From the NCBI RefSeq assembly GCF_008642315.1, contig NZ_CP029192.1:8680001-8744000 (forward strand): DNA of 64,000 bases, given 5' to 3'. This DNA comes from Streptomyces venezuelae. Lineage in GTDB: Bacteria; Actinomycetota; Actinomycetes; Streptomycetales; Streptomycetaceae. Made by a program: the position numbers and the translations under genes. The notes under the pieces are model-generated. The model saw only the letters and a list, made by a program, of their open reading frames with translations. It made no database searches and had not been told where the DNA came from. Shown here in pieces: positions 1-64,000 of the stretch (position 1 is the stretch's first letter; each line of letters opens with the position of its first letter).

Positions 1-1
1 G

Positions 2-175
2 TCGAGGGCGACTTTCACCTTCGCGATCCCCGAGGGCGAGGACCCCGTGCTGCACGTGATGGGCCTGCCCGGCGACGGACACGACTGCTCCGCACAGGCC
101 GCGGCGGGCCGGGGCCACCGAGCCGGGGCGGGGTCCCACGGGCCGGACGAGCGACAGGTTGCCCACCATGGCTGA
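2..175 (+). CDS. possible 3' end of a gene entering from the left edge
   Basis: An open frame runs in from the left edge and stops at 173-175, overlapping the next gene's start by 8 bases. It begins with a short stretch (ATFTFAIPEGED) like the beta strand that ends the ATPase domain of sensor histidine kinases, followed by a disordered Gly/His-rich tail. Too little is present to name the family; the kinase suggestion is weak inference. Confidence 0.25.
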   Translation, partial: SRATFTFAIPEGEDPVLHVMGLPGDGHDCSAQAAAGRGHRAGAGSHGPDERQVAHHG

Positions 176-716
176 ACTCGGCGCCGTCGCCTGGCCACCC
201 GCTCCGATGAGGACCGAGCGGCTCGTGCTCCGTGAGTCCCGGGCAGGGGACCGTACGGCGTTCATCGAGCTGTTCGCGTCGTCGGAGGTGCGCACGTATC
301 TCGGTGGTCCTCGTCCGCGCGACGAACTCGAACGCGCCGTGCCGGAGATACCCGGGCGCCGCCCCGGTGTCTTCGTGGTCGAGCTCGACGGGGCGCCGAT
401 CGGCACGGTCATGCTCGACCGACGCGACGCGGAGCGTCCTGGGCACCTCGGCCCGGAGGGGGCGGAGGCGGAGCTCGGGTACATGCTCCTGCCGAGCGCG
501 TGGGGACGCGGGTACGCCGCCGAGGCGTGCGCCGCGGCACTCGACTGGTTCGCCGCCGTGCTTCCCGGCGAGCCGGTGGTGCTCTGCACCCAGACAGCGA
601 ACGACCGCTCGATGCGCCTCGCGGCGAAGCTGGGGTTCGTGGAGGTGGCACGGTTCGAGGAGTTCGGTGCCGAGCAGTGGTTCGGCGTCCGGTCCCCGGT
701 GACGTCGGCCGATTGA
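168..716 (+). CDS. GNAT-family N-acetyltransferase (RimJ/RimL-like)
   Basis: A 182-residue protein of the usual length for RimJ/RimL-type acetyltransferases, which move an acetyl group from acetyl-CoA to an amine. It opens the domain with the typical TERLVLRE strand, has the acetyl-CoA pyrophosphate-binding loop WGRGYAAEA near residue 110, and ends with the NDRSMRLAAKLGF helix-strand common to this subgroup. I chose the ATG at 168 over an in-frame TTG at 159; neither has a strong ribosome site. It overlaps the gene tail to its left and converges on the epimerase gene to its right. The substrate cannot be predicted. Confidence 0.85.
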   Translation: MAELGAVAWPPAPMRTERLVLRESRAGDRTAFIELFASSEVRTYLGGPRPRDELERAVPEIPGRRPGVFVVELDGAPIGTVMLDRRDAERPGHLGPEGAEAELGYMLLPSAWGRGYAAEACAAALDWFAAVLPGEPVVLCTQTANDRSMRLAAKLGFVEVARFEEFGAEQWFGVRSPVTSAD

Positions 717-802
717 CCGGAGGCCGCCTCCGGGCTGTGGTGTCGGCTCAGGGCTCAGGCTCACGCTCAGGCGCCGACTTGGGATTGTCGTGTGCGGGAC
801 CG

Positions 803-1795
803 TCACCGACGCGCGCGCTGCATCCGGAGCGGCTGCCGTGTCTGCCGCATCCGACGTGTCTGCCGCGTCCTCCGTACGAGATCCGCCGCCGCGGACGGCC
901 AGGCTCCGTACTCGAAGGTGAACCCGGCGTCCCTCAGTCGCCCTGGCACCACCCGACGGCTCTTCAGGAGGAGTTCGGTGTCGGAGCGCAACACGAAGGC
1001 GCCGACCTCGGCCATCCACCGCGTCGCGGGCAGCCAGACCGGCATGCCCCAGGCGCCACGCAACGCACGCATGAACTCCCGTTGCGGCAGCGGGCCGGGA
1101 GCGGCGAGATTGACCGGTCCGGTGATGTCGTCCCGGTCGATCAGGAATTCCACGGCCCGTACGAAGTCGCGGTCGTGGATCCACGACACGTACTGCGCGC
1201 CGCCCGCGACCGGCCCGCCGAGGCCGAGCCGCGCCAGCCACAGCAGGTAGTCGAAGACGCCGCCGCGGTCGGGGCTCATCACCATCGCCGATCGCAGGGC
1301 CACCTTGCGCGTGTCCGGCGTCGCGGCCCGCTCCTGCTCCCGCTCCCAGTTCCGCGCGATCTCGACGCTGTAGGACCAGTAGCCGGGGAGGCCGGGCTCA
1401 TCGCCGCCGATCGCGCCGGTGACCTCGTCGTTCGGTGCGTCGAACCGGTGGGCGTAGATGGTGGCGGTGCTCATCTGGAGCCAGACCCGGGGCGGCTTCC
1501 GGGCGGCGGCGATCGCCTCGCCCACGACGCGCGCGGAGTCGACGCGCGAGTCCATCATGGCGCGGAGGTTCTCGTCGGTGTAGCGGCAGCTGACGCTGCG
1601 TCCCGCGAGATTGATCACGACGTCACTGCCGTCCACCGCCTCCGCCCAGGGGCCGAGCGTGCGTCCGTCCCACGGGACCTCACCGTCCCGCTCCGGATGT
1701 CGTGTCAGAACCACGACCTCGTGGCCCGCGGCGGCCAGCGCCCGGCGCAGCACGCCGCCCACCTGGCCGGTCCCTCCTGGCAACACGATCTTCAC
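803..1795 (-). CDS. TIGR01777-family NAD(P)-dependent epimerase/SDR protein
   Basis: A 330-residue extended short-chain dehydrogenase/epimerase protein. The N terminus has the Rossmann dinucleotide motif (LPGGTGQVGG at about residue 5), then VINLAGRSV and the family-typical RVDSARVVGEAI and QMSTATIY blocks, matching the TIGR01777 (YfcH-like) group, whose substrate is unknown. The GTG start at 1795 sits behind a strong GGAGG. The last 25 residues are a low-complexity Arg/Thr/Gln repeat unlike the rest and may be read-through past an older stop. It is transcribed away from the methyltransferase at 2000, with a shared 200-bp control region that holds an inverted repeat. Confidence 0.85.
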   Translation of the reverse strand: MKIVLPGGTGQVGGVLRRALAAAGHEVVVLTRHPERDGEVPWDGRTLGPWAEAVDGSDVVINLAGRSVSCRYTDENLRAMMDSRVDSARVVGEAIAAARKPPRVWLQMSTATIYAHRFDAPNDEVTGAIGGDEPGLPGYWSYSVEIARNWEREQERAATPDTRKVALRSAMVMSPDRGGVFDYLLWLARLGLGGPVAGGAQYVSWIHDRDFVRAVEFLIDRDDITGPVNLAAPGPLPQREFMRALRGAWGMPVWLPATRWMAEVGAFVLRSDTELLLKSRRVVPGRLRDAGFTFEYGAWPSAAADLVRRTRQTRRMRQTRQPLRMQRARR

Positions 1796-1839
1796 TGGGC
1801 CTCCCCTCCCGTGACGCGACGCGACACCTGAAGTCGTAT

Positions 1840-1860
1840 GTCGTACAGCGAGCGTACGAC
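1840..1860. promoter_or_regulatory. inverted repeat between divergent epimerase and methyltransferase genes
   Basis: GTCGTAC and GTACGAC face each other across 7 bases. The perfect 7-bp arms lie in the only control region shared by the two divergent genes, so a repressor or activator site is a reasonable inference; no regulator gene is adjacent. Confidence 0.45.
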
Positions 1861-1924
1861 CAGCTCGTACGGGCGCGGAGCGCGGCCCGGCCCTGACCGC
1901 GCCTGACTGCGGAGAGGAGCGCCA

Positions 1925-1996
1925 ATGCCAGGTCCGCAAGGTGGTGTTGCTGTGGCAGACTGCGGCGCGCCACGTCTCGCAGCAGCAACGGAGTAG
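1925..1996 (+). CDS. small ORF (23 aa) just upstream of the methyltransferase
   Basis: ATG at 1925 follows AGGAG with a 6-base gap. The frame encodes 23 residues and stops only 3 bases before the methyltransferase ATG, so it could be a translationally coupled leader. The peptide (starts MPGPQGGVAVADC) matches nothing I recognise. Support is position and ribosome site only. Confidence 0.3.
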   Translation: MPGPQGGVAVADCGAPRLAAATE

Positions 1997-1999
1997 GCC

Positions 2000-2785
2000 A
2001 TGACCGCAGGTGCACCCAAGCCGACGATCGACACCAGCAATCCGCATCCCGCCCGTGTCTACGACTGGCTGCTCGGCGGAAAGGACAACTACCCCATCGA
2101 CGAGGCCGTGGGGGAGAAGCTGCCGCCCCAGGCGCGGGACGCCGCACGGCAGAATCGTGCCTTCATGCACCGCGCGACCGCCTGGCTCGCGAGCCAGGGC
2201 GTCGACCAGTTCCTCGACGTCGGCACCGGTATCCCCACCGAACCGAACCTGCACCAGATCGTCCAGGAGATCGTGCCGTCGGCGCGGGTCGTCTACACCG
2301 ACAACGATCCCATCGTGCTGCGGCACGCCGAAGCCCTGCTGGTCAGCCGGCCCGAGGGAATGACGGACTACATCCAGGCGGACGTCCGCGAGCCGCTGGA
2401 GATCCTCGAGCATGCCCGCACCCTGCTGGATTTCGACCGGCCGATCGCGCTCTCCCTGATCGCGCTCATGCACTTCCTGCCCGACGACCAGGACCCCTAC
2501 GGCATCGTGCGCACGCTGGTCGACGCCATGCCCTCGGGCAGCCACCTGGTCCTCTCCCACGCCTCCTCCGACCTCTTCCCCGAGCTGTCGGCGCAGGTCA
2601 CTGCCGAGTACGCGAAGGGCGGCATCCAGCTCGGCTTCCGTACCCGCGCCGGGGTCGCCCGCTTCTTCGACGGCCTCGAACTCCGCGAGCCGGGCCTGGT
2701 GACAGCCACGGAGTGGTTCAACGGCACCGCGCAGCCGGACACGGAGGACTGCGGGATCTACGCGGCGGTGGCGCGCATCCCGTGA
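2000..2785 (+). CDS. DUF574-family SAM-dependent methyltransferase
   Basis: A 261-residue protein of the actinomycete-specific DUF574 (Methyltransf_19) family. The family hallmarks are visible: NPHPARVYDWLLGGKDNYP at residues 15-33, the SAM-binding DVGTGIPT loop near 73, and YTDNDPIVLRHA. These proteins are very numerous in Streptomyces, often beside HTH/DUF397 regulators, and their substrates are largely unknown. ATG at 2000 has GGAG seven bases upstream. It is divergent from the epimerase gene and followed by a short tandem repeat. Confidence 0.9.
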   Translation: MTAGAPKPTIDTSNPHPARVYDWLLGGKDNYPIDEAVGEKLPPQARDAARQNRAFMHRATAWLASQGVDQFLDVGTGIPTEPNLHQIVQEIVPSARVVYTDNDPIVLRHAEALLVSRPEGMTDYIQADVREPLEILEHARTLLDFDRPIALSLIALMHFLPDDQDPYGIVRTLVDAMPSGSHLVLSHASSDLFPELSAQVTAEYAKGGIQLGFRTRAGVARFFDGLELREPGLVTATEWFNGTAQPDTEDCGIYAAVARIP

Positions 2786-2800
2786 CGGGCGGGGGAGGCC

Positions 2801-2872
2801 TTGAGGGGAGGTCCCGCGTCCCGCTGCGGGGGAGGTCCCGCGTCCCGCTTGAGGGGAGGCCCCGCGTCCCGT
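2801..2872. repeat. three tandem copies of a 24-bp GC-rich unit
   Basis: Units at 2801, 2825 and 2849 differ at only a few positions and share the core GGGGAGG(T/C)CCCGCGTCCCG. They lie between the methyltransferase stop and the hydrolase start, in no convincing reading frame. Each unit can fold weakly on itself (GGGA/TCCC), so a transcription-attenuation role is possible; slippage is the simplest origin. Confidence 0.75.
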
Positions 2873-2984
2873 GACCCGTGTACCGCCCCACGCACTCGAC
2901 CGGTTGGAGCACAGCCGCGCGCAGGTTCGTGACGCACGGGTGAAGCTGGACCTCCCATCGCGCCCACGCCTCAGGAGTCCTCCG

Positions 2985-4157
2985 GTGCCAGCTCGCAGCC
3001 CACGGCGGCCACGCCTTCCCCTCGTCACCCTGCTGGCCGTCGCCTGTGCGGCCGGGCTGGTGTCCGCCCCGGCCCAGGCCGCGGGCCCATCCGCCGACGA
3101 CGACCGCGCGCTGCGACGGCAGTTGCGGGAACTGACCGCCGCCCCCGGCGGGCCGCCCGGTGTGATCGCCGTCCTCAAGCGCGGATCCCGCACCGAGGTC
3201 TACCGGGCCGGAGTAGCCAGGACGGGCCCCGGCCGTCCGATCGCGACCACCGATCACATGCGCATCGCGAGCACGGCCAAGGCGTTCAGCGGCGCGGTCG
3301 CCCTTCGGCTCGTCAGCCAGGGGAAGCTGCGACTGAACGACACCATCGGCAAGGTGCTTCCCCAGCTGCCGCGCGCCTGGCACCGGGTGACGCTGCGGCA
3401 ACTCCTCGACCACACCAGCGGGCTGCCGGACTTCAGCGCGAACCCGGAGTTCCTCGCCCTGGTGAGAGAGGATCCGCGCCGCCACTTCGACTCCCGCCGA
3501 CTGCTGGACTTCGTGGCCGACGAGCCGCTGGAGTTCCGTCCGGGCAGCCGGTACGCGTACTCCAACTCCGACAACATCGCCGTGGCGCTGATGGCGGAGG
3601 CGGCGACGGGATGCCGCTACGAGGAGCTGCTCGACCGGCTCGTGTACCGCCCGCTGAATCTGCGCGGCACCAGCCTCCCGCAGGGGTACCGCATGCCCAG
3701 GCCGTACATGCACGGCTACGACGTCACCCCGCCGGACCCGCCGGAGGACGTCAGCGAGGTGCTGAGCGCCTCGGGCGTCTGGGCATCGGGCGGGATCATC
3801 TCCACGCCGAAGGACATGACGGCCTTCATCCGCGGTTACGCGGGCGGAAAGCTGATCTCCGACAGGACTCGCCGGCAGCAGCTGAAGTGGGTGAACGGCG
3901 CATCCGAACCCGCCGGGCCCGGGCAGAACAAGGCCGGTCTGGCCGTCTTCCGGTACAAGACCCGCTGCGGCGTGGTCTACGGCCACACGGGCAACTTCCC
4001 CGGCTACACCCAACTGATCGCCGCCACCCCGGACGGCAAGCGGTCACTGACGGTCTCCCTCACCACCCAGATCAACAAGAAGACCAAGCCGAGGCTGCTG
4101 AAGCGGGTGCGGAGCGTGGAGGAGAACCTGGTCTGCGCGCTGCTGCGCAAGGACTAG
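2985..4157 (+). CDS. secreted serine hydrolase, class C beta-lactamase / D-Ala-D-Ala carboxypeptidase family
   Basis: A 390-residue protein of the S12 serine-peptidase/class C beta-lactamase family, which acts on cell-wall peptides or small esters outside the membrane. The GTG at 2985 (AGGAG nine bases upstream) gives a clean signal peptide ending near APAQAAG at residue 34. All three catalytic motifs are present: Ser96-Thr-Ala-Lys99, Tyr192-Ser-Asn194 and His334-Thr-Gly336. The YSN form of motif 2 and the length fit DD-carboxypeptidases and esterases better than true beta-lactamases. It stands alone; the gene to the right is convergent. Confidence 0.88.
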   Translation: MPARSPRRPRLPLVTLLAVACAAGLVSAPAQAAGPSADDDRALRRQLRELTAAPGGPPGVIAVLKRGSRTEVYRAGVARTGPGRPIATTDHMRIASTAKAFSGAVALRLVSQGKLRLNDTIGKVLPQLPRAWHRVTLRQLLDHTSGLPDFSANPEFLALVREDPRRHFDSRRLLDFVADEPLEFRPGSRYAYSNSDNIAVALMAEAATGCRYEELLDRLVYRPLNLRGTSLPQGYRMPRPYMHGYDVTPPDPPEDVSEVLSASGVWASGGIISTPKDMTAFIRGYAGGKLISDRTRRQQLKWVNGASEPAGPGQNKAGLAVFRYKTRCGVVYGHTGNFPGYTQLIAATPDGKRSLTVSLTTQINKKTKPRLLKRVRSVEENLVCALLRKD

Positions 4158-4171
4158 CGGACGAGGTTCGC

Positions 4172-4245
4172 CTCCGGGGGCTACTCCAGCACGCCCAGCT
4201 CACTGTCTCCGGGGGATCTACTCCAGCACGCCCAGCGCACTGTCT
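4172..4245. repeat. duplicated 3' end of the DUF6233 gene
   Basis: CTCCGGGGG followed by a 28-bp block starting CTACTCCAGCACGCCC occurs twice with a 37-bp period (blocks at 4181 and 4218, one mismatch). The right copy contains the last nine codons and stop of the convergent gene at 4218-4556; the left copy is non-coding, so the gene's end has been tandemly duplicated. Confidence 0.8.
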
Positions 4246-4556
4246 GGCCGACAGTGCGTACACGCCCGAGTGCCACGCGCCAGCTCCCACCGCGCCTCGT
4301 CCCGCGTCACGGGGGAGCGTCGCTTCCCGGCCGCGTAACAGTCGCCGCGGTGCACCTCGATGGGCGGGCCACCCTGTCCGATGCCCCGCTCCACGATCCA
4401 CTCCGGGGCCGGCGGACGGACCTGCTCGCCGCGTGTCCGCTCGGCCTCGCGCCGTTCCTCGTCCGCGATCCACCGGTCGGTGCGTGCCAGGTCCCGCGCC
4501 TGTACGCGCCTCAGGAACCGGAGCAGGTCGAGGCGTGAGACGGACCTCTCATCCAC
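4218..4556 (-). CDS. DUF6233-family small protein
   Basis: A 112-residue protein I recognise as the DUF6233 type common in Streptomyces: RDLARTDRWIADEERREAE near the start, PEWIVERG in the middle, HRGDCYAAGKRRSP, and a C-terminal ACTHCRPDSALGVL with a CxxC-like Cys-Thr-His-Cys pair that might bind metal. Function is unknown. It starts at GTG 4556, overlapping the stop of the small upstream gene by 8 bases, so the two are probably translated together. Its 3' end is duplicated just downstream. Confidence 0.65.
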   Translation of the reverse strand: MDERSVSRLDLLRFLRRVQARDLARTDRWIADEERREAERTRGEQVRPPAPEWIVERGIGQGGPPIEVHRGDCYAAGKRRSPVTRDEARWELARGTRACTHCRPDSALGVLE

Positions 4557-4746
4557 CTGAGCGTGCCCGGCGCCGCAGCTCCGCGCGCTCGGCCGGTGAC
4601 ATGGGTCGGGCGGCGAGCTGCTGCGACAGCCGGAGCAGGCGGCGCCGCAGCTCGGTCCGGCCGGGCTGGTCGGCGAGCTGTCGGTAGGTGGCCGTCCATG
4701 CCCGTTGGGTCTGCACGAGGTCGTCGGGGATCGAGTGGCGGCGCAT
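4549..4746 (-). CDS. small hypothetical protein preceding DUF6233
   Basis: A 65-residue, Arg- and Leu-rich helical protein (starts MRRHSIPDDLVQTQRAW). No domain recognised. It overlaps the start of the DUF6233 gene and shares a promoter-like AT-rich stretch immediately upstream, so the two form a small operon. The ribosome site is weak (GAGG almost touching the ATG). Arg content suggests nucleic-acid contact, but that is inference. Confidence 0.55.
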   Translation of the reverse strand: MRRHSIPDDLVQTQRAWTATYRQLADQPGRTELRRRLLRLSQQLAARPMSPAERAELRRRARSGG

Positions 4747-4758
4747 GCCTCGTACTAG

Positions 4759-4784
4759 ATCATATGTTCGATTTTCTGTTCAAG
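4759..4784 (-). promoter_or_regulatory. AT-rich promoter candidate for the DUF6233 operon
   Basis: On the minus strand this stretch holds TTGAAC followed by TATGAT, which is a near-consensus -10, 12 bases before the ATG at 4746. Spacing between the two hexamers is short (13), so the -35 assignment is doubtful. The AT-rich patch stands out from its surroundings. Confidence 0.35.
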
Positions 4785-4822
4785 CGCGGGTGCGGCACCC
4801 GCGCCCGGACCCCCCCGTCGCG

Positions 4823-5332
4823 TCACTTCCAGGGATCGGTGAACGACCGGCCCGGCACCGGCTTGGCGATCAGCGCCACCGGGATGAAGAAGCCGACCTG
4901 GCCGATGGCGAACATCAGGGTGGCGAGCGCCTTGGCCCCGTAGTGCTCGGCCGCCTGCGCGTACAGCCCGTCGGAGACCCTCTCGCCGCCCGTGGACGGC
5001 TGAAGCACCGCTTCCACGAGCGCCAGTGCGGCACGCTCGGCACCGGTGAAGTACGGGGAGTCCTGCCAGGACGCCACCGAGGTGAGCCGCTCCTCGGACT
5101 CCCCGGCCTTCCGAAGGAATCCCGTGTGCAGAACGGTGAGGTAAGTGCTGCCGACGATCTGACCGGCACGCAACTGCACCAGACCGATCGTGGAACGCGG
5201 AACCGAGCCGTTGCCGGTGACCTTGAACAACGCCGCCGACACCTCCGCCAGCTCGGGAACGAGCTCCGCGGGGTCATCGGACATGCGCGGAACCATCCGG
5301 GGCTCCGTCGTGATCGAACGTGCTGCCGTCAT
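4823..5332 (-). CDS. carboxymuconolactone decarboxylase/AhpD-like protein lacking the redox cysteines
   Basis: A 169-residue all-helical protein of the CMD/AhpD fold. Family members act as alkylhydroperoxidases through a CxxC...H motif in the segment QxxGCxxCxxxH. Here the equivalent segment is QIVGSTYLTVLH: Ser62 and Leu65 replace both cysteines while His69 is kept, so a thiol peroxidase reaction is not possible; a decarboxylase, dehydratase-like or structural role is more likely. I chose the ATG at 5332 because AGGAG lies nine bases before it and runs straight into an earlier ATG at 5341. A monocistronic unit. Confidence 0.8.
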   Translation of the reverse strand: MTAARSITTEPRMVPRMSDDPAELVPELAEVSAALFKVTGNGSVPRSTIGLVQLRAGQIVGSTYLTVLHTGFLRKAGESEERLTSVASWQDSPYFTGAERAALALVEAVLQPSTGGERVSDGLYAQAAEHYGAKALATLMFAIGQVGFFIPVALIAKPVPGRSFTDPWK

Positions 5333-5440
5333 CGTCACCATCTCCTCGGGGTTGTCGAGTTGCTGTCACTGTCCCGACGGAGCGCGAGGGAAAAAGGTGA
5401 CAGGCAACCGCCGGCGGCGACGGGCGGAGAGCCATCACGG

Positions 5441-5821
5441 TCAGGCCGTGGGACCCGGCGCAGGGAGATCGAGGGAGCGCGCCACCGCGGCCGTGACGGC
5501 AGTGCAGTGGTCCGGCAGGTGAGCGGAGGACCACTCGGCTGCCAGCGCGAGGAAGCCGGTCAGGTCCCGCTCGACACCGACGAGCAGGTGACGGAGCTCC
5601 GGTACGCCCAACTCGATCACCGGACTGTCGCTCTCCTCGATGTTCACGGTGAGCCGGACGGTGTCGCCGAAGCGCTCCGCTGTCGGTGAGACGGGGTCGT
5701 GTCCGAAACCGCCGGTGGAGTCGTCGATGACCCGCAGACCGCCGGACGCGATGGGGCTACGGGCTGCATCATGATCACCCGGCCGAGTCTCCCGCGTGCC
5801 GCCCTTGGGCCGCCTCTTCAT
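5441..5821 (-). CDS. hypothetical protein
   Basis: The last 100 codons (from GLRVIDDSTGGFGHDP onward) have the strong G/C third-position bias of real genes; no domain recognised. The N-terminal part overlaps the end of the acetyltransferase gene at 5775 and is less convincing. No in-frame start lies nearer the well-biased part, so either the gene starts inside its neighbour (ATG at 5821) or it has lost its true N terminus. Acidic in the middle, with no signal peptide or membrane segment. Confidence 0.45.
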   Translation of the reverse strand: MKRRPKGGTRETRPGDHDAARSPIASGGLRVIDDSTGGFGHDPVSPTAERFGDTVRLTVNIEESDSPVIELGVPELRHLLVGVERDLTGFLALAAEWSSAHLPDHCTAVTAAVARSLDLPAPGPTA

Positions 5822-6299
5822 TACGTTCCGGTTCATCACGTTCCGGGCCGGACGGCTTGGTGGTCATTCTGATCTTGATGTTGTTCTCGCCGTGCCGGAA
5901 TTCCTCGTGCAGGCCCAGTCGCTGGTAGAGGGCGCGGGCCCGCTCGTTGACGACGAGGACGTCCAAGGCGAGGTCCTGGCCCTGTCGGCGGGCCTGGTGC
6001 AGGAGGCCGCGGATGAGCAGGCTGCCGATGCCGCTTCCCTGGTGGTCCGGGTGGATCTCGATCCGTGCCAGGTAGATCTCGGTCGGCCGGTGTTCGACGT
6101 GGAGCATGCCGACGTCCGTGCCGTCGGCGGTGACGATCTGCCATCGGTCAGGTGTGAACGCGCTTGCGTGGAAGCCGCGTTGGGTCCCTTCGTCCCAGCT
6201 CCAGATGCTCGTGATGTGGTCGCCCATGGCCGCTCTGTGCAGCTGGAAGCAGTACTCGCTGTCCGCGGCAGTGGCCGGCCGCAGGTCGATGGCGGTCAT
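5775..6299 (-). CDS. GNAT-family N-acetyltransferase
   Basis: A 174-residue acetyltransferase. It starts IDLRPATAADSEYCFQLHR, typical of GNAT proteins, has the acetyl-CoA loop HPDHQGSGIGSLLI near residue 100, and finishes the domain with NERARALYQRLGL. The last 25 residues are a charged tail. The central SIWSWDE block resembles small ribosomal-modifier-like GNATs but the substrate is unknown. It overlaps the hypothetical gene to its left; no regulator is adjacent. Confidence 0.85.
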   Translation of the reverse strand: MTAIDLRPATAADSEYCFQLHRAAMGDHITSIWSWDEGTQRGFHASAFTPDRWQIVTADGTDVGMLHVEHRPTEIYLARIEIHPDHQGSGIGSLLIRGLLHQARRQGQDLALDVLVVNERARALYQRLGLHEEFRHGENNIKIRMTTKPSGPERDEPERNEEAAQGRHAGDSAG

Positions 6300-6493
6300 G
6301 TGACCTACTCCAGGGTGCGCTCGGCGGTGCAGTGCGACGTGCTCTGTTGAGCTCGGGCGCCCAGCAGCGCGGTACCGCGCAGCCTGTACCGCGCCGCTGG
6401 ACGCGCATGAGGGTTGATGTGCCCAGAGACGGGGCAGCTAAGCCGCTGCACAGCCGCAGCCAGCGTCAGTGCCACAGCCATACGGCTGCGCGG

Positions 6494-8125
6494 TCACTGG
6501 ACGGCGGCGCTCTCAGCCGCCCCCGTTGTCCTTGTTCCCGCCGCCTCGTCCACCCCATCCGCAACGGCGGCGGAACCCGAGTCCCTCGGGCCTCGAAGAG
6601 CAACGTAGACCAGCAGTACGCCCATGACGGCGACGCCCGCCCACATGGCCTGCTGCCAGCCGTCGACGAAGGACTGTTGCGCGGTGTGGACCAGATCCCG
6701 AGAGTGGCTGCCCGTGCTCGGGGCGACCTCGACGGCGTTGGCGACGCCTTGGCGTGCCGTCTCCGCGACGCCCCGCGGGATCCCGTCGAGCTTGTCGGCG
6801 ATGGCACCGCGGTAACCGTTGGCCAGGAGCGCGCCGAGCATCGCGACACCCAGGGCGGTGCCGAGTTCGCGTGTGACGTCATTGAGTGCCGAGGCGACGC
6901 CCTGTGCGGCGCGGGGCAGGGAACCGGTGATGGCCTCGGTGGAGGGAGTCATCGACAGGCCCATGCCGATGCCCATGGCGAGCATGCCGGCGAGAACGGA
7001 CAGGTAACCACCGTCGACGGAGACGAACAGCGCCATCAAGGCGAGGCCGAGGGCGGACAGGGCGATGCCCACGGTCATGGTGGAGCGGGCGCCGACCCTG
7101 GCGGCCATCTTGGGGGCCAGGCCGGACGTCGCCATCATCATGACGGCCATCGGCATCATCGCCACCGTGGACAGCAGGCCCGACCAGCCCAGCACGGCCT
7201 GGAAGAACGGGAACAGGACGACGGCGATACCGGCCTGCACACCGAAGACGACGAGCAGCGTAAGGGAACCGCCGGCCAGCCCGCGCCGACGGAAGAGGCG
7301 TACGTCCAGCAGTGACGCGTCGCGCCGGTGCAGCTCCCAGGCCACGAAGGCGACGGCGGCGACGCCACCGACGGCCAGACCGATGAGCGAGACAGGGGCG
7401 GTCCAGCCGCGCTCGGGGCCTTCCTGCAGGACGAAGATGAGCCCGACCACGGCGATGGCGGACAACGACGCGCCGACGATGTCGAAGGAATGGGCGGAGT
7501 GTTCACGGGAGTTGGGCACCGACTTCACGGTCATCGCCAGCGCGACGACGACCAGTGCCACGGGCAGGGTGAACAGCCACCGCCAGTCCGCGACGTCCAC
7601 GAGGAGCGCGGAGAGGAACATGCCCAGGATGCCGCCACCCCCGGCGACGCCGGTCCACACTCCGATCGCCTTGCCCCGTTGCTCCTCCGGGAAGGTGGAG
7701 GTGATGACGGCCAGCGTGATCGGCATGATCATCGCGGCGCCGACGCCCGCGGCCACGCGCGCGCCGATCATCACCGCGGCCGATGGTGCGAGCCCTGCGA
7801 CGACGCCGGCCGTGCCGAAGACGATCAGTCCGGCGACCAGCATGGGCTTGCGGCCCCATCGGTCGCCGAGCGCACCGAGCGGCAGCAGCAGGGCGGCGAG
7901 GACGAGGGTGTAGATGTTGATGATCCACAGGACCGTGGTCTGCGAGGCGCCCCACTCCACGGCCATGTGGGTCTGGGCGACGTTCAGGCCGGACACCGAC
8001 GCGATGACGGCCATCAGCGCGATCGACACGGCGATGAGGATCGCGCGCAGCTGACGCGCGTCCGGCGTGCCGCCGATACCACTTGTGGGTGTGGCAACTG
8101 TCTGGGGAGGCTGGTTGTCACTCAT
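6494..8125 (-). CDS. MFS drug efflux transporter, DHA2 (EmrB/QacA) type
   Basis: A 543-residue membrane protein with about fourteen hydrophobic segments, the size of DHA2-family proton antiporters that export drugs and other toxic compounds. Visible motifs include LGDRWGRKPMLVAG (the loop 2-3 motif A) and the segment-5 stretch GVGAAMIMPITLAVIT (motif C-like). ATG 8125 follows GAGAGG. It is divergent from an XRE-cupin regulator 137 bp away, the usual layout for a repressor controlling a pump, so that regulator probably controls it. Confidence 0.92.
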   Translation of the reverse strand: MSDNQPPQTVATPTSGIGGTPDARQLRAILIAVSIALMAVIASVSGLNVAQTHMAVEWGASQTTVLWIINIYTLVLAALLLPLGALGDRWGRKPMLVAGLIVFGTAGVVAGLAPSAAVMIGARVAAGVGAAMIMPITLAVITSTFPEEQRGKAIGVWTGVAGGGGILGMFLSALLVDVADWRWLFTLPVALVVVALAMTVKSVPNSREHSAHSFDIVGASLSAIAVVGLIFVLQEGPERGWTAPVSLIGLAVGGVAAVAFVAWELHRRDASLLDVRLFRRRGLAGGSLTLLVVFGVQAGIAVVLFPFFQAVLGWSGLLSTVAMMPMAVMMMATSGLAPKMAARVGARSTMTVGIALSALGLALMALFVSVDGGYLSVLAGMLAMGIGMGLSMTPSTEAITGSLPRAAQGVASALNDVTRELGTALGVAMLGALLANGYRGAIADKLDGIPRGVAETARQGVANAVEVAPSTGSHSRDLVHTAQQSFVDGWQQAMWAGVAVMGVLLVYVALRGPRDSGSAAVADGVDEAAGTRTTGAAESAAVQ

Positions 8126-8262
8126 GTTTTCCTCTCGAAAAGGGCGTGCGAGACGTCCGCATGCGCCTCGCCACCGGGCCCGCCCGCGACATGTCGCGCC
8201 ATTCCGTCGTACGGGGCCACCAGGCATCCGACGTTAAGCACACCTTGCACAAGAGGCATACG
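8126..8262. promoter_or_regulatory. divergent control region, MFS pump / XRE regulator
   Basis: 137 bp between two divergent starts. It holds AAGAGG six bases before the regulator ATG at 8263 and GAGAGG before the pump ATG at 8125. I see no strong palindrome; the operator is not obvious by eye. Confidence 0.4.
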
Positions 8263-8874
8263 ATGTTGCCCATGACGCAAGAAGATGGGGCGCTGGACAG
8301 CCTCGTACGCAAACGGATCCGCGCCCTGCGCGTCGCCCAGGGCTGGTCCTTGGAGGAGCTGGCCACCCGCGCCCATCTCAGCCAGTCCTCACTGAGCCGG
8401 ATCGAGAACGGGCAGCGCCGCCTCGCACTGGACCAGCTCGTCACCCTCGCCCGCGCCCTGGACACCACTCTGGACCAGCTTGTGGAGAACGCCGCCGACG
8501 ACGTCGTCATCAGCCCGACGATCGACGGTGCCCACGGTCTGATGCGGTGGCCCGTGAAGGGTGACCCCGGCCTGAGCGTCATGCGTCAGCGCATGACCGA
8601 ACCCCCGCCCGACAACCCCGCCCGCATGCGGGCGCACCCCGGCCGCGAATGGCTCGTCGTGCTCTCCGGCACCGCGATCCTCATGCTCGGCCACCGCCGG
8701 TACCGCGTCGAGACCAACCAGGCCGCCGAATTCCCCACGATGATGCCGCACGCGATCGGGGCCGAAGGCGGCCCGTGCGAGATCATGGGCATCTTCGACC
8801 GGGACGCCCGCCGCGGCCACCAGCGGGACGCCGACGGCAGCGGCGAGAGGGCCGGCACGCAGGGAGCGGGGTGA
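8263..8874 (+). CDS. XRE-family regulator with C-terminal cupin domain
   Basis: A 203-residue regulator: residues 10-65 are a Cro/C1-type helix-turn-helix (RIRALRVAQGWSLEELAT, then LSQSSLSRIENGQR), and residues 110-180 form a small cupin barrel (HPGREWLVVLSGTAILMLG) that would bind a ligand. This XRE-cupin layout is common beside efflux or metabolic genes. The start is ATG 8263, with AAGAGG upstream; an alternative ATG is at 8272. It probably regulates the divergent MFS pump, by context only. The last 25 residues are a disordered charged tail. Confidence 0.88.
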   Translation: MLPMTQEDGALDSLVRKRIRALRVAQGWSLEELATRAHLSQSSLSRIENGQRRLALDQLVTLARALDTTLDQLVENAADDVVISPTIDGAHGLMRWPVKGDPGLSVMRQRMTEPPPDNPARMRAHPGREWLVVLSGTAILMLGHRRYRVETNQAAEFPTMMPHAIGAEGGPCEIMGIFDRDARRGHQRDADGSGERAGTQGAG

Positions 8875-8929
8875 GGTGGTGCTCAGGCTGGTGCTGTTGT
8901 TGCGGGCCGAGCATCGGACCGCGCCATCG

Positions 8930-8948
8930 TCTTGCTTTTGAAGCAAGA
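8930..8948. promoter_or_regulatory. perfect palindrome upstream of a methyltransferase gene
   Basis: TCTTGCTT and AAGCAAGA are perfect 8-bp arms separated by TTG, centred 50 bp before the ATG at 8989. Shape and position suit an operator; the arm spacing is also compatible with a small hairpin ending the XRE gene's transcript. No T-run follows, which favours the operator reading. Confidence 0.5.
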
Positions 8949-8988
8949 ACTCGAGCGTTCCACGCATGACGCTCGTACGGTTGCGGAC

Positions 8989-9846
8989 ATGACGCACGCA
9001 CACGCACACGCACACTCACACACGCACACTCACCACGACGACAGAGGACAGGCGGAGATCCTCGACCTGGACGCCGAGGTGCTCGCGGAGCACATCGCGT
9101 CCATCACCGCGTGGCTTCCCCTGCGGGCCGAGCCGCGCCGGATCGTGGACCTGGGCTGCGGCACGGGCGCGGGTACGTTCGCGCTCCTCGAACGCTTCCC
9201 CGAGGCGAACGTGACCGCGGTCGACGCCTCAGCCGGGCATCTGCAGCTCCTGCGCGAGAAGGCCTGCGCCCGCGGCGTCTCGGACCGGGTGAGCACCGTG
9301 CAGGCCGACCTCGACCTCGGCGACTGGCCCGACCTCGGCACACCGGACCTGGTGTGGGCCTCGGCGTCGATGCACCACATGGCCGACCCCGACCACGCAC
9401 TGCGCAGTGTTCACCAACTGCTCGCGCCGGGCGGCCTGTTCGCCGTCGTCGAGCTGGACGGCTTCCCCCGCTTCCTGCCGGCCGACGCCCCCGAGGGTCG
9501 GCCGGGACTGGAGGAGCGCGCCCACCGAGCGACCGACAGCTTCCACGCGGAACACGTCCCGCACCGTGGTGCCGACTGGGGTCCGATGCTGGCCGCCGCA
9601 GGGTTCACCGTCGAGGACGAGCGCACCGTCACCGTCAACATCGAGGGCAACCGCAGCGAGGCCGTGGGCCGCTACGCCCACGGCAGCCTCCAACGCATCC
9701 GCGGCGCCGCCGAGGCCACGCTCAGCCCCCAGGACCTCGCCGCCCTCGACGAACTCCTGGACGCCGACGGCCCGCACAGCGTCCTGCGCCGCGAGGACCT
9801 CACGGTACGCACGGACCGCACGGTCTGGGCAGCCCGCCGCACCTGA
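8989..9846 (+). CDS. class I SAM-dependent methyltransferase with histidine-rich N terminus
   Basis: A 285-residue methyltransferase. The Rossmann SAM-binding motif DLGCGTGAGTFALL lies near residue 50, followed by VTAVDASAGHLQLLRE (acidic ribose contact) and the LLAPGGLFAVVEL strand. Unusually, residues 2-18 are an alternating His run (eight or more His with Ala, Ser, Thr, Asp) that could bind nickel, zinc or cobalt. The ATG at 8989 is preceded only by weak purines. Convergent with the gene at 9892. Substrate unknown; a metal- or stress-linked role is only a guess from the His tract and the upstream palindrome. Confidence 0.85.
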   Translation: MTHAHAHAHSHTHTHHDDRGQAEILDLDAEVLAEHIASITAWLPLRAEPRRIVDLGCGTGAGTFALLERFPEANVTAVDASAGHLQLLREKACARGVSDRVSTVQADLDLGDWPDLGTPDLVWASASMHHMADPDHALRSVHQLLAPGGLFAVVELDGFPRFLPADAPEGRPGLEERAHRATDSFHAEHVPHRGADWGPMLAAAGFTVEDERTVTVNIEGNRSEAVGRYAHGSLQRIRGAAEATLSPQDLAALDELLDADGPHSVLRREDLTVRTDRTVWAARRT

Positions 9847-9891
9847 CCGCGGGCTGCCGGGTCGCCCTTCGGCGCCGCGCAACCACCACCC

Positions 9892-10317
9892 TCACCAGTA
9901 CTGGATCATCATGTTGGTGCAGATGATGATCCCCACTCCGAGGACGCCGAGACCCAGCACCGTCCGGAACATGTCCTTGCCCGGACCGGGCTCGGAGGCG
10001 GTGGCCTTGTCGGGCTCGTCGCCCGCGTAGTACACGAGGGTCTCGTCGCCCGCCTCGCGGCTCGGCGGGCCACCCGACTCCTTGAACCGGACGGCCATGC
10101 CGTTCGTCGTCGTGAAGTCGTACTCGTGCCACTGAATGCGCCGCGCCACGTTGTTGACCATCTGGACGGTGATCCAGGCACGCACCACCCGCGCCTGCGC
10201 GGTGAGCCCGCTCTCCCATGCCGCGCGCCGTTCCCGCGTCCGGCGCACGATCGCGTAGGCGGCCCAGAGAGCCAGCACGATGAGCAGCGGGAAGAAGACG
10301 TGGAAGACGAAATCCAT
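9892..10317 (-). CDS. DUF3592-type membrane protein
   Basis: A 141-residue protein with one membrane segment at residues 4-21, a soluble beta-rich middle (VQMVNNVARRIQWHEYDFTTTNG), and a second membrane segment near 118-137. The two-helix frame around a beta domain, with a value such as VYYAGDEPDKA, is typical of DUF3592 proteins, which have no known function. ATG 10317 has a G-run about a dozen bases upstream. It converges with the methyltransferase gene and stands alone. Confidence 0.65.
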   Translation of the reverse strand: MDFVFHVFFPLLIVLALWAAYAIVRRTRERRAAWESGLTAQARVVRAWITVQMVNNVARRIQWHEYDFTTTNGMAVRFKESGGPPSREAGDETLVYYAGDEPDKATASEPGPGKDMFRTVLGLGVLGVGIIICTNMMIQYW

Positions 10318-10494
10318 GCGGTACGTACCCCCGTACGCGAGAAAGGCAGCAGGCAGCCACGAGCACCGCGGCTGCCTCAGATCACGGTGCACGCGGACCC
10401 TACCCGAGGCTCGACGGGAGCATGACACCGCAGTGCGTTCCTGATGCCAAGCGCGGCCACGGGCGTATATGCGACCTGGAGTTGGTACGCGTCA

Positions 10495-10538
10495 GGGGCC
10501 GGTCCCCTCCTCGGCCGCGGGAGGGCGGAGCCGGCCCC
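10495..10538 (-). terminator. GC-rich hairpin after the acetyltransferase gene
   Basis: GGGGCCGG pairs with CCGGCCCC, with further inner pairing (TCCC/GGGA). It lies seven bases after the stop of the minus-strand gene ending at 10545. There is no U-run, as usual for actinomycete terminators. Confidence 0.55.
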
Positions 10539-10544
10539 GACCGA

Positions 10545-11354
10545 TCACTCCGCCAAGTTGTAGAAGTGGATCGGCGTGTTCGGTTCGAAGCCGATGCGCG
10601 GGTACACCGGTGCCCCGGCGACAGTCGCGTGCAACGTGGCGCGGGTCAGGACCGTCGCCGTGGCGCCCTCGTAGAGGGCCTTGCGTGTGACCGCTTCGCC
10701 GTAGCCCTTGCGCTGCCACTCCGGGTCGGTGGCCACGAAGGCCACGAAGAGGCGGCCCTCCGCCTCGACCGTCGCCGCGCACGCCACCGGAACGTCGCCG
10801 CGCATGGCCAGGTACGCGTACATCTCGCTCGTCCAGTGCGCGGAGCCGGTCAGACCGTCGCGGCCCTCCTCCAACGGGAAGCCGTACGCACGTGACTGGA
10901 GGTCCGCGTAGGCCCGCAGGTGCTCCTCGGTGCGCACGCGCACGAACGTCAGGTCGGGGTGGACCGGGTCGGGGACGGGGAGGAGGTCTCCGGCCATGCC
11001 CGTGCCGGGGAAGGCGTACTGCAGGCCCGCCCGCTCGGCCGCCGCCGTCAGCGTGGTGCGGGCCTCGCCGTCGAGGAGGTCCTCGAAGAGCCACAGGAAG
11101 CCCGGGTGCTTCTTCGCCCGCATGATGTCCGCCGCCTGCGTGAGGCGTTGTGCGAGGAGGTCGGGTCCCACTCCTGATTCGGTCAGCGTGATGGTGTTGT
11201 AGAACGAGAACTGGCAGTCCGCCCAGCGGACGGCGATGCCGGGGAGGTCGCGTACATCCGCGTCCGCGTCGCGGTCGAGCACCAGGCCCCGCCAGGCCAC
11301 GGTGAGCTGTCGTGCCGATTCGATGGACGCCGTGGACGCCGTGGGGTCAGTCAC
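10545..11354 (-). CDS. GNAT-family N-acetyltransferase
   Basis: A 269-residue protein whose C-terminal half is a GNAT domain: the acetyl-CoA loop DPEWQRKGYGEAVTRKAL near residue 215 and the PVYPRIGFEPNTPIHFY ending. The N-terminal half is a second, degenerate acetyltransferase-like segment, as in many two-domain GNATs of this length. GTG 11354 follows GGGAG by five bases and overlaps the stop of a short high-G/C-bias frame, suggesting coupling to the upstream permease. Substrate unknown; the permease link suggests an amino-acid-like compound. Confidence 0.82.
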   Translation of the reverse strand: MTDPTASTASIESARQLTVAWRGLVLDRDADADVRDLPGIAVRWADCQFSFYNTITLTESGVGPDLLAQRLTQAADIMRAKKHPGFLWLFEDLLDGEARTTLTAAAERAGLQYAFPGTGMAGDLLPVPDPVHPDLTFVRVRTEEHLRAYADLQSRAYGFPLEEGRDGLTGSAHWTSEMYAYLAMRGDVPVACAATVEAEGRLFVAFVATDPEWQRKGYGEAVTRKALYEGATATVLTRATLHATVAGAPVYPRIGFEPNTPIHFYNLAE

Positions 11355-11418
11355 CGTACTCCCAGAGGTAGTCGAGGCCGTTGAGGATGTCGTCGAGGAC
11401 CTCGGTGTCGTTGTCATC
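11347..11418 (-). CDS. short coding-like frame between permease and acetyltransferase
   Basis: Twenty-three codons reading DDNDTEVLDDILNGLDYLWEYGD, almost all ending in G or C, fill the gap between the permease stop and the acetyltransferase GTG. The frame has no ATG, GTG or TTG of its own near its beginning. It could be reached by a +1 slip at the permease stop (ATC TGA T) or start inside the permease at an ATG near residue 495. The overlapping frame that joins the acetyltransferase is Ser/Thr-rich with poor codon bias. Confidence 0.35.
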   Translation of the reverse strand, partial: DDNDTEVLDDILNGLDYLWEYGD

Positions 11419-12979
11419 AGATGATGCCCTCGAACTGCTTGTCCTCGGTGGGGGAGCTGGAGCGGGGCACATGGTAGGAGTCGCGGTCGAAGCGCCGCCA
11501 CAGGGCCGCGATGAGGAAGGCCACCACCACGGCCACGGGCGTGTAGTTGAACGTGCTGGCCGTGACCGGGCTGCTCTGCGGCAGCAGGAACAGGACCGTG
11601 ACCGCCGCCGCCCACACCACCGCGATCCAGCCGATCGGCCGGCTCCAGCGGCCCAGGTTCCAGGGGCCTGGGGAGAACCGGTCGCGGTGGATGAGCCTGA
11701 GCAGTACCGGGATGGCGTATGCCGAGGTGAAGCCCACGACCGAGATGGCGGTCACGGCTGAGAACGCCGTGTTGGAGTACAGGGAAGGCAGCGCGAGTAC
11801 GAACGCCACGACGACCGCGAGCCAGACCGCGTTGGCGGGGATGGCGGTGCGGCGGCTGACCTTCTTCCAGCGCGCCGATCCGGGCAGGGCGCCGTCACGG
11901 GCGAAGGCGTAGATCATTCGGCTGGCGCTCGCGGTCACGGTGTAGCCGCAGAGGAACTGGGCCACGATGATCACGAGGAGCAGGGCCTTGGCGGCCGCCA
12001 TGCCCAGCGCGTCGAGGAGGATCTGCGCCACGGGCACGCCGGTCGGGCTCGCCAGGGTCGCCGTGTAGTCCTGGACGGCGAACAGCAGCGTCGTCAGCAG
12101 GATGCCGCCGGCGATCCAGGACACCGCCACCGAACGGAAGACACCGCGCGCCGCGGCGACGGACGCGTGGTTGGTCTCCTCGCTCAGGTGGGCCGAGGTG
12201 TCGTAGCCGGCGAGCGCGAAGACGGGCAGCAACATGCCCAGCAGAATCACGTACGCCGGGGCGCCCCAGCCGGTGTGGTTGGTGAACTCGGAGAAGACGA
12301 AGCCGGCCGACTGGTGGTGGGAGGGCACGAGCGCCAGGGAGCCGATGATGACGACGGCTCCGGCCAGGTGCCACCACGCGCTGATGGACGTCAAGATGTT
12401 CATCAGTCGGGTGCCGAAGAGGTTCAGGATCGCGTGCAGGGCGAGGATGACCGCGTAGATGGTCAGCAAGGAGCCCGAGCTCGCGGTGTAGTCGAACTGC
12501 AGGTTCAGCCACGCGGCGGTGAACGTCGCGATGCCGAAGTCCTGGGCGGCGATGCCGCCGAGCAGGCCCAGGAGGTTCAGCCAGCCGGTGTACCAGCTCC
12601 ACCGCTCGCCTCCGAGCTGACGGGCCATGTAGTACAGGCCGCCGCTGGTGGGGTAGCGGGAGGTGATCTCGGCCAGGGCCGCGGCGAGGCACAGCACCAG
12701 CGGTCCGACGGCGAGCCAGCCCCACGTGATGACCGCGGGGCCACCCGAGTTCAGGCCGTAGCCGAACAGCAGCAAGGTCCCCGACATGATCGAGATGACC
12801 GAGAGGGAGGCGGAGAAGTTGCCGAAAGCTCCCATGCGGCGGTGCAGTTGCTGGGTGTAGCCCAGCGACTGGAGGAGGCGCGCGTCCTCGCCGTCGCGGT
12901 CGACGTTGTGGTCCGGGCCCTGGCCGACGCCGAGGTCGGCCGGGTTCCTTTGCTGGCGCGGTGTTCTCATCGCAGTCAT
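11417..12979 (-). CDS. APC-family amino acid/GABA permease
   Basis: A 520-residue permease with about twelve membrane segments, of the amino acid/choline transporter (GABA permease-like) branch of the APC superfamily. The consensus FGNFSASLSVISIMSG lies in segment 1, followed by the ITSRYPTSGGLYYMAR block and ETNHASVAAARGV in a cytoplasmic loop. It imports amino acids or amines with protons. ATG 12979 has GGAGA upstream. The C terminus TEDKQFEGII is normal for the family. It lies upstream of a GNAT gene, probably in one transcript. Confidence 0.9.
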   Translation of the reverse strand: MTAMRTPRQQRNPADLGVGQGPDHNVDRDGEDARLLQSLGYTQQLHRRMGAFGNFSASLSVISIMSGTLLLFGYGLNSGGPAVITWGWLAVGPLVLCLAAALAEITSRYPTSGGLYYMARQLGGERWSWYTGWLNLLGLLGGIAAQDFGIATFTAAWLNLQFDYTASSGSLLTIYAVILALHAILNLFGTRLMNILTSISAWWHLAGAVVIIGSLALVPSHHQSAGFVFSEFTNHTGWGAPAYVILLGMLLPVFALAGYDTSAHLSEETNHASVAAARGVFRSVAVSWIAGGILLTTLLFAVQDYTATLASPTGVPVAQILLDALGMAAAKALLLVIIVAQFLCGYTVTASASRMIYAFARDGALPGSARWKKVSRRTAIPANAVWLAVVVAFVLALPSLYSNTAFSAVTAISVVGFTSAYAIPVLLRLIHRDRFSPGPWNLGRWSRPIGWIAVVWAAAVTVLFLLPQSSPVTASTFNYTPVAVVVAFLIAALWRRFDRDSYHVPRSSSPTEDKQFEGII

Positions 12980-13058
12980 CGGTTCTCCGCACGGGGAAGC
13001 TGGGTCGGGGGTGCAGGCGGGGTGGGGCGGTGTGCCGGCCAGTGGTTGGGTTCGTATT

Positions 13059-13083
13059 CGTCGGCCTCGTCGGCCTCGTCGGC
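13059..13083. repeat. short GTCGGCCTC tandem repeat
   Basis: About two and a half copies of a 9-bp unit (CGTCGGCCT) in the 127-bp gap between the permease start and the gene ending at 13107. Probably replication slippage. Confidence 0.5.
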
Positions 13084-13106
13084 GACGCGGTCAGGTCGGT
13101 CCGCGG

Positions 13107-14141
13107 TCACGGGTGGCCTCCCGTGTGCCGCGGCTGGGATCTAAGGCAGGCGACGCGGTCCTCCTCGAATGCCTTGCGCCACTGGTCCGCCGGGTACCGG
13201 GCGTCGTAGTGCCACGGGGCGGGAGTGGCGAAGTCGCCGATGGCGGCGAACACTTCGGCGGCCCACTGGGCGAAACCGCCCCTCGCCAGGGCGTAGGCGA
13301 GGTAGTTCAGGTCCAGCTGGGAACTGGTGGCCGGCTCGCTCTTGCGGAACCAGCCCTCGAAGGCCTGCGTGATGGCCCGGGTGGTGTCCTCCCTGGTCCA
13401 CAGGAGGTTCAGCATGACCGCCCCGCCGTTGTCCCGTCGCTCGCGGTGCTCCTGCACGCGGGCGTAGAGGGGCAGCAGAAGCAGCGGTGAGTCCGGCGGC
13501 GCGAAGGAGACCGTCCAGCGGGCGAAATCCGTCGCGACCGCCTGGCGGCCCGCGGGGCCCGGGCGGGCCTGGAGCGCCTGGGACATGCGGTGCCATGCCT
13601 CGCGGTTGAACGGATCTCGTCGATGCACTTCCGACAGCAGCCCCCACGGCCCGCCGGGCAGCAGATACTCGTGGGGCGGCGGAGTCAGATGATGCTCCGG
13701 GTAGCGCCCCGCGCTGTCCGCTTCGGCCAGGGCCAGGCGGCAGATCCAGGGCACCGCGTCATCGGGGTTGCCCTCGCTCGCCTGATGGCACGCATCCCGG
13801 GCACGGGCCATGAGTTTGTCGAGGTCCTGAGCCTTGCGGTAGTCACGCGCCCAGTCCCGCCGGTGGGCCTGCAACACTCGTTCGGTGGCGACCCGGGCGT
13901 ACATCACGCGGGCCGCGAGGCTCTCCGGCTCCTCTTTCAGCCACAACTCCACGACGTTGGCCTGCGCCGCGACGACGCCCAACACCTGGGTGCGGGACGT
14001 CCATTGCGGCCAGTTGCCCGTACGAGCCAACACCTGCCGCATCTGCATCCAGTAACCGGCCCGAATGTCCTGCACGGCCGCGTACAGATCCGTGTCGCGT
14101 CCGGCCGGGTTCACACCGCCTGCGGGGCTTGAGCTCTCCAT
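13107..14141 (-). CDS. hypothetical helical-repeat protein
   Basis: A 344-residue soluble protein, rich in Trp and Ala, mostly helical, with stretches such as ARVMYARVATERVLQAHRRDW and DPFNREAWHRMSQALQARPG that read like degenerate tetratricopeptide-style pairs. I do not recognise a named family. ATG 14141 was preferred because the codon bias and helical content start there; GGGGC lies five bases upstream. No signal peptide. It is downstream of nothing and faces a 985-bp gene-free stretch, so it is probably monocistronic. Confidence 0.65.
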   Translation of the reverse strand: MESSSPAGGVNPAGRDTDLYAAVQDIRAGYWMQMRQVLARTGNWPQWTSRTQVLGVVAAQANVVELWLKEEPESLAARVMYARVATERVLQAHRRDWARDYRKAQDLDKLMARARDACHQASEGNPDDAVPWICRLALAEADSAGRYPEHHLTPPPHEYLLPGGPWGLLSEVHRRDPFNREAWHRMSQALQARPGPAGRQAVATDFARWTVSFAPPDSPLLLLPLYARVQEHRERRDNGGAVMLNLLWTREDTTRAITQAFEGWFRKSEPATSSQLDLNYLAYALARGGFAQWAAEVFAAIGDFATPAPWHYDARYPADQWRKAFEEDRVACLRSQPRHTGGHP

Positions 14142-15126
14142 CAGCGCCCCTTGGGGCCGGACGGGCGGCACAGGCGGGAGTACGGGGGTCTGTCGGCGTG
14201 AGCCGGGACAGCCGATCGGGTCGGCGGAGCCGCCTGCTGAATCCCGTCATGAGCGCCGAGGCCCGCCGGGAAGTGTGAGCACGACACCGGGCGGTGTGCA
14301 CTGGCGGCCATGGGTAGAAGGATCCTCGGGGCAGTGGGGGTGGGTGGCACGGTCGTACCGGGGACAGCGGTGTGGCCGACGAGCAGGGCGGAGACGACCG
14401 CTGGCGCAAGACCGGGCCGGTGGCTTTCGCCCGTGGCCGGTAGCGAGTGCCCGACAGGTACTTAAGTGCCTGGAGAGGCGCATGGCCAGGGATTCCAAGA
14501 TTGTTTGGCTGTACAGGTGCATCTTTCGGCCACGCGACGAGTGGGCGTCGCCATGCGTAACCACGGGGCCACCCGGCGCACTTGGGTGCTGTGCCGCCGG
14601 GGCTCGGACGCTCGCAGACGTGTGTGTACGGCGGTGCTGCGAGGTGCCGCCGCCCTGGCAGGCGAGGGGTGGCTCCCCCTCGCTCCCTGCGGTTGATCGA
14701 GGGGCGGCAGCAAACTGACTGTGGTGCAGGCGAGTTGGCTGATGCGTACGCGCCGCGTGGGGCGCCGTGTCGCGGTCGCGCGGGTGTCCCAATGGCGGCC
14801 TTTCGAACGCGAGATCATTCGGCCAGTTCGATGCGGTGATCACTGGCTGTGAGCGGACGTCGACGTGGACGGATATGCGGCGAGATCCACGCTTCGGGCG
14901 GATTGGGGCCGGGCGGACGGGCGGAGAGCGGGCGTACTCGCGCGTCGAACGTGCTGCGAGGAGAGGGGGGAGTCGGGAGGGCGAGGCGGCGCGCCGGGAG
15001 TGGGCCGATACGTTCAGGCCACCGTGAGAGCTGCGCGCTCCGGGGAGTTCCGACACAGGCCCTAGGGGCGGGACAGGACGTGTATCGAAGGGCAACTCTC
15101 CTCCGGGGGCGGGCTCCCGGGCCCGG
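14142..15126. other. 985-bp stretch without a supported gene
   Basis: Open frames exist on both strands but none has the codon bias, starts or motifs of the neighbours. It must contain the promoter of the gene ending at 13107. The part around 14850-15030 is purine-rich (GAGAGGGGGGAG). Nothing recognisable was found; decayed sequence is the likely explanation. Confidence 0.5.
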
Positions 15127-16026
15127 TCACGTTGTTTCGGCGTTCTCGTCGGCCAGGAACGGACGCAGCAGTGCGAGCAGGGCGCGGGGGCGGTGCAGCG
15201 GGATGATGTGGCCGCAGTCCTCGATGACGTGGCCCGTGAGATCGTCGGTGATCGGGCGGAGTTGGCGTTCCAGTGCCGCACCGACGGGCCGGGCACCCAA
15301 CGCCATGGTCGGGACCTTCAGGCGGGCGGTGGCGACCGCCTGCTCGATCTGTGTCGCGCTCTCGGGCAGTGCCCGGTAGTACGAGAACGCGCGGCCCAAC
15401 GCCTCGCGGCCGGTGTATGCGCGGACGAAGGCGTCCCGGAGAGCGGGGTGCACGCCCTCGCCGAGCGTGCCGGCGCGCAGGAACCAGTCGACGTAGTCAC
15501 CTTCGTGGCCCTCCAGCACGGTCTCGGCAAGGCCGGGCGCGGCGGAGTGGAAGCCGAACCACCACGGCGGCCCGTCGGCGAGGAACTCCTCGGCGCCGGG
15601 CAACCTGCCCAGCAGGGACTCCATGACGACCAGGCGCCGGACGAGACCGGGGCGGCGCAGGGCGAGGAGGAAGGCCGGTGCGGTACCCGCGTCGATGCCC
15701 ACCACCGCCGCCGAGGGCACGCCGAGCGCGGTGAGGAGCGCCGCGGCGTCCTCGGCCAGGGTTCCCGCGTCGTACCCGGAGGCGGTCCCGCTGCTCGCGC
15801 CGAACCCGCGCAGGTCCGGCGCGATGACGCGGTAGCGGTCGGACAGGTCGGCCATGACGTCAGTCCAGACCTCCCAGGTGTGCGGGAACCCGTGCAGCAG
15901 CAGGACGGCCGGGCCCGATCCGGCGAGGGCGACGTTCAGTTCGACGCCGTTGACGGGGACGCGTCGCAGTTCGGTGACCGGGACGCGCCGCCCTTCTGTG
16001 GCGGGCGCGCGCTGCATTTCGGGCAT
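15127..16026 (-). CDS. alpha/beta hydrolase, epoxide hydrolase-like
   Basis: A 299-residue alpha/beta hydrolase of the epoxide-hydrolase/haloalkane-dehalogenase branch. The oxyanion motif HGFP is at residues 45-48, the nucleophile turn VVGIDAGT places Asp112 where epoxide hydrolases have Asp rather than Ser, PDLRGFGAS follows the usual strand, and the catalytic His is in EDCGHIIPL near residue 277. It would open epoxides or cleave halides in the cytoplasm. ATG 16026 has GGAG eight bases upstream. It is divergent from an HxlR regulator 109 bp away, which probably controls it. The N terminus contains a doubled RRVPV motif. Confidence 0.85.
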   Translation of the reverse strand: MPEMQRAPATEGRRVPVTELRRVPVNGVELNVALAGSGPAVLLLHGFPHTWEVWTDVMADLSDRYRVIAPDLRGFGASSGTASGYDAGTLAEDAAALLTALGVPSAAVVGIDAGTAPAFLLALRRPGLVRRLVVMESLLGRLPGAEEFLADGPPWWFGFHSAAPGLAETVLEGHEGDYVDWFLRAGTLGEGVHPALRDAFVRAYTGREALGRAFSYYRALPESATQIEQAVATARLKVPTMALGARPVGAALERQLRPITDDLTGHVIEDCGHIIPLHRPRALLALLRPFLADENAETT

Positions 16027-16062
16027 GGAGAGGCTCCAGGTGGGGTGGTCCGGTGAAGATTG

Positions 16063-16075
16063 GTGACCACGTCAC
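16063..16075. promoter_or_regulatory. palindrome in the hydrolase/HxlR divergent region
   Basis: GTGAC-CAC-GTCAC, a perfect 5-bp-arm dyad, sits 37 bp from the hydrolase start in the 109-bp divergent gap. Likely candidate for the HxlR-type regulator's site, by position. Confidence 0.4.
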
Positions 16076-16135
16076 GCTAGGGAACTACTCTGCTTCCTCC
16101 AAGACGGCACTTTCCCTTCAGGTGGTGAACCCGGA

Positions 16136-16561
16136 GTGACCACATCGAGGCCCGGAGAACGCAGCAGGCGGCCCGGCGAGCGGGGTGATGTGCTGAATCC
16201 GCTCTGCCCGACCCGCCAGTTGCTCGACCGTATCGGCACCAAGTGGACGTCGATGGTGGTCAAGGTGCTGGCGGAGGAAGCGCCGGACGAGCTCCGGTTC
16301 GCGGAACTGCGACGCCGTATCCCCGGCATCTCCCAGAAGATGCTGTCCGTGACCTTGCAGAGCCTCGTCCGCGACGGCCTGGCCGCGCGCCGCGTGGAGC
16401 ACACCGTGCCGCCCGCCGTGCACTACCGGCTCACCGAGCTCGGCCTGTCCCTCGAAGGGCCGCTCTCCGCGCTGCGGGTCTGGGCCGAGACGCACATGCC
16501 GGAGATCGTTCGCAGCAACCAGGTCGCCGACGGGTCACCCTCCGACCAGGGCGTGGATTGA
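16136..16561 (+). CDS. HxlR-family transcriptional regulator
   Basis: A 141-residue winged-helix regulator of the HxlR type: it starts the domain with NPLCPTRQLLDRIGTKWTSMVV, followed by ELRFAELRRRIPGISQKMLSVTLQSLVRDGL (recognition helix and wing) and the VHYRLTELG strand. The first motif includes the Cys at about residue 24 that redox- or aldehyde-sensing members use. GTG 16136 is the first start in frame. Divergent from the epoxide-hydrolase-like gene, its probable target. Confidence 0.88.
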   Translation: MTTSRPGERSRRPGERGDVLNPLCPTRQLLDRIGTKWTSMVVKVLAEEAPDELRFAELRRRIPGISQKMLSVTLQSLVRDGLAARRVEHTVPPAVHYRLTELGLSLEGPLSALRVWAETHMPEIVRSNQVADGSPSDQGVD

Positions 16562-16584
16562 ACGTGCCCGTCGCAGCCGCCCGT

Positions 16585-16611
16585 TGGCGGCCGCCACTGG
16601 TGCGGCCGCCA
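16585..16611. terminator. bidirectional hairpin between convergent genes
   Basis: TGGCGGCCGC pairs perfectly with GCGGCCGCCA across a 7-base loop, 24 bp after the HxlR stop and 29 bp from the convergent FG-GAP gene's stop. Placement fits a shared terminator. Confidence 0.65.
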
Positions 16612-16639
16612 CGCTTGCGGTCATGTCTCGTGAGGGTCG

Positions 16640-18070
16640 TCAGCCGGCGAGCTGCAGGCCGAACTTCGCACCCTTCTCGGGGTCTCCGAGTTTCGCGGGC
16701 GCGAGCGTGCTCGCGCCGGTGGTGGTCAGGCCGCCCGTGGTGCCGTAGAGGTTCCACAGGGCGCCCGAATCGGTGAAGGTGCCGTCCTCGCCGGGGGCCG
16801 TGGCGGTCAGGTCGGCGTGGCCGTCCTTGTCGAGGTCGGTGAGGCGCACCTGGCGGCCGAAGTCGTCACCGCTCTCGGCGACGCCGGGCACTCCCGCGGT
16901 GGTCTGGTTGTAGGCGACGGCGCCCTTGCCGGTCATGCCGCCTTCGGCCTTGGACGCGCCCTTGAGGACGACGACCGCACCGGTGCCGGCAGCCGCGTCC
17001 AGGCTCTCGCCGGGGACGCCGACGGCGACCTCGGCCCTGCCGTCCCCGTCCACGTCGCCGGCGCTGAGGGAGGCGCCGAACGCGTCGTCGTCCTCGCTCG
17101 CCCCGGGGACGCCCGCGGTCGCCTGGGTGATGACCTTCTTGCGCGCGTCGGTCGGTCCCGCCGAGCTGCCGTACTGGATGGTGATGCTGCCCGGGTGGGA
17201 GTCGATGACTTCGGTGACGCTGCCGATGTCGCGGGTGATCAGGTCGCCGTACCCGTCGCCGTCGACGTCGCCGACGGTGCCGCTGTAGGCCGTGCCGAGC
17301 TTGGTGGAGGTGTGGCTGACGCCGCTGCGGCCGCCCTTGAAGAAGCGGGCGTCGTGCGTCATCTCCTCGAAGCCGTGCGTGCTGACGATGTCGTCGACGC
17401 CGTCGCCGGTCAGGTCGCCGGTGATGAAGGAGCGCAGGCCGGTGGGCCCGTCGCTCGTGACGACGCTGTCCTGGGACGCGGGCTTGCCGGCGCGGGTGAA
17501 CGGGCCGTACTCGACGGTCATCCCGGAGACGTCGGGGTCGTCGCTCGGTACGTCGTTGACGACCAGGTCGCGCTTGCCGTCGCCGTTGAAGTCACCCGTG
17601 GCGAACTCGGAGTTCGCATGCGGCAGGAGAGTGTCCGCGCCGGTCAGCCCGGCGGCAGAGCCCCACAGGACCGTGGCCTTGTTGCCGCTGTCGTCACCGC
17701 CGGTCACCAGCAGGTCGGTGTAGCCGTCGGCGTCGAGGTCGGCGGGAACCGTCTGGTAACCGAAGGCGAACGTGCCCTGGAGCTCGCCGGGGACGCCCGG
17801 GGTGGCTCGGCTGATGCGCTGGTGGGACTCGGTGCCGGGCCCGGATGCGGTGCCGTACACGATGGAGACGTAGCCCGCCTTCTCGACGCCGTCGACGGTG
17901 CCGTCCGGCGCGGAGACGGCCAGGTCGGCGTAACCGTCGTGGTTGAAGTCGACGACCGGGGTGCGGGGCGGCTGCGGGGCAGCGGCCGCGGTGCCGGCGG
18001 TGACGGAGACGGCAAGGGGTGCGGTCAGCGCTACGACGGCGATGGCGCTGATGAGTGTGCGGCGGGGCAC
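16640..18070 (-). CDS. secreted FG-GAP (integrin-like beta-propeller) protein
   Basis: A 476-residue exported protein. GTG 18070 with GGAGG upstream gives a signal peptide ending AGTAAAA near residue 34. Seven FG-GAP calcium-binding loops of the DxDxDG type follow: DFNHDGYADL, DLDADGYTDL, DFNGDGKRDL, DLTGDGVDDI, DVDGDGYGDL, DVDGDGRAEV and DLDKDGHADL. Seven loops fit one complete beta-propeller, as in integrin alpha heads and some secreted hydrolases; no catalytic domain is visible. The ending SALWNLYGTTGGLT... is common in Streptomyces members. Monocistronic; role in adhesion or carbohydrate binding is inference. Confidence 0.9.
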   Translation of the reverse strand: MPRRTLISAIAVVALTAPLAVSVTAGTAAAAPQPPRTPVVDFNHDGYADLAVSAPDGTVDGVEKAGYVSIVYGTASGPGTESHQRISRATPGVPGELQGTFAFGYQTVPADLDADGYTDLLVTGGDDSGNKATVLWGSAAGLTGADTLLPHANSEFATGDFNGDGKRDLVVNDVPSDDPDVSGMTVEYGPFTRAGKPASQDSVVTSDGPTGLRSFITGDLTGDGVDDIVSTHGFEEMTHDARFFKGGRSGVSHTSTKLGTAYSGTVGDVDGDGYGDLITRDIGSVTEVIDSHPGSITIQYGSSAGPTDARKKVITQATAGVPGASEDDDAFGASLSAGDVDGDGRAEVAVGVPGESLDAAAGTGAVVVLKGASKAEGGMTGKGAVAYNQTTAGVPGVAESGDDFGRQVRLTDLDKDGHADLTATAPGEDGTFTDSGALWNLYGTTGGLTTTGASTLAPAKLGDPEKGAKFGLQLAG

Positions 18071-18247
18071 GGGTCCTCCTGTCGGGAACGGCTGTGACGT
18101 GGGAGGAGACAGGCCCTTGGGGGCGAGGGTTGTATGCCTCGTGAACTCCGTTACGTGATCCAGACGTTTGACGTGCGACATCCGCTGTTCACGTGCTCCG
18201 GTGGGCAACTCGCCGAGCCCGGTGCCCCGGCCCCTCGCTTCACCGCT

Positions 18248-19300
18248 TCACCGCAAGAGCCGCGCCAGCGCGGTCATTTCCGCTTCGGGGTCCGCCACGG
18301 GGTGGATCACGAGCTCGTCGACTCCTGACTTCTCCAGCGCGTCGATCTGCCGCGTGATCTCGTCCCAGGTGCCGACCAGGCCGAACTTGTCCACCAGTGA
18401 GGGCACGACGAGGCCGCGGTCCTCGGCGGGGAGACGGCCGAGGTAGTCGCGGTACAGGGTGTGGTGGCGGTCGGGGGCGGTGGCGGTGGTGCCGCGCAGG
18501 TGGAGCAGGTGCTCGACGGCCGCGGACTCCTCCGGCGGGAGCGCCGCGCGGAAGGCGGGGTTCTCCACCGCGAGGATCAACGCGCTCACCGCGATGTGCC
18601 CCATCGCGTCCTTGACGGCCTGGCCGTAACGGTCCTCGCCGTCGCCGAGAACGTACAGGGATGAGATGAGGTACGAGGGCGGACGCTCGGCGTCGTACGC
18701 GGCTGTCGGCGTCGCTGCCGCCCGGCGGGCCTCGCCGAGAGCGGACCAGGCCGACGGGGCGTGCAGCGCGAAGGAGATCAGCCCCGTACCCAGGCGGCCG
18801 GCGATGGCGGCGACCTTCGGGCCGAACGCGGCCATCACGAACTCCACCGGGTCGTCGGTGTTGACGTAGCCGTCCGCGTGCAGGAAACGCACCCTGCTGG
18901 TCCGGGTCCCCTCGCGGTACTCGGTTTCGCGGCCGGCCGTGAGGTCCTGCAGGGCGCCCGTGAACGACTCCAGCTCCGCGAGCTTCGCAGGACGCATGCC
19001 CAGCGTTCGGCGTGCGGTGTTGCCGGTGCCGACTCCGCAGATGACGCGGCCGGGAGCAAGGGCGTTGAGACTGCCGAGCGCTGCCGCCGCGGCGGGCGCG
19101 GACCGCAGTGCCGGTGAGGTGACCCCGATGCCGAGCTTGATCCGGCCGGTGGCCTTGGCGCAGAGCGCGAGGCCGACGAACGGATCGCCGTGGACCATCG
19201 GAGTGTCGTACACCCAGAAACTGCTGAAGCCGAGTTCCTCCGCACGCGCGGCCAGACGCTCCAGACCCGGGCGCGCGCTCATGACGATGCCGGTCCGCAT
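18248..19300 (-). CDS. LLM-class (F420-dependent-type) oxidoreductase
   Basis: A 350-residue luciferase-like monooxygenase-family TIM barrel. RAEELGFSSFWVYDTPMVHGDP near the start, ALCAKATGRIKLGIGVTSP and the LNALAPGRVICGVGTGNTARRTLG flavin/F420-binding block identify the LLM class; in actinomycetes these mostly use cofactor F420. Substrate unknown. ATG 19300 follows GGGG. The gene is adjacent to, and in the same direction as, the GlxA-type regulator (62 bp apart), which may precede it on one transcript. Confidence 0.88.
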   Translation of the reverse strand: MRTGIVMSARPGLERLAARAEELGFSSFWVYDTPMVHGDPFVGLALCAKATGRIKLGIGVTSPALRSAPAAAAALGSLNALAPGRVICGVGTGNTARRTLGMRPAKLAELESFTGALQDLTAGRETEYREGTRTSRVRFLHADGYVNTDDPVEFVMAAFGPKVAAIAGRLGTGLISFALHAPSAWSALGEARRAAATPTAAYDAERPPSYLISSLYVLGDGEDRYGQAVKDAMGHIAVSALILAVENPAFRAALPPEESAAVEHLLHLRGTTATAPDRHHTLYRDYLGRLPAEDRGLVVPSLVDKFGLVGTWDEITRQIDALEKSGVDELVIHPVADPEAEMTALARLLR

Positions 19301-19361
19301 GCTGATCCCCTTCGCCGTTGCCGCTCCCACCGCAGTGGGCTTCACTGAACCTGCCTGCACC

Positions 19362-20363
19362 TCAAGGCAGTTGAGGTACTCGGAACCCGCGCCGGTATTC
19401 GCTCGGTGTCGTGTTGAGGCGGCGTCGGAACGCCCGCACCAACGTGTCCATGGTGCCGAAACCACAGTCGGACGCGATCCGTTCGAGCGTCGAGTCCGAG
19501 GATTCCAGGGCGTGGCGCGCCTTCTCCACCCGTACCGATTCGATGTACGCGTGCGGGGTCACGCCCAGTTCGGTCTTGAACAGGCGCGTCAGGTGCCGGT
19601 CGCTGACGTGCGCGTACTCGGCGAGGGCGGTCACGGTGAGCGGTTCGTCGATGTGGCGCAGGATGTGGTGGCGCAGGTCCTCGATGCGCCGGGTCGTGGA
19701 CACCTGGGTCAGCGGGACGCTGAACTGACTCTGCCCGCTGGGTCGTTTGAGGTACATGACCAGCTGGCGGGCCACCCGCAGCGCGACCGCCTCGCCGAGA
19801 TCGTCGGCGATCAGCGCCAGCGAGAGGTCGAGGCAGGCGCTGATGCCGGCCCCGGTCCACACGTTGTCCTCGCGGATGAAGATCGGGTCGGCGTCCACCT
19901 GGACCGCCGGGTGATCGGCGGCCAACTGCTGGGCGGTCGACCAGTGCGTGGTCGCCCGCTTGCCGTCCAACAAGCCCGCCGCCGCGAGGAGATGTGCGCC
20001 CACGCACACAGAGGTGATCCGGTGCGAGCGCCCGGCGAGGGCCTTCACCCACTCGACGAGCCGGGGTTCCACCAGGGGGTGTACGCGGCGTTCCTCGTCC
20101 ACCTCCACGGCGCCGGGCACCAGCAGCGTGTCGATGCTGCGGCGTGCGGCCTCCTCGAAGGTGACGTCGGGCAGGATGCGTACGCCCGCCCCCGTGGTGA
20201 CCGGTTCCATGGTCGCGGCGGCGAGCACGACCTCGTAGCCCGCCGCCTCGTCGGTCTCGCGCAGCGCCAGCGAGAACACCTCCGGGGGCCCGGTGACGTC
20301 GAGCAGGTCGACGCCGTCGAAGAGCACGATGACGATGAGCCGTCTCGCGGCGGATTGCGGCAC
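19362..20363 (-). CDS. GlxA-family AraC-type regulator with DJ-1/PfpI domain
   Basis: A 333-residue regulator: residues 8-180 are a DJ-1/PfpI (class I glutamine amidotransferase-like) domain (LIVIVLFDGVDLLDVTGP; ITSVCVGAHLLAAAGLLDG with the nucleophile-elbow Cys), and residues 230-325 are an AraC double helix-turn-helix (HVSDRHLTRLFKTELG; IASDCGFGTMDTLVRAFRR). GTG 20363 follows GGGAG. It is divergent from two isochorismatase-like genes 173 bp away, so it probably activates them; the DJ-1-type domain likely senses a small ligand. Confidence 0.92.
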   Translation of the reverse strand: MPQSAARRLIVIVLFDGVDLLDVTGPPEVFSLALRETDEAAGYEVVLAAATMEPVTTGAGVRILPDVTFEEAARRSIDTLLVPGAVEVDEERRVHPLVEPRLVEWVKALAGRSHRITSVCVGAHLLAAAGLLDGKRATTHWSTAQQLAADHPAVQVDADPIFIREDNVWTGAGISACLDLSLALIADDLGEAVALRVARQLVMYLKRPSGQSQFSVPLTQVSTTRRIEDLRHHILRHIDEPLTVTALAEYAHVSDRHLTRLFKTELGVTPHAYIESVRVEKARHALESSDSTLERIASDCGFGTMDTLVRAFRRRLNTTPSEYRRGFRVPQLP

Positions 20364-20536
20364 GGGTCTCCCTGGTCGGGTGGGCCTTGCAGACCGACTC
20401 TGGCGTGTCTGGATCTGCAGGTTACACGTCATTGCCGACCTGTCGGCGTCGTCATAGCGTGATCGACGTAGCTCGACGGAACACCGCGAACTGCACATCC
20501 CACGTAATTCCGCGTAACCCTGAAGGTGGTTCCCCC

Positions 20537-21121
20537 ATGTCCAGAACGACGCTGCGCGAGCTCAACGGCTTCGACCAGACGCCCGCGAAGCTGGCCGACG
20601 CGACGCTGATCCTGATCGATTTCCAGAACACCTACACCCAGGGCGTCATGGAACTCGACGGCTGGGAGCAGTCCCTCGACGCCGCCGCGCAGCTGCTGGC
20701 ACGGGCCCGCGAGGCCGGCACGCGCGTCGTGCACGTCATCAACGACGGCGGCGAGGGCACCCCGTACGACATCCGTGCCGAGATCGGCAGCATCCACCCC
20801 AAGGTCGCGCCTCGCGAGGGCGAGCCGGTCGTCGTCAAGCAGGCCCCGAACGCGTTCGTCGGCACCGACCTCGACACGCACCTCAAGGAGGGTCAGGACG
20901 TCGTCATCGCCGGCTGGATGACGCACATGTGCGTGGCGTTCACCGCGCAGGGCGCGTTCCTGAACGGCAACCGCCCCACCGTCGTCGCCGAAGCCACCGC
21001 GACCCGTTCCCTCCCCGTCACCGGCACCGACCTCGACGCCCGCCAGGTGCACGACAGTGCCTTGGCCACCATCGCCGACCTGTACGGAGTCGTGGTCGCC
21101 ACGCAGAAGGAGATCGTCTGA
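20537..21121 (+). CDS. isochorismatase-like cysteine hydrolase (cytoplasmic)
   Basis: A 194-residue isochorismatase-superfamily hydrolase. The expected catalytic triad is visible: Asp28 (LILIDFQNTY), Lys101 (VVVKQAPNAF) and Cys132 (GWMTHMCVAF), with the cis-peptide turn GWMT before it. Such enzymes split amides or isochorismate-type ethers. ATG 20537 follows GAAGGTGG. Its stop overlaps the next gene's ATG (TGATG), and the next gene encodes a close paralogue with an export signal. Probably under the divergent GlxA-type regulator. Confidence 0.9.
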   Translation: MSRTTLRELNGFDQTPAKLADATLILIDFQNTYTQGVMELDGWEQSLDAAAQLLARAREAGTRVVHVINDGGEGTPYDIRAEIGSIHPKVAPREGEPVVVKQAPNAFVGTDLDTHLKEGQDVVIAGWMTHMCVAFTAQGAFLNGNRPTVVAEATATRSLPVTGTDLDARQVHDSALATIADLYGVVVATQKEIV

Positions 21122-21888
21122 TGCCGGCCACGCTGCCCAAACTGCTCCGTCCGGCCGCCGCCCTGGGCGCCGCCGCCGTGCTCGCCGCCACGCTCACGGC
21201 GTGCGGCGGAAGTTCCGAGGCCGCCACGCGCACCGACAGCCGTGACCAGCGCAACGAGAAGAGCCACGACAAGGACGACAACCGTGGCAAGGGCAAGAAC
21301 CACGCCAAGGACACCACGACGCTGCGTCAGCTGATGAAGCTGGACGAGACGCCCGCGAAGCTGTCCGACGCGACGTTGATCCTGGTCGACTACCAGAACG
21401 TGTACACCGACGGCACGATGGAGCTCACGGGCTGGCGCGACGCGGTCAAGAACACCAAGACCCTCCTGGAGCGTGCCCGCAGGGAGCACACGCCCGTCAT
21501 CCACATCGTGGAGAAGGGCTACGACCTCAAGTCGAAGGCGGGCCAGATCATCCCGGCCCTCAAGCCGGCCAAGGGGGAGACCGTCGTCGAGAAGGCCGTC
21601 CCCAACGGCTTCCATGACACCGACCTCGCCGCCGAGCTCAAGAAGACCGGCCGCAAGAACGTGATCATCTCCGGCTTCATGACCCACATGTGCACGCTCT
21701 TCACCGCCGAGGGCGCCGTGTACAACGGCTACGACCCGACCGTGGTCGGCGACGCCTCGGCGACCCGCCCGCTCCCGGTCAACGGCAACCCTCGGGGCAT
21801 CCCCGCCCGGCAGGTCCACGAGAGTGCCCTCGCCACGATCCAGGACCGCTTCGGCGTCGTGGTTCCCAAGCAGCGCGATCTCAAGTAG
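21121..21888 (+). CDS. lipoprotein-anchored isochorismatase-like hydrolase
   Basis: A 255-residue paralogue of the gene just upstream. The first 28 residues are a lipoprotein signal with lipobox LTAC (Cys28), followed by a charged linker of about 35 residues (many Lys, Asp, Arg) and the complete hydrolase domain with Asp90, Lys158 and Cys191. Export of an isochorismatase-fold enzyme is unusual, because most act in the cytoplasm. The two genes overlap by one base, so they are made together: one copy inside and one tethered outside, presumably on the same class of substrate. Confidence 0.9.
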   Translation: MPATLPKLLRPAAALGAAAVLAATLTACGGSSEAATRTDSRDQRNEKSHDKDDNRGKGKNHAKDTTTLRQLMKLDETPAKLSDATLILVDYQNVYTDGTMELTGWRDAVKNTKTLLERARREHTPVIHIVEKGYDLKSKAGQIIPALKPAKGETVVEKAVPNGFHDTDLAAELKKTGRKNVIISGFMTHMCTLFTAEGAVYNGYDPTVVGDASATRPLPVNGNPRGIPARQVHESALATIQDRFGVVVPKQRDLK

Positions 21889-21902
21889 TTCGCGTGAGCT
21901 GC

Positions 21903-21953
21903 GGCAGGGAAGGGGATGGGCCGGGGCCGGGGCTGCCCATGCTCTTCCCTGCC
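21903..21953. terminator. hairpin between convergent genes
   Basis: GGCAGGGAAG pairs with CTTCCCTGCC, with further pairing inside (GATGGGC/GCCCATG). It starts 15 bp after the lipoprotein hydrolase stop and ends 15 bp before the convergent small gene's stop, so it may serve both. Confidence 0.65.
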
Positions 21954-21967
21954 CTGCGGGCGGCCGG

Positions 21968-22195
21968 TTACGAAGCTGCGGTGTACTGCGCCTGTGCGGG
22001 GGCCGCTTCCACCGTGTCCACGTGAACGACCTCGGCGGGACCGGGCGCGACCACCAGGAAGGCGTCGGTGGCGAGATCCATGACGACCTCGGCCGCTCGC
22101 CCCTGTGAGCGGAGGCGCGCCGCGAGTTCTTCGGCGGGCCAGGAGCCGCGGGGGGATCCCGCCGGAAACGTTCCCAGTACCTGGGCATGCTTCAT
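21968..22195 (-). CDS. small hypothetical protein
   Basis: A 75-residue protein with a good ribosome site (GGAGG eight bases before ATG 22195) and strong G/C codon-end bias. Sequence starts MKHAQVLGTFPAGSPRGSW, continues with EELAARLRSQGRAAEVVMDLATDAFLVV, and ends Ala-rich. The middle looks like one helix followed by two beta strands. No family recognised. Confidence 0.65.
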   Translation of the reverse strand: MKHAQVLGTFPAGSPRGSWPAEELAARLRSQGRAAEVVMDLATDAFLVVAPGPAEVVHVDTVEAAPAQAQYTAAS

Positions 22196-22433
22196 TGCTC
22201 GCACCTCCACACAGAGTAAGTACGGCCACTCGGCGCGGCAGCCGTCTCATCAACCGTCTGCCCCTGGATGCGCGTTGCACTCACCAGTGGGCGAAGTGGC
22301 GAGCCGTTCGCTGTTCGCCGCGGGCGGCGGGACGGCCGCACCACACCCCGGGCACATGCCCGAGGGCGTACTTCCCGCAGGACGGGGCAGACGGGCGCTG
22401 CAGAGATCGCCCTGCCCACCTCAAGGAGAAGTG

Positions 22434-22679
22434 ATGATCGCCCCGGCGGAGAACACGTTGCGCACGGTGCTGGCGCGTTTCGCGCACGCACGCATCGAGC
22501 ACGACATTCGCCCCACCGGCGCCACCTCCCGCGCACTGGAAGACGTCAGCTACACGCTGTGCGTGATGACCGATTGCCAGGACATCGGCCGGGCTCTGGA
22601 CACAGCCGACTCGTTGCTGGCGGCGGGCTGCAGCCGTCGTCCGGGCGCCGGACAGCGCGACAAGGCCCTCGCCGCGTAA
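22434..22679 (+). CDS. DUF5133-like small protein
   Basis: An 81-residue protein. AAGGAG sits five bases before ATG 22434. The stretch SRALEDVSYTLCVMTDCQDIGRALDTADSLL resembles the C-terminal block of DUF5133 proteins of Streptomyces (a helix, a conserved YTLCV strand-helix, and an ANTAR-like helical ending). Function unknown. It stands alone between a convergent-divergent neighbour and the gene-free run before the xanthine dehydrogenase operon. Confidence 0.6.
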   Translation: MIAPAENTLRTVLARFAHARIEHDIRPTGATSRALEDVSYTLCVMTDCQDIGRALDTADSLLAAGCSRRPGAGQRDKALAA

Positions 22680-22990
22680 CTCGACCGGCGGTTGTCGTGC
22701 CTGCGCGTACCCAGGTTGCGTGCCGCGTGCTGCGCCTCGGCTGATCGGTCGGTTCACCGCGGGGTCACGGACCACGCGCCGGGGCCGCCGACGCGCTCGT
22801 AGTCGTCCGTGGTCGTCGAACTCGCCGTTTGCCATGCTCTTGTTGCCGCACTCCATCGGAACATGGGCTCTGCCTTTCCCGGACCCTGCAGGCGCCACGC
22901 CGATGCCCGGCCGGGACCGAGCGGCGGTCTCCCCGGGCCGTCACGGCGGCGGATTGCCGCCGGAGAGGGCCCCGTACCGAAGCCACCCCC
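22680..22990. other. 311-bp stretch without a supported gene
   Basis: Lies between the DUF5133-like gene and the promoter of the xanthine dehydrogenase operon. No frame with a convincing start, ribosome site and codon bias. Confidence 0.4.
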
Positions 22991-23019
22991 TTGACCTGCG
23001 TGAAGCAAGTCACTACCTT
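22991..23019 (+). promoter_or_regulatory. promoter candidate for the xanthine dehydrogenase operon
   Basis: TTGACC, a 17-base spacer and TACCTT: a near-consensus housekeeping-type promoter with the ideal spacing. The spacer includes GAAGCAAGTCAC. It lies about 340 bp before the first structural gene, with two short leader frames in between. Confidence 0.6.
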
Positions 23020-23022
23020 GCG

Positions 23023-23103
23023 ATGACACTGACCCGCGCCGCGGCATGGACTCGCGGCACGGACCTAGTGGCACGGGCCCAAGGCACCGACTCACAGCAC
23101 TGA
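23023..23103 (+). CDS. leader ORF candidate 1 (26 aa) of the xdh operon
   Basis: ATG four bases after the -10 hexamer, so the transcript could be leaderless; reads 26 codons (MTLTRAAAWTRG...) and stops at 23103. No ribosome site. Position is the main argument. Confidence 0.25.
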   Translation: MTLTRAAAWTRGTDLVARAQGTDSQH

Positions 23104-23133
23104 TCCACCGCACGGAACGGAGGCGACCCGCAG

Positions 23134-23211
23134 ATGTACACCAGCTCTGACCTCGGTCGCCTCGCCCAGTGCACCGCCTGGGTCCCGGGCCGGATCGCGC
23201 ACGGCTGCTGA
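23134..23211 (+). CDS. leader ORF candidate 2 (25 aa) of the xdh operon
   Basis: ATG 23134 has GGAGG eight bases upstream, the best ribosome site in the leader region. It encodes 25 residues (MYTSSDLGRLAQCTAW..., ending with Cys) and stops about 145 bp before the first structural gene. Could be a regulatory leader peptide; unproven. Confidence 0.4.
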   Translation: MYTSSDLGRLAQCTAWVPGRIAHGC

Positions 23212-23355
23212 GCACGCCGTCCTGATGTGCCCCTTCGCGGCACGTCCCGGTTCTCCTCTCCTTCTCCTCACCATGTTTCGGCACGTCGCTGTCCCGTGCC
23301 CTCCCGCGCCCGCCTCTGCCGTGAGGCGCGTCTGAACACAGAAAGCTGCCTGAAA

Positions 23356-24902
23356 TTGGCGAACACGACATCGACCGATCGCGCACCGGAACGGCTGCCC
23401 GGCGCCGTGTCAGAGGCGCGGATCACGGTCAACGGGAACGAGACACCGCTCTCGCCTGCCGCGCCCCACACGACAGCGCTGGACTTCCTGCGCGAGCGCG
23501 GCCTCACCGGCACCAAGGAGGGCTGTGCCGAGGGTGAGTGCGGCGCCTGCTCGGTGATGGTGGCCAGGCCCGGCGTGCACAAGCCCACCGACTGGGTCGC
23601 GGTCAACGCCTGCCTGGTCCCCGCCGCCGCACTCGACGGGCAGGAGATCATCACCTCCGAGGGCCTCGCCACGGCGGGGGAGCCCGGCACGATGCCCTCG
23701 CTGCACCCCGTACAGGAGGAGATGGCGGTTCGCGGCGGTTCCCAGTGCGGATACTGCACACCGGGGTTCGTCTGCAGCATGGCCGCGGAGTACTACCGTC
23801 CGGGCCGCTGCCAGCACACCCCCGACCTCGAGCACACCCCCGGTCCCGAGGCCAACGGCGACTCCGACCCCGAGCACGGCCCCAACGGCTTCGACCTGCA
23901 CGCCCTGAGCGGAAACCTGTGCCGCTGCACGGGCTACCGCCCCATCCGCGACGCCGCGTTCGCCGTCGGCGCGCCCGCCGAGGGCGACCCGCTGGCCCAT
24001 CGCCGGGAGCAGGCCCCGCCCGCACCCGTCGCCACCGAGTACACCCGGGACGGCGCCACGTTCCTGCGCAGGGACACCCTGGACGAGACGTTGCGGCTGC
24101 TGCGCGAGCGGCCCGACGCCGTCGTCGTCGCCGGATCCACCGACTGGGGCGTCGAGGTCAACATCCGCTCCCGCAGGGCCGATTGCGTGGTCGCCATCGA
24201 CCGGCTGCCCGAACTGCGGGAGCTGCGCGTCGAGCCCGGCCACCTCGACATCGGGGCCGGGCTGACGCTCACGGAGATCGAGCGTCGCCTGGGCGGAGAC
24301 GTACCCGCCGTTCCGCTGCTCGCCGATCTCTTCCCGCAGTTCGCGTCCCGGCTCATCCGCAACGGCGCCACTCTCGGCGGCAACCTGGGCACCGGCTCGC
24401 CCATCGGCGACAGCCCGCCGGTGCTGCTCGCGCTCGACGCGTCGCTGGTGCTCGCCGATGCCGACGGTGAGCGCGTGGTCCCGCTCGCGGAGTACTTCAC
24501 CGGGTACCGGCAGAGCGTCCGCCGCCCCGGCGAGCTGATCCGGGCGGTCCGCGTTCCACTGCCGCTGTCGCCGGTCACGGCCTTCCACAAGATCGCCAAG
24601 CGGCGCTTCGACGACATCTCCAGTGTCGCGGTCGCCTTCGCGCTCGACATCGAGGACGGGACCGTACGCAAGGCACGCATCGGTCTGGGGGGCGTGGCCG
24701 CGACCCCCATCCGCTCCCTCGCCACGGAGGCCGCCCTCGAAGGCAAGCCGTGGTCGGCGGAGACCGTCGAGGCAGCCGCCCGGGTGCTGCGCGGGGAAGG
24801 CACCCCGATGAGCGACCACCGCGCCAGCGCCCTCTACCGTTCCGCGATGCTCGGCCAGAGCCTGCTCAAGCTGCACGCACAAACCACCGAGGCGGTCCCC
24901 TC

Positions 24903-24906
<4 letters not shown>
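23356..24906 (+). CDS. xdhA: xanthine dehydrogenase small subunit (2Fe-2S and FAD domains fused)
   Basis: About 516 residues. The N-terminal plant-type [2Fe-2S] domain has Cys57, Cys62, Cys65 and Cys86 (GCAEGECGACS...NAC); a second cluster follows with GSQCGYCTPGF near 130 and LCRCTGYRP near 189. After residue 230 comes the FAD domain (VVAGSTDWGVEVN; NGATLGGNLGTGSPIGDSPP). Electrons pass from the molybdenum subunit through both clusters to FAD. Between the two halves of the second cluster domain lies an unusual acidic insert of about 25 residues with HTPDLEHTPGPE repeats. The start is uncertain: TTG 23356 or GTG 23407. It overlaps the next gene by four bases. Confidence 0.9.
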
Positions 24907-27377
<2,471 letters not shown>

Positions 27378-27378
27378 C

Positions 27379-28188
27379 ATGACGTGGATCGCCGCGGTCG
27401 CGCGGTTGCGGGCGCGCCGGGAGTCCGGCGTGCTGGTGACCGTCGCGACCGTGCGCGGTCACGCCCCGCGCGAGGCCGGAGCCAAGCTCGTCGTCGGGCA
27501 CCGCGAGACATGGGGCTCGATCGGCGGCGGCAACGTGGAGGCCGTCGCGATCGACCGCGCACGCGAGCTGCTCGTCGCGGCCAAGGCGGAGCCGGAGCTG
27601 ATGGATTTCGCCCTGAACGACAAGGTGACCAACCAGCACGGCGTGCAGTGCTGCGGCGGCACGGTCTCCATCCTGCTCGAACCGCTGCCGGTCGTAAGGG
27701 CGGTGGCGATCTTCGGCGTCGGCCACGTCGGCCTGGAACTGGCACGGATCCTGGCCCGCCAGGACCTCGACCTGCACCTGATCGACAGCCGAGCCGACAC
27801 GCTCACGGACGCCCGGCTCGACGCGCTGTCGGACGCGGTGGCACAGGTGCACGTCCACCACACGCCGCTGCTGCCGGAGGAGATCCTGGACGACCTGCCC
27901 GCCGGCACGCACATCCTGATCATGACCCACGACCACGCCGAGGACGCGGCCCTCTGCGACGCCGCCCTGCGCACGACACACCTCGGCTCCGTGGGCCTGA
28001 TCGGCTCGGCGGCCAAATGGGCACGCTTCCGCAAACGCCTGGCCACCGAGGGCGGCCACGACGACACCACGATCGACCGCATCAAGACCCCGATCGGCCT
28101 GACCGACATCACGGGCAAGGAGCCCGCGACGATCGCGGTGAGTGTGGCGGCGGATTTGTTGCTGGCTTTCGAGAGCGTGGGGGAGTAG
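27379..28188 (+). CDS. xdhC: XdhC molybdenum-cofactor sulfurylation/insertion chaperone
   Basis: A 269-residue XdhC/CoxI-family protein. The N-terminal XdhC domain has the ESGVLVTVATVRGHAPREAGAKL start and the GSIGGGNVE and HGVQCCGGTV cysteine block; the C-terminal Rossmann domain has FGVGHVGLELARIL near 113 and the LIGSAAKWARFRKRL block. Family members bind the molybdenum cofactor and deliver its sulfurated form to the XdhB subunit. It starts one base after the xdhB stop region, so all three genes form one operon. Full length; the next gene downstream is broken. Confidence 0.92.
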   Translation: MTWIAAVARLRARRESGVLVTVATVRGHAPREAGAKLVVGHRETWGSIGGGNVEAVAIDRARELLVAAKAEPELMDFALNDKVTNQHGVQCCGGTVSILLEPLPVVRAVAIFGVGHVGLELARILARQDLDLHLIDSRADTLTDARLDALSDAVAQVHVHHTPLLPEEILDDLPAGTHILIMTHDHAEDAALCDAALRTTHLGSVGLIGSAAKWARFRKRLATEGGHDDTTIDRIKTPIGLTDITGKEPATIAVSVAADLLLAFESVGE

Positions 28189-28219
28189 TCGCGGGCGAGG
28201 CGGGGCCTACGCTGCGTAC

Positions 28220-28346
28220 ATGCAGTTGCTGCTGACCTCCGACACGCACGTGCCGGCCCGTGCCAAACGTCTGCCGGACGACCTGATGAAGGACATCGAC
28301 GCGGCGGACGTCGTGATCCACGCAGGGGACTGGATCGACGAGGCCA
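28220..28346 (+). pseudogene. 5' fragment of a metallophosphoesterase gene (YfcE-like)
   Basis: ATG 28220 opens 42 codons of a calcineurin-like phosphoesterase: LLLTSDTHVPARAKRLP with the first metal motif (DxH), then VVIHAGDWIDEAT with the GD motif. The match stops abruptly near 28346, where minus-strand coding sequence of another gene begins; the rest of the phosphoesterase is missing. The frame continues into unrelated Arg-rich sequence. Confidence 0.7.
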
Positions 28347-28349
28347 CGC

Positions 28350-30989
28350 GGCCGGGTCATCGACGAGCATGCCGTCCGCGTCCAGCTCGATGGGGAGCCC
28401 TTCGTCTTCGGGGGACACGATGCCCGCCAGGCTGTCTTCGGCGGGCGGGGCGACGGTGGCGGCCTGGGCGGCGGCCTCGTCGGTGGGCATCGTGACTTCG
28501 ACGGCGGCGTCGTCGGCCTCCATGCGCAGGACGCCGTCGGCGAAGACGAACCGGCCGGGGACCTCACCCTCCTCGGGTTCCTGGTCGCCGTCCTTGTCGG
28601 TGAGGACGGTCCGCTCCGCGACCCGGCCGCGCACGACGACCGTGTCGTCCGGGCCCGGTCCCGTGAGCAGCTCGTCCAGGGTGGCCTCGACCTGGGAGAA
28701 GTGGCGGCCGTGGCGGGCGTTGGCCTCCCGGGTGAGGATCAGGTCGGGTGCCTGACCCGCGAGCAGGTCGCGGAACATCGCCGCGTGCGGGGACGCGGCC
28801 GCGGCCTTCTCCGCGGTGGTGTGTGTGCCCTTGAGGAGCGCGGCCCGGGCCTCGAAGTAGTCCCGTACAGCTTGGGCGTAGCGGTCCTGGGAGGCGACCT
28901 TCACCGGCTTCGCGGGCACGGAGTCGGTCGTCTTCGACGTGCCGAACTCGGAGGTCGCGCTGACCGTGACGGCGTGGGCGGCGCCGTTGGCGAGGCCGGA
29001 GAAGACCGCGCGGGTGTCGTCCACCGTCTGCCGGGCGACTTCGGTCGCGCCCTTGTGGACGACCACGGTGTACTTCAGGGCGTCGGTCGCGGAGCCCGGG
29101 TCCTGCGGGGCGTTCCAGGTGGCGAGGAGCCCGCCGTCGGCCGGAACGGCCTTGACGTCCTGCGGGGCGCCGGGCGCGGCCGAGGAGATGTAGGAGACGG
29201 CGAGCCGCGGTCGCTTCGCCGGGTCGGCGGCGCGTGACGAGTGGTAGGCCATGCCGGGGGCGGCGTCCTTCTCGTCACCGAGCTGGAGGCTCAGCCCGTG
29301 GTTCTCGCCCGTCTCCAGCCAGTCCGCTACCAGCGGGCCGACGTTGAGGTCCTGGAGGGGGAGCGGCAGCCCCTCCTCAGTGTCGAACGCCTCGTCGCTT
29401 GCGGCGGCCGCCAGGGCCTGGCCACTTTGCTCGGGGCTCCAGGCCTCGGCGAGGTCTTTCAGGGTCGGGGCGGGCTCGACGCAGTCGTCGTCGGCGGAAC
29501 AGTCCGCGCGGTGCAGTTTCAGGCGGGCGTCGGTGATCCGGGCTCCGGCGGGGATCGCGGCCGGGTCCGCCTTGAGCCAGGAGCGCCAGGAGGCGCCGCC
29601 GGGTGTGCCCACGTGCAGCGTCTCGTCACGGACGGCGGCGCAGTCCTTGCCCGGGCAGTCCTCGGCGCCGACCGGGGCGGTGGCGTCCGAGAGCGCCGTG
29701 ATCTCGACGGTCCGGGTGTGCGGCACCGGATCGGCCTTCGCGTCCTTCGCGGTGAACGTGCGCCTGGGAGTCCACGGGGAGCACGCGGCCTCACCGCAGG
29801 CGCGCATGGCCCACTGGTACGTGGTGCCCGGGACGAGGGTGCCCTCGGGGACCGCGGTCGCCACCCGGCTGCCGCTCTCCTCGCTGGGCTGCGGCAGGAC
29901 GACGCCGGGCAGTTCCTCGCCGGAGGCGTCGTACAGCGCGAACGCGCCGCTGACCCGTGCCTGGTCGGGGGACGTGACGACGCCCGACAGGAGCGGGGCC
30001 GGGGTGTCGATCGCGCCTTCCTGGAGCGTGGTGGGCCGGTCGGGGACGAGCAGCGCGGCGGGCTTGGGGCCGACGCCGAACTGGAAGGTGCTCGTGCCCG
30101 AGAGCAGCCCGGCCGAGTCGACGGTGCGGGCGTGCAGGGTGTGCCAGCCCTTGGCGGCCTTGAGCTTCACGGTCCCCGGCTTGCCGCCGGTGCCCGCCGG
30201 GTCGTTGACCTGCTTCTGGGTGTTCGGGTCGTCCAGGCCGTACAGGAATCCGCGGCCGTCGCTGGAGGTGGTGGTGAACGTGCAGCTCAGGTCGCCGCTC
30301 TTGTCGGTCCACTCGTCCTGCGCGAATCCGTCGCAACTGATGGTGGGACGAACGGGCTTGAGCGTGTTCACCCGGAAGGTCACGTGCTCGCTCCACGGGC
30401 CGTGGCCGGAGCTGTCGTGGGCCCGCACGCGCACACGGTAGGCGAAGGAGCCGAGCTTCTTGTCCGCCGGCAGCGTCACCTTGGCGGTGGCGCCCGACGC
30501 GACGCCGGTGCTCGTGCCGGTCCAGGAGTAGGAGCCTGCGTCACCGGGTCCCGGGTCGGCGGTCACCTCGAACTGCGCCTTGACCGTGCCGCCGTCCGGG
30601 TCGGTGACCTTCGCGGAGAAGGTCGGGGTGCTGGAGGTGGCATACGTCCGCTTGTTGAAGGTGTTGGTTGCCGACGGGTCGAGCTTCACGGCGCTGGGCG
30701 TCGAGGGCAGGCGGTCGTAGGTCACCGAGATCACCGGCACGCCGCTTGCGGCGTTGCGGGAGCTGAAGCGCTTCCAGGCGTACGGATCCTTCTCGTCCGC
30801 GGCCCGGACGCCCAGGATGTTCTCGTTGTACGGGTTGGTGGCCCAGGCCCGCGCGAGGTTCGTGATGTCGGCGCTGACCCAGCCGTCCTCGCAGCCGCTG
30901 CCGGATCCCTTGGTCTGCGTGGAGGCCGCGGGCGTGGGCGCCTCTTCGACCAGTTCGGTGGAGTGGTTTCGCGCGGGTGGGAGGGGCAC
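28350..30989 (-). pseudogene. internal fragment of a large DNRLRE/fibronectin-III surface protein
   Basis: An open frame of about 880 codons without a start signal or an end of its own. It contains the end of one DNRLRE domain (CEDGWVSADITNLARAWATN), beta-sandwich repeats, a second DNRLRE domain (ARITDARLKLHRADC, then LVADWLETGENHGLSLQL), and an FN3-like domain (GAPQDVKAVPADGGLLATW). Such architecture belongs to secreted actinomycete surface or Rhs-type proteins of over 1500 residues. The left end is joined tail to tail to a broken phosphoesterase gene at about 28348, and the right end falls in an unrelated gene tail near 30990, so both ends are lost. Confidence 0.65.
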
Positions 30990-31003
30990 GGATCAGCCCG
31001 ACA

Positions 31004-31075
31004 GGGCTGGCTGCCACCCGCCCCGCCGACCAGATCCTGCCGATCCTGGACGCCTACGCGCAGTACAGCGAGTGA
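31004..31075 (+). pseudogene. orphan gene 3' end
   Basis: Twenty-three well-biased codons (GLAATRPADQILPILDAYAQ...) end in TGA at 31073-31075. The upstream frame is non-coding, so this looks like the surviving tail of a gene cut by the same rearrangement that truncated the DNRLRE protein. Family not identified. Confidence 0.35.
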
Positions 31076-31150
31076 GGACGCAGTTCCGCGGACAGCTCCT
31101 TCTGCCCCGGTAGCCAGCCGGGGTCGACCCGCCGCCCTGTTTCACGGGCG

Positions 31151-32968
31151 TCATGCCGGGGCGGGATTCACCGACGTCAGCATCGGCAGCGACGCCAGGT
31201 GCTCCTCCGGCACGTCGAACGCCGCCGTCAGGGTCGCCAGATGCGGCGCGAGCCTCGCCGTCAGCTCGCGCAGGGTGTCGGGCAAGGAGCGGACCTGTTC
31301 GGCGGTGAAGATGTGGTCGGCCAGCAGCTGTCCGCTGAGCGGGGCCAGCCGCTCGAGCAGGAACAGGGTGTGCAGATCGTCCAGGGTGGCGCGAGTACTC
31401 GGGTCGGTGGCCTGTGCGCAGGCAGCGGCGAAGGCGTCGGCGGCCTGGCCCACCGTATGCGTCTCGACCAGGGCGAGGGCTGCGGAGGAGGCATGGTTCC
31501 AGCGCCCGAGGCCGTCCCCCGTGCCGTTGCGGATGTCCCGGCGGGCGGTCAGGTGCCAGTGGCGCTCGGCGGCGGCCAGGGCGCGGCGCAAGAAGGCGGG
31601 ATCGGTCAGGGACTCCTGACCGGTGGCTGTCTGCGGCTCCGGAGCGGCCGCGTGGCCGAAAATCATTTCGGCTCCGGCCTTGCACCAGACGGCGAGGTTG
31701 TCGCCCTCGGCAGTGATGGCTCCGTCTGCGTTGGCGGGAAATTCGGCAAGCCCGTTCACCGGGAACAGCGCGCGGGCTCCGCAGCGTTCCCGGCTTTCGA
31801 TCGTGATGTCGCGGGCCTGCCAGGTGATCCACCCCTTGGCCATCGCCACCAGTCGTTCCGTCTCCTCCCGGTCCTCAGGGCCGTGCGTGATCCAGCGTTC
31901 GGTGACGGTTCGGTGCAGGAAGGTCATGGCGTACGCCGTGGCGGTGCAGGCGAGCAGCCGGGCGTGATGGCTGCGGTGCGCGGCCAGCGGGACGCGCTCT
32001 CCGGCCACCGGCCCCGAGATACGGCGCAGGTACGCGTAGCGCACCGCGATGGCCAGTGCCGCGCGGCTGCCGCCCAAGGTGCTCGCGCTCATGCACAACT
32101 TGCCGACCGTCACCCGCCGGATGGCGTGCAGAAACCTTTTACGCGCGCTCCCCACGGCGCTGGTCAAAGTGCCTTCGACCGTCAGCCGTCCGTGCTCGCC
32201 CTGCAGCAGTGCGGTGCGCGGCAGGCGGACGTGGTCGAAGCTGGTGACACAGTGGTCCACCGGGCTGCCGATCCGGTCCGGCAGTATCGCCACCGTGACG
32301 CCGGGCAGGGTTCCCCGTCGGTCACTCAGCGGGGTGAGAAACAAAAGGACGCCCTCGTCCCGGCCGTCGACCACCAGCCGGGCCGCGACCACCGCGCTCT
32401 TCGGCCCGCCCGCGGCGCTGGTGTTGGGCATGTATTTCTGCGCGCCCTCGTGCGGGGTGTGCAGCACGAACTCGTCCCGGTCACGGTCATAGCAGGCGAC
32501 GGTCTCCAGCGCCGCCGCGTCGTTGCCGTGTCCGTGCTCGGTACACAGGAAGGTTCCGTTGACCGCCAGTTCGGCGAACTCGGCCAGGTCACGTGGAGGC
32601 GAAACGTCGTCGTCGAGGAGGCTGCCGAGGAAGAGGTTGTAGTGGATGCCGGCCACGGTGGCCGTGGCTCCGTCCACCACCGATGTCCACTCGTGCAGTG
32701 CGGCCAGCGCTCGCGGGTCCCGGACCAGATCCGGCACATCATGCACTTCCTCGTTCAGGGCACGCAGCCGCTCGTACGACTGCTGCCACCGCTCCTTGAC
32801 TGACAACTCGCAGCGGTGGCGGAACAGGCCGGTCGAAATCGCCTTGCACCATCTGGAGTGGAGATCGGGTCCCGTATCGCCGTCCAGAAAGAGAACCGAG
32901 GCCAGCTCGCCCCGACGGGGAGCAAGGAGCGGATCTTTTGGGGCATGAGCACTCGTATTGGTCGACAT
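31151..32968 (-). CDS. acyl-CoA oxidase/dehydrogenase family protein
   Basis: A 605-residue flavoprotein of the acyl-CoA oxidase type, which makes 2-enoyl-CoA and passes electrons from FAD to oxygen. Supporting features: TFLCTEHGHGNDAAALETVACYDRDRDEFVLHTP (middle beta domain, FAD side), the KYMPNTSAAGG block, and the C-terminal helical domain including YAMTFLHRTVTERW and the RERCGARALFPVNGLAEFPANADG flavin block. Length fits two-domain actinomycete oxidases. ATG 32968 has only a weak ribosome site. The gene has IS debris on its upstream side and a broken-gene junction downstream. Confidence 0.85.
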   Translation of the reverse strand: MSTNTSAHAPKDPLLAPRRGELASVLFLDGDTGPDLHSRWCKAISTGLFRHRCELSVKERWQQSYERLRALNEEVHDVPDLVRDPRALAALHEWTSVVDGATATVAGIHYNLFLGSLLDDDVSPPRDLAEFAELAVNGTFLCTEHGHGNDAAALETVACYDRDRDEFVLHTPHEGAQKYMPNTSAAGGPKSAVVAARLVVDGRDEGVLLFLTPLSDRRGTLPGVTVAILPDRIGSPVDHCVTSFDHVRLPRTALLQGEHGRLTVEGTLTSAVGSARKRFLHAIRRVTVGKLCMSASTLGGSRAALAIAVRYAYLRRISGPVAGERVPLAAHRSHHARLLACTATAYAMTFLHRTVTERWITHGPEDREETERLVAMAKGWITWQARDITIESRERCGARALFPVNGLAEFPANADGAITAEGDNLAVWCKAGAEMIFGHAAAPEPQTATGQESLTDPAFLRRALAAAERHWHLTARRDIRNGTGDGLGRWNHASSAALALVETHTVGQAADAFAAACAQATDPSTRATLDDLHTLFLLERLAPLSGQLLADHIFTAEQVRSLPDTLRELTARLAPHLATLTAAFDVPEEHLASLPMLTSVNPAPA

Positions 32969-33029
32969 ACCCGACCAACGACCTGATCCATGGACAGAAA
33001 CCGGTACAACGTAAACAGTCCATTAAAGA

Positions 33030-33113
33030 TCATCTGTGATGGCCGGCCAGGTACACCTCGACGTCCTCGCGGGGCGGGTTCCATTGCTTCTCCCTGTGCC
33101 CGGCGAAGCCGTA
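33030..33113 (-). pseudogene. orphan gene 3' end fused to an IS5 remnant
   Basis: Twenty-seven strongly G/C-biased codons (YGFAGHREKQWNPPREDVEV...) end in TGA at 33030-33032. They abut the transposase remnant at 33113 in a different frame, so they are the tail of a host gene interrupted or cut there. Family not identified. Confidence 0.45.
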
Positions 33114-33596
33114 AGACGGATCGGCGGGATGCCCTTCACGAGAGGGATCAGGGCCTGGCTGTCATGCAGGTTGGCCCCGGAAATGCCGACGGAGACAGGC
33201 AGACCGGAGCGTTCCGTAACCAGGTGGATCTTCGAGCCGTACTTGCCCCGGTCGACAGGATTCGGACCTGTCAGGTCCCCCTTTTCAGGGCCCGCATGTT
33301 CACCGAGTCGATCGCGCACCGCGACCAGTCCAGCTCGCCACGTGCGCCCTGTTCGTCGAGGACCAGGCGGTGGAGCTTGGCCCACACCCTGGCCTTCGAT
33401 CACTGCGAAAACCGCCGGTGGGCCGTCGCTCCGGACGGGCCGAACGACGCGGAAGGCAGCTGCTGCCAGGTGCAACCCGACGTTGCCACGAACACGATCG
33501 CGGCCAGCACCTCCCGGTCACCGTGCCGCCGCCGGCCACCACCTGGCGGCCGCGACGGCGCCTCCGGCATCACCCGCTGGAAGATGAGCTCACGGA
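33113..33596 (-). pseudogene. IS5-family transposase remnant
   Basis: Pieces of a DDE transposase spread over three frames: VLAAIVFVATSGCTWQQLP, then FGPSGATAHRRFS ending in a Trp-to-stop change, KARVWAKLHRLVLDE, SRCAIDSVNMRALK, and GPNPVDRGKYGSKIHLVTERSG followed by ISGANLHDSQALIPLV. The C-terminal third, after GIPPIR, is missing. At least one frameshift and one nonsense codon make it inactive. It differs in group from the element at 39 kb. Confidence 0.75.
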
Positions 33597-33871
33597 GGTG
33601 TCATTCAGCATCCGTCACGCAGCGGTGCTTGAACTGGCCGGTGATGAAGGGTGGTCGTCTCGCCACGGTGATCTTTCTGGACTCATGCGAGAAGCGAGGG
33701 CGGCTTACGACAGGACCGCGACCTTCTTGAGGGCCGACTTTCCATGTACATCGACGGGCCGGTGGTGAGAGAGCTGGACCTTCCCGCCCTTGGTCCCGCA
33801 ATCCCCAGCACAGGTCCCGAGGCCGGTTCTGAGTGATGGCGATCGATGAGTGGAGGTTCAGAGATGGGCTC
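33597..33871. other. 275-bp stretch, probable gene debris
   Basis: The plus strand has a partly biased frame (TEVSFSIRHAAVLELAGDEGW, then GLMREARAAYDRTATFLRADF) without a start; it may be a remnant of the gene into which the IS5 copy was inserted. Nothing else seen. Confidence 0.3.
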
Positions 33872-34486
33872 TCAGAGGATCTCCCAGTCCAGTTCGGTCT
33901 CGTCAGCTGCTACGGGCAGGTAGCCATCTACGGCTTGTCCTGTCTCCAGGGGTGTGGCCGTGGCGTCCATGAGCGCCGGCAGTGATGACCACATGGGATG
34001 AGAGCGGAAGCGGGTGCCCTGCTCGTGGTCGGCCTCCCCGATGCGTCCGCGGCGGCGGTTGGGGCGCTGATCGACGATGAGAGTGTCACCACCGCCACTT
34101 GTGGCGAAGGGGATCCAGTGGGAATGCCACCACGGCCCGAAGTCGTCCTCAGGATCACCCTCCTCGGCGCCCTCACACACCTCGTGGTGGATCCTCATGC
34201 CCAGTTGCCAATCACTGGCGATGATGTGCGTGTTGAGGAGTCGCCAGTACGAGGGCAGCAGGACGTCGTCGCCCGTGCCGTTGTGCCGAAGCAGCGACTG
34301 CACCAAGGGCTCGGAAAACGGCTGGCCGATGATCTGCACGGCTACGGCGATGTCCGAGCGATCGGCGAGACCCTCGACAACGGCCTCGCAGCCCGCCTCC
34401 GCACACGGACGATGGAAAGCTCGGCACACAAGGTGGAACGCCAGGGTGCCGAGGCGCTGGCGTGGATACTCGCGGAGAAAGGCCAA
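33872..34486 (-). CDS. SMI1/KNR4 (SUKH) family protein
   Basis: A 204-residue protein with a SUKH-type domain: IGQPFSEPLVQSLLRHNGTG at residues 52-71, VLLPSYWRLL, then WHSHWIPFATSGGGDTLIVDQRP near 125, and PLETGQAVDGYL. SUKH proteins are commonly immunity proteins against contact-dependent or polymorphic toxins, but many in Streptomyces are stand-alone. Start is uncertain (TTG 34486 gives 45 residues before the domain). No toxin gene is adjacent; the truncated DNRLRE surface protein 3 kb away is the nearest candidate partner, which is speculative. Confidence 0.75.
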   Translation of the reverse strand: MAFLREYPRQRLGTLAFHLVCRAFHRPCAEAGCEAVVEGLADRSDIAVAVQIIGQPFSEPLVQSLLRHNGTGDDVLLPSYWRLLNTHIIASDWQLGMRIHHEVCEGAEEGDPEDDFGPWWHSHWIPFATSGGGDTLIVDQRPNRRRGRIGEADHEQGTRFRSHPMWSSLPALMDATATPLETGQAVDGYLPVAADETELDWEIL

Positions 34487-34566
34487 CCAGGTTATCGGGC
34501 AGTTGAGTTTGAAGAGAGCCCGGTCGGGCGCGGTGATTCAGTTCCCGAACCGGGGCCCGGACGCCG

Positions 34567-35124
34567 TCACTGGGTCCGCCATTGGTGGTCGGGAAGGAAG
34601 CGCACGTCGTACTGCTGAGGAACGCCAGCGAACTTGTGCGGTTCCGGGATGACTGGTTCGGCGGGCAGACCGAGCTGCTCGGCGGGCGCGCCGAGGTTTT
34701 CGAAGAACCGCTCGAAGGTGCCGCCGGGTCCGGCGGCGACGCCGACGACCTGGCTGTGGTGGCGTTCCATGCGGTAGGCGTGCCGGCAGTTCTTGGGCAC
34801 GAAACCGAAGTCTCCCGGGGTGAGCAGCTTCTCCTGCTGGTTGCCCTCGGTGTCCTCGACGAACAGCCGGACGGCGCCTGCGGTGATGTAGAAGACCTCG
34901 TGAGTGTCGGTGTGCAGGTGGGCCGGGATGATGTCGCCTTTGGGGCCTTCGACGGTGAAGAAGTTGAAGGTGTTCTCGGTCTGCTCGCCGCCAGCGTAGA
35001 TGGTGATGAGGTCGCCGAACAGGTGAGCGCGGTCCCCTTCGCCCTTCTCGATGAAGTAGGGCTTGCCCGGTTCCGCGGGTATGCGTGAGGTCCGCCGGTA
35101 GCGGGTGGCGTACTCGATGGTCAT
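34567..35124 (-). CDS. queD: quercetinase (flavonol 2,4-dioxygenase), monocupin
   Basis: A 185-residue single cupin nearly the length of the Streptomyces quercetinase QueD, which opens the flavonol ring with O2 and releases CO. The metal ligands are in place: His69, His71 and Glu76 in AHLHTDTHEVF, and His115 in PKNCRHAY. Other family blocks: MTIEYATRYRR, AHLFGDLITIYAGGEQTENTF, LTPGDFGFVPKN and GVAAGPGGTFERFFE. ATG 35124 has AGGAG eight bases upstream. Divergent from a MarR regulator with a strong palindrome between them. Confidence 0.9.
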   Translation of the reverse strand: MTIEYATRYRRTSRIPAEPGKPYFIEKGEGDRAHLFGDLITIYAGGEQTENTFNFFTVEGPKGDIIPAHLHTDTHEVFYITAGAVRLFVEDTEGNQQEKLLTPGDFGFVPKNCRHAYRMERHHSQVVGVAAGPGGTFERFFENLGAPAEQLGLPAEPVIPEPHKFAGVPQQYDVRFLPDHQWRTQ

Positions 35125-35159
35125 GGAGTGTTCTCCTCGGATCTGCCCCGTCCACAATC

Positions 35160-35174
35160 GTCAGGTAGCCTGAC
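35160..35174. promoter_or_regulatory. palindromic operator between queD and its MarR regulator
   Basis: GTCAGG-TAG-CCTGAC, perfect 6-bp arms, extended almost perfectly outward by CAAT and ATTG. It lies 36 bp before queD and 69 bp before the regulator, in the 118-bp divergent gap, with promoter-like TAGCCT inside. Very likely the MarR site. Confidence 0.75.
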
Positions 35175-35242
35175 ATTGATGGGGTCGGGCAAGCAAGCCG
35201 TGCAGGCGACCCGGCCCCGCTTCCCGTCATGGTGAGGAACAG

Positions 35243-35686
35243 ATGCAACCCACCCGCCGCAATCTCCCCCAACTGCTCGGCGACGCCCGGCGCTGGTTCG
35301 AAGACGGGCTGCTGGCGGCCCTGGAAGCAGACGGAGCCGCGCCGGTGTCTCCAACTCAGGTACAGCTCTTCGCCGCGCTGGACGACCAGGGCACCACCGT
35401 CTCGGAGCTGGCCCGGCGCATGGGCGTCACTCGGCAGACCGCGCACCAGGCCGTGCACGGCCTGGTCGCCGCCGGACTGCTCGAGCAAACCCCCGATCCA
35501 GCCTCCGGCCGGCAGCGGCTGATCCGGCGCACCGGGGAAGGGGAGCGTGTGCACCGCCAGGCCGGCCTCATCCTCGAACGGCTGGAACAGCAACTCGCCG
35601 AGCGCATCGGCCGGGAGCAGGCCGATGCGCTGCGCGCGGCGCTGGAGACGCCATGGGGCCCGCCGTTCGCCCCACGCTCAGCGTGA
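35243..35686 (+). CDS. MarR-family regulator, probable quercetinase repressor
   Basis: A 147-residue winged-helix regulator: PTQVQLFAALDDQGTTVSELARRMGVTRQTAHQAVHGLVAAGLLEQ holds the recognition helix (TRQTAHQAVHGL) and is followed by the DPASGRQRLIRRT wing. The length and flanking dimer helices are typical of MarR. It is divergent from queD, so it probably represses queD and itself and is released by a flavonoid. ATG 35243 has GAGGAA ten bases upstream. Confidence 0.88.
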   Translation: MQPTRRNLPQLLGDARRWFEDGLLAALEADGAAPVSPTQVQLFAALDDQGTTVSELARRMGVTRQTAHQAVHGLVAAGLLEQTPDPASGRQRLIRRTGEGERVHRQAGLILERLEQQLAERIGREQADALRAALETPWGPPFAPRSA

Positions 35687-35840
35687 GTAGTTGTCTTCGA
35701 ACTCTGGCCGTGAGGCAGAGACGGCTGGATGATCTGGGTTGTGGGGGCTGGCGGGACGGCCCGGCGATAGTGCCGGGAGTGTGGTGATCCGTTGCCGGTG
35801 GCGATGGTGGCGGCCGCGGTGTTCTGCTCGAGCCGGTGAC

Positions 35841-36202
35841 ATGCACGTCGTCCTGGACGAGTGGGCCATGGCCGCAGCCGGTGCAGGCAACGTCCTGGCC
35901 TCGCGGCTGATCCACCGCCCGCATGCCGAGACGGGCTGGTTCCTGTACGCCCCGTCCCGGTCGAAGCCGACCGGGCGCGCCCCGGCACCGCCGAGCACCT
36001 CGCCGCGCTGCCCGGCATCACGGTCCTCGACCTGGACCTGCCCGCGGCGCTCGCAGTGGCTCAGCAGCAGACCTGGGCCGCCGCCCATGCCGAACACGCC
36101 GCCCAGCCCACACTCGACCGGCCCCATGGCGTCGTCATCGCCACCACCGCCCCACGGCAGTGGGAAGACAGGCCTGTGCGTGTTCTGGACCTCACTCCGT
36201 GA
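35841..36202 (+). pseudogene. frameshifted PIN-like small gene
   Basis: Two parts in different frames. The first, from ATG 35841, reads MHVVLDEWAMAAAGAGNVLASRLIH...ETGWFLYAP (acidic Asp6 as in PIN nucleases). After a frame change near 35952, the second reads VEADRARPGTAEHLAALPGITVLDLDLPAALA..., then HGVVIATTAPRQWEDRPVRVLDLTP. Joined, they give a full PIN-like fold (D, E, then D...ATTA). Several bases are missing at the join, so the protein is broken. No antitoxin gene is next to it. Confidence 0.6.
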
Positions 36203-36285
36203 GTCCGACGCTGGGCTGCCGGGCTGATCGAGCAAGGCGCGGGGGTGTGGGCCCCTCCTGTTCCCAGCGCGCTGGAAGCACCTCA

Positions 36286-36379
36286 GCTACTGAAGCGACT
36301 CTCGCCCAGGTACAACGCCGCACCGCAGTCGTGCCGTTGTGAGTGTCTGCGGTTGGGTCGCTTCGGTCGCTTCAGTAGC
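36286..36379. repeat. 14-bp perfect inverted repeat, 66-bp spacer
   Basis: GCTACTGAAGCGAC (36286-36299) is the exact reverse complement of 36366-36379. The interval is not coding. It could be a small IS-like end pair or a looping operator; I see no transposase between them. Confidence 0.65.
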
Positions 36380-36455
36380 GCTCCTCTCCGATGGGAGCGT
36401 ATAGCGCCGCGTACGCCAGCCACGGTGTGCGCTGCACTCGGAGTTGAGGCGGCTG

Positions 36456-37184
36456 CTAGCGACCCGGCGTTTCGCGACAGGACAACTCATTGATCTGTTC
36501 GTCAGTCGGTCGGTATTTTTTCCAATCATCTTCACGGAAGACCTGCGGCAGGACGCTGATGTCCTCGGCCCACTGCATGTCGTCGATGTAGTCCATGATC
36601 GACTTTTTGATCAGAACGCACTTCTGCCGCTGTCCCTTGAGCATGGCGAATCCGTGATTCTCGTAGCCCGGTATGACGGACTGCCCGGTGACTGTGACCC
36701 TCGAGTTCACGCGGGCGTATTCGTAGAGTGTCAGGGCGTCCGAGAGGACAGCGGCGACGTCGCTTCCTTTGTCCAGGAGGGCATTCACACAGTCGCCAAC
36801 TGAAGCTCTCCTCTCGAGCTCTGCGCCAGAAGTCTTCACGAGCGCCTCGCTGAAGGAACTGTCGGGGGAGCACACGACCTTGCCATCGAGATCGGACTTC
36901 TTGGTCAGGGGTTCTGAGCCGGCCAGCGTCAGCAGCGCAGACGGGGCCCGTACGTACGGCCCGACGACGTCGAACCCTCTCATCCGAGATGGAGTGATCG
37001 CGAGCATCACGAACTCGACCGATCGCCGCTGGAGCGCGGCCTCTCGAGACTCCGCGGTCATCTGCACGAAACCCGGCTGCCTCCCGAGTGCCTTGGCCGC
37101 CATGGCACCGACACGCCTCTCGTACCCCGATCCCAGCTGACCGGCGGACCGGCCGGCCCGTTCCTGCGCGATCCCGATCGTCAC
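36456..37184 (-). CDS. solute-binding-like (SBP family 3) domain, probably the detached sensor half of the upstream gene
   Basis: A 242-residue bacterial extracellular solute-binding family 3 domain: VTIGIAQERAGR strand-turn start, QMTAESREAALQRRSVEFVM, the DVVGPYVRAPSALL strand, and KVVCSPDSSFSEALVK near 125. It has no signal peptide, which makes no sense for an extracellular domain on its own. It starts (GTG 37184) 7 bases after the upstream gene's stop. The two frames would join if one base were skipped near CCC-CGA-TGA. See the split-sensor finding. Confidence 0.75.
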   Translation of the reverse strand: MTIGIAQERAGRSAGQLGSGYERRVGAMAAKALGRQPGFVQMTAESREAALQRRSVEFVMLAITPSRMRGFDVVGPYVRAPSALLTLAGSEPLTKKSDLDGKVVCSPDSSFSEALVKTSGAELERRASVGDCVNALLDKGSDVAAVLSDALTLYEYARVNSRVTVTGQSVIPGYENHGFAMLKGQRQKCVLIKKSIMDYIDDMQWAEDISVLPQVFREDDWKKYRPTDEQINELSCRETPGR

Positions 37185-37191
37185 GCTGGGG

Positions 37192-38328
37192 TCATCGGGG
37201 CGCCTGGAGTCTGGTCTGGCGCTGTACGCCCCCCCAGACGAGGAGGGGAGTGAGCAGTGCGGCAGCCACGAGGCCAGCCGTACGACGGGACTTGCGACGC
37301 TGAGGTGATGCGGAGTTTTCGCCGGTAGTCGAGTTGTCGTGGGTTGTCTTGGACAATCCGGCGGCAGCGTCGGTCGGGGTCGCGCCGGGTAGCGGGCTGG
37401 CGTCCGATTCCTGGGGGCCCTTGCTGATGAGGGTTCCGGGAACGGTCCGGGGACCCTTCTGTGCCGCCCCGGAGGTCATATCGGCCTGTCGCAGAACCTG
37501 GGACAGTAGTTCCTCACGCTGCTCGCTGCGGTTGTGCACGAGGTCGAGCCGATCGTCGACGTCGCGGTCCGTCTCCTCCTCGGACAGCGCGCTTCCGTGC
37601 GCGGGGACCGGAAACAGCGCCGGCGTCAACGCCTCGTCGCCGGGTCCGTCCTGGACGGGGACATTTCGCTGAAGTGCCTCGATTTCTCTGAGGACTTCTT
37701 GGCGCTCCCTGAGCAGCACGGTCTGGGCCTGCTCGGCGGTATAGCGGTCGCTCCTGGCACGGTCCAGCTCCGTCTGGATACGGGAAAGACGAAACTTGGC
37801 CTGATCCAGGTGGTGGGCGGATCTGGCACGCTCAATGTCCCGCAAGTGGCTGACCTCGCGGGTGAGGGCCGCGATCCTCGTTTCCTGCTGGCTCGAGAAC
37901 TGCAGCAGCAGACGGATGACCCGCTCGCTGTCCACCGTGACCGCCTGGGCCTTGACCAGGGCGTCCTGTGTCTGGTTGAGCCTTCGGTGGAGGCTGAGCA
38001 GCTCGGTGCTGGCATCGTCGCTCGGCGCAGAGCCGTTCGCCGCGTCCTTCCAGAGCCTGTTGGCCCTGGTGATGAGCTGGTTGCTCCAGTGGTCGGCCTG
38101 TTGATTCCGGAACTCCTGGAGCACTTCGCCCAGCAGTCTCTGAGGAATGAGCTTCTTCCCGTTGAGGTAGTCCGCCCATGTCGAGCGGCTTCCACCGCTA
38201 GGGAAGCGCTCCGCGAGCTTGGCGACGGTGTCGAGGCCAGCCTTTTTGGTGATGTCGACCAGGAATCTGGCCAGCGCCTGCTCCGCGTCCGAGCCGTGGA
38301 ACTCACGGCTCCGCCCTGCCTTGCCCAT
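37192..38328 (-). CDS. HTH/coiled-coil/single-pass membrane protein, N-terminal half of a split sensor
   Basis: A 378-residue protein. Residues 15-75 form an HTH-like domain (TVAKLAERFPSGGSRSTWADYL, then IPQRLLGEVLQEF), residues 100-240 a long coiled coil (LHRRLNQTQDALVKAQ through ALQRNV), then a disordered acidic region, and one membrane helix near 353-372 (TAGLVAAALLTPLLVW). It ends right after the helix, at the point where the solute-binding domain continues in another frame. The cytoplasmic HTH plus outside ligand domain would be a one-component transmembrane regulator. ATG 38328 has GGAGGGGG upstream. Confidence 0.7.
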   Translation of the reverse strand: MGKAGRSREFHGSDAEQALARFLVDITKKAGLDTVAKLAERFPSGGSRSTWADYLNGKKLIPQRLLGEVLQEFRNQQADHWSNQLITRANRLWKDAANGSAPSDDASTELLSLHRRLNQTQDALVKAQAVTVDSERVIRLLLQFSSQQETRIAALTREVSHLRDIERARSAHHLDQAKFRLSRIQTELDRARSDRYTAEQAQTVLLRERQEVLREIEALQRNVPVQDGPGDEALTPALFPVPAHGSALSEEETDRDVDDRLDLVHNRSEQREELLSQVLRQADMTSGAAQKGPRTVPGTLISKGPQESDASPLPGATPTDAAAGLSKTTHDNSTTGENSASPQRRKSRRTAGLVAAALLTPLLVWGGVQRQTRLQAPR

Positions 38329-38480
38329 CGCCCCCTCCGGAGTTGTCCGGCCCCGTCCGGCCCATTCTCCAGCGCTCGTTGCGCTCACCTGGGCTTCCAC
38401 GCCATGAGCAGCCGGACAATCAGAACGCTCCCCAGGCTAGGTGTCCATCTGCCGGATCCCTAACTAAACGGGAGAACACC

Positions 38481-38642
38481 ATGGTTACGAACGCCGTACT
38501 CGACTTCTTGACCGGCCTCCTGGGCAACGTGCTCGGTGACCTCGCTGCGGGACTGCTTATCGCCCTTGGCGGCCCGGGCGTGAAGATGCTCTCCCGGAAG
38601 AAGACCCGCGACCGGGACCACAACGAGCAGCCGCCGCAGTAA
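38481..38642 (+). CDS. small hydrophobic protein
   Basis: A 53-residue protein with GGGAG six bases before ATG 38481. Residues 4-36 form one long hydrophobic helix (VLDFLTGLLGNVLGDLAAGL...), followed by a basic tail (MLSRKKTRDRDHNE). Charge distribution suggests a single-pass membrane peptide with the C terminus inside. It is divergent from the HTH/coiled-coil membrane gene, so it could be its small partner; that is inference. No family recognised. Confidence 0.6.
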   Translation: MVTNAVLDFLTGLLGNVLGDLAAGLLIALGGPGVKMLSRKKTRDRDHNEQPPQ

Positions 38643-39225
38643 CAGGCATGAGGCAGCACGGGGAGAAGAACTTCGCTGCGACCGCCCCCAACGAATCGTT
38701 CGGTGGACGACGACGTACACCGAACCAAATCTCCGCGCGGCCAACGCGACCTGCTCGCCTTTGGGGCGCGAGTACCTAGACCGGCACTTGCCCGAGTGCT
38801 GTCCCCCTTCAGCCGATCATTCCCGGCTGAACGCGAGCGAGTTCACGTGACTGTCCGTCGCATGGTCGCGCTGATTGGAACGCGACGCGGACGAAGAGCT
38901 GAAGAAAGCGGAGGAAGGCGGCACCGTGCGCCACGACGGCTCCCAGGGACAGCAGGGCTGGCCGAGGTGACGGCCCCGGACGGACTCCGTTGTTTCCCGC
39001 ATGGCCCACACCCCTCGCGGTGGCATGCCAAGATCGGCGGCAAGGTGATCCTCGGGGTACGCATCGAGTTCTACAAGAAGGTCGGCGACGTGGGGGAGCC
39101 GTCCCAAGACATGCTGGGCGCGCTCTACCGCGACCACGGGTTCAGAGCCGCAGGGGCCAAGGATTAGTGAGGATCCCCGGTTACCCAAACCGGCGATCGT
39201 CGACTATGTTGCGGTCGCTCCAGCC
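38643..39225. other. 583-bp stretch with gene debris
   Basis: Two biased but unlinked pieces on the plus strand: DADEELKKAEEGGTVRHDGS (38878-38960, stopped) and WHAKIGGKVILGVRIEFYKK followed by GDVGEPSQDMLGALYRDHGF (to 39167) in another frame. They may be one decayed gene. No intact gene found. The transposon inserted immediately to the right. Confidence 0.4.
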
Positions 39226-39228
39226 TTA

Positions 39229-39252
39229 CTGATCGTTTCAGAATGAGGTTCG
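39229..39252. repeat. left terminal inverted repeat of the transposon
   Basis: Perfect 24-bp match to the right end. It overlaps the last codons and stop of the transposase (TGA at 39240-39238), which is normal for compact IS5-family elements. TTA target duplication lies immediately outside. Confidence 0.9.
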
Positions 39253-40046
39253 GAGGCGGCGGAGGCATATGAGGCTGCAGGCCAGTTCAAGCAGACCTTG
39301 GTGGAGGTCAGCGCGTCGTTCGTAGCGGGTGCGGAGCCATTTGAACGGGTGCAGCCAGGTAAAGGCTCGTTCGACGCCCCAGCGCACCTTGCTCAGTCCG
39401 GAGCCGTGGGCGAAGCCGCGTCTCGCGATCAGCGGCTTGATCCCGCGCTTCCACAGCAGGCGGCGTTACTTGTCGAAGTCGTAGCCCCGGTCGGCGTACA
39501 GGCGCCGGGGTTTGGGGCGGGGGCGTCCTCGCCGTCCCCGGATCGACGGTACGGCATCGAGCAGGGGCAGGAGCTGGGTGACGTCATGACGGTTGCCGCC
39601 GGTGAGCGTGACGGCAAGCGGAGTTCCGTGGCGGTCGACGATCAGATGGTGCTTGGAGCCGGGGCGGGCACGGTCAACGGGTGAGGGCCCAACGAGGTCC
39701 CCCCTTTGAGGGCCCGGATGTGAGAACCGTCCACGGAGCAGTCGTCCAAGTCCAGCAGACTCGCGCGGCGCAGCTCGGTGAGCAGGGCAGCATGCAGGCG
39801 TGGCCGGATTCCGGCCCCGGTCCAGTCCCGCAGCCGGCGCCAGGCCGTGACTCCGGAGCAGCCCACGGTCCTGGCGGGGACGTCACACCAGGCAACGCCG
39901 GTCCGCAGGACGTACAAGATGCCGACGAGACCTGCCCGGTCCGGAACACGACACCGTCCAGGATGCCGGTGTCGTCGTTCGGGAGCGGGCGGCAGCGGCG
40001 GGGCCACCCGCTCCCACAGGTCGTCCGGAACAAAATCAGTATGCAC
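39238..40046 (-). pseudogene. IS5-family (IS427-like) DDE transposase, two frames, with a nonsense codon
   Basis: OrfA runs from GTG 40046 (VHTDFVPDDLWERVAP..., GVTAWRRLRDWTGAG..., SVDGSHIRALKGG) to the run AAAGGGGGG near 39699-39707. A -1 slip there enters orfB (DLVGPSPVDRARPGSKHHL..., RRLYADRGYDFDK, WGVERAFTWLHPFKWLRTRYERR), as in IS427-group elements with programmed frameshifting. OrfB carries an in-frame TAA at 39468-39466, where DKYRRLL would have Tyr (one-base change TAC to TAA), before the last catalytic Glu. The rest of the frame is intact, so inactivation is recent. Confidence 0.85.
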
Positions 40047-40102
40047 CGGGACACCCTCCCGACCACGATCGGCGAGCGCAAGACCAGTATGGCTCCACGA
40101 GG

Positions 40103-40133
40103 GTGAGCCCCGGCAGGTGGCGCCGGGGCTCAC
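40103..40133 (-). terminator. hairpin between methyltransferase and transposase in the transposon
   Basis: GTGAGCCCCGGC pairs perfectly with GCCGGGGCTCAC across a 7-base loop, 14 bp after the methyltransferase stop. It would separate passenger expression from the transposase. Confidence 0.8.
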
Positions 40134-40146
40134 ACCAAATGGTTTG

Positions 40147-40893
40147 TCAGCGGTCCATCAGGACGAAAACGCCCCACCCGAGGTATTCACGCTGATACCT
40201 GGCGTGCTGGACCGGTGCCGCGGTCAGTTCCGCGCGCATCTCATCGGCGAGCTCGTCATCGGGATTGGCGTCGAGCCAGCGCTGAATGTTGAGCCACTGA
40301 GCCGCGACGTACCTGTCCCAGCTGTCCTGATCGGCGAGAACCATCTCGACGACGTCGCAGCCCAGGTCCCCGAACTGCTTGAGCAGTTCCGGCAGGGTGA
40401 GCAGGTCGTCCTTTCGGGCCATGTGGCAGCCCTCGACGACCGTCTGGTCCTCCGGTTCGCGGCGCCAGTACGGCTCACCGATCAGCATCGTGCCTCCGGG
40501 AGCGAGGCTGCGCCGCAGGAGTTCGACGGTGCCGGCGACGCCGGCACCGATCCAGGTCGCGCCAATGCAGGCGGCGATTCCGACGGGCTCGTCGGCGACG
40601 TGGCCCGAGGCATCCGCATGCACGAAGTCGACCCGGTCGGCAACGCCCAGCTCCGCAGCTCGCTCACGGGCGGCGTCGAGGAAGACGGTGCTGATGTCGA
40701 CCCCTGTGCCGGAGACACCGTGGTCCCGGGCCCAGGTGCACAGCATCTCGCCCTTGCCGGAGGCGAGGTCGAGCATGCGCGTGCCCGGCGCAGGGCTGAT
40801 GGCCTGGCCCAGGAGAGCGAGCTTGTCGCTGGTGAACGGGTTGCAGATGCGGTGGCTGCTCTCGCGGATGGTGAAGCTACGCGGCAGATCCAT
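40147..40893 (-). CDS. SAM-dependent methyltransferase, transposon passenger
   Basis: A 248-residue class I methyltransferase: MLDLASGKGEMLCTWARDHG (SAM loop) near residue 39, GTGVDISTVFLDAAR (ribose contact), HADASGHVADEPVG, and the RRSLAPGGTMLIGEPYWR strand. C-terminal half has RYVAAQWLNIQRWLDANPDDE. It is closest in feel to small-molecule rather than rRNA or DNA methyltransferases; I see no catalytic NPPY or DNA-MTase motif. AAGGAA precedes ATG 40893. It sits inside the transposon ends, with its own terminator, so it moves with the element. Role (self-resistance, volatile or metalloid methylation) cannot be told. Confidence 0.85.
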   Translation of the reverse strand: MDLPRSFTIRESSHRICNPFTSDKLALLGQAISPAPGTRMLDLASGKGEMLCTWARDHGVSGTGVDISTVFLDAARERAAELGVADRVDFVHADASGHVADEPVGIAACIGATWIGAGVAGTVELLRRSLAPGGTMLIGEPYWRREPEDQTVVEGCHMARKDDLLTLPELLKQFGDLGCDVVEMVLADQDSWDRYVAAQWLNIQRWLDANPDDELADEMRAELTAAPVQHARYQREYLGWGVFVLMDR

Positions 40894-41184
40894 GGCAGGG
40901 GTTCCTTCGGTTCGTGGAGGTCACAACGGCGGGGTTGAGCGGCCGACGGGAGCTGACCGCGAGAACCTGAACCGTCATCAAATACACCTCTTCGAACGTA
41001 TGAAGGCTGGGACGGGTCGAGGCTACGGCCGCCGTGATCACCGTGTCCAACTCAATTGCGTCCGGCTGGCGGGCGCCTCATGTGACGCGGGCCGCTGGCC
41101 TGGCACCGCCTGTCACGAACGGCGCATCCCGCAAGCCCTGGACAAGCTCGGCTGACAACCCCGGCAGGAACGCAGGTGCCTTCT
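40894..41184. other. transposon interior upstream of the passenger
   Basis: 291 bp without an intact gene. It should hold the passenger's promoter (TTGATG at 40977-40972 on the minus strand is a weak -35 candidate). Near the right end a short biased minus-strand frame (RFEKAPAFLPGLSAELVQGL...) ends at 41078; origin unknown. Confidence 0.35.
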
Positions 41185-41208
41185 CGAACCTCATTCTGAA
41201 ACGATCAG
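41185..41208. repeat. right terminal inverted repeat of the transposon
   Basis: Exact reverse complement of 39229-39252, followed by the TTA target duplication at 41209-41211. Confidence 0.9.
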
Positions 41209-41232
41209 TTAAGCCGTGCACGCGCTCGCGGC

Positions 41233-41343
41233 TCAGTTGCCTTCGCTGCCGTGGTCGCCGTGAGATCGGGTGAGGTGGACCATGGCGCGGTAGAGGACGG
41301 CGGAGGCGTCGGCGACGGTGGTGATGAATCCCGCGTCGGTCAT
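41233..41343 (-). CDS. short hypothetical frame beside the transposon
   Basis: Thirty-six codons from ATG 41343 (MTDAGFITTVADASAVLYRA...), nearly all ending in G or C, stop at 41233. No ribosome site and no family. It lies just after the TetR gene and ends 22 bp from the transposon insertion, so it might be the tail of a longer gene or a small real protein. Confidence 0.4.
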   Translation of the reverse strand: MTDAGFITTVADASAVLYRAMVHLTRSHGDHGSEGN

Positions 41344-41366
41344 GAGGAGAATCGGCCGCACGGCGG

Positions 41367-42083
41367 TTACTGGGCGCGCTGGTCGATGAGGGCGGCCAAG
41401 CCGTCCAGGATGCGTTGGAGGCCGAATTCCCATGCCTGGTCCTGCCCCTCGGATTGGGCTGCCGAGGCGAGGGCTCCGGCGAGCGCGGGAAATTGCTCAC
41501 CGTGCGCCTGCATGAGGTCGCCGAGGATGGCGCCGAGCTGGGCCTCGGGTTTGCCCACGGGGCCCGCTGCACGGGCTTGCTGGGTGATGCCGCGTACGTG
41601 ACCGACCAGAAGGACGGCGGCGTCCATCCGCTCGGCACCGCTTAGCCCCGTACCGTCCAGTGCGGCGACGGCGCGCTCCATCCAGGACAACTCCCCAGGT
41701 CCCATCACCCGCGAGCCGAGGGTGGCCTCCAGCGTCCAGGGGTGTTGGGAAAAGACGGCGATCAACTGTCGGGCCCAGTCCTCCAGTTGCTCCCGCCAGC
41801 CACCGTGCGCCTTCTCTGCTGTCGGGTAGGGGCCGATCGCGGCGTCGACCATCAGTGCGACCAGCTCGGCCTTGCCCGGCACGTACCGGTACAGCGCCAT
41901 CTTGGTGACGCCCAGTTGTGCGGCAACCCGCTGCATGGAGACATCGGCGGACCCCTCCGAGTCAGCGATTTCGATGCCGGCCCGCGCAATGCGGGGCAGG
42001 TCGAGTGTCGGCCTGGGGCCCCGCGCGGGCTTCGGGTGCGGCCCCCACAGCAGCCGCGCTGCCTCCGCGTGCTGGTCGCTCAA
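41367..42083 (-). CDS. TetR-family regulator
   Basis: A 238-residue regulator. The HTH (SMQRVAAQLGVTKMALYRYVPGKAELVALM) starts near residue 50, and the C-terminal domain has the TetR_C_1 look (WREQLEDWARQLIAVFSQHPW; LLVGHVRGITQQARA). TTG 42083 with GGAGGA immediately upstream is a better start than earlier codons. Divergent from an FAD monooxygenase with two related palindromes between them, so it almost certainly represses that gene. Confidence 0.88.
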   Translation of the reverse strand: MSDQHAEAARLLWGPHPKPARGPRPTLDLPRIARAGIEIADSEGSADVSMQRVAAQLGVTKMALYRYVPGKAELVALMVDAAIGPYPTAEKAHGGWREQLEDWARQLIAVFSQHPWTLEATLGSRVMGPGELSWMERAVAALDGTGLSGAERMDAAVLLVGHVRGITQQARAAGPVGKPEAQLGAILGDLMQAHGEQFPALAGALASAAQSEGQDQAWEFGLQRILDGLAALIDQRAQ

Positions 42084-42117
42084 GTCTCCTCCGGTCCTGC
42101 CTTGTCGAAGCAATTCA

Positions 42118-42161
42118 ACTGTGTCTATGGTACACAGTAATTATCAGTGTCCGTTGGACAC
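42118..42161. promoter_or_regulatory. two palindromic TetR operators
   Basis: ACTGTGT-N7-ACACAGT (42118-42138) and GTGTCC-GTT-GGACAC (42147-42161) share the half-site (T)GTGTC/GACAC(A). They lie between the TetR start and the monooxygenase start and cover the probable promoters. Confidence 0.7.
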
Positions 42162-42182
42162 AGTTTTAGTGAGAGGTACACC

Positions 42183-43379
42183 GTGAACAGGAACGTCCTC
42201 ATCTCCGGTGCGAGCATCGCCGGCCCCGCGCTGGCCTACTGGCTGGGTCGCCACGGCTTCCACCCCACCGTCGTCGAACTCGCCCCGGCCCTGCGCACGG
42301 GCGGTCACGCCGTCGACTTCCGCGGTGAGACACACCTGACCGTGCTGGAACGCATGGGCCTGCTGCCGGAACTGCGTCGCATCCAGACCGGTGGTAGCCC
42401 GATGCGCTTTGTCGACGAAGCCGGTGAAACGCTGCTGCACCTGCCCGCCGAGTTTGCCGGCGGCGAGATAGAGGTCCTCCGCGAAGACCTGGCCCGGGTG
42501 CTGTACGAGCACAGCGTCCCCCACGCCGAGTACATCTTCGGCGACTCGATCACCGGACTTGCCGAGACCGCGTCCGGCGTGCGGGTCGAGTTCCAAAGCG
42601 GCGCTTCACGCGACTTCGACCTCGTGATCGGGGCGGACGGGCTGCACTCCAACGTCCGCCGCCTCGCCTTCGGTCCGGAGCAGGACTACGTCAGCCATCT
42701 CGGCTACTACGCCGCCACATGGCAGCTCCCCAGAGACAGCTACCCGGGGCTCGCGAAGGGCTCAGTCGGTTACAACGCGCCGGGGCGGCTCGCCTCCGCC
42801 GGTGCCGACCACCGGGACCCGGCGCAGGCGGGAGCATTCTTCGTCTTCGCCGCACCCGAGTTGTCGTACGACAGGCACGACCCCGAACAACAGAAGAAGT
42901 TGATAACCGACGCCCTCTGCGGCCTCGGCTGGGAGGTGCCCCACCTGCTCGCCTCTCTCGATCAGGCCCCCGATCTGTACTTCGATTCGATCAGTCGGGC
43001 CGACGTGGACACCTGGTCCAAAGGGCGGGTGTGCCTCGTCGGCGATGCCGCCTGCGGGGCCACCATCGGCGGCATGGGCACGGGAACCGCCATGGTCGCC
43101 GCCTACGTGCTGGCCGGCGAGCTGGCGCAAGCCCGAGGCGAGCACCGGAGGGCCTTCACCCGATACGAGAGCAGGCTCCGCAAGTACGCGGAGGGCTGTC
43201 AGGCAGGCGGAGAGCGCACCGGCAAGTTCCTGGCCCCTGCCACCGCCACCGGCCTGCGCCTCCGCAACACCTTGCTCTCGCGCCCCCTATTCCTGAACGT
43301 CATGCTCAAGCTGGGGGAGAGGGTCAGCAGCACCATCGCCCTGCCGGACTATCCAGGCGACCCCAGCCGCGTCAGGTGA
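42183..43379 (+). CDS. FAD-dependent aromatic monooxygenase
   Basis: A 398-residue group A flavin monooxygenase (PHBH fold) of the kind that hydroxylates aromatics or polyketides and inactivates tetracycline- or rifamycin-like drugs. FAD motif GASIAGPALAYWLGRHG at residue 8, the DFDLVIGADGLHSNVR motif near 150, and the GDAACGATIGGMGTGTAM ribityl motif near 287 are complete. GTG 42183 has GAGAGG seven bases upstream. Regulated, by layout, by the divergent TetR protein; a ligand-induced detoxification unit is the likely role. Confidence 0.9.
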   Translation: MNRNVLISGASIAGPALAYWLGRHGFHPTVVELAPALRTGGHAVDFRGETHLTVLERMGLLPELRRIQTGGSPMRFVDEAGETLLHLPAEFAGGEIEVLREDLARVLYEHSVPHAEYIFGDSITGLAETASGVRVEFQSGASRDFDLVIGADGLHSNVRRLAFGPEQDYVSHLGYYAATWQLPRDSYPGLAKGSVGYNAPGRLASAGADHRDPAQAGAFFVFAAPELSYDRHDPEQQKKLITDALCGLGWEVPHLLASLDQAPDLYFDSISRADVDTWSKGRVCLVGDAACGATIGGMGTGTAMVAAYVLAGELAQARGEHRRAFTRYESRLRKYAEGCQAGGERTGKFLAPATATGLRLRNTLLSRPLFLNVMLKLGERVSSTIALPDYPGDPSRVR

Positions 43380-43739
43380 TGAATGACGCGGACTTCAGTG
43401 AAAGGAGTCCGGCGCCGGGGGGAGTCCGGCGGCTCTCATGCATGAGTTGTTCTGAGGGGCCATGGCCCCACCGGACCGCATCCGGTGTGCCCCTGATTCT
43501 TGTTCTCATACCCTCTCGCACAACAGCTTTCGGACAAAGCCCCTCGCGACAGGTCCTGCGACATCTGGCGCCCGCCGAACCGGCCTCCGCCGTCAAGCGG
43601 TTCGACCAGTCTCTGCGGTGCCCGCTGGGAGTGCCTGCCGTCCCAAGGTGGCGAAGTCGCACCGAAATACCGCGCCCCCGCTGCGCGCTCGCTCTTCAAC
43701 TCTGCACGGAGCTCGAAGTGCGCGCCCTCGCCGATCGTG
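43380..43739. other. 360-bp stretch without a gene
   Basis: No frame with start and bias on either strand. It lies between the monooxygenase and an IS110 scrap, and is probably decayed sequence. Confidence 0.4.
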
Positions 43740-43850
43740 GACCCGGCGTCCACAACGCTTTTGAAGTCGGTTGGTGATGCGGGTCCGCTCGTTGACCAAG
43801 GTCGTTGTGCCTCTCGGTCAGCAACCGCAGGATCGTGGACTGGGGCCTAG
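43740..43850 (-). pseudogene. IS110-family transposase scrap
   Basis: Minus-strand reading gives RLLTERHNDL in one frame and, one base shifted, VNERTRITNRLQ, which together resemble the conserved helix before the second domain of IS110 transposases. Too short to place further. It abuts the truncated DinB-like gene. Confidence 0.4.
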
Positions 43851-44200
43851 GTCTCGTCCGGCACCTCGCCGACGTGGAGCGCCGCTGGTTCCGGCGTGTG
43901 CTCGCAGGAGAGGAAGCGCCGCTCCTCTGCGGCTCCGACGAACACCCTGACCAGGACTTCGACGGCGCCGTCCCCGATCCGGCCGTCACCGCCGCCGCGT
44001 GGGATGCCTGGCGTGCCGAGGTGGCGTTCGCCGACCGGCTGACCGCCGAGGCACCCGCCCTCGACGTCGAGGGCGACGACGGATGGCGCGGAGCGGTCGC
44101 ACTGCGCTGGGTGCTCATCCATGTGATCGAGGAGTACGCCCGGCACAACGGCCACGCCGACCTGCTCCGCGAGCGGATCGACGGCGCGATCGGCGTGTAG
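43850..44200 (+). pseudogene. N-terminally truncated DinB/DUF664-family gene
   Basis: 117 codons of a DUF664 (DinB-fold) protein without its beginning: LVRHLADVERRWFRRVLAGE near the cut end, DFDGAVPDPAVTAAAWDAWRAEV, and the C-terminal VLIHVIEEYARHNGHADLLRERIDG with the metal-binding His pattern. About 40 N-terminal residues, including the first metal His, are lost where IS110 debris begins, so the product is unlikely to work. The codon bias of the remaining part is intact, so the truncation is recent. Confidence 0.7.
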
Positions 44201-44214
44201 ACGATGATCACTGC

Positions 44215-44877
44215 ATGAACCTGAGCGAGATCACGTTGATGTCCGACCCGAAGGTGGCCGCCGTACCGGTCCGGGAGTGCGGGGAGCGCCTGGTGGACGT
44301 ACGCCACGAGAGCATGCTCCTGGTCGATACGCGCGCCCAGGACCCCGAGGACGCCTTCGCCCGGCTGCGCGAAGGCGTCCTGATCCGCCTTGTGCACGCC
44401 CAGACGCTGCTGCCCGACGGACTGCGCCTGTTGTTCGTCGAGGGCTACCGGCCGCCGTGGCTGCAGCGCCGTTACTTCGAGGAGTACGCGGGTCAGCTCA
44501 GGGCCCTGCATCCCGGCTGGCCCGCCGAGCGCCTGCACGCGGCGGCGAGCCGCTATGTCTCCCCGCCGGACATCGCACCGCACAGCGCGGGCTCCGCCGT
44601 CGATCTCACCCTCGCCGAGGCCGACGGTCACGAACTCGACCTCGGCACCCGGATGAACGCGGACCCCGAGGAGAGCGAGGGCGCCTGCTACACCGAGGCC
44701 GACACCATCTCCGCCGAGGCCCGTCGCAACCGGGACATACTCGGAACGGTCCTGCGGGAGGCGGGCCTGGTCAACTACCCCACCGAGTGGTGGCACTGGT
44801 CGTACGGAGACCGCTACTGGGCCCTGGCGACGGGCGCGCCGCACGCCCTCTACGGGGCGGTGGAATCAGGCGGGTGA
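44215..44877 (+). CDS. D-Ala-D-Ala dipeptidase (VanX/DdpX family)
   Basis: A 220-residue zinc dipeptidase of the VanX family, which cleaves D-Ala-D-Ala. Motifs: LLFVEGYRPPWLQRR near residue 78, the zinc site HSAGSAVDLTL near 122, and EWWHWSYGDRYW near 190 with the catalytic Glu and third zinc His. No VanH/VanA genes are adjacent, so this is a stand-alone cell-wall recycling or peptide-scavenging enzyme rather than a vancomycin cluster. Its end overlaps the convergent TetR gene by 12 bp. Confidence 0.88.
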   Translation: MNLSEITLMSDPKVAAVPVRECGERLVDVRHESMLLVDTRAQDPEDAFARLREGVLIRLVHAQTLLPDGLRLLFVEGYRPPWLQRRYFEEYAGQLRALHPGWPAERLHAAASRYVSPPDIAPHSAGSAVDLTLAEADGHELDLGTRMNADPEESEGACYTEADTISAEARRNRDILGTVLREAGLVNYPTEWWHWSYGDRYWALATGAPHALYGAVESGG

Positions 44878-45531
44878 GGACGCTGGCGTCGTCAGGCGCG
44901 TGACGAGGTCGTGCCACGCGGCGTCCAGGCGGTCCAGCGGCATGCCGCGTTCGACGGTGAGGTGATGCACGAGGACGCCGTCGACCGACCCGAGCAGGGT
45001 GTGCGCGAGGAGTTCCGCGTCGCCCGCGACGCCCGCCTGGCGCAGCAGCATCGTGACGTGCGTGAGCCGCAGCCGGTGCGCCGGGACCGCGTAGGTGCGC
45101 AGCGGGTCGGTCCGTGAGGACAGCAGCAGTTCGTGGTGGTCGCGCTCGTGGCGGATCAGGGCGGGCCCGAACGCGTGCAGCCGCTCCAGGGCCGGGGCGT
45201 CGGGGCCCAGCGGGGCGGGTCCTGAGAGGAACGCGGCCTGGAGCTGCTCCTCGCGGTGGTCGAGCAGGGCGACCAGGAGCCCGGTGCGGTCGCCGAAGCG
45301 CCGGAAGACGGTCCCTTTGCCGACGCCTGCCGCCGTGGCCACCGCGTCCATGGTCAGTTGCGCGGCGCCGCATCCCGCCATCAGTTGTGAGGCGGCCTCC
45401 AGGAGCCGCGTGCGGTTGCGCGCCGCATCGGCCCTGAGCGACGGCGGCTCGCCCACCGGGGTGAGGGCGAGCTCGATCGACCCGCCCGGTCTGTCGGGCG
45501 AGGGGAGGGGAGGGAGAACGGAGCCGGTCAT
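44866..45531 (-). CDS. TetR-family regulator of the FMN reductase gene
   Basis: A 221-residue TetR protein: RTRLLEAASQLMAGCGAAQLTMDAVATAAGVGKGTVFRRFGDRTGLL (HTH near residues 40-85), then an all-helical ligand domain (QAGVAGDAELLAHTLLGSVDGVLVHHL). ATG 45531. It is divergent from an NADPH-dependent FMN reductase, and the gap has two copies of a GGACC/GGTCC palindrome, so it is the likely repressor of that gene and itself. Confidence 0.88.
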   Translation of the reverse strand: MTGSVLPPLPSPDRPGGSIELALTPVGEPPSLRADAARNRTRLLEAASQLMAGCGAAQLTMDAVATAAGVGKGTVFRRFGDRTGLLVALLDHREEQLQAAFLSGPAPLGPDAPALERLHAFGPALIRHERDHHELLLSSRTDPLRTYAVPAHRLRLTHVTMLLRQAGVAGDAELLAHTLLGSVDGVLVHHLTVERGMPLDRLDAAWHDLVTRLTTPASSPA

Positions 45532-45562
45532 GAATCCAGCGTAGCGCCCCGAGCCGCTAAGT

Positions 45563-45610
45563 GGACCGCGGTCCGGATTGGTGGTACAACTTTAAACGGA
45601 CCCCGGTCCG
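45563..45610. promoter_or_regulatory. paired palindromic operators for the TetR regulator
   Basis: GGACCGCGGTCC (45563-45574) and CGGACC-CC-GGTCCG (45597-45610) share GGACCnnGGTCC and lie 34 bp apart, close to three helical turns. They flank the TTTAAA-containing promoter region of the FMN reductase. Confidence 0.8.
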
Positions 45611-45665
45611 ATTGCGTCGTTATCCGTATCTGAGAGTCCCGCCCCCACTTTTCAGGAGTTCCGCC

Positions 45666-46226
45666 ATGTCTGTACGCATCGTCGCCCTCGTCGGCAGCCT
45701 CCGCGCCGGCTCGCACAATCGCCAGCTCGCCGAGGCCGCCGCCAAGCACGCGCCCGCAGGTGTGGACGTCGAGCTGTTCGAAGGTCTTGCGGACGTGCCC
45801 TTCTACAACGAGGACGTCGACGTCGAGGGCGGCGTCCCGGCTGCCGCGACCCGTCTGCGCGAGGCCGCAGGAAGCGCCGACGCCTTCCTCCTCTTCTCGC
45901 CGGAGTACAACGGCACCATGCCCGCCGTGCTCAAGAACGCGATCGACTGGCTGTCCCGCCCGTACGGCGCCGGCGCAATCTCCGGCAAGCCGGTCGCCGT
46001 CGTGGGCACCGCTTTCGGTCAGTACGGCGGTGTGTGGGCGCAGGACGACGCACGCAAGGCCGCGGGCATCGCGGGCGGCGTGGTCGTGGAGGACGTCAAG
46101 CTGTCCATCCCCGCATCCCTGACCCGCTTCGCCGAGATCCACCCGGCGGACGACACTGAGGTGGTCACCGCCCTTACCGAGGTCGTCGCCCGCCTCACCC
46201 AGCAGGCCACGCCCGCCGCTGCCTGA
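45666..46226 (+). CDS. NADPH-dependent FMN reductase / quinone reductase
   Basis: A 186-residue flavodoxin-fold reductase: IVALVGSLRAGSHNRQLAEAA (phosphate loop) at the start, SPEYNGTMPAVLKNAIDWLSRP (FMN contact) near 77, and VVGTAFGQYGG near 117. It reduces FMN or quinones with NADPH in the cytoplasm. AGGAG precedes ATG 45666. Controlled, by layout, by the divergent TetR protein; such pairs commonly respond to quinones or electrophiles. Confidence 0.9.
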   Translation: MSVRIVALVGSLRAGSHNRQLAEAAAKHAPAGVDVELFEGLADVPFYNEDVDVEGGVPAAATRLREAAGSADAFLLFSPEYNGTMPAVLKNAIDWLSRPYGAGAISGKPVAVVGTAFGQYGGVWAQDDARKAAGIAGGVVVEDVKLSIPASLTRFAEIHPADDTEVVTALTEVVARLTQQATPAAA

Positions 46227-46265
46227 CACCTCCCGCGTCGACCGCGCACAGCCCCGACCGCGCAC

Positions 46266-46296
46266 AGCCCCGACCGGGCCCGCCCCGGTCGGGGCT
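46266..46296. terminator. hairpin after the FMN reductase gene
   Basis: AGCCCCGACCGGG pairs perfectly with CCCGGTCGGGGCT across a 5-base loop, 40 bp after the reductase stop, just before the convergent gene's stop. Preceded by a doubled GCGCACAGCCCC repeat. Confidence 0.75.
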
Positions 46297-46612
46297 ACAC
46301 GCAGTCGACGTGGTGCGTGTGCGGCCGGTCCGGGCAGGTGAGGCACTCGAAGAGGCAGACCCCGCCCATGTCACCGAACATCATCCCCCCGTGTTCGAGG
46401 CGCACCGCGCGGTCCTCAACAGGAGTCCAGGCCCGCGAGGGCTCGGCGTCGCCCTCGTCGCTCTCGAACGTCAGCAGGTGCTCCATCGGCCCATCGCACC
46501 GCGTGCAGACCGCGGGCTGCGGGTCCTGCCCCCAGCCGGGGTACCCGCCCAGCTTCGTGCCGGGCGCGGTGGACAGGTGGTACCGGTAGTCCCAACCGGT
46601 CTGCCCCTCCAC
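46295..46612 (-). pseudogene. C-terminal part of a DUF1963-like protein
   Basis: A 105-codon frame whose sequence (HLSTAPGTKLGGYPGWGQDPQ..., CTRCDGPMEHLLTFES, GDMGGVCLFECLTCPDRP) matches the second half of DUF1963/YwqG-type proteins, with its CxxC pairs. The usual N-terminal half is missing, and upstream sequence does not continue the family. GTG 46612 is the first start left in frame but lacks context, so the gene is probably truncated. Confidence 0.55.
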
Positions 46613-46690
46613 CCCCGCTGCGGGCCCTGGGCCTGCGGTTCGGCCACGTCGTCACGGTCCTGGAGGAAATGGGGACTGACCGGCCCGCTA

Positions 46691-46718
46691 CCCGCCGGGA
46701 CCACAGGGTCCCGGCGGG
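46691..46718 (-). terminator. hairpin after the crystallin-like secreted protein gene
   Basis: CCCGCCGGGACC pairs perfectly with GGTCCCGGCGGG across a 4-base loop, 16 bp beyond the stop of the minus-strand gene at 46734. Confidence 0.8.
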
Positions 46719-46733
46719 CCGTCGAGGCCGTCG

Positions 46734-47222
46734 TCAGCTGTCGATGAAGGCGTCGCGGGCGCAATCGGCGGGGTATACCCACTGATGCGACGAGATCCTG
46801 TCGTTCGCGTTGTGGCCAGAGGTGAAGGCGTAGCCGTGCAGGTCTGTCAGGGCGACACCGGGCCCCGCGCAGAGGAAGCCGCCGGCCCAGGCGTCTCCGC
46901 CACCGGTCAGCCGGTAGAACGCGACCACGTCCTTGCCGCCGACGTGGCCGTTGTTCGCTACCGACGTGGCGTTGTTGTCGTCACTGCCTCGGAACTGACC
47001 CGAGGCGTCGCCCCAGTTCGCGTCATTGCCGACGTCCGAGCCGAGGAGGGTGCCCGAGCAGTTCGAGTGCAGCCAGGCGTACACCTTGCCATCGCTCCCG
47101 TGGGGGGAGCAGTCGGCCAAGATGCGCACGTCGGCAGAGGGAGCCGCCTGTGCGGCGGTCGCGGGTACCGGCATAGCGATCGCCGCAACACACAGAACGG
47201 CAGCGGTGGTTGTCTTGCGCAT
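46734..47222 (-). CDS. secreted peptidase-inhibitor I36/crystallin-like protein
   Basis: A 162-residue exported protein. AAGGAG precedes ATG 47222, and the signal peptide ends ATAAQA|AP near residue 27. The mature part (VYAWLHSNCSGTLLGSDVGND through NGHVGGKDVVAFYRL) resembles the I36 (SMI, crystallin-like) family of Streptomyces protease inhibitors, with Cys residues that probably form disulfides. Its target is unknown. It is followed by a strong terminator, and a lipoprotein gene lies 70 bp upstream in the same direction. Confidence 0.7.
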   Translation of the reverse strand: MRKTTTAAVLCVAAIAMPVPATAAQAAPSADVRILADCSPHGSDGKVYAWLHSNCSGTLLGSDVGNDANWGDASGQFRGSDDNNATSVANNGHVGGKDVVAFYRLTGGGDAWAGGFLCAGPGVALTDLHGYAFTSGHNANDRISSHQWVYPADCARDAFIDS

Positions 47223-47292
47223 GTTCGTCTCCTTCGTTCCTATTCGGATGTGCTCGTCCGCGGCTCGGTTACCGCGGCGGTTTTCGGGCCGG

Positions 47293-48195
47293 TCAGCTCC
47301 GCGGAATGAGAGCATCGGCACGGGTCAGTGCGGCCGCCTCCAGACGGTCGTGGAGAGCGAGCTCCTCGCGGTACTTCGCGCGCACAGGAGCGAAGTAGGT
47401 GCGTTTGAGGGCCCGTGCGCGGTCGGCGAGCGCGGAGTCGCGGGCACAGGTGGCCTCGGCGACCGCGAGCGCGATCTCGATGGCGCGGGCCTTGTTCTTG
47501 CCCAGCCCCTTGGCCAAGGCGGGCAGCGCGGCGCGGATCTCTGATGGGTCGGCGTAGCGGTGCCCCTTGTCGCGCATACAGGCCGACCAGGCGCCGAGTG
47601 CCTTCTTGAACCGCGTGTCCTCGACGAGTTTCGGTACCCAGAGAGGTGTGAGGTTCATGGCGGTGGAGCTGACGCGGAACCACGTCGCGCGGTCGCCGTA
47701 GAGCTCCTCCTCCGCTCGGGCGCGGCAGCCCCCGCGGGCCGTGGCGAGCGTGCCGCCGGTGGGTAGTTCGGCGGTCAGGACCCCCTCGGAGGCGGTACCG
47801 GACAGTGTCGCCGAGTAGCGTGCACGATGGGCGGCAGAGAGCGATCTTAAGTACCCGCGGTCGGGGTCCTGCCGCTTCCCGCCGCGCGGCTCGTGCAGTC
47901 CGCGGCTTCCGTAGCCGTGCGCACGGGCCCACGCGATGTCGTCGAGGACGAAGCCGGAACCGCGGGTGGGTTGGGCGACGGAAGGCGGCACGGGAGTGTA
48001 CTGGAAGCCCTTCCTGGCCATGCACCGCTGAATCAACAGCCCCTCAGCCCTTTCGATCCGGGCCAGTTGGGCGTCGGTGAGCCGTGGGGGCGAGGTCGGC
48101 CGGTGTGCAGGCTCGGCGGCGGGCGCCGTGCACGCGGCCAGTGCGCACAGGACGGTGGCTGTGCCGGCGCCGAGCGCGGCGGCTGTGCGTCGCAT
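47293..48195 (-). CDS. hypothetical lipoprotein
   Basis: A 300-residue protein with an export signal and lipobox LAAC near residue 21 (ALAACTAPAAEP). The mature part contains AEGLLIQRCMARKGFQY near 55 and a second copy-like block, LGAWSACMRDKGHRYADP, near 205: two helix-C-M(x)-K-G motifs that look like a duplicated Cys-containing domain of secreted actinomycete proteins. ATG 48195 follows GGGGGAG. No enzyme motif seen. Upstream of the crystallin-like gene, possibly in one transcript. Confidence 0.75.
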   Translation of the reverse strand: MRRTAAALGAGTATVLCALAACTAPAAEPAHRPTSPPRLTDAQLARIERAEGLLIQRCMARKGFQYTPVPPSVAQPTRGSGFVLDDIAWARAHGYGSRGLHEPRGGKRQDPDRGYLRSLSAAHRARYSATLSGTASEGVLTAELPTGGTLATARGGCRARAEEELYGDRATWFRVSSTAMNLTPLWVPKLVEDTRFKKALGAWSACMRDKGHRYADPSEIRAALPALAKGLGKNKARAIEIALAVAEATCARDSALADRARALKRTYFAPVRAKYREELALHDRLEAAALTRADALIPRS

Positions 48196-48493
48196 GGTGG
48201 TGCTCCCCCCGTCGGATCGGATGCCCCCTGGTCGTTGCGCGGGGCGAAGTTCCCCGGCGCGGGGGTCGAGAAGCGGCCCGTGCACCGGACGCCGGGGCTG
48301 GTGTCGGTGTGCTCCGGGCCCCGCCGTGACCTCAGCTTTCGCGGTCGGCCGATTGTCTGGCAGGTCCCTTCCACCACCGCAGACAATTCCGTGGCGCGAC
48401 TGCGGGCCTTTGCCGCCCCGTGGCGCCGGTTGGCCGGCCCTCGTAGGGATGCGTAGCGTACGAGTGGTAGTCATTCGCGCCGACGGGGGTGTC

Positions 48494-51400
48494 ATGGGGC
48501 GTCGAGAACGACCACTGGACGCGGCCGATGGGCCCGTTGCACGTTTCGCCGACGAGTTGCGCAAGTTGCGCCGGGAGGCCGGTGGTCTTACCTACCGGGC
48601 CATGGCGGTCAAGGCTCACTACTCGACCGCGACGCTGGCGCAGGCGGCGGCCGGAGACCGACTGCCTTCGTTGGCGGTGGCACTGGCGTATGTGGCGGCC
48701 TGCGGTGGCGACCGTGCGTGGTGGGAAGGCCGGTGGCACGAGGCGGCGCGGGACGCGGCCGAGGCGGCCCGCGCCGACGACGCGGACGCCGAGCCGCCGT
48801 ATCCGGGACTGTCGCGCCTCGGTGTCGACGACGGGGGAAGGTTCTTCGGCCGAGACCAACTACTCGGCCAACTCATGGAGATGGTCCGAGAGGCGTCTCT
48901 GACGGTCGTGACCGGCCCCTCCGGGTGCGGTAAGTCATCCCTGCTGCGTGCCGGGTTGATCGCCCAACTACAGCACGCGGAAGCGAACGGGACGCGGCCC
49001 GCTGCTATCCGGGTGCTCACTCCGGGACCGCACCCGGACCGCACCCACGCGAAAGTGCTCGACCCCCGCACCACGCCTTCAGGCACCCTGATCGTCGTGG
49101 ACCAGCTGGAGGAGGTTTTCACGCTCTGCACTGACCGGGCCGAGCGCGCGCGGTTCCTCGACAGGGTGGGGGAGGCTGCCGAGCCCCGGTACGGCCTGTG
49201 TCTCGTCCTCGCCATCCGCGGCGACTTCTTCGGCCATCTCGCTCAGCACCCCTCCCTCGCGCGGGCCGCCCAGGGCGCCACGCTGCTGGTTACCCCCATG
49301 GGAAGGAACGAACTGCGGGAGGCCATCGTCAAGCCCGCCGCCCTAGGTGGCCTGGTGGTGGAACGCGGCCTGACAGCCCGGATCATCGACGAGGTCGGCG
49401 ACGAGCCGGGCGGGCTGCCCCTGATGTCCCACGCCCTGTTGGAGACATGGCGTCGCCGCAGCGGCCGGGTCCTTGCCGAGAGGGCCTACGAAGCCGCCGG
49501 CGGCGTGCGCGGCGCGATCGCCCGCACCGCGGAAAGCCTCTACGCGTGCCTCTCCACCGACGAGGCCGAGACGGCCCGCCGGATTCTGCTGCGTCTGGTC
49601 AGTCCCGGCGAGGGCAGCCAGGACACGCGCCGTCCGGCCGACCGCGCCGAGGTCACTGCGCTGGGCCCAGGATCCGCGGGCGACGCGGGCGTGGTCCTCG
49701 AGCGCCTGGCTCGCGCCCGCCTCGTCACCCTCGACAACAGCACCGTCGACCTGGCCCACGAGGCCGTCCTGACGGCATGGCCCCGGCTGCGCACCTGGAT
49801 CGACGAGGACCGTGACCGGATCAGGGCTCAGCGCCACCTCACCGAGGCCGCGGCCACCTGGCGGGCCCTCGGCCGCGATGCCGGTTCGCTCTACCGGGGT
49901 GTCCGCCTCTCCATGGCCGAACAGCACTGCGGCGGACTGGACGGGCCGGGTGACCTGACGCCGCTGGAGCGGGAGTTCCTTTCCGCAGGCCTGGCTACGC
50001 GGGGGCGCGAGCGCCGTCGCCGTCGCGCCGGTACTGCGGTCCTGGCCGTCGTCCTCGTCCTTGGCCTCGTCGCCGCTTTGGTCGCCCGACAGGAGAGTCA
50101 GGTCGGCGAGCGGCGCCGTGTCGAAGCCGAGGCCCGCCGCATCGTCGGGGTCGCCGACAGCCTCAGAACGTCCGACCCGGGTACCGCGATGAGGCTGAGC
50201 CTCGCCGCCTGGCATATCGCTGACCTGCCCGAGACCCGCTCCGCATTGCTCAGCGCCGTGGCGCAGCCGGAGAGGGAGGCATTCGTCGACCCGGACCACG
50301 ACGCCGACACGATGCGCCACCTCAGCGCCGATGGCCGCACCCTCGTCAGCGTCGGGGCCAAGAAGATTGTGCGGTGGAACGTGGGGACGCACCGAAGAAC
50401 GGCCTCGCTGCCGGGACTGGGCAAACGCCTGCAGTTGGTCGGGACGATGCGGGCCGACGCGCGGTGGCTGCCCCTGTTCGTGGACCCGGGCGGCACGGTG
50501 GTCCCATTCGACCTGGCCACGGGAGAGCGGAAGGGCGCTGTCCTTGGCCCCGCCGGAGCGGGTGTCGAAATGGGGCCGAGCGGGCGCAGTCTCGTCGTCT
50601 ATGACGCTCTCCGCTCCTCGTACCGGATCCGGTTGTGGGACGTGGAGCGACGGCGCGTCATGCTCGACGTGCGGGCGCCGCGCCGGGCGACCGCGCCGGG
50701 CGCGGTTACGACGGGCTTGTCCGACGCTCAACAGATCCTTCAGCTCAAGGACCGGCGGGGCACGTCCGACGCACGGGGCTACCCGGAAGCGACCGTCGCA
50801 GACGACGACCGGCTGCTCGCCCTGTGCGTGCCGGGCAGACGGTTGCAACTGTGGGACGTCGCGAAGCGGCGGATGCTCGCCGCGCCATGGGCACCGCGCA
50901 TCTCACAGCACCAGTGCCAGAACGAGCGGGTCTTCTTCACGCCTGACGGCAGTCGTCTGGCGGTCGTTTCGGACAAGGACGTACGGGTGTGGGACATTCG
51001 CTCCGGGGAAGAGGTGGCCGCATTCCGCGCGGACGCGGTGCAGACCCTCGCCTTCAGCGAGGACGGGGCTTTCCTCGCGACGGCCGGCAACGACGAGATC
51101 CTGCTCTGGCGGACGGACATGCCGCACATGCCTGTCTTCCGTCATGTCCTGCCCGCCGAGGCGGTCAGCGACCTGAGGGTCGACGCCGAGGAGGGCTGGA
51201 TCCGTTACGTCAGCGGGACGCGGGGCGCCTGGGGATCGGTCGTACGGACCCTCGATGTAGGAGACGCCTTTACCGACGACTGGCGTGACGACGACGCGGA
51301 GGCCCGTTTCAGTCCGGACGGACGGACCCTGGTGACGTCCAGGAACATGGAAGCGGCGGGCCGTGTCCGCTTCCGGATCGGTGACGCGCGTGAGCCGGGG

Positions 51401-52333
51401 CGGACCGTGGAACTCCCGGAGATGCCGTGCCGGGCCGAGCGGAAGACGTCCGCGCCCCGTTGCCTGGCGCTGATGGCCTTCAGCAGCGACGGCAGGACGC
51501 TCGCCTACGGCGTCAGCGAGCAGCGGCCCACCGCCCACCCGCTTCTGCACGTCTCTTTGTGGGATGTCGCTCGGCGGCGTGTTACAGCCTCCCCTCGGCT
51601 GAAGGAAGCTTTCACCGGGGGAGGGAACTGGCTCGCCTCCCTCGCGTTCGGCCCACGTGACGCGTCACTGATCATCGCCCAGGCTCCCTTCGTCGGCGCG
51701 ACACACATCTGGGACCTACGCCGCCACACACCCGTCACCACCCTGCCCGGAGTCAACGGCACCCTCGCACTCCGCCCCGACGGGCGTCTGCTTGTCACAT
51801 CGAGCGGCCAGGCGGTCGCCCTGCCCGCAAGGCGGAAGCTGTCCGGGGCGCATTCCCCCGGGAGTACCGCAGCCCTTACATTCAGCCCGGACGGGAGATA
51901 CCTGGCCACCGGAGACGCTTCCGGACGCACCGTGCTGTGGAACGGCGACCTGGAACAGCAGGTCGGCGTTCTCTCCGCCGGAGCGGCGGACCGATTCGTG
52001 TCGGCCCTTGCCTTCTCATCCGATGGCGGCACGCTCGCCGTGGGGTTCGAGGACGGCGTCGTACGCCTCTTCGACACCGCCACCCGCCAACGGATCGGGG
52101 GACCGCTGCTCACCGCCGGCGACACAGTGCGGGCCCTCGCGTTCAGCGCGGACGGCAGCCGGCTCCGGGTCGCGGGGGAGCACACGCAACCGCGAACCTA
52201 CGACCTCGCTCCGGGACAGGCGGCGGCGACCCTCTGTGACCGGGTCACGGACGGTCTCTCTCGAGCGGAATGGCGCCGGCACCTGCCGGACCTCCCGTAT
52301 CAGGAGACGTGCGAGGAGACGTCCACAGGCTGA
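48494..52333 (+). CDS. HTH-nSTAND1-WD40 protein
   Basis: A 1279-residue signalling NTPase. Residues 15-70 are an XRE-like HTH (LTYRAMAVKAHYSTATLAQAA), residues 105-500 an nSTAND1 NTPase with Walker A GPSGCGKSS at 141-149, Walker B LIVVDQLEEVF at 199-209 and a LEEVFTL sensor region, plus a VDLAHEAVLTAWPRL helix. A membrane segment follows at about 513-533, then about 700 residues of WD40 blades (PDGRTLVSV..., SEDGAFLATAGNDEILLW, SADGSRLRVAG). STAND proteins oligomerise on sensing a signal. ATG 48494 follows a G-run. It stands alone, so its partner or effector is unknown. Confidence 0.92.
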   Translation: MGRRERPLDAADGPVARFADELRKLRREAGGLTYRAMAVKAHYSTATLAQAAAGDRLPSLAVALAYVAACGGDRAWWEGRWHEAARDAAEAARADDADAEPPYPGLSRLGVDDGGRFFGRDQLLGQLMEMVREASLTVVTGPSGCGKSSLLRAGLIAQLQHAEANGTRPAAIRVLTPGPHPDRTHAKVLDPRTTPSGTLIVVDQLEEVFTLCTDRAERARFLDRVGEAAEPRYGLCLVLAIRGDFFGHLAQHPSLARAAQGATLLVTPMGRNELREAIVKPAALGGLVVERGLTARIIDEVGDEPGGLPLMSHALLETWRRRSGRVLAERAYEAAGGVRGAIARTAESLYACLSTDEAETARRILLRLVSPGEGSQDTRRPADRAEVTALGPGSAGDAGVVLERLARARLVTLDNSTVDLAHEAVLTAWPRLRTWIDEDRDRIRAQRHLTEAAATWRALGRDAGSLYRGVRLSMAEQHCGGLDGPGDLTPLEREFLSAGLATRGRERRRRRAGTAVLAVVLVLGLVAALVARQESQVGERRRVEAEARRIVGVADSLRTSDPGTAMRLSLAAWHIADLPETRSALLSAVAQPEREAFVDPDHDADTMRHLSADGRTLVSVGAKKIVRWNVGTHRRTASLPGLGKRLQLVGTMRADARWLPLFVDPGGTVVPFDLATGERKGAVLGPAGAGVEMGPSGRSLVVYDALRSSYRIRLWDVERRRVMLDVRAPRRATAPGAVTTGLSDAQQILQLKDRRGTSDARGYPEATVADDDRLLALCVPGRRLQLWDVAKRRMLAAPWAPRISQHQCQNERVFFTPDGSRLAVVSDKDVRVWDIRSGEEVAAFRADAVQTLAFSEDGAFLATAGNDEILLWRTDMPHMPVFRHVLPAEAVSDLRVDAEEGWIRYVSGTRGAWGSVVRTLDVGDAFTDDWRDDDAEARFSPDGRTLVTSRNMEAAGRVRFRIGDAREPGRTVELPEMPCRAERKTSAPRCLALMAFSSDGRTLAYGVSEQRPTAHPLLHVSLWDVARRRVTASPRLKEAFTGGGNWLASLAFGPRDASLIIAQAPFVGATHIWDLRRHTPVTTLPGVNGTLALRPDGRLLVTSSGQAVALPARRKLSGAHSPGSTAALTFSPDGRYLATGDASGRTVLWNGDLEQQVGVLSAGAADRFVSALAFSSDGGTLAVGFEDGVVRLFDTATRQRIGGPLLTAGDTVRALAFSADGSRLRVAGEHTQPRTYDLAPGQAAATLCDRVTDGLSRAEWRRHLPDLPYQETCEETSTG

Positions 52334-52567
52334 GCCGCGGCGTCGACCACGCGCCGACACCTCTCCAGGGCATGGCGAGGCGCGATGTCGACCCTCCGGC
52401 GACCTGCTCCTCCCTGTACCCCCTTCGCACGGGGAGTCCGTGTACGAACATCACCTGGGCAGTGCGGCCTTCGCCGGGTCCACAAGGAGAGAGACGTGTA
52501 GCAGGAGCCGAAATCCATGCTCGAGGTGATGGAGCCACTGGCACGAGAACTCAGCGTCCACCACCCC

Positions 52568-53458
52568 CTACCCTGCGAGTGAGTCCAGGACGTGCGCAAC
52601 CGGGGCAGGGTCCAGAGGGCCGACGTGTGACGCCCCGGGGAAATCGTGCACGCGGAAGCTGTTGCCGGGCGTGGAGGCGTCGGCTTCCGCGATCATTCGG
52701 TCCTGGAGCGCGGTGGCGATCGTACGGTCCCTGCCGAAACGTAGGTACGTGCGGGGAATGCGTCCCCAACTGCCGGCCCGGCCGACCGCTCGGCCCGCAT
52801 AGGCCGCGACGGGCTCGTCGGTCTGCATGCCGGCCAGTATCCGGCGGAAGTCGGCGTCAGGGTAGTCCGCGCAGATCATCTCCTTCAGGAGGGCCAACTC
52901 ACCGCTGGCCCTCGTACGGAAGTTCAGCCGCAAGACCCCGAGCCGGTCCGGATCACCCACCGTCAGCTCCACTGGGCTGACGGCGTTCGCGTTCTCGGGT
53001 GCCGCCGTGCAGGCGTCCGCCGTGGGCAGGACGCGGCTGGGACAGAAGGCGGCCATGTAGCAGATGTGGTGCAGCAGGTGCGGAACGGCGTCGCCGACCC
53101 GGCTAACCGATACGCCACCCAGGCTGTGCCCGACCAGCACCACCGGGCCGTTGTGTGCGGCCTGCCGCACGATGCCCGTGACGCGCGCCTGGTAGTCGTC
53201 CAGCCCGAGGTCCTTCAGCGGGGAGGGCTCGACCGCCATCGCGGTGAGGTCCTGCCGCTGGTACGACTCAGCCACGAAGGCCTCCGCGCCGTGCCACGGC
53301 TGGTCCACCATGACAACGCGGTGGCCGCGCAGCACCAGTTCCCGGGCAACCGGCATCCAGAACGCGCCGGCGCTGTGGGTACCGTGCACCAGAACGTAAG
53401 TAGTGGGCCCGCGACGCGGGACAGCCGCGGCCGATGACGTTCCGAGCCCGGTGGCCAA
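52568..53458 (-). CDS. alpha/beta hydrolase; Tat-exported ancestor, signal peptide now out of frame
   Basis: A 296-residue serine hydrolase: VLVHGTHSAGAFW near residue 22, VVLVGHSLGGVSVSRV with the Ser nucleophile elbow near 108, and the catalytic His in FPGASHVGPL near 275. The frame opens with TTG 53458 (LATGLGTSSAAA), which is the last third of a twin-arginine signal peptide, while the beginning of that signal is in a different frame just upstream (53461-53544). So the present product starts without a usable export signal. Esterase-like, substrate unknown. Confidence 0.75.
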   Translation of the reverse strand: MATGLGTSSAAAVPRRGPTTYVLVHGTHSAGAFWMPVARELVLRGHRVVMVDQPWHGAEAFVAESYQRQDLTAMAVEPSPLKDLGLDDYQARVTGIVRQAAHNGPVVLVGHSLGGVSVSRVGDAVPHLLHHICYMAAFCPSRVLPTADACTAAPENANAVSPVELTVGDPDRLGVLRLNFRTRASGELALLKEMICADYPDADFRRILAGMQTDEPVAAYAGRAVGRAGSWGRIPRTYLRFGRDRTIATALQDRMIAEADASTPGNSFRVHDFPGASHVGPLDPAPVAHVLDSLAG

Positions 53459-53460
53459 CG

Positions 53461-53544
53461 CTACGCCCCCACTGCGAGTCCCAGCCCTCGCAGCGCCGTC
53501 CGCCGGGTAGCACCTTGTCGTTTCTCGATCGTGTCATCCGTCAT
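53461..53544 (-). pseudogene. detached N-terminal half of a Tat signal peptide
   Basis: From ATG 53544: MTDDTIEKRQGATRRTALRG..., with twin arginines and a hydrophobic start, then TAG at 53463-53461. Continuing in the other frame gives the hydrophobic rest (LATGLGTSSAAA) of the hydrolase. Removing two bases (TA) would join them. Confidence 0.6.
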
Positions 53545-53898
53545 GAACACAACGCTATGAACGGCCCGTTCGGCCCACCAGCGGCCCAGCACCCCGACAG
53601 GGGTGAACCCAGAACCACTCTGCCGTGCGACCCGCAGGGACCGGCTCGCGAAAACCGTGTCCCGAAGCCCCGGCACACACACGAAGCGGTCGGTCTCGGG
53701 GCCCGCCGAGCATTGCTCACCTTTCTGGCTCGGCAGGCCATGCTTGCAGCAAGTCCTGGGCCCGGCTATCGCCGTGCGAGGGAGCGGCGCCCGCGCTCGC
53801 AGACACCCCTCACCGGGGTTCCCGGCTGGACGCGCCCGGCTGGTCAGGTCGGGCCGCCGCGCACCCGGTGGGACTTAAGGAGGAGGGAAGGTCCAGGA
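53545..53898. other. 354-bp stretch without a gene
   Basis: Lies between the hydrolase start and the MerR promoter. No biased frame on either strand. It should hold the hydrolase promoter. Confidence 0.4.
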
Positions 53899-53929
53899 TT
53901 GACCCTCACGTCACGTCAGGCTGCAGGCT
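53899..53929 (+). promoter_or_regulatory. MerR-type promoter/operator of the TipAS regulator
   Basis: TTGACC and CAGGCT are 19 bases apart, the overlong spacing typical of MerR-controlled promoters. The spacer contains CCTCACGT-C-ACGTCAGG, a dyad with one mismatch per arm. The regulator's ATG is 25 bp downstream, so this is autoregulation plus control of the coupled glycosyltransferase. Confidence 0.75.
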
Positions 53930-53953
53930 GACCGTCGACGAAAGGCGAGGTCC

Positions 53954-54769
53954 ATGAGTTACACCGTCGGTCAGGTCGCCGGCTTCGCCGGCATTACCGT
54001 CCGCACCCTGCACCACTACGACCGTGCCGGGCTCCTCACGCCCGGCGAGCGCAGCCCCGGCGGCTACCGCCTCTACGGCGACGCCGATCTGGCCCGGATT
54101 CAGCAGATCCTCTTCTACCGCGAACTCGGCTTCGCTCTCGATGAGATCGCCGAAATCCTGGCCGACCCGCAGGCCAACGCCCTCGCCCAGCTCAAGGCGA
54201 GGCGCCGGTCGCTGCGCGAGCAGATCGGCAAACTGGAGCGGCTCGTGGAGGTGGCCGAACGGGCCATGGAAGTGCAGCAGACCGGGGTGCACCTCAGCCC
54301 CGAGGAACGGTTCGAGGTGTTCGGCGAGATCACCTTTGACCTGAGCTACGCCACCGAGGCCGGGTTGAAGTGGCGGGACAGCACGGGCCATCGGACGGCC
54401 ATGGCAAGCGCAGCCCGGCACTCCAAGGAGGACTGGGCCCAGCTCATGGCCGAGGCCGCGCGATGGCGTGAGGAACTGCTGGCAGCCTTCGCCGCCGGGG
54501 AGCCCGCATCCAGTGGGCGGGTCCAGGACTTGGCGGAAGCCCATCGCCAGCACATCGCCCGGTGGTTCACACCTTGCCCGCCCGCGATGCATCAGCGCAT
54601 CGCGGATGACTTCGCGGACGACCCGCGGGCCTTCGCCCTGCTCGTGCCGCCACCCCAGCAGCGCCCAGGACTAGCCGCGTATCTGCGTACCGCCGTCCAC
54701 GCCAACGCGAAGAACCGGTCCGAACGAGAGGCGAACAGAGACACCCCCAGTCCTGGAGGAAGCCGATGA
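53954..54769 (+). CDS. MerR-family regulator with TipAS drug-binding domain
   Basis: A 271-residue regulator. Residues 1-70 are the MerR HTH-wing (YTVGQVAGFAGITVRTLHHYDRAGLLTPGERSPGGYRLY), residues 75-115 the dimerisation coiled coil, and residues 120-250 a TipAS-type all-helical domain (WAQLMAEAARWREELLAAFAAG...; DLAEAHRQHIARWFTPCPPAMHQRIADDF) that binds thiopeptides in TipA. It overlaps the glycosyltransferase start by four bases, so drug binding would induce both. Confidence 0.9.
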   Translation: MSYTVGQVAGFAGITVRTLHHYDRAGLLTPGERSPGGYRLYGDADLARIQQILFYRELGFALDEIAEILADPQANALAQLKARRRSLREQIGKLERLVEVAERAMEVQQTGVHLSPEERFEVFGEITFDLSYATEAGLKWRDSTGHRTAMASAARHSKEDWAQLMAEAARWREELLAAFAAGEPASSGRVQDLAEAHRQHIARWFTPCPPAMHQRIADDFADDPRAFALLVPPPQQRPGLAAYLRTAVHANAKNRSEREANRDTPSPGGSR

Positions 54770-55977
54770 CCCGGATCCTGATCGCCGCAGCCGGCTCGTA
54801 CGGCGATGTCGCCCCGTACACCGGCCTCGGCAGCCGCCTCCGCGAGGCCGGATACGACGTCGCGCTCGCCACCCACCACACCTTCGCACCGCTCGTTGAG
54901 GCCGCAGGCCTGAGATTCCGCGAGCTGCCGGCCGACACGCAGGCCCAGCGGAGTGCCAACGGCCGCAAGGAGCTGATGCGAGCCGCGGCAGACTTCGTCC
55001 GCGAGCTCGGAGGCGGACTCGTCGACGCGGCCGTGCGGGGCGCCGACCTACTGGTGCTCTCCACGACCACCGCGCCGCTGGGCTGGCAGCTGGCCGAGGC
55101 GATGCGCATCCCCACACTGGGGGCCTATCTCCAACCGGCACACCCCACCCGGGCCTTCCCGCCCGTGGTCGGCGGCACGCGCTCGCTCGGAGGCCTCGGC
55201 AACCGTGCTCTGGGGAGCTTCTCGCTGCGCATGGTCGACCGCGTGTACGCCGACGCAGTGCGCGACCTGCGCGCCCGCCTCTTGCTGCCCGCGGCCGCGC
55301 CGGGCGCGGTCCGCGCCCGACAGGAGCGGGCGGACTGGCCGGTACTGCACGGGTTCAGTCCGGCCGTGGTGCCCCGGCCCGCGGACTGGCGCGCCGGCCT
55401 GGACGTCGTCGGCAACTGGTGGCCGCACCACGACCGGCAGACCGCACTGCCGCCGGAACTCGACGCCTTTCTGCGGGCTGGGCCGCCCCCGGTCTTCATC
55501 GGCTTCGGGAGCATGGCGGGCGGGGAAGGCGCACGGCTGAGCGAGATCGCGGTGTCGGCTCTGCGCGCGGCCGGGTTGCGTGGTGTGCTGCAGACGGGAC
55601 GGGCGGGGCTCTCGGCATCCGGCGACGACATCCTGACGGTCGGTGAGGTCCCGCACGCCCTGCTCTTCCCCGAGATGGCTGCCGTGGTGCACCACGCGGG
55701 CGCGGGCACTTCTGCGGCGGCGCTGCGCGCGGGCGTCCCGGCTGTCCCCGTCCCGGTCACGGCGGACCAGCCCTTCTGGGCAGCCCGTCTCGCCGCTCTC
55801 GGTACGGCAACAGTCCCCATCCCCTTCAAGGACCTGACCGCGCCCCGCCTTGCGGATGCGCTGGGCCGCGCGGTCCGTGACGAGACGTACGCGCGCTCCG
55901 CTGGACGCCTCGCCTGCACTATGGCCGCCGAGGACGGTGCTGGGCATGTGCTGAAGGCGATCGAGCGGCTGACCTAG
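54766..55977 (+). CDS. GT1-family (macrolide-type) glycosyltransferase
   Basis: A 403-residue GT-B glycosyltransferase of the UDP-glycosyltransferase/macrolide glycosyltransferase group. N-terminal RILIAAAGSYGDVAPYTGLGSRLREAGYDV, and the C-terminal donor-binding block PHALLFPEMAAVVHHAGAGTSAAALRAGVPAVPVPVTADQPFWA with the key His-Ala-Gly-Gly-like (here HAGAG) and the terminal DQPFW. Such enzymes attach sugars to drugs, either to build or to inactivate them. It is translated with the TipAS-MerR regulator (ATGA overlap). With no biosynthetic genes nearby, drug inactivation is the simplest reading. Confidence 0.9.
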   Translation: MTRILIAAAGSYGDVAPYTGLGSRLREAGYDVALATHHTFAPLVEAAGLRFRELPADTQAQRSANGRKELMRAAADFVRELGGGLVDAAVRGADLLVLSTTTAPLGWQLAEAMRIPTLGAYLQPAHPTRAFPPVVGGTRSLGGLGNRALGSFSLRMVDRVYADAVRDLRARLLLPAAAPGAVRARQERADWPVLHGFSPAVVPRPADWRAGLDVVGNWWPHHDRQTALPPELDAFLRAGPPPVFIGFGSMAGGEGARLSEIAVSALRAAGLRGVLQTGRAGLSASGDDILTVGEVPHALLFPEMAAVVHHAGAGTSAAALRAGVPAVPVPVTADQPFWAARLAALGTATVPIPFKDLTAPRLADALGRAVRDETYARSAGRLACTMAAEDGAGHVLKAIERLT

Positions 55978-56116
55978 GGTCTCTCGACGAGATCAAGGGG
56001 TGCCTCCCTGGCCGGGGTTGAGTCACGCTGTCCGGTCGAGAGGGCAACGGCGCGCTCCCCACACGTCGGCTCCGCGCCGGGGCTGCCTGTGCGCGGGCCC
56101 GCTGTGCTGGTTCGCA

Positions 56117-56753
56117 TATATGACCCATCTTCCGTGCGGTGCCGCGCTTGCGCCCGGCCCGCTTGAGGGCGGCAGTGATCTGGCCGCGGGTCAATCGGGC
56201 GGCTTTGGCGGGGGTAGCCGCGATCTTAAGGAGCTCGCGGGCCTCGGGCCGGCAGCCCATTAGGCCATTTGGCGAAGGCGTCCAGGGCTGCCGGGTAGTA
56301 CTCGCGCAAGAGTGACCGGAGCTGGTTGGCGAGCTGCTGCCGATTCCACAATGAGTCCTGCTGGGCGCGGGCAAGGTCGCTGTCGTCGGGCAGTGCCCGG
56401 TGGGCGTGCATGTCGGTGCGCAGGATGTTCGCCAGGACGAGGGCGTCGCCGGGGTCGGACTTCTTGCGGGAGACGCTGTGGCGGTCGCGATAGCGGGCGG
56501 CAGCCATCGGGTTGATCGCGAAGACCTGCCGTTTACCGGTTCGCAGCACTGCGACGAGCAGGCCGCGGGAGGTCTCGATGGCGACCAGGATCGGGTTCTC
56601 CCGGGTGTCGCCGTACTCGCCGAGCAGGTCCAGCAGGATCTTGTAGCCGGTCGAGTCATCCGTTATGTTCCGTTTGGCCAGTAACTGGCCACTGTCGTCG
56701 ACCAAGGCGACAGCGTGGGTCTTCTCCGCCCAGTCGATTCCGCAGTAGATCAC
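56117..56753 (-). pseudogene. truncated IS110-family transposase
   Basis: From GTG 56753: YCGIDWAEKTHAVALVDDSG (first catalytic Asp of the DEDD domain), NPILVAIETSRGLLVAVL, RYRDRHSVSRKKSDPGDALVLANILRTD, then a frameshift near FAKWPNGL and continuation in another frame (GCRPEARELLKIAATPAKAA..., QITAALKRAGRKRGT) until about 56117. The C-terminal transposase_20 domain is missing. Inactive, but the N-terminal domain is well kept, so decay is recent. Confidence 0.8.
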
Positions 56754-57336
56754 TGTGCTCTCTTTTCGTGTGGTGATGTTTGCGCTGGTCACGAGCGCAT
56801 GCGGGCCACGCAGCTCCCTAATTCAAGGCCTCAACCACCAGGGCCGGACCGACGCCTCACTAGCTGTTGACCGTGGCACCAGCGCATCGCACGGGCCTCG
56901 GTCTATGTGAGAGCTCAAAGCGCTCGGGCGTAACGAGAGGTCACCGTGCAGTGGGCTCGCCCCACCAACACCAACGAGGGATCAAGGAGGCGGGTATTGA
57001 CGCTCGACGGCCCCGGACGCCACCGCTCTATCTGGAGGTGTCAGACCAGGGTCCGATCGGGCATCCGCCCGGAACCGACGGCCGCCAACATCCCGCCTGA
57101 TGGCGACGGCCGCGAGGACGCCGGGCGCCACCGTTCTAGCCCGAGGCATCAAGGCCAGGCCCGCACCAGGCATCCGCCCGACGCCCACGCGCCCGCCACC
57201 ACAGCCAGCACGAGGCCCGCCCGCACGCTCTAACCAGAGGCTTCACGAACCCAGCTCGGAACAGACGTAACGGACCTCACGGCTCGAACACGCCGTTGAT
57301 CCCACCCGGCACCCCCGGAGTGCTTAGCAAGGAATT
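56754..57336. other. 583-bp stretch without a gene
   Basis: No frame with bias and start. CATCCGCCCG occurs twice (near 57062 and 57172) in similar GC-rich contexts, and the region contains several ACCGACGGC-like blocks. It separates the IS110 remnant from the resolvase gene. Confidence 0.35.
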
Positions 57337-57368
57337 AGGGTCCGATCCTCCGTACGGAAGGGACCCTT
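57337..57368. promoter_or_regulatory. nested inverted repeats before the resolvase gene
   Basis: AGGGTCC and GGACCCT face each other over 17 bases, and TCCGTACGGA is a perfect palindrome inside. They end just before GTG 57371 and may be an operator or crossover-related site of the resolvase. Confidence 0.5.
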
Positions 57369-57370
57369 CA

Positions 57371-58278
57371 GTGGCGAACCTGGTCTACAAGCGGGTCTCG
57401 ACCGACCAGCAGTCCACCGCCCGGCAGAACCTCGTCCTGGACGAGGCCGGGATCGAGGACCCGGTCGTCTTTGAGGAGGACGGCGGCACCTCCAGCCGCC
57501 TGCACCCGCTCCAGCGCCCGAAGTTCCGCGAACTGCTCACCTACGCACGGCCGGGTGACACCGTGCACATCTCCGAGATGTTCCGCCTGGTGCGCGCGGC
57601 ACCGGGCACATCCTCGACGTCCTCCACCGCGACCGCCTCGCCCTCCGCATCCACGACGGCGCGTTCTCCGCGATGGACCTCACCGCTCGCCACCCCCGCA
57701 CCGGCGAGCTGCTGTCCACCGTGAAGTTCATGGTGCAGACCCTCGCCGCCGCCGGCGAACTCCAGCGGGAGCTGACGTACGACGGGCTGCGGGCCGCCGA
57801 GGCCAAGGGCAGCAAGGGCGGACGCCCCCCGGCAGCGCCAACCGACAAGACCGACGACGTGCGTATCGCTTACCTGGAAGGCCGCTCGATCGCCACCCTC
57901 GCCCGCGAACACGACGTCAGCCGCGGCGCGATCCGTACCGCCGTCGCCGACCTCCTGCCCGAGTACACCACTGACAGCCAGGAAAACGTCCCTGCCTCGG
58001 AGCTGCCGGTCACCCTCGACATGCCGGGCAAGGTCGCCGACTTCCTGCGCGCCGCCGAGCTGGAGCCCGCCGAACGCGCCGCGCTCGACCAGGGCGTCAC
58101 CGTACGGCGCGGCCAGGGTTACACCCTGCGTGTCAGCACCACCCCGGCCGTCCACCGCCAGTTCCTTGCCCGCTGCCAGCCCCTCGACGGCGCTCAGGGC
58201 ACCCCGGCGGTCCCGGCACAGCGCAAGGCCCGCTGCGAGTACGAGAACCGTGTCACCACTCTCGGAACTCCGGCCTGA
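57371..58278 (+). pseudogene. serine-recombinase (resolvase) gene broken by a 2-bp insertion
   Basis: GTG 57371 opens NLVYKRVSTDQQSTARQN (catalytic Ser in YKRVS), EDGGTSSRLHPLQRPKFREL and DTVHISEMFRLVR. At 57594-57599 the sequence is GCGCGC where the expected frame needs GCGC, so an extra GC shifts the frame; the second frame continues GTGHILDVLHRDRLALRI, SAMDLTARHPRTGELL, GSKGGRPP and a HTH (SIATLAREHDVSRGAIRTAVADLL) to 58278, plus an unusual 100-residue C-terminal extension. Two-base slippage in a GC dinucleotide run is the simple cause. Confidence 0.75.
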
Positions 58279-58352
58279 CCAAGGTCACCGGCTTAGCGTT
58301 ATCCGCTGTACCGATGTTTCCCGAGGCCGGCTTCAGCCGGCGGCATCACCGT

Positions 58353-58500
58353 GTGCTCCCCGCATCCGCGGGGATGGTCCCCGGGCACGCGTGCGACCTG
58401 CGGGCCCGTGCGGGTGCTCCCCGCGCCCGCCGGATGGTCCCGGGCGCGGTGTCCCACGCGTCCAATGCGATCCGTGCCCCCGCGTCTGCGGGGATGGCCC
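58353..58500. CRISPR. decayed three-repeat CRISPR array, type I-E-like
   Basis: Repeats at 58353-58381 (29 nt), 58414-58441 (28 nt) and 58474-58500 (27 nt), all GTGC(T)CCCCGC...GGATGG(T)CCC, as in actinomycete type I-E repeats. The two spacers (58382-58413 and 58442-58473) are each exactly 32 nt, the type I-E spacer length. The second and third repeats have lost one and two bases, so the array is decayed. No cas gene is in the window, and the overlapping open frames are not biased. Confidence 0.7.
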
Positions 58501-58752
58501 TTTCACGACGCATTCTGGTGCAAGTCCTGCCCGGCGCTCGATCAAGGGGCCTCGTTCAAGTGCTCGGTCGACCCCTTATTCCTCGAATGGTGTGCCGCAA
58601 CCCGGGCGGCACTGGTCGGGCTGAGGTGCCGTGCGTGGGCGATGCCTGGCCCTCGCCACCGTGGATGTCTATGTCCCGCCGCGTGTGTTGCTGCTCTAGC
58701 GTGCGGTGCTGCACGGCGAGTTCAGAGCCTGCGCTCGTCAAGCCGCACCCGG
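58501..58752. other. 252-bp stretch without a gene
   Basis: Between the CRISPR remnant and the endonuclease fragment. Nothing recognisable. Confidence 0.35.
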
Positions 58753-58986
58753 TCATTGAAGACGCCCGTCGACCGTGAGGAAGGCCGTCCGCTCGTTGAA
58801 GGCCGACCGAGCACCCGAGCTGAAGCCGTTGACACTGATGAACCGACCGAGAGCGTCTTTCCCCTTCCGACGTACCTTGTCGTTGAACAGCATCAACGGC
58901 CCGGCCTCGACAGCACCCTTGAGCCACTTCGCTTCCGGGATGTAGTCGTCTGTGTCGGAGGAGATACACAACTGGGTGAACCAATG
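58753..58986 (-). pseudogene. fragment of a restriction-endonuclease-like (PD-(D/E)xK) gene
   Basis: Reading: WFTQLCISSDTDDYIPEAKW..., AGPLMLFNDKVRRKGKDALG, RFISVNGFSSGARSAFNERTAF, ending TVDGRLQ and stop at 58753. The Glu-Ala-Lys-Trp (ExK) and the following FxxKV...ISVNGFS pattern are those of restriction-endonuclease-like domains in phage or defence proteins. The N terminus is cut where the next gene begins, on the opposite strand. Confidence 0.5.
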
Positions 58987-59631
58987 ACGTTTATGCACGA
59001 CGAAATCGCGGAGCAGCAGGCGGACATCACTCGTCTGCTGTTCCATCATGTCCACGCGCCAGTAACCGGCACACACTTCATCCGGGGCGTCCTACCCCTA
59101 CCCGCGCCGCCTGCGGTGGTTCGCGTGGTCATGGGCGAAGCGAGTGCCTACGCTCCGGGTGATTTGATCGCCTATGAGATCCCTCTACGTTGGGGCAACG
59201 AATCGGCCACTGCGCAGGACATCACGGCACTTCTGCGAACCCTCGTCACCGAGACCGGCATCTACTCGAGTGACCGCATCAGCCAGGTAATGGGGATGCT
59301 CCTCGTCCGCGTGGATCCCACAGCCCTCGAGGAAACCGCCTCCACCATGGATGACCGCGCCCTTGGGATCCTGCGCTGTTTCGCCCAGCCCTACACGGAC
59401 GAGAAGCCAAGGCCCCTGCTGCGCGGATTCTGCTTCCTGGACGAGGACCGACTACGTCTCTACCTCACCACCGCTGAGGCTCCCGGTGCCATCGCCGTCG
59501 ACGTGCGCCCGGCAAATGCCACCACCGCCTTGCTTGCCTCCCTGCCGTCGCTGCTCGACGAGGAGCAGTACTGGACAGATGATGACTCCGATCCACACTG
59601 CACCCACGTCGTGAACCTCACCGACTGGTAA
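58984..59631 (+). CDS. hypothetical protein
   Basis: A 215-residue protein with even codon bias to the stop at 59631. ATG 58984; a second ATG at 58993 is about as good and leaves the endonuclease fragment intact. Sequence starts MHDEIAEQQADITRLLFHHVHAP, contains TALLRTLVTETGIYSSDRISQVMGMLLVRVD near the middle, and ends acidic. No domain recognised; no signal or membrane segment. Confidence 0.55.
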   Translation: MTFMHDEIAEQQADITRLLFHHVHAPVTGTHFIRGVLPLPAPPAVVRVVMGEASAYAPGDLIAYEIPLRWGNESATAQDITALLRTLVTETGIYSSDRISQVMGMLLVRVDPTALEETASTMDDRALGILRCFAQPYTDEKPRPLLRGFCFLDEDRLRLYLTTAEAPGAIAVDVRPANATTALLASLPSLLDEEQYWTDDDSDPHCTHVVNLTDW

Positions 59632-59949
59632 CCCCAAACCGCTCGTGCGAGCCTGGGGGGAGCGGCTTCAGCGGGTTACAACGCCGCCCCTCGCCAGCGT
59701 GCCGCACAGCCTTCTTCACGGGCTGCTCGACTTCAGGGCGTGGCTGTCTGTTGTCTTTACCGTGCGCGGTAACGGGCGCTCTGGCACTGTGCGCATGTGC
59801 AGGCCCGCGAGCATTTGGCTGCTGCTCAGGCACGGGCGCGGTCAGCAGGGTTAGTCCGCCAGCTGTTTCTTCAGCTCGGCGGCATCCGTCCCGGAGTTGG
59901 TGGCGGGGATCTTCCAGCGGTGTGGGGTTTCCTCTCGCTCGCTGTTCCG
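59632..59949. other. 318-bp stretch with a gene scrap
   Basis: The minus strand has a biased tail (TPHRWKIPATNSGTDAAELK...) ending in TAA at 59851, without an upstream gene. Otherwise nothing recognised. Confidence 0.35.
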
Positions 59950-60390
59950 GCAACTGCCCGTGCACCAGCTCACGGGGAAACTGGCGGTGAACTGGCAGCT
60001 GTTGACCTTTCTGGTCGGGTTCGAGTCGAAGGCCGCATCCGCACCAGTCTGATCGACGGACTGCGCGAGGTGACCAGGCCGGACGACAGCTGCGGCCCCT
60101 GGCATGACAGTCTCCAGCACCGCGAACTCGCGGTCGAGTGTCTGCCCCTGTGCAATGCCTGCTATGTCTTGGTCGCTGTGCTGGCGATGATGCGTGCGGG
60201 CGTGGCCAGCTGCGAGAGCCGCGAGATGACCAAAGATGGCATCACCGAGTACTTCGGCACCCCGGCAGTGAAGTCGGTCAAACGCAAGCTCGATCCCGAC
60301 CTGCCCACCGCCCACTGGTGGATCACCGCACCGGTAGCCCAGGCCATCGAAACGGCCATGCAGCACACGCCACACGCGAGTGGAAGTGGC
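59950..60390 (+). pseudogene. tyrosine-recombinase-like integrase remnant
   Basis: An internal segment without start or end: LREVTRPDDSCGPWHDSL..., NACYVLVAVLAMMRAGVASCESREMTKDG, TEYFGTPAVKSVKRKLDPDLP, then HWWITAPVAQAIETAM. The pattern of a helical core followed by ...KSVKRK...HWWITAPVAQAIE resembles large Streptomyces integrase-like proteins. The catalytic Arg...His-x-x-Arg...Tyr end is missing. Debris of an integrated element. Confidence 0.45.
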
Positions 60391-60437
60391 TCGGAATCAG
60401 CCTGGGGCCGGCGGGCTGACCTGGGGAGATGCCGTGA

Positions 60438-61205
60438 TCAATCCTCGTGGCGCCGACGCGCGAGATGGACGGTGATGTCGGCGGCCATCTCGACTCTGTC
60501 CGGTAGTATCTGCATGATCTGGCTGAATACCCGCTCTCGCTCTGCGGTCGGCAAGACGAGATAAGCCGAGATGGTGGAGAGATGACCAACGTAGTCGCCA
60601 GGGCTCATCGTCAGGCGCCGTTCGATCACGGACTGCTGAACGTCGGTGAACCACTCAGACTGTTGCAGCTCAGTACCCGGCCACTGCATCTCATGATCCG
60701 GAGGCGTCCCGTCAGGCGACGGAATCTCGTCACTCTCCAAGAATGGTGCTCGCGCTGCGCGGACAGCTGCCTCCACAGCCGGGTCAGCCAGTTGAAATGG
60801 CCCGCCGCATGAGGCGAATACGCCACCCGGTTCCAGCAGCGCGGCCACGCGCGACCACCGGCCCTTTGGGTTCGTCCAATGCAGCGCTGCTGCCGCATTG
60901 ACCAGTCCATACCGTTTGCCCGGTTGCAAGTCCTCGAACGCGGCTTGCACCGTTCTGACGCTCGTCGGCACGTGCTTGCGCAGTTCGGCGAGCATGGCCG
61001 CGTCAGGATCGGTCGCGGTGACCATGACCCCTCGTTGAGCGAACAGGCGGGTTGCCTTGCCTGTCCCAGCGCCGATCTCGAGGGCTGTCCGAACCGGGCG
61101 GCCCGCATAGGCCATCACCATGTCGAACAGCTCCACGGGGTACCCCGGCCGGGACCGTTCGTAAGCTTCCGCCACCACCCCGAAACTAAGCGCGCGACCA
61201 GACAT
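60438..61205 (-). CDS. class I SAM-dependent methyltransferase
   Basis: A 255-residue methyltransferase of the common YcgJ/UbiE-like type: FGVVAEAYERSRPGYP at residue 7, ALEIGAGTGKATRLFAQRG (SAM loop) near 41, VTATDPDAAMLAELRKHVP, and ALHWTNPKGRWSRVAALLEPGGVFA. The last 60 residues (VERR...STISAYLVLPTAERERVF) are the usual cap of small-molecule methyltransferases. ATG 61205 has AGGA upstream; an earlier ATG at 61214 adds three residues. It is intact amid remnants. Substrate unknown. Confidence 0.85.
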   Translation of the reverse strand: MSGRALSFGVVAEAYERSRPGYPVELFDMVMAYAGRPVRTALEIGAGTGKATRLFAQRGVMVTATDPDAAMLAELRKHVPTSVRTVQAAFEDLQPGKRYGLVNAAAALHWTNPKGRWSRVAALLEPGGVFASCGGPFQLADPAVEAAVRAARAPFLESDEIPSPDGTPPDHEMQWPGTELQQSEWFTDVQQSVIERRLTMSPGDYVGHLSTISAYLVLPTAERERVFSQIMQILPDRVEMAADITVHLARRRHED

Positions 61206-61270
61206 GCTCAGCATCCTGACACGAGCGGCCCATGCGGTGCTTGATCTTTTCTGGGGGCACAGACTGGAGC

Positions 61271-61294
61271 TGATGTCTCATGCGAGACACATCA
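61271..61294. promoter_or_regulatory. near-perfect palindrome
   Basis: TGTCTC-ATGC-GAGACA is a perfect dyad, extended by TGA and (C)ATCA. It lies 66 bp upstream of the methyltransferase start and just before the ligase scrap. Possible operator. Confidence 0.45.
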
Positions 61295-61298
61295 AAGT

Positions 61299-61457
61299 CT
61301 GGAGAAGGACGGATGCCGGTCGCTGCTCGGCTATTACGCGGATGGCCGCGTCATCCTGCGTTCGCGCCGCGGGGCCGTGATAACCCATGCCTTGCCCGAG
61401 GGCGTGGCGGCCGCCGCGGCGCTGCCCGGCGACATTGTGCTTGACGGCGTTATGTGA
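61299..61457 (+). pseudogene. fragment of an ATP-dependent DNA ligase gene
   Basis: Fifty-two codons: LEKDGCRSLLGYYADGRVILR, SRRGAVITHALPEGVAAAAALPG, then DIVLDGVM and stop. This is the ligase motif I (K-x-D-G) through the conserved SRRG and LDGE region of LigC/LigD-type enzymes, with GVM and a stop in place of GELV. Nothing else of the ligase remains. Confidence 0.6.
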
Positions 61458-61465
61458 CCTGTACG

Positions 61466-61491
61466 GGTGTCTCAGACCCAAGGTGTCTCAG
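61466..61491. repeat. direct repeat GGTGTCTCAG
   Basis: Two exact 10-bp copies at 61466 and 61482, 16 bp apart, upstream of the TGTAGGC array. Confidence 0.5.
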
Positions 61492-61589
61492 GCGGCGCAC
61501 CTCCGTAGAAGAGACGCGTTCGCCGCCGATGGTTCGGGGAGTCGAGGAAGGAGATAGGGTCGTGCGGCCGTTGTCTGGTCCCAACGATG

Positions 61590-61806
61590 TGTAGGCAGTC
61601 CCCGCTCTTCTGTAGGCGAGTGTGCCCGCGTTCGAGTTTTCTGTAGGCAAGTTCCGAGTCCGTCGGCCTTGTGTCGGTGGCTGCGGGCTCCTACGGTCGT
61701 GCCGTCAGTCGGCGGCATTCCGGAGGCCCGGAGTCCTGCCCCAGCTATGTGTAGGGAGTCTCACGCTTTTGTGGGTGAGTGGCCCGCGTTCCGGTGGTGT
61801 GTAGGC
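61590..61806. repeat. TGTAGGC box array
   Basis: Boxes TGTAGGC at 61590, 61611 and 61642 and, in a diverged second copy, TGTAGGG 61750, TGTGGGT 61770 and TGTAGGC 61800. Spacings are 21 and 31, then 20 and 30 bp, close to two and three helical turns. The two blocks align over about 65 bp (including GCCCGCGTTC) and lie 160 bp apart. The array ends 62 bp before the downstream gene's start, so iterated binding sites for one protein are likely. Confidence 0.65.
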
Positions 61807-61868
61807 GGGATCTGCATCTGATGGCACGACTTATGCTGAGGCCCCGCCTCATCAGCTCAAGGAGCTTC

Positions 61869-62819
61869 GTGCCGCCGTCCTTCGCTCATCAGATAACCAA
61901 GTACAACCCCGCCGACCGTGACGAGCGCGGGCACTACACGGGTGCTGAGGACACGGTGAGCGACCACGGACCGGTCGAGGCGGCCTACTTGGAGGCGATC
62001 GCCGCCTTCGCACGGGAAGCGGGCATCGACACACTGGAGATCCGTGAACCCGAGGTCACCGGCTTCGTCAACTTCGGCCTGGAAGAACCGCTTGACGGCC
62101 ATGGCCTCGCCGGCCTGTTCCCGCCGGACCTAACTGGCTACTACGACGGTGCCGAAGTTTCACTGTCTGTAGCGTTGGAGCTGGTGCGGACCATGCTTCG
62201 CGACGAGGGTGCTTGGTGCCGGTTGGAGCGCGAGGACACGTTCACCATCCACGTCGGGTGGGACCAGTACGTGTACGTCAGCAGCGACCGACCCTGCGAC
62301 GCAGCGGTCGCACAGACACGTGAACTCGGCCTGTTTGCACAACCGATCAGCGCCTCCCCCTACGCGGCTGATCTTGAGGAACCTGAAGTGATCGAGGCTG
62401 CCGACGAGGACTTCTGGGAAAGAGTCCGCGTCGAACTCGCGTCGCAACAGACGCTGCTCCTGGAAGAGGCCTACGTCCGTAACGCGACCCGTTGGCACCG
62501 CCTCACCGCGAGCAATCTCGACCCGGTACGCGATCAGCTCGGTCCTCGCGCGATCCTGACGATCTGGCCGGACCTCAACCCCGATGTTGACGAGGTCCTT
62601 GCTGCGCTGCCCGCGGACGCCTCCATGGACTTCGTCTGGGAGGCACCAAACGGAACGATCCGCCACGTCACCATCGACGAAACCGATCACCAACAGCTCG
62701 CCTCCCTGGTCGCGGGCGCGAAAGCAGCCTGCTCTTTGCCCCTGATTCTCGACGAGCGCCACCCGCTGTTCCATGCTGCCTTGCCGGATAGCGACGGCGT
62801 GCTGCGCGCCAGGTGGTGA
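61869..62819 (+). CDS. hypothetical protein, possibly conserved in Streptomyces
   Basis: A 316-residue protein with good bias throughout. GTG 61869 (AAGGAG four bases upstream) gives the start VPPSFAHQITKYNPADRDERG that I recall from other actinomycete proteins, followed by DHGPVEAAYLEAIAAFAREAG, VEDxFTxHVGWDQYVYV-like strands and ASPYAADLEEPE. A C-terminal block (PNGTIRHVTIDETDHQQLASL) may be a second domain. Function unknown. It lies just after the TGTAGGC array, so it may be the array's target or its binding protein. Confidence 0.75.
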   Translation: MPPSFAHQITKYNPADRDERGHYTGAEDTVSDHGPVEAAYLEAIAAFAREAGIDTLEIREPEVTGFVNFGLEEPLDGHGLAGLFPPDLTGYYDGAEVSLSVALELVRTMLRDEGAWCRLEREDTFTIHVGWDQYVYVSSDRPCDAAVAQTRELGLFAQPISASPYAADLEEPEVIEAADEDFWERVRVELASQQTLLLEEAYVRNATRWHRLTASNLDPVRDQLGPRAILTIWPDLNPDVDEVLAALPADASMDFVWEAPNGTIRHVTIDETDHQQLASLVAGAKAACSLPLILDERHPLFHAALPDSDGVLRARW

Positions 62820-62990
62820 CTAGGCCACCGCTGGCCCCGTGAGCGACTCATCGTCCTGCCTACGGCCGAGTGGGACATTGGCCGCTCTCGTGTCCCGCTC
62901 AACTCTAGGCACCGCAGGTCAAGGTCCTCGCCCTGCCCACACTTATCTGGGACAGGACAGCCGTCGGCGCGGCGCGGATAACCTGCGCGA

Positions 62991-63920
62991 ATGAAGTGGA
63001 TTCAGCGGGCCGCTGGCGCGGTCGTCGGCTCAGCGGTGGGTGACGCTCTGGGCGCCCCCTTCGAGTTTGGCCCCCAGGGAGCGTTCTCTGCGCGGTTTCC
63101 CGCGCCTGGTGCCGGTGGCGAGATGTGCGGAGGTGGTGGCTGGGACCCCGGCGAGGCCACTGACGACACGCAGATGGCCGTCTTGGTCGCGGAGTCGCTG
63201 CTGGAGCGGGCCGGGCTGGATCTGCCGGACATCTTCGCCCGCTTCCAGCGGTGGGCGGCATCAGAGCCGAAGGACATCGGCTTGCAGACCGAAGACGTCC
63301 TGACCAACGGCATGCCCTGGGACCTCGCCGCCGCGATCCACTTCCAGGTCAACCAACGAGCGGCGGGAAATGGCTCCTTGATGCGGGCGTCGACCTCCGC
63401 AGTTCACTTCGCGGCCGCCGGCCAAGAAGCCACCATGGAGGCGGCCCGCCGTATCGCTGCCCTCACCCACGGGGACCGCGCGGCCTGGGAAGGCACCGCG
63501 ATCTTCCACGAGCTCATCCGTGTCACGTTCGAGGACATTGACCCCCTCGCCGCGCTCCCGGACGTCCTGGCTCTTGTCCACCCCGACCACCGCGGCCGCT
63601 ACGCTACCGTCCTCGCGCCCGACTGGCACCCCGATCAGGCGACCGAGTTCAACGGTGCCGTCTGGCCCTGTCTGGGCTCAGCCGTCTGGGCCTTGCGCAC
63701 CTCCGCCAGCTTCGAAGACGCGATACGCGCGGCGATCGACCTCGGCGGTGACACGGACACCGTCGCCGCGGTGACCGGAGGCCTCGCGGGGGCGTACTAC
63801 GGGCTGGACGCAATCCCCGCCCGCTGGACCCAACCGCTCCGTGTCCCCCTCCCAGGATTCGACGGACGGGTGCTGCACCTGACAGATCTGCTCCACCTCG
63901 CACACCGCCTCGGAGGCTGA
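62991..63920 (+). CDS. ADP-ribosylglycohydrolase family protein
   Basis: A 309-residue ADP-ribosylglycohydrolase (DraG/ARH fold). The metal site is visible: GSAVGDALGAPFEF at residue 13, TDDTQM at 57-62, GNGSLMRA near 125, and GGDTDTVAAVTGGLAGAYYG near 252. It would remove ADP-ribose from proteins, nucleic acids or small molecules using two magnesium ions. ATG 62991. It follows the hypothetical gene in the same direction, 171 bp away, and no ADP-ribosyltransferase is in the window. Confidence 0.9.
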   Translation: MKWIQRAAGAVVGSAVGDALGAPFEFGPQGAFSARFPAPGAGGEMCGGGGWDPGEATDDTQMAVLVAESLLERAGLDLPDIFARFQRWAASEPKDIGLQTEDVLTNGMPWDLAAAIHFQVNQRAAGNGSLMRASTSAVHFAAAGQEATMEAARRIAALTHGDRAAWEGTAIFHELIRVTFEDIDPLAALPDVLALVHPDHRGRYATVLAPDWHPDQATEFNGAVWPCLGSAVWALRTSASFEDAIRAAIDLGGDTDTVAAVTGGLAGAYYGLDAIPARWTQPLRVPLPGFDGRVLHLTDLLHLAHRLGG

Positions 63921-64000
63921 ACCAGGTGCTCCTCCGCACTCTCCACGAACTCCGGCCCTCAGCCGCAGTCACTTGACCCGTGGCTCCGCAAGGAGCACGA
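63921..64000. other. right edge, no gene seen
   Basis: Eighty bases after the glycohydrolase stop. GTGCTCCT and AGGAGCAC face each other at the two ends of this stretch, but the 57-bp spacing makes a terminator unlikely. Confidence 0.35.

Follow-up and report, generated by a model that had tools for sequence, protein, structure and literature searches.

The 1980-bp unit described here is very probably a transporter insertion sequence, an IS427-type element of the IS5 family in which the transposase and a captured gene would move together into T(A/T)A targets. It is a member of an IS5-family lineage of transporter IS whose elements frequently have cargo; across this wider lineage the genes carried are numerous and unrelated to one another, mostly one per element. 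Transporter IS (tIS) are an established class, in which a passenger gene lies inside the IS ends together with the transposase and moves along, as described in PMC9330008.

The window, i.e. the whole 64-kb stretch of DNA that was analysed, covers 8.68-8.744 Mb of the 8.94-Mb Streptomyces venezuelae genome, which consists of one contig. Within it, the unit occupies positions 39229-41208 and contains one two-frame transposase and one intact methyltransferase (MT). The terminal inverted repeats, at 39229-39252 (plus strand, beside the 3' terminus of the transposase; relatives have the same end) and 41185-41208 (minus strand, of the same type as the left one), are complementary at 24/24 positions, and TTA stands immediately outside both of them (39226-39228 and 41209-41211). 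We take the two TTA copies for a target-site duplication (TSD); TWA-type 3-mers are typical of the relatives. With up to three mismatches allowed, the two repeats were the only matches in the window, and 100 shuffles yielded none. A scan of the whole genome returned eight matches, the window's own unit being the only complete copy. The ends, the TTA repeats and the length of the unit had been described in the same way by an initial annotation made from the sequence, and its two-frame IS427-like transposase and 248-residue methyltransferase were likewise confirmed. No second transposase and no inner IS ends were found within the unit. Outside the unit, the stretch 38659-38787 resembles istB of IS21-like elements on Rhodococcus plasmids, so that the left flank contains other IS remnants. 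Just beyond the right end, at 41367-43379, a TetR regulator lies divergent from an FAD monooxygenase, which scored 240.9 bits with a tetracycline-destructase model and thus far below its cut-off of 550.

The transposase is encoded on the minus strand. Its first frame (39642-40133) carries PF13340 (DUF4096) at residues 36-114, and the second frame (39238-39707, with the stop codon at 39238-39240), which contains the pieces of DDE_Tnp_1 (PF01609), would be reached by a -1 shift near 39699-39707. At this change of frame lies the A3G6 run AAAGGGGGG (39699-39707, minus strand), the likely frameshift site. Exactly this run was found in 54 of 80 transposase loci and a run of the type A2-4G4-9 in 70 of them. 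Given that the run is kept across the 80 loci, the two-frame layout is considered a family trait, and the conserved slippery run rules out the two frames as a sign of decay; we predict that the frames are joined by a -1 shift at this site. A two-frame transposase with PF13340 and PF01609 presumably belongs to the IS427 group of the IS5 family. Relatives are annotated as 'IS5 family transposase' in several plasmid records, and short terminal inverted repeats and a target repeat of 2-4 bp, as in the IS5 family, are present. The designation as IS427-type is founded on the transposase and the ends, both as read from the sequence. IS427-type elements without a passenger have a length of about 0.8-1 kb, a range that is not matched by the 1980 bp found here, compared with 883-887 bp in plain relatives with matching target repeats; this excess in length is due to the cargo. 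Two properties of the element had been missed by the initial annotation, one of them an in-frame stop in the catalytic domain (39466-39468, minus strand). PF01609 matches both second-frame pieces that flank this stop when they are searched apart, and the position is open in all five relatives compared (nine were tried, with no motif located in the other four). The window's transposase copy is probably inactive, and the element can probably no longer be moved by the enzyme that it encodes.

The other property is the loss of the normal upstream end of the IS. The relatives align to unit positions 1-860 and have their own second end at about 883-888, the plain IS being about 886 bp long. In the window this end (around position 886 in plain relatives) is absent, and the MT segment starts in its place. 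Homology to the IS stops at about 40085 and homology to other MT loci starts at 40095 or beyond (40095 in L039 and L041, 40098-40146 in other loci), which locates the junction at 40085-40095.

The passenger (40147-40893, minus strand) encodes a class I SAM-dependent methyltransferase of 248 aa that we assign to the YjhP family. A profile of the MT family matched the PDB entries 1nkv (yjhP of E. coli), 5bp7 and 5epe over the full length (positions 1-248, E 8e-114 to 9e-122); what distinguishes the present gene from these proteins, despite the full-length likeness, is its location inside an IS. The dN/dS ratios of 0.10 in comparison to S. resistomycificus and of 0.13 in comparison to L039 and L041 point to strong purifying selection on the gene. 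A hairpin with perfect 12-bp arms (40103-40133), assigned here as the MT terminator, is present in six of eight MT loci (L039, L040, L041, L044, L046 and, imperfectly, L043) and absent from L038 and L045. The strong hairpin listed in the initial annotation is therefore real, but being common to other MT loci it is part of the MT and was rejected as an IS component. Upstream of the gene, 140-220 bp are common to seven of the eight aligned MT loci besides L038. An alignment of MT loci reveals in this conserved 5' region a putative 33-codon leader ORF (40877-40978, minus strand) with a GAAGAGG ribosome-binding-like site, which is kept in other MT loci and may control the MT gene. Conserved upstream region, leader ORF and terminator hairpin together suggest that a whole transcription unit, composed of upstream region, gene and terminator, was captured with the MT. 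The earlier proposal that the enzyme gives resistance or modifies a target found no support: an NCBIfam search of the MT yielded no model above its cut-off, and the PDB match places it in the YjhP family, which leaves a role as an antibiotic-resistance enzyme unsupported. Two MT loci of the same homology, L010 and L013, sit in contigs of 8.2 and 8.5 Mb. The plasmid collection also contains enterobacterial records (E. coli, Klebsiella and Salmonella) with annotated MT relatives of approximately 60% identity, and the MT family may be mobile elsewhere too.

To view the unit in the context of its family, 81 transposase loci were parsed (20 from a first list, 60 fetched later, and the window), of which 80 were counted after L141, which overlaps L014, had been dropped; L020, L026, L033 and L037 were replaced by longer fetches. 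The set was taken from the top portion of the listed matches to the window's transposase, and the window itself counts as one of the 80. At 51 of the 80 loci, including the window, an end facing outward was identified outside the body of the plain 886-bp IS. In total, 53 distal ends face outward (24 at the transposase 3' end and 29 at the other) versus two with the opposite orientation in the same space. By comparison, no end at up to four mismatches in 18 was found in 1,086,547 bases from 118 control loci, which are mostly MT loci, overlap in part and do not include L038.

End pairs were found at 58/80 loci, with 22 loci lacking a pair. Identical TNA triplets on both sides were observed for 32 of the 58 pairs, comprising 24 extended elements of 1222-2915 bp and eight plain ones of 883-887 bp. 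Of all 46 pairs with a TNA triplet at each end, 14 were unmatched (eight extended, six plain), and TNA was missing on at least one side in 12 further pairs (eight extended, four plain). Hence, where TNA stands on both sides, it matches in 24/32 extended and 8/14 plain pairs; four loci (L125, L158, L163 and L167) were classed as plain although a distal end is also present. The 3-mers beside ends with at most one mismatch in the parsed loci were TAA (62) and TTA (39), every other listed 3-mer occurring at most three times. Because of this dominance of TAA and TTA, a 3-bp TWA repeat will match by chance about half the time, and end pairs were moreover picked with matching repeats first. More weight is accordingly given to the orientation control. 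As a separate observation on the distribution of the family, 19 of 34 IS-family loci on long contigs are at most 300 kb away from the end of their contig, as compared to 2.4 expected for a uniform distribution; this set is a hand-made list of long contigs, whose ends were taken as chromosome ends.

The 44 extra segments carried by these elements fall into 24 clusters, 15 of which have a TSD-matched member. Besides the MT of the window, the passengers recognized by Pfam, some of them in unmatched elements, include DUF6896, two GNATs, an ABM monooxygenase, a nucleotidyltransferase (NTP_transf_6), a glycine-cleavage H protein (GcvH), a PHP-type protein, an FAD monooxygenase with a TetR regulator, a CPCC protein and unknowns. 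An SMI1/KNR4-like passenger reached 24.8 bits, with a cut-off of 25.4, and a VapB-like one also scored below the Pfam cut-off. None of eight passengers, most of them without a Pfam match, was named by an NCBIfam search. No ORF of at least 70 aa was listed for L151 and L147, and the best ORF of L144 has a low GC3. Passengers sit on either side of the transposase, and one type of 161 aa was found in both positions, left in L027 but right in L163, L164 and L167. Thirteen passenger pairs had dN/dS ratios of 0.16-0.54. When the cargo labels, which were set by hand, were placed on a quick transposase tree of 80 rows, the resolved rows required at least 30 changes, unresolved rows being uncounted and L016 and L030 being labelled by their passenger without a full end pair. 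On the same tree, the FAD monooxygenase with TetR, the type shared by L015 and L028 and the SMI1-like type are each compatible with a single branch. Passengers thus appear to have been exchanged often, yet also inherited. With midpoint rooting, the window falls into a group of 54 rows that contains only two plain elements, 18 rows being unresolved. The cargo element L165 reaches 2915 bp because further transposase-like ORFs, IS630-like by eye, are nested inside it; its passenger segment is 99.7% identical to that of L169 in another genome over 392 bp.

Evidence from several loci argues that sister elements with other passengers do behave as units. Loci with a common passenger have unrelated 400-bp flanks, barring two short weak matches (L025/L031 and L163/L167). 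Genome G005 harbours two cargo elements, located at 4.84 and 6.75 Mb, that agree at 1437/1437 positions but differ in their flanks, one of them bordered by TAA/TAA and the other by TTA/TAA. The 1693-bp element L035 (TAA/TAA) splits a HEAT-repeat gene, and when its flanks are joined without the element and one TAA, they align gapless at the junction with five relatives of 621-622 aa, the best of them showing 88% identity over 99% of the query.

The evidence concerning the MT itself is of a different kind. Out of 357 relatives, 80 MT loci were kept, and an IS end with up to three mismatches was present within the fetched flanks of only one of them, L038 of Streptomyces resistomycificus (the same place as L009 of genome G343, from which the genus of the relatives was taken to be Streptomyces). 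At the corresponding place, this locus has an outward-facing right IS end followed by TTA, with one mismatch in the core and two in the 24-mer. The sequence past this end could not be aligned to the window (36001-46000 compared), which indicates a different site. No piece of an IS427-type transposase was found at L038. Directly behind its MT, at 6790-7705 (boundaries by eye), there is apparently an IS5-family element whose transposase ORF we take to be ISL2-like; it starts where the homology to the window stops. A second copy with both transposase and MT was absent from the matches listed for a genus draw of 392 genomes, from a family draw of 394 genomes and from 61 relatives, strict E-value limits having been applied to the latter two and to a repeat search of the genus draw, and the two genes did not occur together in 72,556 plasmid records. 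The three sets have genomes in common, and only a small number of candidates was scored in each genome. Further MT matches reaching the right IS end were likewise not seen in the 392, 394 and 61 genomes at the E-value limits used. The initial annotation had proposed to look for other copies with both genes between the same ends, and that none was seen in the genomes and plasmids searched counts against its claim as far as the MT alone is concerned. Its second proposal, a comparison with the empty site, was equally without success: the right flank, compared with 353 genomes at E<=1e-60, matched 20 other genomes, in all cases only from 41363 on, the left flank gave only partial matches to plasmids, and no convincing gene spans the junction of the joined flanks. 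With no second complete copy and one partial one, the case of the window stands on its anatomy and on the right part in S. resistomycificus. The notion that the MT spreads with the element is therefore upheld with regard to the structure and to the movement of sister elements as units; against it, the right end and TTA accompany the MT in S. resistomycificus without an IS427-type transposase, and support for the MT itself as a moving passenger is weaker than that for the passengers of the sister elements.

It may be argued that a plain IS merely came to lie beside a resident MT with an unrelated leftover tip opposite, and that the two never moved jointly. The unit is a single copy with a broken transposase, its empty site was not found and its left flank holds the istB-like remnant of another IS, all of which would fit such a chance neighbourhood. 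However, the right tip faces outward and is identical to the left one at 24/24 positions, whereas none of the 118 control loci has such a tip; the same junction of MT and tip, together with TTA, recurs in a second species at a different site; the IS lacks its normal inner end; and the layout is repeated with many other passengers. We therefore regard a chance neighbourhood as unlikely. Considerably less probable is a composite transposon, in which the gene would still be flanked by two IS copies that are each able to move alone as well. Both ends are of one type, as expected if the right one derives from an inverted second copy, and L034 and L129 retain remains of such a copy, but the unit has one transposase, two ends and no inner ends. 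It is at most a collapsed composite, and only its origin could be composite. The least credible explanation in our opinion is that the extra genes, the MT included, belong to the biology of the IS itself, for instance as regulators or helpers of transposition, and are not cargo. In its favour, certain passengers are found repeatedly within sub-lineages, and selection acts on passengers. It is opposed by the variety of passengers in TSD-matched elements (15 different clusters, located to the left or to the right of the transposase), by the existence of plain 883-887-bp elements with matching repeats, and by passengers such as GcvH, GNAT and an FAD monooxygenase with TetR.

For the transporter IS preferred here, we suggest that the IS lost its own upstream end and was instead closed by a second outward-facing copy of the terminal repeat beyond the captured host gene, after which transposase and gene would have transposed jointly into T(A/T)A targets. 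Capture may have started with a gene enclosed between two IS copies in inverted orientation, one of which would have decayed to its tip while the other lost its inner end. Such a decay of a two-copy arrangement is the most likely origin in our view, and the window's unit would have arrived as a whole. At the distal end of L034, unit positions 1-32 and, next to them, 86-113 are preserved from a second, inverted and internally deleted IS copy. Subterminal bases were retained at the distal end at 23 of 26 positions in L129, 18 in L142 and L151 and 17 in L146; the remaining distal ends, among them that of the window with 8 of 26, keep 3-13 of 26, values that do not clearly exceed the approximately 6.5 expected by chance. 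Furthermore, old inner ends persist as relicts in several left-extended elements.

In comparison with known systems, the unit has in common with the IS427 group the two-frame PF13340/PF01609 transposase, the slippery run, short inverted repeats, a 3-bp TNA target and a plain form of about 886 bp, but it differs in being a 1980-bp unit with a foreign gene, in which the upstream end is lost and a distal one is used instead. Integron gene cassettes, which are diverse and mostly single genes in a common mobile frame, resemble the cargo of this family in that organization; in contrast to them, no integrase or recombination site was seen here, and every cargo is accompanied by a transposase and terminal repeats of its own. 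Composite transposons and TMos, in which a host gene is mobilised by IS ends, resemble the present elements, as described in PMC9330008, in the mobilisation of a host gene and in a likely origin from two IS copies, and differ in that the elements found here, without a second IS or inner ends, are closed by two outer ends. The tIS likewise carry a non-transposase gene between both ends of one IS, whereas here the cargo is common across the whole lineage and the passengers are diverse. While the transporter-IS class was already known, the lineage-wide and diverse cargo is the new point; no IS5-family element with a passenger was found in the literature searched, a scope to which most subscription papers do not belong.

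Elements of this kind are commonly regarded as moving nothing but themselves, and IS elements are normally annotated as 'transposase only', with the neighbour as a separate gene. On plasmid NZ_CP108443.1, the record of L130, the transposase, the FAD monooxygenase and TetR are indeed annotated separately; the repeats of this copy do not match. Should short IS frequently transport host genes, part of the horizontal gene flow in the chromosome arms and plasmids of Streptomyces would have been overlooked, small unknown proteins, enzymes and regulators included. Since plain forms coexist in it with forms that carry cargo to the left or to the right, with remnants of inner ends and with second copies in decay, the family is well suited to study how an IS turns into a gene carrier. 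Tentatively, and with slightly less than even confidence, we propose that the lineage acts as a natural gene shuttle, in which the replacement of an end may have enclosed whole transcription units next to the transposase time and again, and in which these units may have turned over faster than the transposase, been retained under selection and passed from species to species, with a concentration in chromosome arms and a presence also on linear plasmids. If this holds true, the lineage would be for IS what gene cassettes are for integrons.
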